From a virus, in IMG/VR virus record IMGVR_UViG_3300005289_000603, positions 1 through 35,175 of that record: DNA of 35,175 nucleotides, one strand, 5' to 3'. Under the pieces are notes generated by a model that had not been told where the DNA came from, searched no databases, and saw only the letters and a program-made list of their open reading frames with translations. The translations under genes and the position numbers were made by a program. Below are positions 1 to 35,175 of this stretch, one piece after another. Positions within the stretch are counted from its first letter, which is position 1; each line of letters begins with the position of its first letter.

Positions 1-1359
1 ATGAACAGCTTTGAATTTACAACACCATCATTACACAAAGGTAAGGATAAGTGGCTAATCAGATACACTTTAACTGTTAATGGAAAGTCAGATTATCGGA
101 AAGAAGCTGGTACAACATATCCAGAGGTAAGAGCCACACTAAACTCTAAAGATTTCAAAGTTGATGGGGTATTTCCAATTGAAATAGTTACAAATGGTAA
201 AAAGAAATATGTACCAGAATCTGGTAAAAATGCATACAAGAAAAGAGAACAATTAGCAGAAAAAATTATTCTACTACTTACAGGTGAACTTGAAGACGGG
301 ATTGACCCTGAAAAAAGTAAAGCGGGTTATCAAGCTATTGCCCAAAAGCAATTGGAAGAATCTAAAGAATGGAGCATTGAAAAGAATTTAGAATTTTACT
401 ATAAAAAAATTAATATTTATTCTAACATTTCAGAAAGAAAAAAAGATAGTGCCTATAATCTTAAAACGTTTTTCAAAAATCAATTTGTTGGACACTTTGA
501 GGAACATAATAAGGAATTAGTAAATGATATCAGGTTAATTACTAAAAAGCATATTAGGGATTATTTGGATTATTATTATGAACATCCAGACCCTAAAATT
601 AAATGGGCTTATAGAACTACGAACACCCGTAAAGGTTGGATTTCTGCTTTCTTCAATAAATTAGTTGAATATGAAATTTTGACCGTAAATCCAGCAGATA
701 ACATTTTAGGGAAAGAAGCAGATGGTTCTGGAAGGGGAGATTATGAAATATTTAGCAAAGAAGAGGTTGGTATAATTTTCAAAGAACTTGAATCAGGAAA
801 ATTAGCTAACAAAAGGATGGAAGCTTTTGGTAAGATTCTGTATTATGCCTACATCCGTAAAGCAGAGATGAGAAGAATTAGAATGAAGCACATTGATTTA
901 CCCGCTCGTAAGTTTAGGATGACAGCCGACATATCAAAGAAAACAAACAATGGTAAAAAGTACCCTGTATTAATTAATCAATTATTACAACCTGCAATAG
1001 AGCAATGGATTGAAAAGAAAGGAATTGATGTAACAGATGATGAAGCTTTACTATTTCCAAATCCTAACGGATTTACATTGAGTAAAAACTTTTTGGATAA
1101 AACTTGGAATAATTTGTTGGATGCCTTGCGATTGGAACACCCTAATTTATTCAAGAAAAAGAACCAGACAATTTATAGCCTAAAATCATCTGGTGTAACT
1201 CATCTATTTTACAACAATAAAAATAGACCTGATGTTATTAAATTTATTCAACAACAATGTAGGCATCAAAATTCTAACACTACTGAGATTTATTTGAAAA
1301 GCTTAGATTGTAACATTGAGGAAGAAAGCAATTTTAGTTTTTTTCAAGCAGAGCATTAA
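1..1359 (+). CDS. int: Tyrosine-type site-specific integrase
   Basis: Tyrosine recombinase of 452 residues that would integrate and excise the phage genome. The N-terminal third looks like an arm-binding and SAM-like core-binding region. The catalytic domain covers about residues 250-435. Visible catalytic positions are R286 (box I, in YIRKAEM), K395 at the position normally held by the box II Arg (YSLKSS instead of HxLRH), H422 (CRHQNSNTT) and nucleophile Y431, nine residues after H422 as usual. The Lys-for-Arg change is something I associate with Bacteroidetes mobile-element integrases, so the enzyme is probably active. The first base of the window is its ATG, so its promoter and any att site are not visible. 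Its last 26 bases overlap the convergent gene at 1334-1615. The family call is firm; the integration target is unknown. Confidence 0.93.
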   Translation: MNSFEFTTPSLHKGKDKWLIRYTLTVNGKSDYRKEAGTTYPEVRATLNSKDFKVDGVFPIEIVTNGKKKYVPESGKNAYKKREQLAEKIILLLTGELEDGIDPEKSKAGYQAIAQKQLEESKEWSIEKNLEFYYKKINIYSNISERKKDSAYNLKTFFKNQFVGHFEEHNKELVNDIRLITKKHIRDYLDYYYEHPDPKIKWAYRTTNTRKGWISAFFNKLVEYEILTVNPADNILGKEADGSGRGDYEIFSKEEVGIIFKELESGKLANKRMEAFGKILYYAYIRKAEMRRIRMKHIDLPARKFRMTADISKKTNNGKKYPVLINQLLQPAIEQWIEKKGIDVTDDEALLFPNPNGFTLSKNFLDKTWNNLLDALRLEHPNLFKKKNQTIYSLKSSGVTHLFYNNKNRPDVIKFIQQQCRHQNSNTTEIYLKSLDCNIEEESNFSFFQAEH

Positions 1360-1615
1360 GTTTTCTTTTGTTTCTGATTTCTTCAATCTCTAATTTCATT
1401 TTCTCTTTTTTATTCAGAACCTCTTCAACTGGAAGGGGTTTTTTTGTTACTAAAGTATGCAACTCATTTACCTGTTGTTTCATTTCAAATAGCTCTGTAA
1501 ATGCATTGCCATTAAGATAATTCATTATCATCTTATCCTGCATTTGACTTATTGCAATGCGTTGTTCGTGAGTGTATCCATCATTTTCAATGTTAACACC
1601 AAAATTATTATTCAT
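1334..1615 (-). CDS. Hypothetical coiled-coil protein
   Basis: Unrecognised, 93 residues from the ATG at 1615. The C-terminal half is rich in Glu, Lys and Leu and probably forms a helix or coiled coil (NKKEKMKLEIEEIRNK). I chose the ATG at 1615 because it overlaps the end of the upstream gene by only 8 bases. An in-frame ATG at 1645 would overlap by 38. It ends inside the 3' end of the convergent integrase gene. It is the last member of a leftward group with 1608-1925 and 1945-2100, all sitting beside int. A role in controlling integration or excision is possible only by position. Confidence 0.6.
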   Translation of the reverse strand: MNNNFGVNIENDGYTHEQRIAISQMQDKMIMNYLNGNAFTELFEMKQQVNELHTLVTKKPLPVEEVLNKKEKMKLEIEEIRNKRKLNALLEKN

Positions 1616-1925
1616 ATTCTTTAATCTTGTTTTCTTTCCATTCATTATTAATCTCGTTAGCTAGTTCTTTAATTTCTTTATATGTGAATTTGTGCGAATA
1701 GTCTTTATTAATTGAATAGTCATATATGGTATTTGAAGATAAAACTCTATTATTGAATACTATTTCATTTCTCGGTAAACCATTAGCTGTTATATATAGT
1801 AACATTCTTTCGTCGTCTGTAACCAAAATGTTTAGCGTTGCTGCATATCCCGCACGATAACATCTTAATTCTTTTTCTGCTCTTCTTAACTCTTTTGTAA
1901 GTAGTTTTATGTTTTTTGTTTCCAT
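1608..1925 (-). CDS. Hypothetical protein
   Basis: Unrecognised soluble protein of 105 residues. The N-terminal 25 residues are a basic amphipathic helix (LLTKELRRAEKELRCYRAGY). The rest is mixed, ending in a charged helix (YKEIKELANEINNEW). The start at 1925 is preceded by an A-rich leader carrying AACACATAAA, almost the same as the leader of the next upstream gene (AACACATAAAAT before 2100), and by no Shine-Dalgarno sequence. The stop overlaps the start of the downstream gene, so the two are probably translationally coupled. No function can be assigned. Confidence 0.65.
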   Translation of the reverse strand: METKNIKLLTKELRRAEKELRCYRAGYAATLNILVTDDERMLLYITANGLPRNEIVFNNRVLSSNTIYDYSINKDYSHKFTYKEIKELANEINNEWKENKIKEYE

Positions 1926-1944
1926 TTTATTTATGTGTTTGTGT

Positions 1945-2100
1945 TTATTTTTTAAATTTTTCTCTTAAAAAGTTTAATTTTTCTTGTTCTTCTTCTAGTC
2001 TTTCTAATAACCTTTTTTTGTATTCTTCATCATCGCAAAGAAGATATTTTTGAGCATAATCATTAACTGTTTTTTCCTGTGATCTTATTAATTCATTCAT
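1945..2100 (-). CDS. Small hypothetical coiled-coil protein (51 aa)
   Basis: Short open frame starting ATG at 2100 and ending TAA at 1945, 51 residues. It is almost wholly charged and helical: the second half (YKKRLLERLEEEQEKLNFL) is a strong coiled-coil candidate. It lies in line with the leftward genes at 1608-1925 and 1334-1615, with a 19-base gap, and has the same AACACATAAA-type leader. Codon use looks like its neighbours, and the spacing leaves no other gene to fill this gap. Function unknown. Confidence 0.6.
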   Translation of the reverse strand: MNELIRSQEKTVNDYAQKYLLCDDEEYKKRLLERLEEEQEKLNFLREKFKK

Positions 2101-2133
2101 ATTTTATGTGTTTTATATTTAATTGATTTAATA

Positions 2134-2154
2134 GGGCTACACATGGTGTAGCCC
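2134..2154 (-). terminator. Perfect triloop hairpin, likely terminator
   Basis: GGGCTACAC (2134-2142) and GTGTAGCCC (2146-2154) form a perfect 9-bp stem around a 3-base loop. It lies in the 67-base gap between the stop of the 2168-2647 gene and the start at 2100. Read leftward, the stem is followed by TATTAAATCAATT, which is T-rich but has no continuous T-run. Most likely a terminator or attenuator between these two leftward genes. Confidence 0.6.
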
Positions 2155-2167
2155 ATTATTGTTAAAA

Positions 2168-2647
2168 TTAATCAAAGTGCTTTTCATATGCTTCTGCTAC
2201 CGTATAAAAATCAAGGTATCTTGCGTTGTAATGGTAATATGCTTGGTTAATAATTGCTGATAAATCTTCTATGTGTTCTGTTAAAATCGGATCAGATTCG
2301 ACAAACTCTAAAGCCATAGATTCAGCGAATTTCAGTTGATCCGCTAAAGGAATATACCAGTTGGTTCTTCGTTCATCGATGGCTTCATCAATTGCTTCGT
2401 ACAGGGGAGATTGTTCTGTAGTTTTTTCTCTTTCAGCCATTGTCCACGAGAATATTTTATCATATTCTGCTGTATACACTTCGTTTTCTTTTTGACAGTA
2501 TTCGAAATACATCATCTTATCCAATTCATTTTTAAGTTCAAGTGGGATTTCAATTGAAAAGTTAAAATTCTCATTACTTCCGTCTAGGTCTATAACTGGA
2601 CTGGTGATCTTAAGCAGTAATTTTGTTTTTTGTAATTGTTTTTTCAT
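2168..2647 (-). CDS. Acidic hypothetical protein
   Basis: Soluble protein of 159 residues with no recognised domain. By my count it has about 32 Asp/Glu against 16 Lys/Arg, with an acidic helical middle (EAIDEAIDERR). The first 13 residues are basic (MKKQLQKTKLLLK). The start ATG follows an A-rich leader with ACACAAACA and no Shine-Dalgarno. It is the first gene of the leftward group beside int and is separated from the rest by a hairpin at 2134-2154. Acidic phage proteins are sometimes inhibitors or DNA mimics, but nothing here shows that. Confidence 0.65.
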   Translation of the reverse strand: MKKQLQKTKLLLKITSPVIDLDGSNENFNFSIEIPLELKNELDKMMYFEYCQKENEVYTAEYDKIFSWTMAEREKTTEQSPLYEAIDEAIDERRTNWYIPLADQLKFAESMALEFVESDPILTEHIEDLSAIINQAYYHYNARYLDFYTVAEAYEKHFD

Positions 2648-2841
2648 AATTTTTGTTTGTGTCTTTAAAATAGTCTCTAAAATTTTTTTAATAATTATTT
2701 TTAAAATCTTACCACATACTTTTCCCTGTTCTGATTTTATCCAGTTTTAATGCTTTGCAGTTGGAATGGAAATTTTAGACGCAAAAAATCCTGCATCGGT
2801 TTTCACACCTTGCAAATCAGTAATCAAGAAAATATATGTTT

Positions 2842-2878
2842 GTGTAACTAGTCTGGAAGAATTTCCAATGTGTTACAC
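2842..2878. promoter_or_regulatory. Nested inverted repeat sharing the repressor operator sequence
   Basis: Outer arms GTGTAAC (2842-2848) and GTTACAC (2872-2878) enclose inner arms TGGAA (2854-2858) and TTCCA (2863-2867). The 10 bases TGTAACTAGT at 2843-2852 are identical to half of the perfect palindrome at 6798-6815 next to the XRE repressor gene. I infer a second, split operator for that repressor, or alternatively a structured RNA element. It lies about 195 bases upstream of the leftward gene starting at 2647. Confidence 0.5.
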
Positions 2879-3203
2879 CTTTGCGTTTTGTTAAGTGTTG
2901 TGTTATCTGAAAAATTAATACCAGTGTTGGGTGGCGAGCTTCATATCATACCCTAACAACAACAAGACAAATGTACAACTAATAAATGAGAAAAACAAGT
3001 AAAATCGTTGTTTAAATGCTATTGATGGCCATTTTTAAAAGACTGTTGAGGGTGGCTTTTGATGAGCTTAGTGTACAGTAAGTTTTATTTAAATCTAGAT
3101 AAAAAAAAATCTATGTTGTAGTAGGATTAAACCCATTTTACCAATTATCAAAAAGGATCCTTAGTGTATTAACACGGTTGGAAAATAAATGTAAATTCTA
3201 CCA

Positions 3204-3230
3204 AAGATAATCGGTTATATATCGTTTATC
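3204..3230. promoter_or_regulatory. 27-bp dyad element, copy 1
   Basis: The segment begins AAGATAATCG and ends TCGTTTATC. GATAATCG (3206-3213) and CGTTTATC (3223-3230) are inverted arms matching at 7 of 8 positions. A second copy at 4244-4270 agrees at 23 of 27 positions. This copy lies upstream of the rightward small genes at 3348 and 3540. The duplication on both sides of a small gene cluster suggests a shared operator. Confidence 0.55.
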
Positions 3231-3347
3231 TATCATTAAAAAACAAAAGGATGAATAACCTAGTTAACCCTATGATGATTAAGTGGGGAGATATTGTACA
3301 ATTGGAATAATTCCAGTATCTTGTTGTCTTGTTGTAAATTATATGTT

Positions 3348-3530
3348 ATGGCTGTTATCTTAGAATTAATTTTCGGGCTTTTTCAATTGTTGCCAATTTG
3401 GGGTGATAAGGAAAAATCAACTTCTAATAAATATGTTGCGGTCGCTTTAGCAGCATTCATATTGGTAGTAGTAATTCTTATCTATGTCAATAATCCTTCA
3501 CCAGACACTGGAAAAAGTGAGCTCGTTTAA
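3348..3530 (+). CDS. Small membrane protein
   Basis: 60 residues from the internal ATG at 3348, with a hydrophobic N-terminal segment (about residues 1-18, ending LLPIWGDKEK) and one clear transmembrane helix near residues 30-47 (VALAAFILVVVILIYV). A longer frame opens at 3294 with an unlikely Cys-rich extension, so I prefer 3348. It is followed after 9 bases by another small membrane protein. No function recognised; it belongs to a cluster of four tiny proteins between the two copies of a 27-bp dyad. Confidence 0.55.
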   Translation: MAVILELIFGLFQLLPIWGDKEKSTSNKYVAVALAAFILVVVILIYVNNPSPDTGKSELV

Positions 3531-3539
3531 TTTTTAAAA

Positions 3540-3728
3540 ATGCTCTGGGGAATTATAATTGCTGTAACAGTTCAATTGATGCTTTTGTACGAAGGGCATC
3601 GAGCAGGCGCAAGCAGAAGCATGGGCAGTACAGGTGGTATAATCTTGGTTTTGCTTTTTAGCTGGCTGGGGCTAATTTTTGTTTATATGTCTCCGAGAGA
3701 TGACGAAGATGAACAAGAAATATCTTGA
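3540..3728 (+). CDS. Small membrane protein
   Basis: 62 residues with two hydrophobic segments (about 1-17 and 32-50) separated by a short polar, Gly/Ser-rich loop (EGHRAGASRSMGSTGG), and an acidic tail (DDEDEQEI). Probably a helical hairpin in the inner membrane. It lies 9 bases after the previous gene, probably in one transcript, and converges with the leftward gene ending at 3747. No family recognised. Confidence 0.6.
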   Translation: MLWGIIIAVTVQLMLLYEGHRAGASRSMGSTGGIILVLLFSWLGLIFVYMSPRDDEDEQEIS

Positions 3729-3746
3729 ATTGAAGATATGATTCAA

Positions 3747-3992
3747 CTAACTGTTAAGTGAATTATAGTAATCTCTTACTTTATAATATAACCAACATAG
3801 CTCTACTTTCTGGTAATGCTCACTTAGTTTATCAGAAGGCTTTTCCCGATTTTCGTATTCTAGTTCAATATTTAGATACTCAATGGTGTGGTTTATCTCT
3901 TCTAATATTTTGTCATCTGCAACACCCATAGATATCTTAGAATTGATAGCCAGAAGGTTGTTGTAGATTTTTTCATACTCATCATCACTCAT
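3747..3992 (-). CDS. Hypothetical protein
   Basis: 81 residues from the ATG at 3992. A TTG at 4007 would add five residues and is less likely. Soluble, acidic and largely helical (DDEYEKIYNNLLAINSK; EEINHTIEYLNIELEYENRE), ending in a Tyr/Trp-rich stretch. It follows the 59-residue membrane protein gene at 4013-4192 by 20 bases in the same leftward unit. No function recognised. Confidence 0.55.
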   Translation of the reverse strand: MSDDEYEKIYNNLLAINSKISMGVADDKILEEINHTIEYLNIELEYENREKPSDKLSEHYQKVELCWLYYKVRDYYNSLNS

Positions 3993-4012
3993 ACCATAAA
4001 AGTACAATAAAT

Positions 4013-4192
4013 CTATTTGTTTTTGTCTCTATTACGTCGATAAGTAATGATAGCTCCAACAATGAAAAATGGGGTTATCATAGCACAACCTAAGCTGTAT
4101 TTGCCTGCTTCAAAAACTTCATATGCTGATACTGCCATAATAGAACTTCCAATTAAAGCAACCTTAATTAGTTGAAAATATCTTTCATCCAT
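4013..4192 (-). CDS. Small membrane protein (59 aa)
   Basis: Short open frame from ATG 4192 to TAG 4013. It has two hydrophobic segments (about residues 7-22 and 34-50) and a basic cytoplasmic-type tail (YRRNRDKNK), consistent with a two-helix inner-membrane protein. It is first in a leftward pair with 3747-3992. The second copy of the 27-bp dyad (4244-4270) lies about 50 bases upstream, where a promoter would be expected. Function unknown. Confidence 0.55.
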   Translation of the reverse strand: MDERYFQLIKVALIGSSIMAVSAYEVFEAGKYSLGCAMITPFFIVGAIITYRRNRDKNK

Positions 4193-4243
4193 TCTTAAAG
4201 TTAGTAAATTTTATTAAACAGGTTAGTGTTGCTTATTATGTGT

Positions 4244-4270
4244 AAGATAATCGATTAAGTGTCGTTTATC
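4244..4270. promoter_or_regulatory. 27-bp dyad element, copy 2
   Basis: This copy agrees at 23 of 27 bases with 3204-3230, in the same orientation. Both dyad arms are kept (GATAATCG at 4246-4253 and CGTTTATC at 4263-4270). It lies between the leftward gene starting at 4192 and the stop of the lipoprotein gene. A common regulator of the small-protein cluster is the simplest reading. Confidence 0.55.
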
Positions 4271-4288
4271 CTACCTTAACATAGGGGA

Positions 4289-4777
4289 TTAGTTATTACC
4301 TGTAGTACTTATAAAATAATTCTGAATTGGAAATTCTAAAAGTGAACCTGCATACAGTAATGTCTTTCTGTTTTCTTCTTCTGACCACCCACTGTGTTTA
4401 GTCTGAATTTTAGTATCAATTGTAATAACATTAAAGTGGTCAATGTTTTTAACATAAGTTTTAATGCTTCGTGCAAATTGTTGGGCAAAGGCTAATAAGT
4501 TTTCATTGATTTTGGGATTGTTTACCTGTACCTGTAAATCTATTCTTTTGCCATTGGCAGCGCTTTGAACTCTATTTTTGATAAGATCGATACTTAACCC
4601 TGAAAAATGAACGCTATCAAATTGAAATTCCTTACGTAAGTTGTTTATAACTTCTTGCTCAGGGACGTTAAATATAATTTCTTCTTTGACATATGGGTTT
4701 TTAACATCAAGCTGACAACTTGCAATCAGTAAAATAAGTGCAGTTAAAATTCTTGGAATATATTTCTTTACGAGCAT
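4289..4777 (-). CDS. Lipoprotein, probable lysogenic-conversion factor
   Basis: 162 residues. A basic start (MLVKKYIPR) and a hydrophobic stretch run to residue 20, followed by the lipobox IAS-C with acylated Cys21, so it is a predicted lipoprotein of the cell envelope. The mature part is about 140 residues with no recognised domain, mostly polar with alternating beta-like segments (RIDLQVQVNNPKI; FNVITIDTKIQ). It is a single-gene leftward unit between the dyad at 4244-4270 and the repeat array at 4831-5178. Phage lipoproteins expressed from lysogens often alter the envelope or block superinfection; that role is inferred from type and position only. Confidence 0.7.
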   Translation of the reverse strand: MLVKKYIPRILTALILLIASCQLDVKNPYVKEEIIFNVPEQEVINNLRKEFQFDSVHFSGLSIDLIKNRVQSAANGKRIDLQVQVNNPKINENLLAFAQQFARSIKTYVKNIDHFNVITIDTKIQTKHSGWSEEENRKTLLYAGSLLEFPIQNYFISTTGNN

Positions 4778-4830
4778 TTTTAGAATATTTGGTTAATCTA
4801 AAAATATGAAGAATTATCGATTTTCCTTCA

Positions 4831-5178
4831 TACGTAGTGGAGAGAAAATCTTCTCCACCTTCAATATAAAGCTTAACTATGTTGCCCTTCGGGATTGGAA
4901 GGAGATTTCTCTAATATAACTAAGGTGGAGAAGAAAGATATTCCACCTATATAAAGTAATTATAGATGGAGAAACATTAATTTTTATATATTTTTCTATT
5001 CTATATAGGTGGAGAAGATAAAATTATATTGAAGTTTCTCCACTACGTAGTAGTATTCATTTATATGCGTATTTAGGGTATAGGTAGTTAAAAGCTTGCT
5101 TTATCTCTTCTCAACATCCGAAGGATTACATCGTTGATGAGTTATTGAAGGTGGAGAAGATTTTTTCTCCACTACGTA
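4831..5178. repeat. Nested inverted-repeat / iteron array, candidate origin or partition site
   Basis: The core GTGGAGA or its complement TCTCCAC occurs seven times exactly, at 4837, 4852, 4925, 5009, 5037, 5151 and 5166. Degenerate forms occur at 4941, 4966 and 5108. The outer 35-bp blocks 4831-4865 and 5144-5178 are inverted copies of each other at 34 of 35 bases, each ending in TACGTA. An inner pair, 4942-4953 and 5002-5013, is a 12-bp inverted repeat. A shortened version of the outer block sits at 5026-5048. The array is non-coding and lies upstream of the winged-helix-like gene at 5437. Such arrays are typical of replication origins, centromere-like sites or multi-site operators. Confidence 0.75.
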
Positions 5179-5332
5179 GCAACAACAATATTTATTTCCA
5201 TTAACTACTTGATTTTTTTATTTTCCAGGGTATTCTTGTCTTAGAAGTTTTATAAAAATAAATTTCAAAAAATGAACTTTTCAGATTTTGCTTACTATTT
5301 ATTATAAAACCACAATACATTTTTTTATTTCA

Positions 5333-5371
5333 GGTGATGGGTAAAAACTACAAAATTATTTATCCATCACC
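5333..5371 (+). promoter_or_regulatory. Leader hairpin upstream of the initiator-like gene
   Basis: GGTGATGGGTAAA (5333-5345) and TTTATCCATCACC (5359-5371) form a 13-bp stem (12 Watson-Crick pairs and one G-U in RNA) around a 13-base loop. It lies 65 bases before the ATG at 5437. Two tiny frames sit in the same leader: 20 codons from the ATG at 5337 and 8 codons from the ATG at 5404. There is no T-run, so it is more likely a translational or attenuation element than a terminator. The stretch 5181-5332 is AT-rich and otherwise featureless. Confidence 0.5.
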
Positions 5372-5436
5372 ATTAGCTTTTTGTAGGGCTAAGATTTAAA
5401 GAAATGGATAATGAGCTAATAAAGAAATAAAACAAA

Positions 5437-6378
5437 ATGTTAAACCAAAAAAACAAAAACTTGGTGGTGCTTAATACACCTGCAAATTTCGATTTATCAA
5501 TTTTTGATAATATTAAAAAAACTGAAAATTATCATAAGGTAATATTCCTGATTAATCAGATTGATCATTTTACAAATTCCAAAGGGGTTTTTAAAATCAA
5601 TAAAAAAGCATACTACCAGATGCTAGGGATTAACAATAGTCAATTGAATAAGCTATTAGGTTTACTAATCAATGAAGCAAAATTAGTTGAGCATTTATAT
5701 ACAGGCAATAGCTTTACAGGTAGGCTCTCCGAGTACAAATCTATAGAACCATTTGATATCGAAACAAGTATTAAACATCAGTATGATGTAACTGATCGCA
5801 AATGTCCAGAGTTTATTAAAAAATGGGTAGCTAATGATTATAGAGTATTACCAACTGAAAAAAGTAGTTATGTGAAACCTGATAAAGAAGCTAAAATTAA
5901 ATCAAAATCTGATTCCAATTTAATAAAACAATTACAGGTACAGAATGAGCAATTGATAGCTGAAATAGCCTCTCTAAAGGCTCAATTATCCAATTCCAAT
6001 ATAAGTATTGGTGAAGTTGATGCGGTGTCTGTAGTAGTCTCTAATGACGAATTTAAATCTGCTAAATCTGATAATAAATTTAATAAGAATACACCTGATG
6101 TTAACATGTGCGAAGCACATTTAAACATTGAGAACGAAGAGAAAGCAAATAATAATTTGGATGTGTATACACTGAAACTTACTACCAAAACTTATTATTT
6201 CATGAATCATAAAATAATCCTAAATGCAACTACAGATGAAGATGATGAAGCTATATTGATAAATAAATTGCAGGATCATAAAGATGGTGATGATCAATCT
6301 TTAGTGTACAATGGGAAAACTATAAAATTTAATAAGGGGAGAGTTGCAAATGAAATCATGATACAATTAGTCGCATGA
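5437..6378 (+). CDS. Winged-helix-like DNA-binding protein, possible replication initiator
   Basis: 313 residues. Residues about 28-103 look like a winged-helix domain: a first helix (NYHKVIFLINQIDHF), then KINKKAYYQMLGINNSQLNKLLGLLINEAKL as helix-turn-helix, then a short wing. Residues about 161-187 form a coiled coil (LIKQLQVQNEQLIAEIASL) that could make it a dimer. Then comes a low-complexity linker and a separate C-terminal beta-rich domain (about 240-313). The layout resembles plasmid-type initiators and DnaD/RepA-like proteins, but I recognise no exact family. The upstream array of inverted GTGGAGA repeats is the natural candidate for its binding site. A transcription regulator is the main alternative. 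Confidence 0.6.
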   Translation: MLNQKNKNLVVLNTPANFDLSIFDNIKKTENYHKVIFLINQIDHFTNSKGVFKINKKAYYQMLGINNSQLNKLLGLLINEAKLVEHLYTGNSFTGRLSEYKSIEPFDIETSIKHQYDVTDRKCPEFIKKWVANDYRVLPTEKSSYVKPDKEAKIKSKSDSNLIKQLQVQNEQLIAEIASLKAQLSNSNISIGEVDAVSVVVSNDEFKSAKSDNKFNKNTPDVNMCEAHLNIENEEKANNNLDVYTLKLTTKTYYFMNHKIILNATTDEDDEAILINKLQDHKDGDDQSLVYNGKTIKFNKGRVANEIMIQLVA

Positions 6379-6391
6379 TATCCTCACAGTT

Positions 6392-6535
6392 CTAAATCCC
6401 TCTAATTAGCAAGATAAGCCATGCAATTAAACAGAAGGTTAGTAATAGATACAAAATACCCATTTTAATAAATATTAATTTATCATATAGGGTTTTTTCA
6501 TGCCAGTATTCACGAAGTTTTTGGAGCAAGCTCAT
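6392..6535 (-). CDS. Small membrane protein coupled to repressor gene
   Basis: 47 residues from ATG 6535 to TAG 6392. It has a polar, charged N-terminus (LLQKLREYWHEKT) and one transmembrane helix near residues 26-43 (ILYLLLTFCLIAWLILLI). The start codon overlaps the stop of the XRE gene as ATGA, so it is translated with the repressor and would be made in the lysogen. A lysogen-expressed membrane peptide could serve in superinfection exclusion; this is inference from position. Confidence 0.6.
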   Translation of the reverse strand: MSLLQKLREYWHEKTLYDKLIFIKMGILYLLLTFCLIAWLILLIRGI

Positions 6536-6762
6536 TCTTCTAGTAGCTGTGAAGGTTGAATATCCAGGGCTTTGGCGATGATGGTAATCATACTTATTGT
6601 TGTATTAGCGTTACCTAATTCAATATTGCTAATTGTTCTATAGTCTACATCACAAAGCTCAGACAATTCAATCATAGATAACCCCTTCAATTTGCGCTGT
6701 TTACGCACATTTTGAGCAAGCTTTTTTATTGCCTGTTCATCTTTAGGGTTTTTTCTTGCCAT
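6532..6762 (-). CDS. XRE-family transcriptional repressor
   Basis: 76-residue single-domain helix-turn-helix protein, the usual size for compact XRE/Cro-type regulators. The HTH_3 pattern is clear over residues 13-72: LAQNVRKQRKLKGLSMIELS, then CDVDYRTISNIELGNANTTISMITIIAKALDIQPSQLL. I start it at the ATG at 6762 rather than at a TTG at 6771. It is divergent from the gene at 6857, and the 94 bases between them hold an 18-bp perfect palindrome (6798-6815) that is the obvious operator. The most likely role is maintenance of lysogeny. The lack of a protease domain means induction would not be by LexA-like self-cleavage. Confidence 0.88.
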   Translation of the reverse strand: MARKNPKDEQAIKKLAQNVRKQRKLKGLSMIELSELCDVDYRTISNIELGNANTTISMITIIAKALDIQPSQLLEE

Positions 6763-6797
6763 ACCAAGCAAATTTTAGAAATAGATGCACACTATCC

Positions 6798-6815
6798 TAT
6801 GTAACTAGTTACATA
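6798..6815. promoter_or_regulatory. Perfect 18-bp palindromic operator
   Basis: TATGTAACTAGTTACATA is a perfect palindrome in the divergent intergenic region between the XRE gene and 6857-7183. It lies just upstream of a TATATTTG box (6822-6829, rightward) and about 21 bases upstream of a leftward TAAAATTTG (6769-6777), so a bound repressor could cover the -33 region of both promoters. The half TGTAACTAGT recurs at 2843-2852. Confidence 0.75.
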
Positions 6816-6821
6816 TAATCT

Positions 6822-6829
6822 TATATTTG
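6822..6829 (+). promoter_or_regulatory. Bacteroidota-type -7 promoter box
   Basis: TATATTTG fits the TAnnTTTG consensus for the primary sigma factor of Bacteroidota. It lies 27 bases upstream of the ATG at 6857 and immediately after the palindromic operator, so this promoter is probably repressed in the lysogen. No clear TTTG -33 box is visible; its place is taken by the palindrome. Confidence 0.55.
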
Positions 6830-6856
6830 TTCATTAAACTTTAAATCTAAAAATGT

Positions 6857-7183
6857 ATGACAACGCTTAAGTATGTATTATTTTCCTTTTTATTTTTTGT
6901 TACTTTTAGTGCAGGATTTATCTACTTCATGGATAAATCAGATGAAAATTATGCCTCAACGCCTGAAACAGAAAAGTCCATTTCAACCAAGGAGGCTATT
7001 GAGCTGTACAAAAAAAACAGATATGGTGAGCCAATTGAAAGTGAATGCACTTGGTGCGGTGGCGCAGGAAAAGTTGGATTTGCAGGTGAAAGCGAGAAGC
7101 AAGTAAAGAGAACACGCAGCGGACTTGGAAATATTTGCAATGTATGTAAGGGATCAGGGAAGGTGAAAACTTATAAAAAATAA
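6857..7183 (+). CDS. Membrane-anchored DnaJ-type zinc-finger protein
   Basis: 108 residues. An N-terminal transmembrane or signal-anchor helix covers about residues 4-24. The C-terminal half has two CxxCxGxG-like motifs, C64-x-x-C67 (CTWCGGAGKVG) and C94-x-x-C97 (CNVCKGSGKV). Two such motifs make half of a DnaJ-type zinc-binding cluster, enough for one zinc ion. J domain and substrate-binding domains are absent, so it is not a full cochaperone. It is the first rightward gene past the repressor operator and is followed after 5 bases by a secreted protein gene. Possible role in envelope protein folding or redox; not established. Confidence 0.6.
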   Translation: MTTLKYVLFSFLFFVTFSAGFIYFMDKSDENYASTPETEKSISTKEAIELYKKNRYGEPIESECTWCGGAGKVGFAGESEKQVKRTRSGLGNICNVCKGSGKVKTYKK

Positions 7184-7188
7184 AAATT

Positions 7189-7662
7189 ATGAAAAAATTA
7201 ACTACTCTTATTTTAATTTTTTTTACGATCAATGTTTATGCTCAGACAACTGTGATTCCAAAAAATGCTGATAAGATTATTGTGTTAAATGATAAAACAG
7301 CAGAAGAGAATTTCATTAAAGTAAAGCAAACACTAGCAGATAAGGATATAGCTATAGCTGTGCAAGACAGAGATGTTTTCCAAATAAGTACTGGTAAAAT
7401 CAGACTAAATAATAATTCATCATGCAGTTACCTGATTAATTGCAGAGACAACAAAATTAGCATCACAGGTACTTGGGGAACTACTATGGGCTTGCAGATT
7501 GGTTACGTGACATCCAACCCTTCAACTTATGCAATTAAATATAAGGGGAATCAAAAGGTAATCTTCAATCAGATGGATGAACTAGCAAAAGAATTGGGTA
7601 CTGAGATTAAATATGAAGTACCAGTTGTAAAGAAAATGCCGAAAAATGATGATGTTTATTGA
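7189..7662 (+). CDS. Secreted hypothetical protein
   Basis: 157 residues with a typical signal peptide (MKKLTTLILIFFTINVYA, cleavage expected before Gln19). The mature protein has an alpha/beta pattern with a central beta-rich part (GKIRLNNNSSCSYLINCRD; KISITGTWGTTMG) containing two Cys that could form a disulfide in the periplasm. No family recognised. It lies 5 bases after the DnaJ-like membrane gene, probably in the same operon, and its 3' end overlaps the convergent gene at 7656 by 7 bases. Confidence 0.65.
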   Translation: MKKLTTLILIFFTINVYAQTTVIPKNADKIIVLNDKTAEENFIKVKQTLADKDIAIAVQDRDVFQISTGKIRLNNNSSCSYLINCRDNKISITGTWGTTMGLQIGYVTSNPSTYAIKYKGNQKVIFNQMDELAKELGTEIKYEVPVVKKMPKNDDVY

Positions 7663-8666
7663 ATAGTGAAATTATATGATGGGCTTTGTGCTAATGTTTC
7701 ACCATATCCAATTACAGCTACATAGAATTTTAGATAATATCGTAAATTCGGGTTTAAATGGAGTTCGCTATAGGGTATGAAAAGATGAAAATCTTGGGTT
7801 GGCATAGAAGTTTTGCAACATCCCATTATTTTTTTGCTAACCGCAACCTGTCCTTCGCTAGTATAGTATTTTTGATTGAAGTCTTTTAGAGGTTGCCCAT
7901 CTTGCTGTGAAAAATAAGCAGCAACTTCTGCTTCAACATTTGCGCCATTAGTAATGCTAAATTGGGGAAAGATTGACATTCCTAAAACACCATCTTCTGT
8001 AGTATTATAGCGGGTTGTAGTAGATATCTGACCATCAATAAATAAATACAATTTGTTTGTAGAATCAAATGATTCTCCATATTTGTTGTACAATGGCAAA
8101 TTTTTTTCAAAATCATTCCAAAATTTTCTTTCTTGCTGAGTTCTCTCCGATCTAATACCTGCTGCTGCTTCGTCTCTACTGATTCTGTCTAAATCTAGAA
8201 TTGCGAAATCAACAGTTTGTTGAATCTGATCATACTGGATTTTGCTTAAATTAGAAAAAGCGGTTGCTGCATCTGTCCAATCACCAGATTTTATTTTTAG
8301 AAATTGATCTGGCCCAATTTCTCTGAAACTATTTGTGAAAAATCCTAATAAGAAATTTCCTGCTAACAATCCTTTTATCCAAGATATCTGGTTTATCAAT
8401 CTTTGTATTTCTTGTAAATGTGTCGCAGTCTCATTTGTTAAAACGTAAGGAATTACAGGGATCGATTGCGGAGTTGAAGGTGTTGAATTCGGAGTTCGAT
8501 TGTTTCTTTCTCCAACTTGGCTGCCAGATGGATGATGTTCACGCTCTCTTTCAATGGTAATATGCATGCCTTCCTTAATATTAATTTCTCTTGAAGGTTT
8601 TTCTCCCTGTGCATAGCAACTTAATGTTCCAAAGAGAATGTAGATTCCGATTTTTAGACTTTTCAT
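7656..8666 (-). CDS. Secreted hypothetical protein
   Basis: 336 residues with an N-terminal signal peptide (about 1-19, ending SCYA before Gln20). A low-complexity Ser/Thr/Pro/Asn-rich linker follows (about 45-75, HHPSGSQVGERNNRTPNSTP). A mixed helical central region comes next, and the C-terminal 120 residues are beta-rich (KLYLFIDGQISTTTRY; YYLKFYVAVIGYGE), like an extracellular beta-sandwich. No phage structural family is recognised. It is a lone leftward gene between two rightward units, typical of accessory cargo. A host-surface or interaction role in the lysogen is plausible but unproven. Confidence 0.65.
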   Translation of the reverse strand: MKSLKIGIYILFGTLSCYAQGEKPSREINIKEGMHITIEREREHHPSGSQVGERNNRTPNSTPSTPQSIPVIPYVLTNETATHLQEIQRLINQISWIKGLLAGNFLLGFFTNSFREIGPDQFLKIKSGDWTDAATAFSNLSKIQYDQIQQTVDFAILDLDRISRDEAAAGIRSERTQQERKFWNDFEKNLPLYNKYGESFDSTNKLYLFIDGQISTTTRYNTTEDGVLGMSIFPQFSITNGANVEAEVAAYFSQQDGQPLKDFNQKYYTSEGQVAVSKKIMGCCKTSMPTQDFHLFIPYSELHLNPNLRYYLKFYVAVIGYGETLAQSPSYNFTIQ

Positions 8667-8789
8667 GACTCTAACATTTAGTCAAATAAATTTACTGACT
8701 ATGCTGGGAAACAAGAGTGGCAAGGATTATACAATTTTTGTACAATAAAAAATATTTTCACTTTTTCCTTCAACTTCTTCTTCTGCCCA

Positions 8790-8797
8790 CTATTTAT
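8790..8797 (+). promoter_or_regulatory. CTATTTAT motif, copy 1
   Basis: Exact octamer 20 bases before the ATG at 8818, at the head of the rightward block 8818-9944. It is followed by TATATAAA, giving the palindrome TTTATATATAAA. One of seven intergenic copies; see the finding on late promoters. Confidence 0.5.
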
Positions 8798-8817
8798 ATA
8801 TAAAGAGATTAAGTTTT

Positions 8818-9306
8818 ATGTATATAGTAAGTGATGAATCAATCAATCAACAAGAAGCAAAAGGAAGAGCACCATTCATCCAAATATTTAGCGGTATTAC
8901 TTGGTATGAATGCCAAGATAAGTATGAAGTAGTTGATTTAACTGGTAATACATCCAATTCTGCTAATGCAATTGTAAAGGATACAGATCAAGATATCTAC
9001 ATAGAGGCGAAAGCACGTCAAATAAAGTCAAATGATTTCCTTTCAACATTTCTAGAATGCAAAAAATACATTCACCTGATGCAATTAGCGAATCAAACAG
9101 CTAATGGTAAGGCATTTTACTTTGTCACATTCACAGATAATGTAGCTTACTTATTTGACCTCAAAAACATAGCTGTAGAAAAATATAGAACAAAAAGATT
9201 AATGAAAGAGGTTAGCATGGAAGGCCAAACCATTCAAATCCTAAAAGATGTATATGAACTACCATTAGATAGAAAAATGAAAGGAGTTACAAGATACAGA
9301 TGGTAG
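8818..9306 (+). CDS. Putative PD-(D/E)XK nuclease-like protein
   Basis: 162 residues. The middle of the protein has the spacing of a PD-(D/E)XK core: an N-terminal helix with Glu13, then a strand with Asp41 (YEVVDLTG), then a strand ending in an E-x-K motif (IYIEAKARQ), then a helix (FLSTFLECKKYIHLMQLA) and further strands (AFYFVTFTD; VAYLFDL). Such folds serve as restriction-type, resolvase or end-processing nucleases. The motif is suggestive rather than proven, and a structural homologue lacking activity is possible. It begins a short rightward unit with 9361 and 9576 and is preceded by a CTATTTAT motif. Confidence 0.5.
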   Translation: MYIVSDESINQQEAKGRAPFIQIFSGITWYECQDKYEVVDLTGNTSNSANAIVKDTDQDIYIEAKARQIKSNDFLSTFLECKKYIHLMQLANQTANGKAFYFVTFTDNVAYLFDLKNIAVEKYRTKRLMKEVSMEGQTIQILKDVYELPLDRKMKGVTRYRW

Positions 9307-9359
9307 GTTCAATTATAATAATACTGGTGTTTGTAGCAGCCATAATCAACAGTAAATAA
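9300..9359 (+). CDS. 19-residue transmembrane micropeptide (candidate)
   Basis: ATG at 9300 overlaps the end of the preceding gene by 7 bases and the frame stops one base before the ATG at 9361. The product (MVGSIIIILVFVAAIINSK) is essentially one transmembrane helix. The perfect fit between two co-directional genes supports it, but its size makes chance likely too. No function known. Confidence 0.3.
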   Translation: MVGSIIIILVFVAAIINSK

Positions 9360-9360
9360 T

Positions 9361-9573
9361 ATGGCTATTTATACAACACATTACTATGTCAATGGCATCA
9401 GGTGGTCAGGAGACAGAATAAATGCAATATCATGGGAAGATGCCGAATATCAGGCTTCAATCAAAGGGTTAGAAGTAACAGGCAAATTAGTCATGGAAAT
9501 ACCCTGCTCAGAGAGCAGGGATAATATTCAATGGTCAGAGGCTATTGATTACGAAATAATAGAGAATAATTAA
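9361..9573 (+). CDS. Hypothetical protein
   Basis: 70 residues, soluble, aromatic-rich N-terminus (YTTHYYVNGIRWSGDRI) followed by WEDAEYQASIKGLEVTG, a strand-helix-strand outline. Not recognised. It lies between a putative nuclease and the DnaA-like protein gene (2 bases downstream), so an early DNA-metabolism role is possible. Its coding sequence contains a perfect 8-bp hairpin with a 3-base loop at 9502-9520. Confidence 0.6.
   Translation: MAIYTTHYYVNGIRWSGDRINAISWEDAEYQASIKGLEVTGKLVMEIPCSESRDNIQWSEAIDYEIIENN
9502..9520 (+). other. Perfect triloop hairpin inside a coding sequence
   Basis: CCCTGCTC (9502-9509), loop AGA, GAGCAGGG (9513-9520). The stem is GC-rich against an AT-rich background. 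It has no T-run, so it is not a standard terminator. It could be an RNA-processing or translation-tuning hairpin within the 9361-9573 gene. Confidence 0.5.
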
Positions 9574-9575
9574 AA

Positions 9576-9944
9576 ATGAAAAATATAAAAGAATACAAAA
9601 ACCTAAGAAAATATTTAGCTGACCTGCAATTAAACAGATTGGAATTAATAACAGATTTTGTAATATATGAATATCAGATTGATAGAGGTGAGCTATTCAG
9701 CAGAACAAGGAATAGAACCATCTCAGAAGCAAGAAGAAAAATTGCATTTCTTGCTCGTATGTTTTACAATATTGAGGGTAAAATTATAGGAAAATATTTA
9801 AATGTCATTGATGTTTGGGCATCAACACTAATATATGATGCGTGGGATTTCTGCTTGGTGGATAAGACTTATTATGAAGAAATTCAGAAATTAATGGTGA
9901 AGCTCCAGATGTACCATAATGTATCATTGAAGCCATTAATTTAA
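9576..9944 (+). CDS. DnaA domain IV-like helix-turn-helix protein
   Basis: 122 residues. From about residue 24 the sequence follows the pattern of the DNA-binding domain IV of DnaA: FVIYEYQIDRGELFSRTRNR, then ISEARRKIAFLARMF, then KIIGKYLNVIDVWASTLIYDAW, then a C-terminal helix. The basic loop SRTRNR, the AR of the next helix and the IG before the recognition helix all line up with DnaA. The DHTTV signature is replaced by DVWAST. AAA+ and DnaB-loading domains are absent, so it cannot act as a full initiator. It may bind DnaA-box-like sites, compete with host DnaA, or mark the phage origin. The comparison is by eye. Confidence 0.6.
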   Translation: MKNIKEYKNLRKYLADLQLNRLELITDFVIYEYQIDRGELFSRTRNRTISEARRKIAFLARMFYNIEGKIIGKYLNVIDVWASTLIYDAWDFCLVDKTYYEEIQKLMVKLQMYHNVSLKPLI

Positions 9945-9946
9945 AA

Positions 9947-9964
9947 AGCCCCTATTAAGGGGCT
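9947..9964 (-). terminator. Terminator of the leftward block
   Basis: AGCCCCT (9947-9953), loop ATTA, AGGGGCT (9958-9964). Read leftward the stem is followed by TTTT, so it should end transcripts coming from 11547 to 9970. Read rightward it is followed by AAATTC and would be a weak terminator for 9576-9944. Confidence 0.8.
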
Positions 9965-9969
9965 AAATT

Positions 9970-10182
9970 CTATCCAACATAAGTACTACCTGCATTTTTC
10001 CAAGCACTAACTCTCAATCCATCTTCTAAAGGCTTTCCATTATGATATTTCCATTGATCTTCTTTATATACAAATTGAAGTATTTCACTGTAAATGTAAC
10101 TATTAGCATCATCTCTAACGTTAGCGATGACAAAATCAGAATCAGGGGGTAATTTTTGTTCGATTGGTGTCCATTCAGCCAT
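9970..10182 (-). CDS. DUF551-like small protein
   Basis: 70 residues. The opening WTPIEQKLPPDSDFVIANV and the ending GLRVSAWKNAG follow the outline of the short DUF551-type proteins common in phages (W-P-x-x-x-LPP, then V-W near the C-terminus). The function of that family is unknown. It is last in the leftward block 11547-9970 and ends directly at the terminator 9947-9964. Confidence 0.5.
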   Translation of the reverse strand: MAEWTPIEQKLPPDSDFVIANVRDDANSYIYSEILQFVYKEDQWKYHNGKPLEDGLRVSAWKNAGSTYVG

Positions 10183-10191
10183 ATTCTCTTT

Positions 10192-10482
10192 TTATTTAAA
10201 ATCTTCTCCTTGTATATAGTCATAGTTGACAAATTGAGTTGCAAACAATCTCTCAACAGTGGCTGAATTTTCCTTTGCTACCTTCAATAGGTCAGCTTTG
10301 GCAGTAGCGGATGTAATGTTCTTTTTCCAAAGAGATGTATTTGGAAGGAAATTTTTTACTGTCGAACCTGGAACAAGAAAGTAGTCAAAGTATCCAAGTT
10401 TTTTCATTCCATCTTTAACTACTTTATTTTTTGCTTCACCTGTTAAAGGAGTTTTGATGTCATATGTAATTAATATGTGCAT
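10192..10482 (-). CDS. Small ferredoxin-fold protein, distantly Cas2/SinR-like
   Basis: 96 residues. The start HILITYDIKTPL resembles the first strand and catalytic-type Asp of the Cas2/VapD/SinR group (hydrophobic strand followed by YDI). A helix (KNKVVKDGMKKLGYFDYFL), a strand, and then LLKVAKENSATVERLFATQFVNYDYI follow. I see no CRISPR array or other Cas genes, so this is not a CRISPR component. Family membership is a guess from the first strand and overall size. It lies 9 bases upstream of the DUF551-like gene. Confidence 0.45.
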   Translation of the reverse strand: MHILITYDIKTPLTGEAKNKVVKDGMKKLGYFDYFLVPGSTVKNFLPNTSLWKKNITSATAKADLLKVAKENSATVERLFATQFVNYDYIQGEDFK

Positions 10483-10603
10483 AAGAGCGTCACCCTTGGT
10501 TTAGAGGGTATATAAATATATCAATTAATTATATAACTAGCTCTTCAATTGATAGAAATCTAATGTGAAACTGAGAATGCGGAAAAATGTGACATTGAAG
10601 ATG

Positions 10604-11257
10604 TCAATTAGAAACTTTATTAATTGATTTTTTATTTTTCTTTGTTTGTCTTCTAATGTTTCTCTCAGTATCAGTGACAGTTGTCCATTCATTTGTAGCT
10701 GTGTCCCTTGTTAAATTATGCTTGTAGTAAGGAAATAGGACTAATGCAGAATCTATTGTGGAAGTACCTTCTATATAAAAAGTGAAATTGTTTTTATCTC
10801 GTTGATATTTAGGGTAGATTTTATAGTTCTTCTGTATGACATTTAATAATCCTTTATAGATGAAAGCAGAGTCTGTATAAGAAACATTCTCTTTTTGGAA
10901 TTCTAACGCCTTCTTTTTATAATACTCATTCGAAGTTTTCAGCATGGATAAAGAGTCTTTATATAATGCGGCATCTCTAATGGCTTGGTTAGATATTTTC
11001 AATAATTCAGGTGTACTTATTGATTTATCTCCAATTTTAAAATTGCAATCCGATATATATTTTGTGATTACTTTTGCATATTCTTTTGTTTTCTCAGCAA
11101 AAACAGAGTCTTTTTTAGTAGTTTTTTTTGATAAACTATCTTTCAGTTCGATCTGTCTAATTAATCTCTCATTAGAATTCTCAGAAATAACTAGGAAATA
11201 GAAACTAAAGCAACAAACCACTAGTAACAAAACATTAAAAATTACACTTAATTTCAT
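10604..11257 (-). CDS. Membrane-anchored coiled-coil protein
   Basis: 217 residues with one N-terminal transmembrane helix (about 5-24), then a long helical region (about 28-135, including RLIRQIELKDSLSKKTTKKDS and SMLKTSNEYYKKKALEFQKE). A short beta-rich part follows (NFTFYIEGTSTIDSALVLF) and a very basic tail. The start overlaps the stop of the gene at 11254-11547 as ATGA, so the two are coupled. The paired layout of membrane anchor plus periplasmic coiled coil recalls inner-membrane spanins, but the pair lies away from the amidase and holin, and no family is recognised. Confidence 0.6.
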   Translation of the reverse strand: MKLSVIFNVLLLVVCCFSFYFLVISENSNERLIRQIELKDSLSKKTTKKDSVFAEKTKEYAKVITKYISDCNFKIGDKSISTPELLKISNQAIRDAALYKDSLSMLKTSNEYYKKKALEFQKENVSYTDSAFIYKGLLNVIQKNYKIYPKYQRDKNNFTFYIEGTSTIDSALVLFPYYKHNLTRDTATNEWTTVTDTERNIRRQTKKNKKSINKVSN

Positions 11258-11547
11258 TTAGATTTTTTTAATGTTTTTACAGTTTCTTTGATTTCGTTGA
11301 TGTCTTTTTGGTAAGCTTCCATTTTGCCATCCTTACAATCATCTTTGGCATTTTGGATTTTTTCATTGTACTCCTGCTTTAATTCCATTTTTTCTATTTT
11401 AAAGTCCTGGGAGCAAAAATGGGAAGCACAGGCATATGCAATTCCAAACAAAGTTGCTAGAGTGAAAAAAGCAGAAAAGACAGCTTTCCACGGATTGTCA
11501 AACCAATCAGATAGGGAGTTTTGAGAGCTACGTCTGGGTGAGGCCAT
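11254..11547 (-). CDS. Small membrane-anchored coiled-coil protein
   Basis: 97 residues: a polar, basic N-terminus, one transmembrane helix at about 21-41 (AVFSAFFTLATLFGIAYACA), then a charged coiled coil to the end (IEKMELKQEYNEKIQNAKDD; INEIKETVKTLKK). First gene of the leftward block and coupled to 10604-11257 by a 4-base overlap. The 152 bases between it and the terminase operon must hold divergent promoters. Function unknown. Confidence 0.6.
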   Translation of the reverse strand: MASPRRSSQNSLSDWFDNPWKAVFSAFFTLATLFGIAYACASHFCSQDFKIEKMELKQEYNEKIQNAKDDCKDGKMEAYQKDINEIKETVKTLKKSK

Positions 11548-11675
11548 TAATTATAGTGATCTAAATTCAACTTGCAACAACAAATATAATAAGAATGATG
11601 TATAATTTATAAGAGGATAACCTCTCAAACCTAATCATATTTAGTTATTTAGATTCGATTATCTCTCATGACTGA

Positions 11676-11683
11676 CTATTTAT
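11676..11683 (+). promoter_or_regulatory. CTATTTAT motif, copy 2
   Basis: Exact octamer 16 bases before the first late gene (11700). Just downstream ATCTGAA (11683-11689) and TTCAGAT (11696-11702) are inverted arms that cover the start codon, so the ATG could be held in a hairpin. A small hairpin, AGAGG-ATAA-CCTCT, lies at 11612-11625. Confidence 0.55.
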
Positions 11684-11699
11684 CTGAAAGAATATTCAG

Positions 11700-12095
11700 A
11701 TGGCAGCCAAAAAAGGTAATAAGTACGCAGAAAAATGGGATAAAATAACAGTTTTAGAGGCTTTAAATAGCATTTATGCGGATGTAGAGAAAAATAGGAT
11801 TTTTTATTTGGGTGTTACTTTAGCTAATATTGACCTATATAACACCATTTGGACTGATTGGCAAGATAAATTCAGAGAAGATAAAGAAGTTTCCCAAGCT
11901 ATAAAAAGGATTGAAGCTAAAATTGAAGCCAATCTGTTATCACAAGCAGCAAGCAACAAAATCAATGCTACAATCGCAATTTTTGTATTAAAAAATAAGT
12001 ATAAATGGAGTGATAAACAGGAGATAGATCATACATCCAAAGGTGAGTCTATAATCTGGAATGAGGTAAAACAGTATGGAAAGGATTCCAATTAA
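11700..12095 (+). CDS. terS: Terminase small subunit
   Basis: 131 residues. The layout fits phage small terminases: an N-terminal helix-turn-helix region (about 15-60), a helical oligomerisation part, and the characteristic C-terminal stretch ATIAIFVLKNKYKWSDKQEIDH, which I associate with small terminase/DNA-packaging proteins. It would recognise phage DNA and regulate the large subunit. It directly precedes the large terminase, whose TTG start follows this gene's TAA without a gap. First gene of the late region, with a CTATTTAT motif upstream. Confidence 0.8.
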   Translation: MAAKKGNKYAEKWDKITVLEALNSIYADVEKNRIFYLGVTLANIDLYNTIWTDWQDKFREDKEVSQAIKRIEAKIEANLLSQAASNKINATIAIFVLKNKYKWSDKQEIDHTSKGESIIWNEVKQYGKDSN

Positions 12096-13394
12096 TTGAA
12101 TCTAACCATAAAACAAACAATTGCCTTAGACCTGTTAGAAGATAATGTTACCACTGAATTAGTATTTGGTGGAGGTGCAGGATCAGCAAAATCATTCTTA
12201 GGTTGCTATTGGGTATTAAAGAACTGCCTTAAATATAAAGGTAGCAGGTATTTAATTGGTAGAAGTAAGCTTAAATCCCTCAAAGAAACTACATTAAACT
12301 CATTATTCGATGTTTGTAAGTTACAAGGATTGATTCCTAATGAACATTTCACGTTCAATCAACAAAGTGGTGTAATCAGATTCTTTAATGGTAGCGAAAT
12401 TATATTAAAAGACTTATTCACCTATCCATCCGATCCAAATTTCGATTCATTAGGATCATTAGAAATTACAGGGGCATTTATTGATGAATGCAACCAGATC
12501 AGTGAAAAAGCTTGGTTAATAGTTAAATCCAGAATTCGGTATAAATTAGATGAATTTGGTATCATTCCAAAGATATTAGGTACTTGTAACCCCTCTAAAA
12601 ATTGGGTTTATTCTGAATTCTATAAAAAATCAAATGATGGTTCTATTGAGTCATATAAGCGGTTTGTACAGGCTTTAGTGACCGATAATCCATACATCTC
12701 ACAGCATTATATTGATTCATTACACACGCTAGATCAGGCCAGTAAACAAAGATTATTATTCGGGAATTGGGACTACGATAATGACCCTTCAACGCTGTTA
12801 TCTTATGATCAAATTATTGATTTATTCACTAATACTCATATACAACCAGACAATACTAAAAAGGCTTTAACCTGTGATATCGCATTAGAAGGAGCAGACA
12901 AATTTGTACTCATTGCATGGGAAGGTTATGTAGCAATACATATTAAAGTAATACCTAAATCAAATGGGCAAGAAGTTCTTGTAGCTATTGAATCAATGGC
13001 TAATCAATTTGGGATACCAAAGAGCAGGATTGTATTCGATCAAGATGGTGTAGGTGGATTCATTAAAGGATTCCTACAAGGAGCAAAGGGTTTTGTCAAT
13101 GGTAGCAAGGCATTGAATAATGAGAATTATAAAAACCTTAAGACCCAATGCATCTATAAATTCTGTGATAGAGCCAAAGAAGGTGGTTATTGGATCAAAG
13201 ACCAAAGATATAAACAGGATATGATAGTTGAACTAGAGCAGCTCAAACGCTGTAATATGGATAATGATACGGGGAAATTAGAGGTGGTTTCCAAAGATAT
13301 CATCAAATCAATCATAGGTCACAGCCCCGATTTTTCAGATTCATTGATAATGAGAGAATTTCTGGAATTGAAACAGCCTTTCTTCTTTGTATAG
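12096..13394 (+). CDS. terL: Terminase large subunit (ATPase/nuclease)
   Basis: 432 residues; packages DNA into the prohead and cuts concatemers. The ATPase half has Walker A at residues 25-33 (GGGAGSAKS), Walker B ending D130-E131 (GAFIDE) and a coupling motif near 163-166 (TCNP). The nuclease half shows acidic residues D261 (TCDIALEGAD), D315/D317 (VFDQDGVGG) and D412/D415 (SPDFSDSLIM), as in RNase H-like terminase nucleases. It starts with TTG at 12096, directly after the small terminase stop. No ATG lies before Walker A, so the TTG start is required. Length and motifs are those of an intact enzyme. Confidence 0.95.
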   Translation: MNLTIKQTIALDLLEDNVTTELVFGGGAGSAKSFLGCYWVLKNCLKYKGSRYLIGRSKLKSLKETTLNSLFDVCKLQGLIPNEHFTFNQQSGVIRFFNGSEIILKDLFTYPSDPNFDSLGSLEITGAFIDECNQISEKAWLIVKSRIRYKLDEFGIIPKILGTCNPSKNWVYSEFYKKSNDGSIESYKRFVQALVTDNPYISQHYIDSLHTLDQASKQRLLFGNWDYDNDPSTLLSYDQIIDLFTNTHIQPDNTKKALTCDIALEGADKFVLIAWEGYVAIHIKVIPKSNGQEVLVAIESMANQFGIPKSRIVFDQDGVGGFIKGFLQGAKGFVNGSKALNNENYKNLKTQCIYKFCDRAKEGGYWIKDQRYKQDMIVELEQLKRCNMDNDTGKLEVVSKDIIKSIIGHSPDFSDSLIMREFLELKQPFFFV

Positions 13395-13395
13395 A

Positions 13396-13403
13396 CTATT
13401 TAT
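13396..13403 (+). promoter_or_regulatory. CTATTTAT motif, copy 3
   Basis: Exact octamer directly after the terminase stop and 57 bases before the portal start, followed by the hairpin at 13413-13431. It may start a separate transcript for the portal and head genes. Confidence 0.5.
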
Positions 13404-13412
13404 ATACATATA

Positions 13413-13431
13413 CCCTTCACCATGTGAAGGG
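13413..13431 (+). promoter_or_regulatory. Perfect triloop hairpin in portal leader
   Basis: CCCTTCAC (13413-13420), loop CAT, GTGAAGGG (13424-13431). It lies in the gap between the terminase and the portal genes, 29 bases before the portal GTG, with no T-run after it. It could process or stabilise the transcript, or tune portal level against terminase. Confidence 0.6.
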
Positions 13432-13460
13432 ATAACAACAATACAATAAAACAATGAACA

Positions 13461-14825
13461 GTGAAATTTTTAGATTACTTCTTCTACAATACGAATAAAC
13501 AAACACCCGAACCAATACAAGCAAAGGCACAAACATCACCTATTGTATATCCATTAATAGGTAATGGCAATGGCATAAACTGGTTTACAGATAACAGTAC
13601 TCAGTACATCACAAACGGATATACCTCCAACCCAGTAATTTATTCAATAGTAAAGCAAATCAGCGATAAAATAGCGGCAGTCCCATTCTATTTATATACC
13701 ATAGAAAAGGATAAAAAGAAGGATTTCAAAAGATATAAGTCCTTTTCAACAAGTAATAATCTGATGAGTGTAGAAGCATTCAAATGCAAATCATCATCAA
13801 TGAAGGAGGTGGATAGTCACATTATTATGAACATCTTGGATCAGCCTAATCCAACTCAGGGGTGGAGTGATTTTGTAAAAGAAGTTGTAGGCTACAAATT
13901 GGTAACTGGTAACAGCTATATATATGGAGCAAAGCCAGAATTCGGTTTGAATAGAGATAAAATAATAAGTCTTACAGCATTACCTGCTCAATTAATGAAT
14001 ATCGTTGCGAGTAATAATCAGGTTGAATATTATAATCTAATAGGCAACAATCAACGATTAGAGAAAGAGAATATACTTCATCTTAAGTATTGGAATCCTG
14101 ATTTTTCAAGCTCTCAGAATGTTTATGGCATGAGTCCATTAAGGGCAGGATTAAAAGTGATGGCATTGAATAATGAAGCCTATAATGCGCAAGGAAATGT
14201 AATGGCAAATAGAGGTGCTTATGGTATGTTGTCAGCTACAGGATCAGAAAGTGAACAGCAACTACAACAGTTGAAAGATAGGTTTAAAAATGCTGAAACA
14301 GGTGAGATTATGATCGTAGCGAGTGAGTTGAAGTGGACACAGTTTGGACAACCATCCGATGAGTTACAAATACTAGAATCGATGGATATTAACCTTAGGG
14401 ACTTATGTAACATTTATTCATTTCCTTCATTGCTTTTGGGCAATACGAACGATAAAACATATAGTAATTATTCGGAGGCGAGTAAACAAATGGTATTTAA
14501 TACCTGTGTGCCTTTGCTAACTGAATTAAGGGATAATTTGAATAAATGGCTAGTTCCTCCATATTCCAAAGCGGATGGTAAACAATATTACATTGATTTT
14601 GATATTACGGTACTGCCAGAATTAGCTCAGAATATTAATGAATTGATAGCCCAATTGGATAAACAATACTGGTTAACTCCAAATGAGAAAAGAGCTGCGG
14701 TTAAATACGGTACACTACCTGATCCATCAATGGATAAGATTTATATACCTCAAAATTTAATCCCAATTGATGAACAAAGCATAACAATAGATACAGGAAA
14801 ACAAAACCTGTCTGATTATCAATAA
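13461..14825 (+). CDS. Portal protein (HK97 family)
   Basis: 454 residues, the usual size for phage_portal (HK97 gp3-like) proteins. It forms the dodecameric DNA gate at one capsid vertex. Typical landmarks are NPVIYSIVKQISDKIAAVPFY near the N-terminus, NPTQGWSDFVKEVVGYKLVTGNSY in the wing, YGMSPLRAGLKVM in the stem region, and FPSLLLGNTNDKTYSNYSEA with a C-terminal helix-rich crown. The only usable start is GTG at 13461: an in-frame TGA lies just upstream, and the ATG at 13454 is in another frame. It stands between terminase and the MuF-type protein as expected. Confidence 0.93.
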   Translation: MKFLDYFFYNTNKQTPEPIQAKAQTSPIVYPLIGNGNGINWFTDNSTQYITNGYTSNPVIYSIVKQISDKIAAVPFYLYTIEKDKKKDFKRYKSFSTSNNLMSVEAFKCKSSSMKEVDSHIIMNILDQPNPTQGWSDFVKEVVGYKLVTGNSYIYGAKPEFGLNRDKIISLTALPAQLMNIVASNNQVEYYNLIGNNQRLEKENILHLKYWNPDFSSSQNVYGMSPLRAGLKVMALNNEAYNAQGNVMANRGAYGMLSATGSESEQQLQQLKDRFKNAETGEIMIVASELKWTQFGQPSDELQILESMDINLRDLCNIYSFPSLLLGNTNDKTYSNYSEASKQMVFNTCVPLLTELRDNLNKWLVPPYSKADGKQYYIDFDITVLPELAQNINELIAQLDKQYWLTPNEKRAAVKYGTLPDPSMDKIYIPQNLIPIDEQSITIDTGKQNLSDYQ

Positions 14826-14845
14826 AGCCATAATACTGAATTCTA

Positions 14846-16516
14846 ATGAATGATAAACAGTATTACAGGCAGTATAATGCGCTTATAAAAAAGCATGAAA
14901 GACTATCATATCAGATAGTGTTGAAGGGTTTTAGGGCTATATATGCTAATGCATCAAAAGAATATTTAGCTAATCCATCTGTTCCAATTGATTTATTGGT
15001 TAATGAAGCTGATACATTGGCTATTCTGGTTAACATATATAATAGTGTAGGATTGGCTACCGCCTCGATGGTTTCTCAATCATTGCCTAAGCAAAAACAA
15101 TCATCATTATTCTTAGAAACTAAAGCAAAAAAACCAAAGCAATACCAGCAAACGCCAGATCAAAACGATCAGGTTAATTACTGGAAACAAGAATTCCTAA
15201 GATTTACCCAGTCAAAAGATTGTGCTAAGAAAGTATCAGGAGTAACGAAAACCACTAAAGAGCAGATCCGAAAGGTGATGCAACAATCTGTAGAGGAACA
15301 ACTGAGCTATAAGCAAACTGCAAAACTATTGTTAGAACAAGCTGATGGAATAGATACTAAAAAAAGAGCATTACTAATTGCAAGAACTGAGAATGCAGTT
15401 GGAAGTAATCTTGGAGCAATCGCATCAGCTAAATCATCAGGGCTTGTATTGTATAAGAAATGGATATGCAGAACTGGCGATGGTAAAACAAGAGATAGCC
15501 ATATTGGAATGGTTGATGCCACGCCAATTCCATTAGATGCATTGTTTGAAGTTGGTGACGAGAAAATGTCACATCCAGGTGATTCATCTCATGGAGCAAC
15601 AGCTAAAAATATTTGCAACTGTAGGTGTGCAGTTGGTTTCATTCCAGCATCAGAAGTCTTGCAACAAGGGATAAATAAACCTGTTAAGAAACCAGTAAAA
15701 CCTAAACCTACAAAACAACCTGATCTATTTGATAAACCTTTACCATTAACTGATTTAAATCTATTTACTCCTGCTTCTACAGTAGGTGAAGCACTTGTAT
15801 ATGCAGTAGATAATGGTTTTGCAAAAGAGGTCAATTACAATTGGATTAAGGATGTGGATGTTGCTAATGAGATGAACAAAACACTATTTGATCTTAAAAA
15901 ACAGTATGGATTAAGGTCATTGGTAAATATTGGTAAGTCTCCAAAATCTGCCAGAGCGTTAATGAGTGCTAATTATCAGGGACTAAGTATTAACCATTCA
16001 ATTTTTAAATCAATAAAAACAGCTAATGCAGCCTATCAAAAGTATGAAGTAGGGTATGCAGATATAATTAAAAGGAACATTCAAATATTAGAAAGTAGAC
16101 CTAGAACATATGCAATTCAGAAGCAATTGAATCAATCCTATGAGCAATTGAAATATAATAGGTTTACAGTGCATTATACAGAAGAAAGCTTTATTGCTGA
16201 TACAGTTACGCATGAGTATGGTCATATTCTCAACGATCAATTAACTGGTGCAATCAATGGAACAAGAGGCGTTAATAAAGCAATGTTAGGTTTTGATGGC
16301 CAATTGAATGAGGTAGCAAAAGAATTGAATAGAGAAGCTTATAGGAATTACATTAAAGCAAAATCAAATGACGATATTTACAAGGTAAGTTATTACGGAT
16401 CAACAACTAAAGAAGAGTTCTTCGCCGAAACATTTCTGATGTACACAAGAAAAGACCCTGATTTACCAAGTTATATAATTGAGTTTTTTGATAAATATTT
16501 TGCATTAACTAAATAA
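14846..16516 (+). CDS. MuF-type head protein with C-terminal zinc metallopeptidase domain
   Basis: 556 residues, much longer than a plain MuF/SPP1 gp7 domain protein. Residues about 130-270 hold the MuF core (IARTENAVGSN, then WICRTGDGKTRDSHIGM, then GDSSHGATAKNICNCRC). A Lys/Pro-rich linker (about 278-300) follows. The C-terminal part (about 305-556) ends with a gluzincin-like protease pattern: H456-E457-Y-G-H460, and an acidic ligand E524 or E528 in EEFFAETF, the arrangement seen in lethal-factor-like domains. The MuF part packs in the head near the portal. The protease may be injected with the DNA as a toxin or effector, or used in head maturation. The MuF domain is firm and the protease motif clear; its target is unknown. 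Confidence 0.9.
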   Translation: MNDKQYYRQYNALIKKHERLSYQIVLKGFRAIYANASKEYLANPSVPIDLLVNEADTLAILVNIYNSVGLATASMVSQSLPKQKQSSLFLETKAKKPKQYQQTPDQNDQVNYWKQEFLRFTQSKDCAKKVSGVTKTTKEQIRKVMQQSVEEQLSYKQTAKLLLEQADGIDTKKRALLIARTENAVGSNLGAIASAKSSGLVLYKKWICRTGDGKTRDSHIGMVDATPIPLDALFEVGDEKMSHPGDSSHGATAKNICNCRCAVGFIPASEVLQQGINKPVKKPVKPKPTKQPDLFDKPLPLTDLNLFTPASTVGEALVYAVDNGFAKEVNYNWIKDVDVANEMNKTLFDLKKQYGLRSLVNIGKSPKSARALMSANYQGLSINHSIFKSIKTANAAYQKYEVGYADIIKRNIQILESRPRTYAIQKQLNQSYEQLKYNRFTVHYTEESFIADTVTHEYGHILNDQLTGAINGTRGVNKAMLGFDGQLNEVAKELNREAYRNYIKAKSNDDIYKVSYYGSTTKEEFFAETFLMYTRKDPDLPSYIIEFFDKYFALTK

Positions 16517-16533
16517 CCAAAGTATTTATAGAT

Positions 16534-16779
16534 ATGGAAGAAATTAAAAACACCAGATATTGCAGTAAGTGCCTTCATTTCGATGGAGAAAAGAATGGAT
16601 GTAATGCATTTCCTAGTGGTATACCTACTGATTTATTATCAGGAAAAGTTAAACATAAAAGTAAATTCCCTGAACAGGAAGGTAATGATGTATTTGTCGA
16701 TGCTTATCAGTATTGGACAGATCAGGGGCTAAAATTGCACCCTATGATAGGTGTGGATGATGCAGAAATTGAAGATTAG
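16534..16779 (+). CDS. Small Cys-containing phage protein after MuF
   Basis: 81 residues. It has C10-x-x-C13, C23, then AFPSGIPTDLLSGKVKHKS with a conserved-looking AFPxGIP. I associate this pattern with small proteins or domains found next to, or fused to, MuF-type head proteins in phages of several phyla. Probable zinc binding by the Cys cluster. It follows the MuF gene by 17 bases in the same direction, so a head-assembly role is likely but not defined. It meets the leftward cassette (16776-17938) tail to tail, with a 4-base overlap. Confidence 0.65.
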   Translation: MEEIKNTRYCSKCLHFDGEKNGCNAFPSGIPTDLLSGKVKHKSKFPEQEGNDVFVDAYQYWTDQGLKLHPMIGVDDAEIED

Positions 16780-17405
16780 ATAGTCTTTAGATTCTTCTCT
16801 ATTTCCTTCTCAATTTGAATAGTGGTCTCTTTAAAGTATCTACTTTTTTGACATTTATTACAATAATAAAGATAGCCAATTGAATCGCCACTTACAAAGC
16901 TCATGGGTTCTTGATCACAATTTTCCTTATCACAGACAGGCAGTATATTTTTAATCTCATACTCATTGATGAGCTTATTGAACTTCCACTTCCATATCCA
17001 AACATTACCAAAAAATTTACCTGCCTTATATTTTAGCATTTTTTCTGTTTTGGATTTCTGCTCATCATAGATTTCTAAAGCAACAGGTGCATATATTTTC
17101 TGAGCTGTATGTACTATCTGTTTGGGGATGGGTTTTTCTTCTTTGAGAATTGGTTCGTTGATTGCCTTCTTTCTTCCTTTCCTATGGTAGAGCCAATAGA
17201 TAATAGAGTACCAGAAGAACGTTCCAAGGACAGCCCACAATGGTATTGGAATATTTGTAAATGACAGCAAACTAAACCATAACCATTTAAATGAAGTTAG
17301 GATGGGAGCTCTGTTATATAAGTCAGTGACTATCGGAGATAAAATGACAGTGGCAATTGCAACAATCCAGACTCCGTTATGCCATTTAGTTTTTTCTGAG
17401 GACAT
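16776..17405 (-). CDS. Membrane protein with C-terminal zinc ribbon, accessory cassette
   Basis: 209 residues from the ATG at 17405. Two transmembrane helices (about 12-28 and 55-75) with short loops, then a long cytoplasmic part ending in a probable zinc ribbon, C158/C163 and C182/C185 (PVCDKENC; YCNKCQ). The start shares one base with the stop of the upstream gene (TGATG). It lies on the opposite strand inside the head operon, between the MuF-linked gene and the prohead protease, so it is not needed for the late transcript. Such inserts in temperate phages are often lysogen-expressed exclusion or defence genes. No family recognised. Confidence 0.65.
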   Translation of the reverse strand: MSSEKTKWHNGVWIVAIATVILSPIVTDLYNRAPILTSFKWLWFSLLSFTNIPIPLWAVLGTFFWYSIIYWLYHRKGRKKAINEPILKEEKPIPKQIVHTAQKIYAPVALEIYDEQKSKTEKMLKYKAGKFFGNVWIWKWKFNKLINEYEIKNILPVCDKENCDQEPMSFVSGDSIGYLYYCNKCQKSRYFKETTIQIEKEIEKNLKTI

Positions 17406-17938
17406 CAATCTTTAGATGAGGTTTCGTTTTTCTTCTGTTCGTAATCTAATTCTAAGATATCAAGTTGACTTTGTAGAATTTTGTCTTTTATCTTCTGCTC
17501 TTTTTCCCATTTTGTACCACCTATACCTATAAAGATAATCCCAAATGCAAATATAACTAGATACCTCCATCTTGCATTTTCAAAATGCTGGTGCTGATGA
17601 TCTATTAAATTTAATCGATGCTCGTTTTGGTTAAACCGAGAATTCATTTTATCAAGCTCATCTAATGCTTGACTAGTAAAATCATTAATATTTTTCTTTT
17701 CCATTGCTGATAGTTTAGCATCAGTAACACTTCTCAAATTTGGAATGATCTCACCATAACGAGCCCTTTTTGTTGAATCGCTTCTAAACTCAACCCTAAT
17801 GGAATCTCTGATTAAGCTATGATTTTCATGATTTTTTTCATTCTCTTCAAAGAAAAATATCGATGTGAGAATTAAGACCACCCCCCCTAAAAACATAAAT
17901 TTATAATAAGAATCGTGAGGTATTGAAGTTACATCCAT
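17405..17938 (-). CDS. Two-helix membrane protein with coiled-coil loop, accessory cassette
   Basis: 177 residues. TM1 lies at about 13-30 (KFMFLGGVVLILTSIFFF) and TM2 at about 126-141 (YLVIFAFGIIFIGIG), separated by a 90-residue charged, helical loop; a charged helix follows to the end. First gene of the leftward two-gene cassette. Upstream, on its strand, TATATTTG (17960-17967) fits the Bacteroidota -7 box, so the cassette appears to have its own host-type promoter. No family recognised; a membrane complex with the downstream zinc-ribbon protein is likely. Confidence 0.65.
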   Translation of the reverse strand: MDVTSIPHDSYYKFMFLGGVVLILTSIFFFEENEKNHENHSLIRDSIRVEFRSDSTKRARYGEIIPNLRSVTDAKLSAMEKKNINDFTSQALDELDKMNSRFNQNEHRLNLIDHQHQHFENARWRYLVIFAFGIIFIGIGGTKWEKEQKIKDKILQSQLDILELDYEQKKNETSSKD

Positions 17939-17959
17939 ATGAGCACGTTAATTAAATAC

Positions 17960-17967
17960 CAAATATA
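17960..17967 (-). promoter_or_regulatory. Host-type -7 box for the accessory cassette
   Basis: On the minus strand this reads TATATTTG, matching TAnnTTTG, about 22 bases upstream of the ATG at 17938. It overlaps the 22-bp upstream element of the presumed late promoter on the plus strand (17963-17984), so the two divergent promoters could interfere with each other. No clear -33 TTTG is seen. Confidence 0.45.
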
Positions 17968-18019
17968 ATATTATTAAGTATTAGTTCCTTCTAAGCAGCC
18001 TTTAACAAGCTATTTATCT
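17963..18019 (+). promoter_or_regulatory. Bipartite late promoter-like element, copy A
   Basis: A 22-base upstream part (17963-17984, containing TATTAAGTATTAG), then 25 bases of unrelated sequence, then CTATTTATCT (18010-18019). The same arrangement with the same spacing occurs at 28486-28542; the 22-base parts agree at 21 positions. It precedes the prohead protease gene at 18036. TTTATCTG (18013-18020) and CAGATAAA (18029-18036) are inverted arms that reach the ATG. Confidence 0.65.
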
Positions 18020-18035
18020 GTAAACACGCAGATAA

Positions 18036-18773
18036 ATGAGTAAGAAATTACAACACAAATCTTTTGAATTTTCTGACCTACAGGTAGACACTGATAGTAG
18101 AACTATTAGCGGTTATGCATCTGTATTCAATGTAATTGATTCTGATGGTGATATGATTGCTAAAGGATCATTCTCAAAGACACTATCTGAAAATAAGCAA
18201 AGAATTGTTCACCTATATCAGCATAACCCTGTTCAATTATTAGGGAGACCAACAGTATTAGTTGAAGATGAAAAGGGATTGTACTTTGAAACTACCATTG
18301 CAGATACTGCATTAGGTAATGAAGTGTTAGAATTATACCGCAACGGTACAATCAAGGAACACAGCATCGGATTTCAAACTGTTAAATCAACCAATAGAGG
18401 CTCATATAATGAGATTTCAGAAGTAAAATTATTTGAATTCTCATCAGTTACTTGGGGGTCAAATTCACAAGCACAATTCACAGGATTCAAAAGTCAGTTT
18501 ACATCAGATACAATCGTTGAAAACTGTGATAAAATGATAAAAATGTTGAAAGCAGACGTCACATGTGACGTCTTGGATCAACTAAACATATTCCTAAATC
18601 AAGTTAAAACCACACACCTACACTTAACCGAAAAGTCAGTTGCTGATGATTTAAACCCGTCTGATGACAGTTTGAATGCAGATAACCCGATGGTCATAGA
18701 TGAAGTTGTTGAGGTAAAAAGCAACGGTTTAGAATTAATAACAGCCTTTATGATAGGCTATAATAAAAAATAA
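18036..18773 (+). CDS. HK97-family prohead protease
   Basis: 245 residues. Serine-type capsid maturation protease (U35/S78-like) that trims scaffold-like parts of the capsid protein. Recognisable features: GYASVFNVIDSDGDMIAKGSF, the catalytic His region IVHLYQHN (probable H63), and KEHSIGFQT with probable nucleophile S110. An acidic residue near 134 (LFEFSSVTW) may complete the site. The last 90 residues are an extra tail rich in Asp/Asn. The gene contains a perfect 20-bp palindrome (18554-18573) in the less conserved tail. It is followed after 21 bases by the major capsid gene. Confidence 0.9.
   Translation: MSKKLQHKSFEFSDLQVDTDSRTISGYASVFNVIDSDGDMIAKGSFSKTLSENKQRIVHLYQHNPVQLLGRPTVLVEDEKGLYFETTIADTALGNEVLELYRNGTIKEHSIGFQTVKSTNRGSYNEISEVKLFEFSSVTWGSNSQAQFTGFKSQFTSDTIVENCDKMIKMLKADVTCDVLDQLNIFLNQVKTTHLHLTEKSVADDLNPSDDSLNADNPMVIDEVVEVKSNGLELITAFMIGYNKK
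18554..18573. repeat. Perfect 20-bp palindrome inside the protease gene
   Basis: AGACGTCACATGTGACGTCT reads the same on both strands. It falls in codons for the variable tail of the prohead protease (around ADVTCDV). In RNA it would make a strong stem. The GC content of its arms differs from the AT-rich surroundings. Chance occurrence is very unlikely; role unknown. Confidence 0.6.
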
Positions 18774-18794
18774 CACTCTCGATAATTAATACAA

Positions 18795-19865
18795 ATGGAA
18801 ATTAAAGAACAAATAGAAAATTTTGGTAAAGAAATAAAAGAAGACATCACCAAAGTTAACACTGAATTAAAAGGCCAATTAAATGCCTTACAAGATCAAT
18901 TCGACCAATTATCAACTAAACAAGTTGATCTAAATGCAAAGTCAATGACTTTTGCTGACGAATTAAAATCTCAATTATCATCTTCAAATGGTAATATTTT
19001 GGGTGCTAAATTTGAATTAAAAGCTGCTTTAAAACCGCAAGCTGATATAAATCCTGAATATAGAGCAGGAATTACTGGTTATGCTAACCGTAAGGTTAAC
19101 GCAAGACAACTATTCGCAATCGGCTCAACTTCTGGTGATGCAGTGAAATATGTAAAGCTATCTGGTTATACCAATGGTGCAGGTATTAAACAAGAAGGTG
19201 TTAAATCAGGTGAATCTAGCTTTGGTATCAGACAAGAAACTGCCTTAGTAAAAACCATTTCAACCTTTCTTATCATCTCTAAAGAGATGTTAAATGATGT
19301 TGATGGAATGGTTTCATTTCTAGGCAATCAAGTTCCCGCAAAATTAGCAGAAGCAGAAGATGCTGAGTTATTATTCGGAACTGGTGATATAAAAGGTGTG
19401 GGAACAACCGCACAACCGTTCTCAGCTACTACAATAACGTTAGGAACTGGTGCAACTCCAAATGAATATGACGTGTTGAGAGTTGCTGTTAATATGGTTA
19501 ACATAGCTAATTACTCAGCATCAGCAATATTAATTCACCCATCAGATAAGACAAAATTAGAATTGACCAAAGACTCAACAGGCGCTTACTTATTCCAATC
19601 AGGAAATATGTCTGTGGCAGGTGTGCCAGTAGTTGAATCTACAGCAATTGCAGAAGGTAAATTCTTACTAGGCGATTTTCGTTTAGGTGCTGAATTGAAA
19701 GAGCGTGCAGGCGTAACGTTGAATTATCACTATCAAGATTCCGATAATGTGCAAAAAGGATTAGTAACTATTGCAATTGAAGAAAGAATTGCTCTACCTG
19801 TATATCACAATGGTGCTTTTGTATCTGGTGATTTTGTTGCAGCTAAAGCAAAATTAAAATCTTAA
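18795..19865 (+). CDS. Major capsid protein (HK97 fold)
   Basis: 356 residues. Residues 1-60 form a charged coiled coil (KEQIENFGKEIKEDITKVN), the usual delta domain that is removed by the prohead protease. The rest follows the phage_capsid pattern: ISTFLIISKEMLNDVDGMVSFL in the spine helix region, LAEAEDAELLFGTGDIKGVG in the P domain, ILIHPSDKTKLELTKDSTGAYLF, and VPVVESTAIAEGKFLLGDFR. Gene order (protease, capsid, connector) supports the call. It is followed at once by a strong terminator (19894-19923), as often seen for this highly expressed gene. Confidence 0.94.
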   Translation: MEIKEQIENFGKEIKEDITKVNTELKGQLNALQDQFDQLSTKQVDLNAKSMTFADELKSQLSSSNGNILGAKFELKAALKPQADINPEYRAGITGYANRKVNARQLFAIGSTSGDAVKYVKLSGYTNGAGIKQEGVKSGESSFGIRQETALVKTISTFLIISKEMLNDVDGMVSFLGNQVPAKLAEAEDAELLFGTGDIKGVGTTAQPFSATTITLGTGATPNEYDVLRVAVNMVNIANYSASAILIHPSDKTKLELTKDSTGAYLFQSGNMSVAGVPVVESTAIAEGKFLLGDFRLGAELKERAGVTLNYHYQDSDNVQKGLVTIAIEERIALPVYHNGAFVSGDFVAAKAKLKS

Positions 19866-19893
19866 TCACTGACCTGATTATTATACTCAAACT

Positions 19894-19923
19894 AAGGTGG
19901 TGGAAATATCCATCACCTTTTTT
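19894..19923 (+). terminator. Rho-independent terminator after the capsid gene
   Basis: AAGGTGGTGGA (19894-19904), loop AATA, TCCATCACCTT (19909-19919) forms an 11-bp stem with one G-U pair, followed by a run of T (19918-19923). It lies 28 bases after the capsid stop and before the connector ATG at 19936. It probably lowers transcription of the downstream genes relative to capsid. Confidence 0.85.
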
Positions 19924-19935
19924 ATTTCAACAAAT

Positions 19936-20208
19936 ATGGAACTATCATTAGTAAAACAATACCTAAATATACACTCTTCAAATAGCACTGAGGATACTTT
20001 AATACAACTATTATTAGACGCTGCTGTGTTGCAAGCTCAAAGGATTACAGACGAATCAAACGCCTTAATTGACCTTGCCTTATTAAAGGATATTGCAACT
20101 AATTATCAACATAGGGAAAACTATCTGGATGCTGAAAATGGTGGTTTAGTGTTATCTAATGGTACTATTTCAATTCTTAATCAGTACAGAAAGGTCATTG
20201 TTTTATAA
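19936..20208 (+). CDS. Head-tail connector (HK97 gp6-like)
   Basis: 90 residues, all-helical, matching the outline of the phage_connect_1/gp6-like family: MELSLVKQYLNIHSS, an Asp/Glu-containing turn (TEDTLIQLLLDAAVLQAQRIT), then a helix-turn region ending VLSNGTISILNQYR. It would form a ring below the portal. I start at the ATG at 19936 because the longer frame from 19897 would run through the terminator. The stop overlaps the next ATG as TAATG. Confidence 0.75.
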   Translation: MELSLVKQYLNIHSSNSTEDTLIQLLLDAAVLQAQRITDESNALIDLALLKDIATNYQHRENYLDAENGGLVLSNGTISILNQYRKVIVL

Positions 20209-20579
20209 TGAGATCAGCTGTTAAATATAATCAGATATTGGAATTTTGGAAATCTAATAAGGTCAGCAATGGTCAGGGTGGATCATATGGCTCTCATGAT
20301 TTAGATTTTACTGATTACGGGTATGTAATAACCAAAGATGAAACCAGAACACTACAGGAAGGCCAACTAATATTAGAAGGCTTTTATGAAATATACCTAA
20401 GGTTTAGATCAGATATTTCAATCACTAAAAGCCACATCATCAAATTAAAAAATAAGTCTTTAACCATTCACAGCATTGTCAATGTTGATGAATTGAACAG
20501 AGAAATAAAGCTGATTGCGAGTGAATCAGAAAACATAGAGATTTTCCAAAATGAGAATCCTTATGAAAATTACCAGTAA
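20208..20579 (+). CDS. Head closure / head-tail adaptor protein
   Basis: 123 residues, beta-rich, of the size and pattern of the SPP1 gp16-like head closure family: an N-terminal strand, a disordered Gly-rich loop (KVSNGQGGSYGS), then EIYLRFRSDISITKSHIIKL and KSLTIHSIVNVDELNREIKLIA. This last part, with a strand pair and the N/D-E-x-x-x-x-I-x-L-I-A ending, is the recognisable feature. It would plug the connector and join the tail. Start overlaps the stop of the gp6-like gene by one base. Confidence 0.75.
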   Translation: MRSAVKYNQILEFWKSNKVSNGQGGSYGSHDLDFTDYGYVITKDETRTLQEGQLILEGFYEIYLRFRSDISITKSHIIKLKNKSLTIHSIVNVDELNREIKLIASESENIEIFQNENPYENYQ

Positions 20580-20582
20580 ATA

Positions 20583-22436
20583 ATGAACGTTAATTATACC
20601 GACAAATCACAGGAAGAAGAATATGACCCAACCCTATGGAACTCAGCCGATGCAAATGAAGTAAGAGATGCAATAAATTCTAAAGTAGATTCCGTTAGTG
20701 GTAAATCTCTATCTACAAATGATTACAGTACTACAGAAAAGAATAAACTAGCTTCTCTAAGTGCTGAAACCACAACATCAATCAAAACCAAACTAGGAGC
20801 CTCCACATCATTAACAGACGGATATTTAACTAGTGAGGATTTCAATATTTTTAATAGTAAGGCTGATAGGGTTAGTGGTACTGTTCCAGTTAACCAATTA
20901 CCACCAGTATATTTTTCTGGTATGACTGGAACAGGTACACAAGTTGATCCTTATGTAATTTCAAGTTCAGGTGGTGGATTTTCAGAATCTCAATTGATTG
21001 CTTGGTTTCAATCAAGGCCAAATTTTGCCCCAGATCGAATATTACAGGGGGATCTAACCTGGATTGACCCACCAACAGGAGGTGAATTAGAAAAATTAGC
21101 AACACCGACTCTAGGCTTTGGTACACCACAAGGTGATTCAGTTATAATTAAATGGACTGGTGTAACTAATGCTACAGCATACACATTACAGAAAGCAAGT
21201 GATAATTCATTTGCAGATGCTATAACTATTTATAGCGGTTCATTGTTTACTTACACAGATGCAGGATTAACACCTGTAACAACTTACTATTATAGATTAA
21301 GAGCTACAGCATCAGGGTTTGCAGGTTCTAATTATGCAAATGGACAAATAACCACGGATGTTGCAGGTAATATTACACCACCAACACCAACAGCACCAGT
21401 AACAGACGATACTGCAAATACTTTCGATTGGACTTATTCAACTGGTTATAACAGCAATGCAGATTATGAATACACTATTAACGGTGGCACTGGTTATAGT
21501 CAAGTAACAGCTAAACCTATTTCAATTGGTGAAGTCGCACTAGCTATTGGAAAAGTAGGAGTAAGGGTAAAAGCAGCTAGTGGAAGAAATGTGTCAGGAA
21601 CATTATATAATACTGTAGCATTTACATTAGCTGCTATTACGCCATCAGCACCTACAGCAGGAGTTGTAGATGATACTGCAAATACGTTTGACTTTACATA
21701 CTCAACTGGTTATACCAATGTAAGTGATTATGAATATTCATTGGATGGTGGCACAACCGTAGTTGCATTAGCAGCTAAGCCATTAGTTGTTGGTGATGTT
21801 GCTAAGACAATTGGTCAGGTTAGAGTAAGGGTAAAAGCAGCGTCTGGTAGAAATCCATCAGCATGGTTACAAAATGCAACTGCATACACTGCATCAGCAG
21901 CTACTACAATTCCATTAACATCATGGAAAACGCCTGTTCAAAATGGAACATTGACTAGCAATTCTTTTTCATTTACCACTCCTTCTGGACAAGGATTTGG
22001 CGGTGCTAAAGGTAACTACTATATACCAGCAGGTGGTACTGGATGGGTTGAATTCACAGCCGATGCGGCATTAAATGGAGCAATAACATTGCACGAAGGA
22101 GCTGATACACTAGGGGATCGAAATTCTGTAGGTGCAGGTGTTGCATCTCCATTGGCCTTAGATTACGCCAATTCAAGATTTCAAACTTGGGTAGCAGGTA
22201 ATGACAACTTTGCTAATCCTAGACCAGCTTTTGGAGCTAACACTAAAGGTAGAATTAGATTAGATGGAACTAATGCATTCTTTGAGTGTAGCTCAGATGC
22301 AGGTGTTACGTGGCAGTTAATGCGTACAACGACCCAACCCCAAGTTGACTTATATGTAAAAGCTTGGTGTAATATTAACTTAACAAATTGTCCCGTAAAT
22401 AACATTAGAGGCTTCAATCTAACTCTTGTTTCGTAA
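20583..22436 (+). CDS. Surface/receptor-binding protein with FN3-like domain and 88-residue repeats
   Basis: 617 residues. An N-terminal attachment-like region (1-165) is followed by a fibronectin type III-like domain (about 170-258, with SVIIKWTGVTNATAYTLQ and TTYYYRLRATAS). Two tandem repeats follow, of period 88: DDTANTF starts at 275 and again at 363, and VRVKAASGRN recurs in each. The last 170 residues form a Gly-rich, beta-sandwich-like domain (YYIPAGGTGWVEFTADAALN) that may bind carbohydrate. It is soluble with no signal peptide. It lies unusually early, between head closure and HK97-gp10-like genes, and is coupled to the deacetylase gene by TAATG. Possibly a capsid or neck fibre or receptor-binding protein. 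Confidence 0.75.
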   Translation: MNVNYTDKSQEEEYDPTLWNSADANEVRDAINSKVDSVSGKSLSTNDYSTTEKNKLASLSAETTTSIKTKLGASTSLTDGYLTSEDFNIFNSKADRVSGTVPVNQLPPVYFSGMTGTGTQVDPYVISSSGGGFSESQLIAWFQSRPNFAPDRILQGDLTWIDPPTGGELEKLATPTLGFGTPQGDSVIIKWTGVTNATAYTLQKASDNSFADAITIYSGSLFTYTDAGLTPVTTYYYRLRATASGFAGSNYANGQITTDVAGNITPPTPTAPVTDDTANTFDWTYSTGYNSNADYEYTINGGTGYSQVTAKPISIGEVALAIGKVGVRVKAASGRNVSGTLYNTVAFTLAAITPSAPTAGVVDDTANTFDFTYSTGYTNVSDYEYSLDGGTTVVALAAKPLVVGDVAKTIGQVRVRVKAASGRNPSAWLQNATAYTASAATTIPLTSWKTPVQNGTLTSNSFSFTTPSGQGFGGAKGNYYIPAGGTGWVEFTADAALNGAITLHEGADTLGDRNSVGAGVASPLALDYANSRFQTWVAGNDNFANPRPAFGANTKGRIRLDGTNAFFECSSDAGVTWQLMRTTTQPQVDLYVKAWCNINLTNCPVNNIRGFNLTLVS

Positions 22437-23554
22437 TGATTTTAAGAGGAAGAAATATAATAAATCTTGGCGGGGGTGTAGTAATACCCCCTACAGGTAA
22501 TACTGGAAGTACTGTTGAAATCACAGTAACGTTTACTTCAACTCCGACTAGTGCATCATCTGCATTTCCTAAATTGAAATACAATAAATCAAAAGCTATT
22601 TTAATGGAATTTGATGATGATAGTGTTGGTGTCTTAACAGCATATGATAAGTTGAAAACCACTTATTATACTGATGGATGTGGAAATAACAAAAACTACA
22701 GTTTAGGATTAGCGATAAATGCTAAGAATAACTTTAATAACGCTGAGTGGGGTGATAACTATCCAAATAAAACAACGTTTACACAAGCTATTGATTTGAT
22801 ACCTTATGGTTTAGATATAATGAATCACTCATATTATCATGAACCAACTGGTAATTATAATAATGGTACTGACATTAGAAAAAACTTTAGGGATTTAGAT
22901 GATTTTGTAAAGTTGAGATACAATAATTATAAAATGAATGCTCTCGTTGTGCCTACAAATTATGCAGGTTACCAGTTAGAAGCTAGAGATTATAATTACT
23001 TATTTGGGTCCTCAGAAGGTACATTCGACAATTTTACACCTTATCCAAGCCAGTTTAATGCTGTTGGTGCTATTAATAATATACCTAAACAAACCTATAC
23101 AGCAATTAAAAGAACATTTAGTGATAACTGGACTAATGGAGGGGCACAATGGACTGCATTAACATCTTTGTTTGGTAGTAGTTCAGTCGATTACTTTCAA
23201 ATTGGCAGTCACGGGATAGCGGCAGGTATTGATAATTTCAACTCTTGGATTGACTCAATTGTTTCTCAATTTAGCGATACTGTTCTATTTCAAAGTATGA
23301 GGGAGTTTATGGAATACAAGCACATTAAAGAATATGTTACCAAGACCGAGACTATCAACGGAAATGCATTGAAAATAACACTAGATTATTCAACAGTGCC
23401 TAATCCAAATATTTCTTGGTATGATCTGTCATTGCTAGTAATATCTGATAAATCAATATCAACTGTCAGTATTGATAATACAGAGTTTACATCATCGTAT
23501 AACACAACCACAAAGCTGATTAACATTAATAAGAGGAAAACCATTTGGAATTAA
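22436..23554 (+). CDS. Polysaccharide deacetylase-like (CE4) virion protein
   Basis: 372 residues. A short Gly/Thr-rich N-terminal region (1-45) is followed by a NodB-type deacetylase pattern: motif 1 MEFDDDSVG with D60-D62, motif 2 NHSYYHE with H131 and H135 (HSxxH), which with an Asp of motif 1 would bind the metal, and a later FQIGSHGI segment with a candidate catalytic His. The C-terminal 70 residues are beta-rich. Such enzymes remove acetyl groups from capsule, O-antigen or peptidoglycan. It overlaps the stop of the FN3-like protein gene by one base, so the two likely act together on the host surface. It may be a depolymerase-like tail or neck enzyme. Confidence 0.75.
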   Translation: MILRGRNIINLGGGVVIPPTGNTGSTVEITVTFTSTPTSASSAFPKLKYNKSKAILMEFDDDSVGVLTAYDKLKTTYYTDGCGNNKNYSLGLAINAKNNFNNAEWGDNYPNKTTFTQAIDLIPYGLDIMNHSYYHEPTGNYNNGTDIRKNFRDLDDFVKLRYNNYKMNALVVPTNYAGYQLEARDYNYLFGSSEGTFDNFTPYPSQFNAVGAINNIPKQTYTAIKRTFSDNWTNGGAQWTALTSLFGSSSVDYFQIGSHGIAAGIDNFNSWIDSIVSQFSDTVLFQSMREFMEYKHIKEYVTKTETINGNALKITLDYSTVPNPNISWYDLSLLVISDKSISTVSIDNTEFTSSYNTTTKLININKRKTIWN

Positions 23555-23562
23555 ATGATCAC

Positions 23563-23862
23563 CTAGCTTAGCTTAGTAATATAAAATTCGTTAGTAATTC
23601 TCAGTACTTCATTCACCATTTGGATCGATGGTTGTCCGTATGTTCTAATTCCAACAAAGTCTCCAAAATAACCACTACAAAGAATAGTTACATTAATATG
23701 GCCTTCATTAAATTCTACTCTAATTGGATAGATTGACTCAACGAAAAACGGCCTTGTAGCTCTTAGCCTCGATTCCTTATCTAATAATTTGACTTTAGTA
23801 AATGGAATCATTGCTAACTTTTCAGCAAGATTTTGGATGTTGGGGCTTAAGTACTCGGTCAT
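23563..23862 (-). CDS. Hypothetical protein, leftward accessory gene
   Basis: 99 residues from the ATG at 23862 (a TTG at 23883 would add seven). Alpha/beta pattern with a central beta part (FFVESIYPIRVEFNEGHINVTILCSGYFG). Not recognised and no signal peptide. A single gene against the late transcript, tail to tail with the deacetylase gene. A CTATTTAT motif follows on the plus strand before the next late gene, as after the other leftward insert. An accessory role in the lysogen is inferred from position. Confidence 0.55.
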   Translation of the reverse strand: MTEYLSPNIQNLAEKLAMIPFTKVKLLDKESRLRATRPFFVESIYPIRVEFNEGHINVTILCSGYFGDFVGIRTYGQPSIQMVNEVLRITNEFYITKLS

Positions 23863-23923
23863 ATTATTACTAAAAACTATCAATGTGTGATTTATTTTTC
23901 TTTTGCATTACTCTTTTTTCATA

Positions 23924-23931
23924 CTATTTAT
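23924..23931 (+). promoter_or_regulatory. CTATTTAT motif, copy 5
   Basis: Exact octamer 4 bases before the ATG at 23936, just past a leftward gene. If it is a -10-like box, the mRNA would be almost leaderless. Confidence 0.5.
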
Positions 23932-23935
23932 AAGC

Positions 23936-24382
23936 ATGAGAACAAGAAACAATTTCAACATTAAAATTAATGGTCTAGACACCTCATTGGATAACCTGAA
24001 AAAATTAGCTAAACATAACGAAGTGGGGGTAAAACAAGGTATCGCTGAAACAGCTATCAATATTGAGAGAAAAGCAAAAGAGAATTTAGCTTCAACAGGT
24101 TTTAAAGACTCTGTAGGTGGTATTGCTCAATCAGGATATATATTATATAGAGCTGATGGAATGGGTGCAGATGTTGGATTCAATAAACATTATGCACCTT
24201 ATATTGAATATGGTACAGGAACTAATGTAGATGTTCCAGAAGGTTTTGAAGATTATGCATGGCAATTCAAAGGCGATGACAAACGCCAAGTTAACATTAA
24301 ACCAATGCCATATTTTCACCCTGCCATTAATAGTGAATTGGATAATTTGAAAAGGAAGTTGCAGGATAGTTTGAAAGTGTAA
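23936..24382 (+). CDS. HK97-gp10-like tail completion protein
   Basis: 148 residues from the ATG at 23936. It fits the HK97_gp10_like family: FNIKINGLDTSLDNLKKLAK at the start, IAETAINIERKAKENLASTG in the middle, the turn KHYAPYIEYGTG that is highly typical, and KPMPYFHPAINSELDNLKR near the end. These proteins sit at the head-tail joint. A longer frame upstream is unlikely because it would include the CTATTTAT motif. It precedes a membrane gene and the tail terminator gene. Confidence 0.82.
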   Translation: MRTRNNFNIKINGLDTSLDNLKKLAKHNEVGVKQGIAETAINIERKAKENLASTGFKDSVGGIAQSGYILYRADGMGADVGFNKHYAPYIEYGTGTNVDVPEGFEDYAWQFKGDDKRQVNIKPMPYFHPAINSELDNLKRKLQDSLKV

Positions 24383-24448
24383 ACGTGAATTAACCATTTA
24401 TATAAGGTACATTTAGATTTAAACAATTAACCTCTTAGACAAATCATT

Positions 24449-24688
24449 ATGAAAGCAAAAATCATTGTTGGTATGCCCCTGTTTTTTTACGGAACGATGT
24501 TCTGGATGATCAAACTTATTTCTTATATAAGAAACACAACACCGAATACTAAAGGCATTATTTATGGATATGATTTGAGATTATTTGATTTAAATATCTA
24601 CCCAATTATACCTTCAATTTGTCTTGTAGTAGGATTTTACCTTTTCTATTCAGCGGGAAAAAATAGCCCCTCTCAAAGTGGACATTAA
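24449..24688 (+). CDS. Small two-helix membrane protein
   Basis: 79 residues with hydrophobic segments at about 5-25 (IIVGMPLFFYGTMFWMIKLI) and 51-69 (IYPIIPSICLVVGFYLFYSA), and a polar tail. It is not a standard tail protein and stands between two tail-joint genes, closed by its own terminator (24689-24716). It may be accessory cargo expressed with late genes, for example a lysis or exclusion factor. No family recognised. Confidence 0.55.
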   Translation: MKAKIIVGMPLFFYGTMFWMIKLISYIRNTTPNTKGIIYGYDLRLFDLNIYPIIPSICLVVGFYLFYSAGKNSPSQSGH

Positions 24689-24716
24689 ATATAACATGGC
24701 ATTTGCCATGTTATAT
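24689..24716 (+). terminator. Perfect 13-bp hairpin terminator
   Basis: ATATAACATGGCA (24689-24701) and TGCCATGTTATAT (24704-24716) are perfect inverted arms, followed by CCTTTCT. It starts right behind the stop of 24449-24688. Without a long T-run it may be a moderate terminator or an mRNA 3'-end stabiliser. Confidence 0.7.
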
Positions 24717-24805
24717 CCTTTCTACTCATCTCAACGAAGCTGATAAATTAATCACATTAAGTTACCTCATCAAAAATAAGCACTTCATTACCCTATTTAT
24801 TGGTA
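24717..24805 (+). promoter_or_regulatory. CTATTTAT motif, copy 6, with flanking inverted arms
   Basis: CTATTTAT at 24793-24800 lies 5 bases before the ATG at 24806. TTACC (24788-24792) and GGTAA (24802-24806) flank it as inverted arms, again touching the start codon. It follows a terminator, as expected of a promoter for a new block. The rest of this short gap shows nothing else. Confidence 0.45.
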
Positions 24806-25243
24806 ATGAACGAATTTGCTAAAGACCCAACTAATGTTTACCGTAAGGCTTATTATGATAAGCTAATCAATCAATTGTCTGTTTTGTCGGGCAAAACTAT
24901 TCCTGTTTACGATAGGGTAGATGATACGGTAAATGCTCCCTTTATTATTCTCTCTAACATAACTTTAACCCCCATCCTTAACTCAACTAGTTATGGGTAC
25001 AAAGCATCTATTGTAATTGATATAATCACTCGTTTTCAAACAGGTGGGGGTAAAAAGTTAGTTGATGATATAAGCAATCAAATATTTCAAAAAATACTTA
25101 CCAGAAAGAATTTCTATTCAGATGATACTTGGAATATCTATACATCAAAGCTAGAATCAACCAGATACATTGAAAGTGAATCTAATGGCGGTTATGTTAT
25201 TCGTAAGCTAATCACCTTCAACAACAGTATCCAACAACTCTAA
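24806..25243 (+). CDS. Tail terminator / tail completion protein
   Basis: 145 residues from the ATG at 24806 (a TTG at 24800 would add two). Typical of gp17/DUF3168-like tail-completion proteins by size and pattern: an N-terminal helix (VYRKAYYDKLINQL), PVYDRVDDTVNAPFIIL, then strands (YKASIVIDIITRFQ), a helix (KKLVDDISNQIFQKIL) and a last strand pair. It would cap the tail tube at the head end. It stands directly before the tube-type genes, as in other siphophages. Confidence 0.72.
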   Translation: MNEFAKDPTNVYRKAYYDKLINQLSVLSGKTIPVYDRVDDTVNAPFIILSNITLTPILNSTSYGYKASIVIDIITRFQTGGGKKLVDDISNQIFQKILTRKNFYSDDTWNIYTSKLESTRYIESESNGGYVIRKLITFNNSIQQL

Positions 25244-25248
25244 TCATT

Positions 25249-28200
25249 ATGCAAAGGAACATTTTTGCAGGATCAGAGTTCTTGCTATACAATATTGATA
25301 ACGAACCAGTAGCATATTCAAGGAATTGTGCTTTAAAGATCAATCAAAGCCTAACTGATGTAACTACTAAGGATAGTCAATCTTGGACTGAATTAATGGT
25401 CGGTATTAAAGATTGGGGTATTGAATTCGAGGGGTTAATGAGTTCCAATAGTGGCTTCACTCAAAATTACTTCATCAATAAGTACAAAAACAATGAGCCA
25501 TTTTTTATCAGATTCGGAGTAATTCAAGAGAATTATACTTATGCTTATTATGGTGAAGTAGCTATTGCATCTATTGATCTTACTGCTCAAATGGATGAAG
25601 TTTCAACTTATTCAGGTTCATTAAAGGGTATCGGGAAACTATTGCCAATTGATGAAGGTACACCAGAGCAAAATGGATATCTTAAAACTGAAACTGATCC
25701 TGTTTTTAGAGGGTCACCAGCTTTTAATATTACCGATATAGATAAAGAGAAATGGAATGAAGCCAACAACAAGGTTGTCAAAGAAATTCAATTCATTACT
25801 ACTGGCAACACTACAACATTGAAGATTAAATTCAATGATGGTAACATATATAGTGCGCCATTTCTAAACAACGGTACAGGGTCAGTTGATCTATCAGGAT
25901 ATTATACCAAAAACCAATCAGATGAATTAATTGCAGTTGCTCAGGTAGCTGCGGATAATGCAAACACCTTATTATATAATATAGCTAATGATTCAAAATT
26001 AACTCCAAATGAAAAAATCAATGTTCTAAAGGAATGGTTAATTATCCAAGATGAAAAACCTAAACTTGTTCAACAGGCTGTTATTTTCGGGGTTCAAACA
26101 TTGGATTATGATGTTAGCTATGTTGATCTCGAATTATATGTTGAACCGCTATTGTATTCAATGAATACCACCGATGATATAGCAGGATATGATTTCAGGA
26201 ATACATTCAGAGCATACTATGATGAGAAAATAAAGTTGCTTAAAGCAATTGCAGAAGCAAGTAAATTCTACACCGATGCGGAAATTGAAGCAATCACTAT
26301 TGGAAATAGAAATTATCATTTAAAAGGTGATAAGACAGTATTAGTATCCCAAACCAGCAATCAAACATTACAAAGCGGTAACTATCCAGTCAATTCAGAA
26401 ATGGCGTTATCATTCTATGCCAGGTCAATTGATGGTGCAAATCGTTTATTTCTTCAATTTGATGATTCAGATGAAAAGGAATTCAATGTTTCAAATGATT
26501 GGATCAGATATACCTGCATTCTTCATACTACAGATTTACCGATTCTGTACGCTAGGCTAGGAGAAGGTATTAGCATGATGAATGTTAGTGTGAAAAAGGG
26601 ATTCCCGTATAAATTTCCATCAAAATTTGGCTCGCAAGCTCCCATATCTGGTATTGAGATGAAAAATATCATGGTAGTTAAAGGGAATAAGTGGACTGAT
26701 TTTGTCCCCGCACCTGAGGACTTTTATGACCTGATCAATAAAGCAAAAACCGATGCTACACTAGCGTCCAAGAGCTATTCAGATGCACAGGATTCATTAA
26801 ACAAGACATTAGGTGAAGCATATGCTGATGGTCTAATCACAGAATTAGAGCAAGTAACCATTGACCTTGCTGAATCCAATTTAGCAACTGCAAAGCAATA
26901 TGCCGATGTACAAGCGTTAAATGCTAAGGTACTTGCTAATGCCTATGCAGATGGTAAGATAACGGACATTGAGAACCAGATTATTGATGCCAGTGAAGAT
27001 AATATAATTGCTTCCAAAGCCTATACAGATGCCCAAAGGTCGCTAAGCGAAATCACCCTAAAAGCATATACAGATGGGGTTATAGACAGTACAGAGGCAG
27101 CATTAATCCAGAATGCTAACAATAATTTAGCAACTGCAAAGCAATATGCCGATGCTCAGGATTTATATACTAAAACTCTTTCAGATGCTTATGCAGATCA
27201 AAAGATTAGCACAGAAGAGCAAGCGAGGATCAATGCGGTACAAGCATCATTAGATGCAGCTAAAGCATATACAGAAGCACAAAGAGTATTAAGCGAAACC
27301 ATTACAAAAGCTTATGCTGATGGTGTTGTAAGTGATGAAGAAGCACGTGCAATAGCAGATGCTCAGGCTAAATTAAATCTCGCTAAAGCTTATGCTGATC
27401 AAAAGAATCTTGATTTAAAAAATGAATTAGTTGATTATGTAGATCAGTCAATTATTGACAAAGCAAATGAAATAATTGCTGATACTACAGACTTAATTAA
27501 TGTTGCTAATACTGCAACCTTACAAGCAGCAGAAACAGATGCAGAGAATAAAGCTAATGCAGCAAAAGCAGCAGCTATTGTTAGTGCAAACACATATGCA
27601 GCAGCTCAAAGAGTATTAGCCGAAACTACATCAGCAGCTTATGCCGATGGTGTAGTTACAACAGAAGAGCAAGCAAGAATTACACAAGCTGCTAACAATC
27701 TGCAAGCAGCAAAGGATGATTCAACAGTAAAAGCTAATGCTGCAGCAGCATATGGTATAGCTGCTACAAACTTGCATAATGCGTTGGTTGGCAATCTTAG
27801 GTCTTTAGCTTATGAGGATGTAGTGGAGGTTTCAAAACTTGGAAGTACAATAGTAACTGGTGGTTTTATTAAGACCTCATTACTTGATGCTAATTACATT
27901 AAATCTGATATTATCACATCAACATATATTAATTCACTGAGCATTTCAGCAAGTACAATTAGTGCTACTACTGGTACAATTGGGGGCTGGGGCATTGATT
28001 CAACAAGTTTGAAATCTGGTACTTTAACAAGTAATTTCCTTCAAATCAATTCTGGTTCTGATCCTTACATATTTATGAAAAATGCTGATCAGGTTACGGG
28101 TACAACTGATTATAGTCAAATCACACCTAAGAGTGCTTTTTTTTCATCCAAGGGAGTATCCACTCCAACATCATACAATAATGTTAGTGCAGTAGGCGCA

Positions 28201-28482
28201 TTCAAATTAAACGATCATACCTCAGATAGTGTAACCCATACAGCAATGTATTTGAAAGCACCTTCCAATGGTTTATCTCTATTCTCGGAAGGTTCTGCTT
28301 TAATGGAGGGAGGAAATTTAACATTGAATTTTGATTCAATTTTTGTTAACGGATTACAAGGAGCAACTGGTGGTGTGATGGTAATTGATTATGGTGTTGG
28401 AGGATATTACGGGATGTATGTAAAAAATGGAATTGTTGTAAAAATTGGAATTCTAAATAAAACCCTATATCCACCAGTCTAG
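25249..28482 (+). CDS. Tail-tube domain fused to a long tail fibre
   Basis: 1077 residues. Residues 1-135 are clearly paralogous to the tail tube protein encoded at 28595-29008: VAYSRNCALKINQSL against IAYSRNCSLALSVNL, both followed by a W-x-E pair, a W-x-I segment, and GSLKGIGKL against LSLKGSGKL. After a linker come a helical region (about 220-350), a jelly-roll-like domain (about 355-490), then five 41-residue repeats with A-Y-x-D-G at 524, 565, 606, 647 (as AYADQ) and 688, a sixth at 797, and a typical fibre C-terminus (TIVTGGFIKTSLLDANYI; GTIGGWGID). It may be a minor tube subunit that carries side fibres. Confidence 0.85.
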   Translation: MQRNIFAGSEFLLYNIDNEPVAYSRNCALKINQSLTDVTTKDSQSWTELMVGIKDWGIEFEGLMSSNSGFTQNYFINKYKNNEPFFIRFGVIQENYTYAYYGEVAIASIDLTAQMDEVSTYSGSLKGIGKLLPIDEGTPEQNGYLKTETDPVFRGSPAFNITDIDKEKWNEANNKVVKEIQFITTGNTTTLKIKFNDGNIYSAPFLNNGTGSVDLSGYYTKNQSDELIAVAQVAADNANTLLYNIANDSKLTPNEKINVLKEWLIIQDEKPKLVQQAVIFGVQTLDYDVSYVDLELYVEPLLYSMNTTDDIAGYDFRNTFRAYYDEKIKLLKAIAEASKFYTDAEIEAITIGNRNYHLKGDKTVLVSQTSNQTLQSGNYPVNSEMALSFYARSIDGANRLFLQFDDSDEKEFNVSNDWIRYTCILHTTDLPILYARLGEGISMMNVSVKKGFPYKFPSKFGSQAPISGIEMKNIMVVKGNKWTDFVPAPEDFYDLINKAKTDATLASKSYSDAQDSLNKTLGEAYADGLITELEQVTIDLAESNLATAKQYADVQALNAKVLANAYADGKITDIENQIIDASEDNIIASKAYTDAQRSLSEITLKAYTDGVIDSTEAALIQNANNNLATAKQYADAQDLYTKTLSDAYADQKISTEEQARINAVQASLDAAKAYTEAQRVLSETITKAYADGVVSDEEARAIADAQAKLNLAKAYADQKNLDLKNELVDYVDQSIIDKANEIIADTTDLINVANTATLQAAETDAENKANAAKAAAIVSANTYAAAQRVLAETTSAAYADGVVTTEEQARITQAANNLQAAKDDSTVKANAAAAYGIAATNLHNALVGNLRSLAYEDVVEVSKLGSTIVTGGFIKTSLLDANYIKSDIITSTYINSLSISASTISATTGTIGGWGIDSTSLKSGTLTSNFLQINSGSDPYIFMKNADQVTGTTDYSQITPKSAFFSSKGVSTPTSYNNVSAVGAFKLNDHTSDSVTHTAMYLKAPSNGLSLFSEGSALMEGGNLTLNFDSIFVNGLQGATGGVMVIDYGVGGYYGMYVKNGIVVKIGILNKTLYPPV
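26818..27440 (+). repeat. Five 123-bp (41-residue) tandem repeats in the fibre gene
   Basis: The motif coding for AYADG/AYTDG/AYADQ starts at 26818, 26941, 27064, 27187 and 27310, exactly 123 bases apart. A 31-base segment is repeated without change at 26878-26908 and 27124-27154, two units apart, which suggests recent duplication or gene conversion. A further copy of the motif occurs out of register at 27637. Confidence 0.8.
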
Positions 28483-28485
28483 CCA

Positions 28486-28542
28486 ATATAATAGTATTAA
28501 GTATTAGCTATTTAAAAGAGCTGTTTAGAAGGCTATTTATCT
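28486..28542 (+). promoter_or_regulatory. Bipartite late promoter-like element, copy B
   Basis: 22-base upstream part (28486-28507) matching 17963-17984 at 21 of 22 positions, then 25 bases, then CTATTTATCT (28533-28542). It precedes the tail tube gene at 28595. Between them lies a small hairpin, CCCC-AATCA-GGGG (28551-28563), followed by A-rich sequence. Confidence 0.65.
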
Positions 28543-28594
28543 ATAAATGACCCCAATCAGGGGATTAAAAAAATAGAAAAAATAGATAAAATAA

Positions 28595-29008
28595 ATGGCA
28601 AATAAATTTGTAAACGGCTCTGACCTTTTAGTGTACTTAGGTACAGGCACAACAACACCAATTGCGTATTCAAGAAATTGTTCCCTAGCATTAAGTGTAA
28701 ATCTTGCAAATGCAACAACTAAAACAAACGAAGGTTGGGAAGAAAGTATTCCAACCACTAAATCTTGGAGTATTGATACTGATGGATTAGGTGTATGGAA
28801 CGAAAACATAAAAGAATTCGTAGCTGCTTTTGATAGCAGATTACCTCTTCAAGTTACATTCAGACCTTCAACTATTGTGAGTGGTGTTACTCAAACCTAT
28901 AAAGGTGAAGCATACATTGAATCATTAGATATTGAAGCTCCAATGGAAGACGGTTTGACTTACAAATTGAGTCTTAAAGGTTCAGGTAAACTGAATACTA
29001 CTGCTTAA
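28595..29008 (+). CDS. Tail tube protein (major tail protein)
   Basis: 137 residues, beta-rich, with the pattern of short phage tail tube proteins: SDLLVYLGTGTTTPIAYSRNC, then TTKTNEGWEESIPTTKSWSIDTDG, and a last strand YKLSLKGSGKL. Position before the tail chaperone pair and tape measure gene supports it. It is paralogous to the first 135 residues of the preceding 1077-residue protein. Preceded by its own late promoter-like element, consistent with the high copy number needed for the tube. Confidence 0.85.
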   Translation: MANKFVNGSDLLVYLGTGTTTPIAYSRNCSLALSVNLANATTKTNEGWEESIPTTKSWSIDTDGLGVWNENIKEFVAAFDSRLPLQVTFRPSTIVSGVTQTYKGEAYIESLDIEAPMEDGLTYKLSLKGSGKLNTTA

Positions 29009-29032
29009 TAATTCAACATAGGAGAGAAAAAT

Positions 29033-29416
29033 ATGAAAGGATTATTAGAAATAGAAATAGCAGGTAAGAAAACCAGTGCTCAATTCGGAATGTATGCTAT
29101 CAAGCTTTTAACAGAAAAAAGAGGCATAACATTAAACGACCTATCAGAACTATTCACAGGTGTAGACACTGATCCAGTAAAGAGTTTTGATTTAATGGTG
29201 GATTTGCTTTATGCAGGTATATCTAACTTCAATTTGATTCATGGGGATCATGAAGTAGTAAACTACTTCATGTTATATCAAAATTTTGGATCAGTTGATA
29301 AAAGCGAATACGAGAAAATCTTTAAGGCATTCCTTGAAACTCAGATTTCTGGTCAAGCATTATCTGCATCCAACGATGAGATGGACAAAGAACCCACTGA
29401 TAAAAAAAAAGTCTAA
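29033..29416 (+). CDS. Tail assembly chaperone, short form (gpG-like)
   Basis: 127 residues. Helical protein of the size and position of lambda gpG-type chaperones, between tail tube and tape measure. Features: GLLEIEIAGKKTSAQFGMYAIKLL at the start, a helical middle (VKSFDLMVDLLYAGI), and an acidic, Lys-ending tail. It has one of the few clear Shine-Dalgarno sequences here (AGGAGAG, about 8 bases before the ATG). The gene ends AAA AAA AAA GTC TAA: nine A (29402-29410) just before the stop make a strong -1 slippery site leading into the next frame. Confidence 0.75.
   Translation: MKGLLEIEIAGKKTSAQFGMYAIKLLTEKRGITLNDLSELFTGVDTDPVKSFDLMVDLLYAGISNFNLIHGDHEVVNYFMLYQNFGSVDKSEYEKIFKAFLETQISGQALSASNDEMDKEPTDKKKV
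29402..29416 (+). promoter_or_regulatory. Probable -1 ribosomal frameshift site
   Basis: Nine A (29402-29410) include the heptamer A AAA AAA in the correct phase, two codons before the TAA at 29414. Slipping back one base reads AGT CTA ATG and continues in the frame of 29416-29718, giving a gpG-T-like fusion. The stop and the next ATG also overlap (TAATG), so simple coupling is an alternative. Confidence 0.6.
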
Positions 29417-29718
29417 TGTTTGATGAGTTGCAAGGTATGGCTATTGGGGAAATAGGTTTAGGATTAAATGACTTTTACTCACTAACCTACAACGAATACC
29501 ATTTCATAGCAAAAGCATATATGTTGAAGGATGAAAGAGAATGGTTAAGAACCAGAATGCTTGCATCATTGCTCATAAACGTACAAATGCCAAAAGATAA
29601 GCATATCACACCTGAGCAACTATTTGCTTTACCAAGTGATAGTCTTATTAAAAAGAAAAAGCCCACCCCAACACGTGAAGAATTTGATCGTGCGGTGGCT
29701 CGATACCGAAAGGAATAA
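29416..29718 (+). CDS. Tail assembly chaperone extension (gpT-like)
   Basis: 100 residues, helical, with a Phe/Tyr-rich start (LNDFYSLTYNEYHFIAKAYML) and a very basic end (KKKKPTPTREEFDRAVARY). This position and a Tyr-rich opening suit the T domain of gpG/gpGT pairs, which binds the tail tube and the tape measure during assembly. It can be read alone from the ATG at 29416 (TAATG overlap) or as a frameshift fusion with the previous gene. It is followed by two hairpins, the second a terminator. Confidence 0.7.
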   Translation: MFDELQGMAIGEIGLGLNDFYSLTYNEYHFIAKAYMLKDEREWLRTRMLASLLINVQMPKDKHITPEQLFALPSDSLIKKKKPTPTREEFDRAVARYRKE

Positions 29719-29742
29719 ACAGGATTTCAATCCTGATTGAAG

Positions 29743-29775
29743 CCCCTTAGCCTTAAACAGTTTAAGGGGTTTTTT
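29743..29775 (+). terminator. Rho-independent terminator before tape measure gene
   Basis: CCCCTTA (29743-29749) and TAAGGGG (29763-29769), with inner arms AAAC and GTTT, followed by T6 (29770-29775). A smaller hairpin, CAGGAT-TTCA-ATCCTG, stands just upstream (29720-29735). Transcription must partly read through or restart before 29789, since no CTATTTAT motif is present there. Confidence 0.8.
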
Positions 29776-29788
29776 AATACCAATACAA

Positions 29789-32266
29789 TTGGCTAACGAA
29801 CATTTAAATTACGTATTTGGCGCTGATATCAGTGGATTCCAAAATGCCATTAAATCAGTTGAAGCAAGTTTAAAATCTACTGGTCAAAAGCTAAAAGATA
29901 TAGGTGGTGACCTATCAACCTATGTTTCTTTACCATTAGCTGCTTTAGGTGGCGCTGCAATTAAAGCATTTGGAGATATCCAATCATTAAAGAATGGATT
30001 AACAGCAGTTACTGGATCTGCAAAAGAGACTGAAAAACAATTTGGGAGATTAGTTGAATTAGCCAAACTACCTGGGCTTGGATTAAAGGAAGTAACTAAA
30101 GGAAGCATCAATCTACAGGTAATAGGTTTTAGTGCAGAAAAAGCCGAAAAGGCAATTAAGGCATTCGGTAATGCAGTTGCAACGGTCGGTGGCGGTCGTG
30201 ATGAATTTCAACGCGCGACATATGGTTTAGCTCAATTAGCAAATACAGATTTCCCATTAGGTGAGGATTTGAACATCATCAAAGATGCAATTCCACAGGT
30301 TACGCCATTACTAAAAGAAGCATTCGGAACAGCTAGATCGGACGATTTGAAGACATTAGGTGTCACTTCTGCACAAGTTGTTGATACTATTGTTAGTGGC
30401 TTAAGTAAGCTACCACCAGTTACAGGTGGTGTTAATGCTGCCTTTGAAAATTTAAAAGATGGTGTATTCACTAACCTTGCGGAAATAGGTGAAATCATAA
30501 ATAAGAACTTGGATATCGCTGCTTTAAGTGATAAGATAGTTGATGGTATATCTTCAATTACCCAATGGTTTAAATCCTTAAGTCCAGAAATTCAAAAAGC
30601 AACCTTAATATTTGGAGGTCTAGCAATCGTAATTCCACCAATTTTAGTTGGTCTAGGTGTTTTAATAGGCACAGTTATACCTGCTTTAATGGCGGGATTT
30701 GCTGCGGTATTATCTCCAATAGGTTTAGTTGTAGCTGCAATTGCAGGTGCTGCCTATGTAATAATTGATAATTGGGATGCTGTTAAGGCATATTTTACTA
30801 ATGGTGAAGGTTCTAAATTTTGGGAATCAATTAAATCATATGCTACTGATTTATGGGAATCTCTTAAATCCATTTTCAATTCGATAAAATCATTTGCTAT
30901 TACCATATGGAAAAACTTTGGTGATAACATTATATCAATTGTAGGTACAGCATTTAAGCTACTTCAAGATATCATAACAACTGTTTTAGGTGTTATTTCC
31001 AATGTATTTAAAGTATTCTCATCAGTATTGAAAGGTGATTGGTCAGGTGCATGGGAAGGCTTAAAAGGTATTACTAGTGCATTGTGGAATGGTATCACTA
31101 ATATCATTAAAGCTTATGTCAAACAGGTTGCTAATGTCTTAAGTACATTCTTTAAGGCAATAGGGGCTGATTCAATTGCCAATTCACTATCTGGATTTAG
31201 TAATGGACTGGATAAGTTTTTTAATAAAATTCAAACCCCTATCAAAGCTGCCACAAAATCAGTTAAAGATTTCAAAAAAGAATTGGTGGGTGTTGATGAT
31301 TCAACCACTTCAACCAAAAAAACAGAAACTAAAACTACTGCTAAAACTGATAATAAAATCAAAGAAAAGATTGCAGATGTCTACAAAGATTTAGAAATAG
31401 GTTTAAAACAGATAGATCAATTGTTTGGTGCTTCATTCGATGAGAAATCAAAGAAAAGAATTGATGAGTATCAACAAGCTATTAACGGATTGATTAAAAA
31501 TGGCGTTGACCCATTATCAGCAAGTATTAAAAAATTGCAGGCTCTTCAACAAGCTAATCAACAATTGGCAGCTCCAAAGCTTACCAAAATTGATAATAAG
31601 GAAGTCAAAACAATTGACCTAAAAATCAAAATACCTAGAGCAGAAATGAGTCAGGAATTGAAAGATTCTTTAGTAGAAGCTCAACAATTCAATGATCAAT
31701 ATAAATCAATTATAGGTAATGGTCTAGCCACTGGTATAGGTGGTGCATTTAGTGCAATAGGTGAAGCATTTGCCTCTGGTGGAAATGTTATTGAATCATT
31801 TGGTACATCAATTTTAAAGTCATTCGGTTCGTTTCTCGGTTCATTTGGTGATTTGTTAATCAATTATGGTACAGCAGCAGTACTAAAAGGGAAACTTGAC
31901 GCTGCGATACTAATTCCTGGAGCAGGTATTATTGCAGGTGGTGCAGCTATAGCAGCAGGGATTGCATTAAAGATAGCCGCAGGTGCATTCAGTTCGATAG
32001 GCGCTAAAGGTGGTACTCAAAATAATGATGGTCGCACAGCATTCGCAAAAGGTGGTATAGTTTCAAGTCCTACCAATGCTGTTTTTGGGGAATATCCATC
32101 AGCAGGAAGGGGGAACCCCGAAGTTGTAACCCCATTAAATAGCCTTAAAGGTATGCTTTCAGATATGGGTGGTATAGGTAATCTTTCAGGAGAATTCATT
32201 GTCAGGGGTGATACACTCGTTGCTGTACTAAATAACTATGACAAAAGACAAAACCGAACTAACTAA
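29789..32266 (+). CDS. Tail tape measure protein
   Basis: 825 residues. It sets tail length and leaves the tail during DNA entry. The N-terminal part has the tape-measure pattern (YVFGADISGFQNAIKSVEAS; LPLAALGGAAIKAFGDI; LNIIKDAIPQVTPLLKEAFG). Strongly hydrophobic helices lie around 268-325. The middle is helical and coiled, with a Thr/Lys-rich linker near 510, more hydrophobic Gly/Ala helices around 650-740, and the C-terminus ends with the frequent KGGIVSSPTNAVFGE and NPEVVTPLNSL. The start is TTG at 29789: no ATG exists before residue 300. A terminator sits directly upstream. Confidence 0.93.
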   Translation: MANEHLNYVFGADISGFQNAIKSVEASLKSTGQKLKDIGGDLSTYVSLPLAALGGAAIKAFGDIQSLKNGLTAVTGSAKETEKQFGRLVELAKLPGLGLKEVTKGSINLQVIGFSAEKAEKAIKAFGNAVATVGGGRDEFQRATYGLAQLANTDFPLGEDLNIIKDAIPQVTPLLKEAFGTARSDDLKTLGVTSAQVVDTIVSGLSKLPPVTGGVNAAFENLKDGVFTNLAEIGEIINKNLDIAALSDKIVDGISSITQWFKSLSPEIQKATLIFGGLAIVIPPILVGLGVLIGTVIPALMAGFAAVLSPIGLVVAAIAGAAYVIIDNWDAVKAYFTNGEGSKFWESIKSYATDLWESLKSIFNSIKSFAITIWKNFGDNIISIVGTAFKLLQDIITTVLGVISNVFKVFSSVLKGDWSGAWEGLKGITSALWNGITNIIKAYVKQVANVLSTFFKAIGADSIANSLSGFSNGLDKFFNKIQTPIKAATKSVKDFKKELVGVDDSTTSTKKTETKTTAKTDNKIKEKIADVYKDLEIGLKQIDQLFGASFDEKSKKRIDEYQQAINGLIKNGVDPLSASIKKLQALQQANQQLAAPKLTKIDNKEVKTIDLKIKIPRAEMSQELKDSLVEAQQFNDQYKSIIGNGLATGIGGAFSAIGEAFASGGNVIESFGTSILKSFGSFLGSFGDLLINYGTAAVLKGKLDAAILIPGAGIIAGGAAIAAGIALKIAAGAFSSIGAKGGTQNNDGRTAFAKGGIVSSPTNAVFGEYPSAGRGNPEVVTPLNSLKGMLSDMGGIGNLSGEFIVRGDTLVAVLNNYDKRQNRTN

Positions 32267-34269
32267 TGGCATACGGTATAAAATATAAATGCTCATTTAG
32301 TAGCATGAAAGGATTAAACTACAAGGTTTACATCCTTCAAAAAGATTATAACAGTGCTGTATATGATTTGCGTATGGGTGGAAATCCTGTACAAATCAAT
32401 TATACATCTAATAGTGAGAATAAATTTGAAATCATTAGAGGCTCTGAATGTATTCTAAACTTTTTTTCTGAATATGATGGACAATTCACAGAGATAATGA
32501 TAGCAGATAAGAACCAATTTATGGTTCAGGTTATGCTAAATGATGTTCTGCATTGGCAAGGTTACGTTATCCAAGACAACTATAATGAACCATTTGCAGC
32601 AGCTCCGTATATGGTTTCATTAAGAGCAACAGATGGATTAGGTGATTTGAAATTTCATGATTACGCTAAGGAAAACGGGACTATCTATCTAAGTGATGTG
32701 ACATTCTCTGATGTTATTTTGAATTGTTTAGGACGTTTAAAAAATGGAACTAAGCTAATTACATCAAATGATGTGTTTGAAAGTAGAATGAGCAGGTTGA
32801 ATGCTTCATCAGAAGCATTTAACATGGTAACTATTAATCCTTTTATTTTCTTGAAAAATGAACTGACTGCAAAGAAATGTGATGAGGTATTGAAAATGGT
32901 TTTGGAGTTATTCCAATGTTATATTTACTATAAAAAAGGTGCTTATTACATTGAAAGAATCAATTACAAAGTATCCAATGTTTTAACCAGAAGAACATAT
33001 GATATTGATTTCAACGATGAACAAAGTATCGCAAATGTTGTTTCAACTGAAAATATCAGAGGTCAAATTTCAAAAAATGGTAATCTTAGTTTCATTAATG
33101 GTGATCATAGTTCAACATATTCACCTGCATATAATAGGGTTGAAACTAGCAGTGATGTGATTGATCCTAAGAATCTAATTGCGAATAATTATTTCAGGTT
33201 TTGGAATGATACAACAGTTATTCCTTTCAATTGGGTTAAATCTGGTGCTCTTAATATTGAAGAGAAAAAGTATCCACGATATGGAAGTGCTTTGCAGATC
33301 AATACAACGGTTGCGGATAATGCTGTTAGTTTATCTACAAATTGTCTAAAACCCATTAAGACATCATTCCAAGGCACAATTACACCAACTGATAAGTTAA
33401 ATATCAAGATGGCTACAATGGGCAATGTTCGCTTTATGGTAAAAGCGACTACAGCTACAAAGAATTACTATATGAACTGTAGCGGATATACAGTAAACAA
33501 TGCAGATGGGTGGGGTGAAGTGAAATATGATGCTTGGTTTACTGAGACACCATCATTTTGCAAAGTTAAACAGGCATCATTCAACAGGCAACCTGATCCA
33601 GTGGATGGTTCGTTCTATGTTACTGATCTATCAGCTACTATACCATATATGACCACTGATTTGGATATTTCAATTTTACCTTCATTCGTTGATGAGTATA
33701 ATGACCCTTGCATTATCAGGGAGTTTACGCCAACAGCTACAGCAGGAGCTGAATCAAGAAATACAGGGGATAACTATTCAATTGTAAGTAATAAAGCAGT
33801 AAGGGAAAGTTACGATGACTATGCACCTGTATTAGGTGAGTTCAATACCATAGGTTCAACCAATCAATTACTGTTAATTTCTGCCACAGGAAAATCGGTT
33901 ACAAATACTTGGTACAGAGATGGAAAAACCGAAAGTAAAGCATTATTTGAAATTGCTGTTCGATCTATATTGAATCAGTACAGGGATTCATATAGGCTGT
34001 TTTCAGGTAGTTTTTATGGCGAGTTTGATTATGGGAAGGTTTACGAAATAGAGACGCTTACAGGGCTTCATATGCCTTATAAATGCAATTCAGATTTAAA
34101 ATCTGATAAACACAGTGTATCATTTTTTGAACTATTAAATGATGCTGATGATTCAGCAGATAAATACACCAGATATGTAAATTATAAAGATGGTGATTAT
34201 GTTGTTCGCAGTAATGTGGTGAACAATGGCCGTAACGGAACAGGTACGGGTAGAAGAGGTAGAGGTTAA
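32266..34269 (+). CDS. Tail hub/baseplate-like protein
   Basis: 667 residues, coupled to the tape measure gene by TAATG. Begins YGIKYKCSFSSMKGLNYKVYI and continues with strands and loops (NPVQINYTSNSENKFEIIRGSE; VMLNDVLHWQGYVIQDNYNEP), a pattern I associate with large tail proteins of Bacteroidota siphophages. The central and C-terminal parts are beta-rich, and the last 20 residues are Gly/Arg-rich (NNGRNGTGTGRRGRG). Position after the tape measure fits a distal tail or hub protein. I cannot place it in a defined family, so the role is inferred from order. Confidence 0.7.
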   Translation: MAYGIKYKCSFSSMKGLNYKVYILQKDYNSAVYDLRMGGNPVQINYTSNSENKFEIIRGSECILNFFSEYDGQFTEIMIADKNQFMVQVMLNDVLHWQGYVIQDNYNEPFAAAPYMVSLRATDGLGDLKFHDYAKENGTIYLSDVTFSDVILNCLGRLKNGTKLITSNDVFESRMSRLNASSEAFNMVTINPFIFLKNELTAKKCDEVLKMVLELFQCYIYYKKGAYYIERINYKVSNVLTRRTYDIDFNDEQSIANVVSTENIRGQISKNGNLSFINGDHSSTYSPAYNRVETSSDVIDPKNLIANNYFRFWNDTTVIPFNWVKSGALNIEEKKYPRYGSALQINTTVADNAVSLSTNCLKPIKTSFQGTITPTDKLNIKMATMGNVRFMVKATTATKNYYMNCSGYTVNNADGWGEVKYDAWFTETPSFCKVKQASFNRQPDPVDGSFYVTDLSATIPYMTTDLDISILPSFVDEYNDPCIIREFTPTATAGAESRNTGDNYSIVSNKAVRESYDDYAPVLGEFNTIGSTNQLLLISATGKSVTNTWYRDGKTESKALFEIAVRSILNQYRDSYRLFSGSFYGEFDYGKVYEIETLTGLHMPYKCNSDLKSDKHSVSFFELLNDADDSADKYTRYVNYKDGDYVVRSNVVNNGRNGTGTGRRGRG

Positions 34270-34273
34270 TCAA

Positions 34274-34726
34274 GTGAGAAATATAAAATATATTATAGTA
34301 CACTGTACAGCAGGTAATCAAAATCAGACTGTTGCAGATTTAATGAAATGGTGGAAAGAGGGGATGGGATGGAAGAAAGTTGGCTATCATAAGGTAATCA
34401 CTAAAGATGGTGTTGTTCATACATTGGTTGATGATTCTGTTATTACAAATGGGGTAGCAGGTTATAACTCAAATGCAGTTCACGTTTCCTATTGTGGTGG
34501 CGTTGATTCTAAAGGAAGACCACTAGATAACCGTACTCATGCACAAAAAGTGTCATTAAGTAAGGTTGTAAAGGAATGGCATAAGCTATATCCAAATGCA
34601 AAGATTAAAGGGCACAGAGATTTTTCGCCAGACAAAAATGGCGATGGTAAGATCACTTATGATGAATATATCAAATCATGCCCTGCATTCGAGGTATCAG
34701 AGTGGTTGAAGGAGATTGAATTATAA
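34274..34726 (+). CDS. N-acetylmuramoyl-L-alanine amidase (endolysin) with EF-hand loop
   Basis: 150 residues, Amidase_2/T7-lysozyme type. It cuts the bond between muramic acid and L-Ala of peptidoglycan. Zinc ligands are H10 (YIIVHCTAG), H114 (KGHRDFS) and C136 (KSCPAF); Y38-H39 match the catalytic Tyr region. Residues 120-131 (DKNGDGKITYDE) form a complete EF-hand calcium loop inserted between the last two ligands, a variation I have seen in Bacteroidota phage amidases. It has no signal peptide, so it depends on the holin. I start it at GTG 34274, four bases after the preceding stop; an upstream ATG (34226) would overlap that gene by 44 bases. Confidence 0.9.
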   Translation: MRNIKYIIVHCTAGNQNQTVADLMKWWKEGMGWKKVGYHKVITKDGVVHTLVDDSVITNGVAGYNSNAVHVSYCGGVDSKGRPLDNRTHAQKVSLSKVVKEWHKLYPNAKIKGHRDFSPDKNGDGKITYDEYIKSCPAFEVSEWLKEIEL

Positions 34727-35175
34727 TGTTAGAGCATTTTTTTAGTTTGAAACTATGGTTTTTGAAATTGTTAACCTTGTTTTTCGTGTTTTTTGAGCCT
34801 GCAACAGAATCTGCTTTCCTTTTACTTTTTTTAATCATTGTTGATGCTATTACTAGCATTTGGATCAAAATTAAGGGTAGCGAAAAGATTAATGTGAAAA
34901 CATTCCTGATTAAGTTGATGCAGGATATTACGTTGTTTTTCCTGTATATCCTGACTATCCATTATTTTCAAGTTTCATTTTTAAAGCAAACGTTTTTTGC
35001 TTTTCAATTATTAGCCTCAATTCCAATAATAGCTTTGCTTTCTCAGATAATCGTCAATATAGAATCATTGACAGGGATTGCTATAGCAACCAAAGCTAAA
35101 GAAGTATTGAATAGCGTTTTTAATGCTATTACAAAGAAGTCAGGTATTAAATCAGATGAGAAAGAAGGGGAATAA
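34726..35175 (+). CDS. Phage holin
   Basis: 149 residues with three to four hydrophobic segments (about 8-23, 29-47, 67-85, 89-108), a polar, charged C-terminal tail (KKSGIKSDEKEGE) and a pattern like the phage_holin_4_1 / toxin-secretion holin group (LLFLIIVDAITSIWIKIKG). It would permeabilise the inner membrane and release the amidase. The ATG overlaps the amidase stop as TAATG. Its stop codon is the end of the window. It lacks an obvious partner spanin downstream within view. Confidence 0.85.
   Translation: MLEHFFSLKLWFLKLLTLFFVFFEPATESAFLLLFLIIVDAITSIWIKIKGSEKINVKTFLIKLMQDITLFFLYILTIHYFQVSFLKQTFFAFQLLASIPIIALLSQIIVNIESLTGIAIATKAKEVLNSVFNAITKKSGIKSDEKEGE

Follow-up and report, generated by a model that had tools for sequence, protein, structure and literature searches.

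An iteron-like inverted-repeat array and a structured leader mark a candidate replication module beside a winged-helix gene in a Bacteroidota temperate phage

The window analysed here is the whole of the 35,175-base IMG/VR virus record IMGVR_UViG_3300005289_000603, the terminase of which has relatives in Pedobacter prophages and the hosts of which look like soil bacteria of that genus. Its early region carries, in order, a large inverted-repeat array, a promoter-like site, a structured leader and a gene for a winged-helix protein (Table 1). No helicase, primase or polymerase is recognisable among the proteins encoded by the phage, and no replication gene is recognised besides the candidate initiator at 5437-6378. 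GC skew of the record is uninformative on an origin. The DnaA box TTWTNCACA is absent from the array when up to one mismatch is allowed, and such boxes fall below chance expectation across the record; a DnaA box is common in iteron-type origins, though not universal. Further along, a 122-aa protein (9576-9944) has a helix-turn-helix like that of DnaA domain IV (PF08299, below cut-off); it is kept in sister phages and is perhaps an early or late regulator, and a 96-aa protein (10192-10482) recalls SinR/Cas2-like small proteins by eye, with no family match.

Table 1. Features of the array, leader and neighbouring gene in the window.
Feature	Position	Strand	Basis or remark
Iteron-type inverted-repeat array (candidate origin/initiator-binding region)	4831-5178		repeat counts, shuffles
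Left outer arm, with dyad GTGGAGA-N8-TCTCCAC at 4837-4858	4831-4866	+	35/36 inverted match to 5143-5178
Degenerate dyad GTGGAGA-N8-ATTCCAC	4925-4946		sequence, site list
Half site	4965-4973
Wider dyad GTGGAGA...TCTCCAC	5009-5043		sequence; with 5035-5050 forms the third, shortened outer block
Third, shortened outer block	5035-5050		TTTCTCCACTACGTAG
Right outer arm, with dyad at 5151-5172	5143-5178	-	inverted match to left arm
Promoter-like CTTGAT-spacer-TATTCTTG, Bacteroidetes type	5208-5238	+	by eye; between array and leader
Leader hairpin 1, 13-bp stem, loop AACTACAAAATTA (5346-5358)	5333-5371	+	stem search
Leader hairpin 2, loop TTTTGTAG (5379-5386)	5373-5392	+	loop-pairing search
AGCTAA, which could replace the 3' arm of hairpin 2 (5' arm unchanged, loop lengthened)	5414-5419	+	by eye
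Candidate replication initiator, 313 aa	5437-6378	+	AlphaFold2, homologues, winged-helix fold search
Initiator domains: winged helix, coiled coil, C-terminal beta domain	residues 1-143, 159-186, 244-312		AlphaFold2

Each of the seven exact GTGGAGA/TCTCCAC cores in the record falls within 4837-5172, in both orientations as the initial annotation had it, where 2.4 would be expected in the whole record. The cores pair as dyads directed toward an A/T tract, mostly in the form GTGGAGA-N8-TCTCCAC (7-8-7 bp), and GTGGAGA-GAAAATCT-TCTCCAC and GTGGAGA-AGATTTTT-TCTCCAC are semi-palindromic iterons converging on such a tract. The outer arms, initially described as inverted at 34 of 35 positions, match at 35 of 36 with an ungapped score of 33. 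The highest score reached is 18 among 40 dinucleotide shuffles and 22 among 51 further equal-sized stretches of the phage, and these comparisons bear out the view that the array is too ordered for chance. The shortened third copy of the outer block is found as annotated; the inner inverted pair is also present, though as 17 nt matching at 88% (4942-4958/4997-5013) and not as exactly 12. In the 700 bp 5' of the gene, the best 8-mer, from the motif GGTGGAGAA, reaches an enrichment of 10.0 (-log10 P), compared with at most 4.2 in 30 shuffles.

The 5437-6378 protein draws only chance-level matches from Pfam, PHROGs and NCBIfam. AlphaFold2 predicts a confident winged helix (pTM 0.83) and, together with the coiled coil, this agrees with the domain layout first proposed from the sequence. 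A PDB fold search with the predicted winged helix places 4pql first (E 0.01), presumably from the same set of RepA_N initiator structures as two further matches, 5kbj and 4pt7. The latter, both staphylococcal RepA_N initiators (PMC7145576), stand in the top 20 of a search in which no match falls below E 0.001. PF06970 (RepA_N) matches no member of the homologue set in Pfam and nothing in the record at E values up to 10. The predicted winged helix appears most like, if weakly, those of RepA_N plasmid initiators; as far as anatomy tells the protein is RepA_N initiator-like, and because the fold E-values are weak and PF06970 is without a match, membership of RepA_N is not claimed.

A profile search of 401 Sphingobacteriaceae genomes yields ten full-length homologues in all (L042-L051), with 17-32% identity to the window protein over the alignment; two relatives come from the 147 genomes searched in Pedobacter, the genus of G001. 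One further candidate, L052, is a false positive that is RecN-like by translation. A short relative, L066, encodes a 96-aa homologue (1477-1767) from a probably truncated or frameshifted gene with CTGTGGTC repeats upstream at multiples of 11 bp. Searches of viral contigs, phages and plasmids return no direct homologue of the window protein, none for L045 or L049 used as queries, and no homologue on a plasmid; a class-wide search gave weak partial matches only, which were left out.

Looking for the array in relatives that keep the gene had been suggested in the initial annotation, and repeats are present upstream in nine of the ten homologues, each with its own motif, L044 alone being without a clear array. 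When the best repeated 8-mer of the upstream 700 bp is compared with 30 shuffles, the window and six homologues exceed every shuffle: L045 (AGGTGGGGT), L046 (TATGTACG), L047 (TGTGGTAC), L048 (ATGTAGGAG), L049 (GGTGGTAC) and L051 (GTGGTGAT). The remaining three have other patterns: L042, which fails the k-mer test, has perfectly inverted arms of 50 nt separated by 223 nt, and L043 and L050 have weaker repeats (39-nt direct repeats; 12-bp tandem copies). A 12-bp spacing recurs in several homologue arrays, and the L048 array, made of tandem copies as well as dyads, forms a bridge between the tandem arrays and the mirrored one of the window. When 700-bp stretches of the surrounding 22-40 kb are ranked by repeat enrichment, the array comes within the first three in 7 of 11 contexts, the ranks above it being other repeats; the strongest 8-mer repeat of the window record sits in the gene for a probable 1077-aa tail protein with repeated AYADG-type units (25249-28482). 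The consensus iterons, chosen by hand as strings, resemble one another more than shuffled ones do (4.29 vs 3.54, sd 0.14). The two closest homologue pairs have motifs in common, and across homologues the correlation of iteron with protein similarity is not significant (r 0.19, p 0.11).

Several homologues also have a similar promoter-like sequence, ACTTGAC/T...TAnnnTTTG, identified by eye. The structured leader that follows in the window (5333-5419) had gone unremarked in the initial annotation. In the window, the hairpin 2 loop is the full complement of CTACAAAA in the loop of hairpin 1, and the pair at 5333-5392 is the best such structure on either strand of the record. A hairpin pair with complementary loops occurs in 9 of 11 leaders, and with L066 included 10 of 12 have a pair that outscores 99 or more of 100 shuffles; a clear structure is missing in L051, which does not reach that score, and in L044, which has none. 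The paired loops differ from phage to phage (GTACCA/TGGTAC, TCATTCCA/TGGAATGA, CTTCCA/TGGAAG, GTTTCCA/TGGAAAC, TTCTCA/TGAGAA), and alternative arms of the AGCTAA kind are seen by eye in the homologues that have the leader. As the MAFFT alignment places some leaders off by a base, loops were permuted against tails in place of a column-covariation test. Hairpin 1 was picked in most leaders on stem strength alone, before pairing was looked at. With each hairpin 1 loop set against its own 60-nt downstream tail, the leaders score 215, with a permuted mean of 143 (sd 10) and 0 of 20,000 permutations as high. A second, distinct segment complementary to the loop lies near the start codon in L045-L050 (8 of 20,000 permutations). 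Rfam covariance models, including that of the C4 antisense RNA, give no relevant match. The leader is very likely a real conserved structure, and the divergence of its loops with pairing kept, together with the second segment, implies RNA control of initiator synthesis, which we regard as rather likely.

In its phage context the module is also swapped with other replication-type genes. Sister phages have the terminase, small terminase and downstream genes in common with the window and carry other proteins in the initiator slot: BT4734/VirE-like proteins in L004 (sub-threshold) and L005 (above cut-off), and in L006 a large protein whose winged helix is related to that of the window protein (hhalign 91%, E 1e-6). 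The latter (L006:2892-4475), with L063, L064 and L065, makes up a family of 417-553 aa in which D..N.Q and HDA/HDS-like motifs are conserved and, by eye, resemble those of polymerases; the family has no Pfam or PDB match. No array is found beside the slot genes of L004, L005 and L006 or beside three relatives of the L006 protein (of these three sister phages, the k-mer test took in L004 and L006). The window-type module has different terminases as neighbours in G294 and G120, usually lies 2-3 kb after an integrase, and the homologues lie in integrase-bearing prophage contexts. The recurring module is a repeat array, a promoter-like site, a structured leader and a winged-helix/coiled-coil gene. 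In the G125 element, the initiator homologue is followed directly by SIR2-like and HerA-like genes (L081:3365-6645), a pairing known from defence systems, and this element may be a satellite.

In the window and its homologues, several repeat copies adjoin a gene for which a role in replication is presumed, an arrangement best compared with the RepA_N replicons (pSK41/pTZ2162, and RepA of the Vibrio phage satellite PLE). These have a protein of about 315 aa with a winged helix at its N-terminus and a C-terminal domain that varies, an initiator that in PLE belongs to an integrating phage-related element, and semi-palindromic iterons, typically dyads with inverted halves converging on an A/T tract (PMC7145576). 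The window differs in having no PF06970 sequence match, a coiled coil predicted between the protein domains, and a much larger, nested and mirrored array. In staphylococcal RepA_N plasmids the initiator message is under RNA control (PMC5703833, PMC7145576, PMC8263062), although the pSK41 antisense target is, by its description, unlike the window leader. Closer to the leader are the RepZ-type plasmids IncI, IncB and IncK (pseudoknot and RNAI), in which a leader loop pairs downstream and governs initiator translation (PMC10724649), whereas the window would form a kiss between two neighbouring hairpin loops, has no RNAI gene shown, and has an unrelated initiator and origin. The C4 antisense RNA of phages P1 and P7 is likewise a hairpin upstream of loop-complementary segments in the same transcript (PMC5320573), but its target is an antirepressor and not a putative initiator, and the window leader has neither an Rfam match nor evidence of processing. 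SGI1 is an integrative element with a rep gene beside iterons (PMC7433901); these are 17-bp direct repeats downstream of rep, unlike those of the window.

The initial annotation had left open whether the array is an origin, a centromere or a multi-site operator, and comparison favours the origin, with repeats in nine of the ten homologues and none beside the other slot genes. The array is probably an iteron-type replication origin, with the 5437-6378 protein as its initiator in a RepA_N-like layout, the protein not being a RepA_N member by sequence. That it serves only as an operator, through which a winged-helix regulator controls its own promoter or the divergent gene at 4289-4777, is unlikely: the array does lie just 5' of a promoter-like site between divergent genes, and winged helices are common in regulators, with several of the fold matches ArsR/MarR-type, but arrays of 300 bp with 6-9 sites are large for this role, and initiators are also among the best fold matches. 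Sister phages moreover have other replication-type proteins in the slot, the phage has no other recognised replication gene, and initiators typically come with a regulated leader. The array could still act as an operator too, autoregulation being frequent among initiators.

Much less probable is a centromere for a ParR/ParB-like protein. Inverted-repeat arrays beside a DNA-binding gene do occur at partition loci, but ten early-region proteins, not all small ORFs among them, include no partition ATPase, and the integrase-bearing prophage contexts of the homologues need no partition, so that the plasmid-like partition site put forward earlier finds nothing in its support. An inserted miniature transposon with terminal inverted repeats ending in TACGTA, as the near-perfect terminal arms and the TA-containing palindrome at either end might indicate, is less probable still, as the record contains no second copy, a search of viral contigs for the dyad-plus-TACGTA pattern is empty, and L042 and other homologues have arrays of different sequence at the same place.

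For the origin and its initiator, we infer DNA binding, origin activity, host recruitment and RNA control. The winged helix would bind the GTGGAGA dyads as a dimer, with the coiled coil dimerising the initiator, and the variable C-terminal domain may recruit host replication proteins, as expected of a phage without a recognisable helicase, primase or polymerase. The structured 5' leader would limit initiator synthesis, the hairpin 1 loop kissing that of hairpin 2 or, in many relatives, pairing next to the start codon. Given these alternative pairings, the RNA may switch states or respond in trans to hairpin-1 RNA. It is conceivable, as a tentative extension, that these elements form a class of replicon not described before, carried by temperate phages of Bacteroidota. 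The leader hairpin would then act on two segments of the initiator message, either in cis or, after processing, as an RNA in trans, and its fast-changing loop would set replication control and superinfection immunity of the incompatibility type for each phage.

The literature searched says little about how temperate phages of Bacteroidota initiate replication, and the kissing-hairpin switch proposed for the leader is previously unrecognised. An unnamed initiator family with recognisable origins would make origins findable by architecture and not by sequence, and could be a source of replicons on which to build genetic tools for Sphingobacteriaceae. The leader would provide a testable case of RNA-controlled phage replication in which loops diversify while their pairing is kept.
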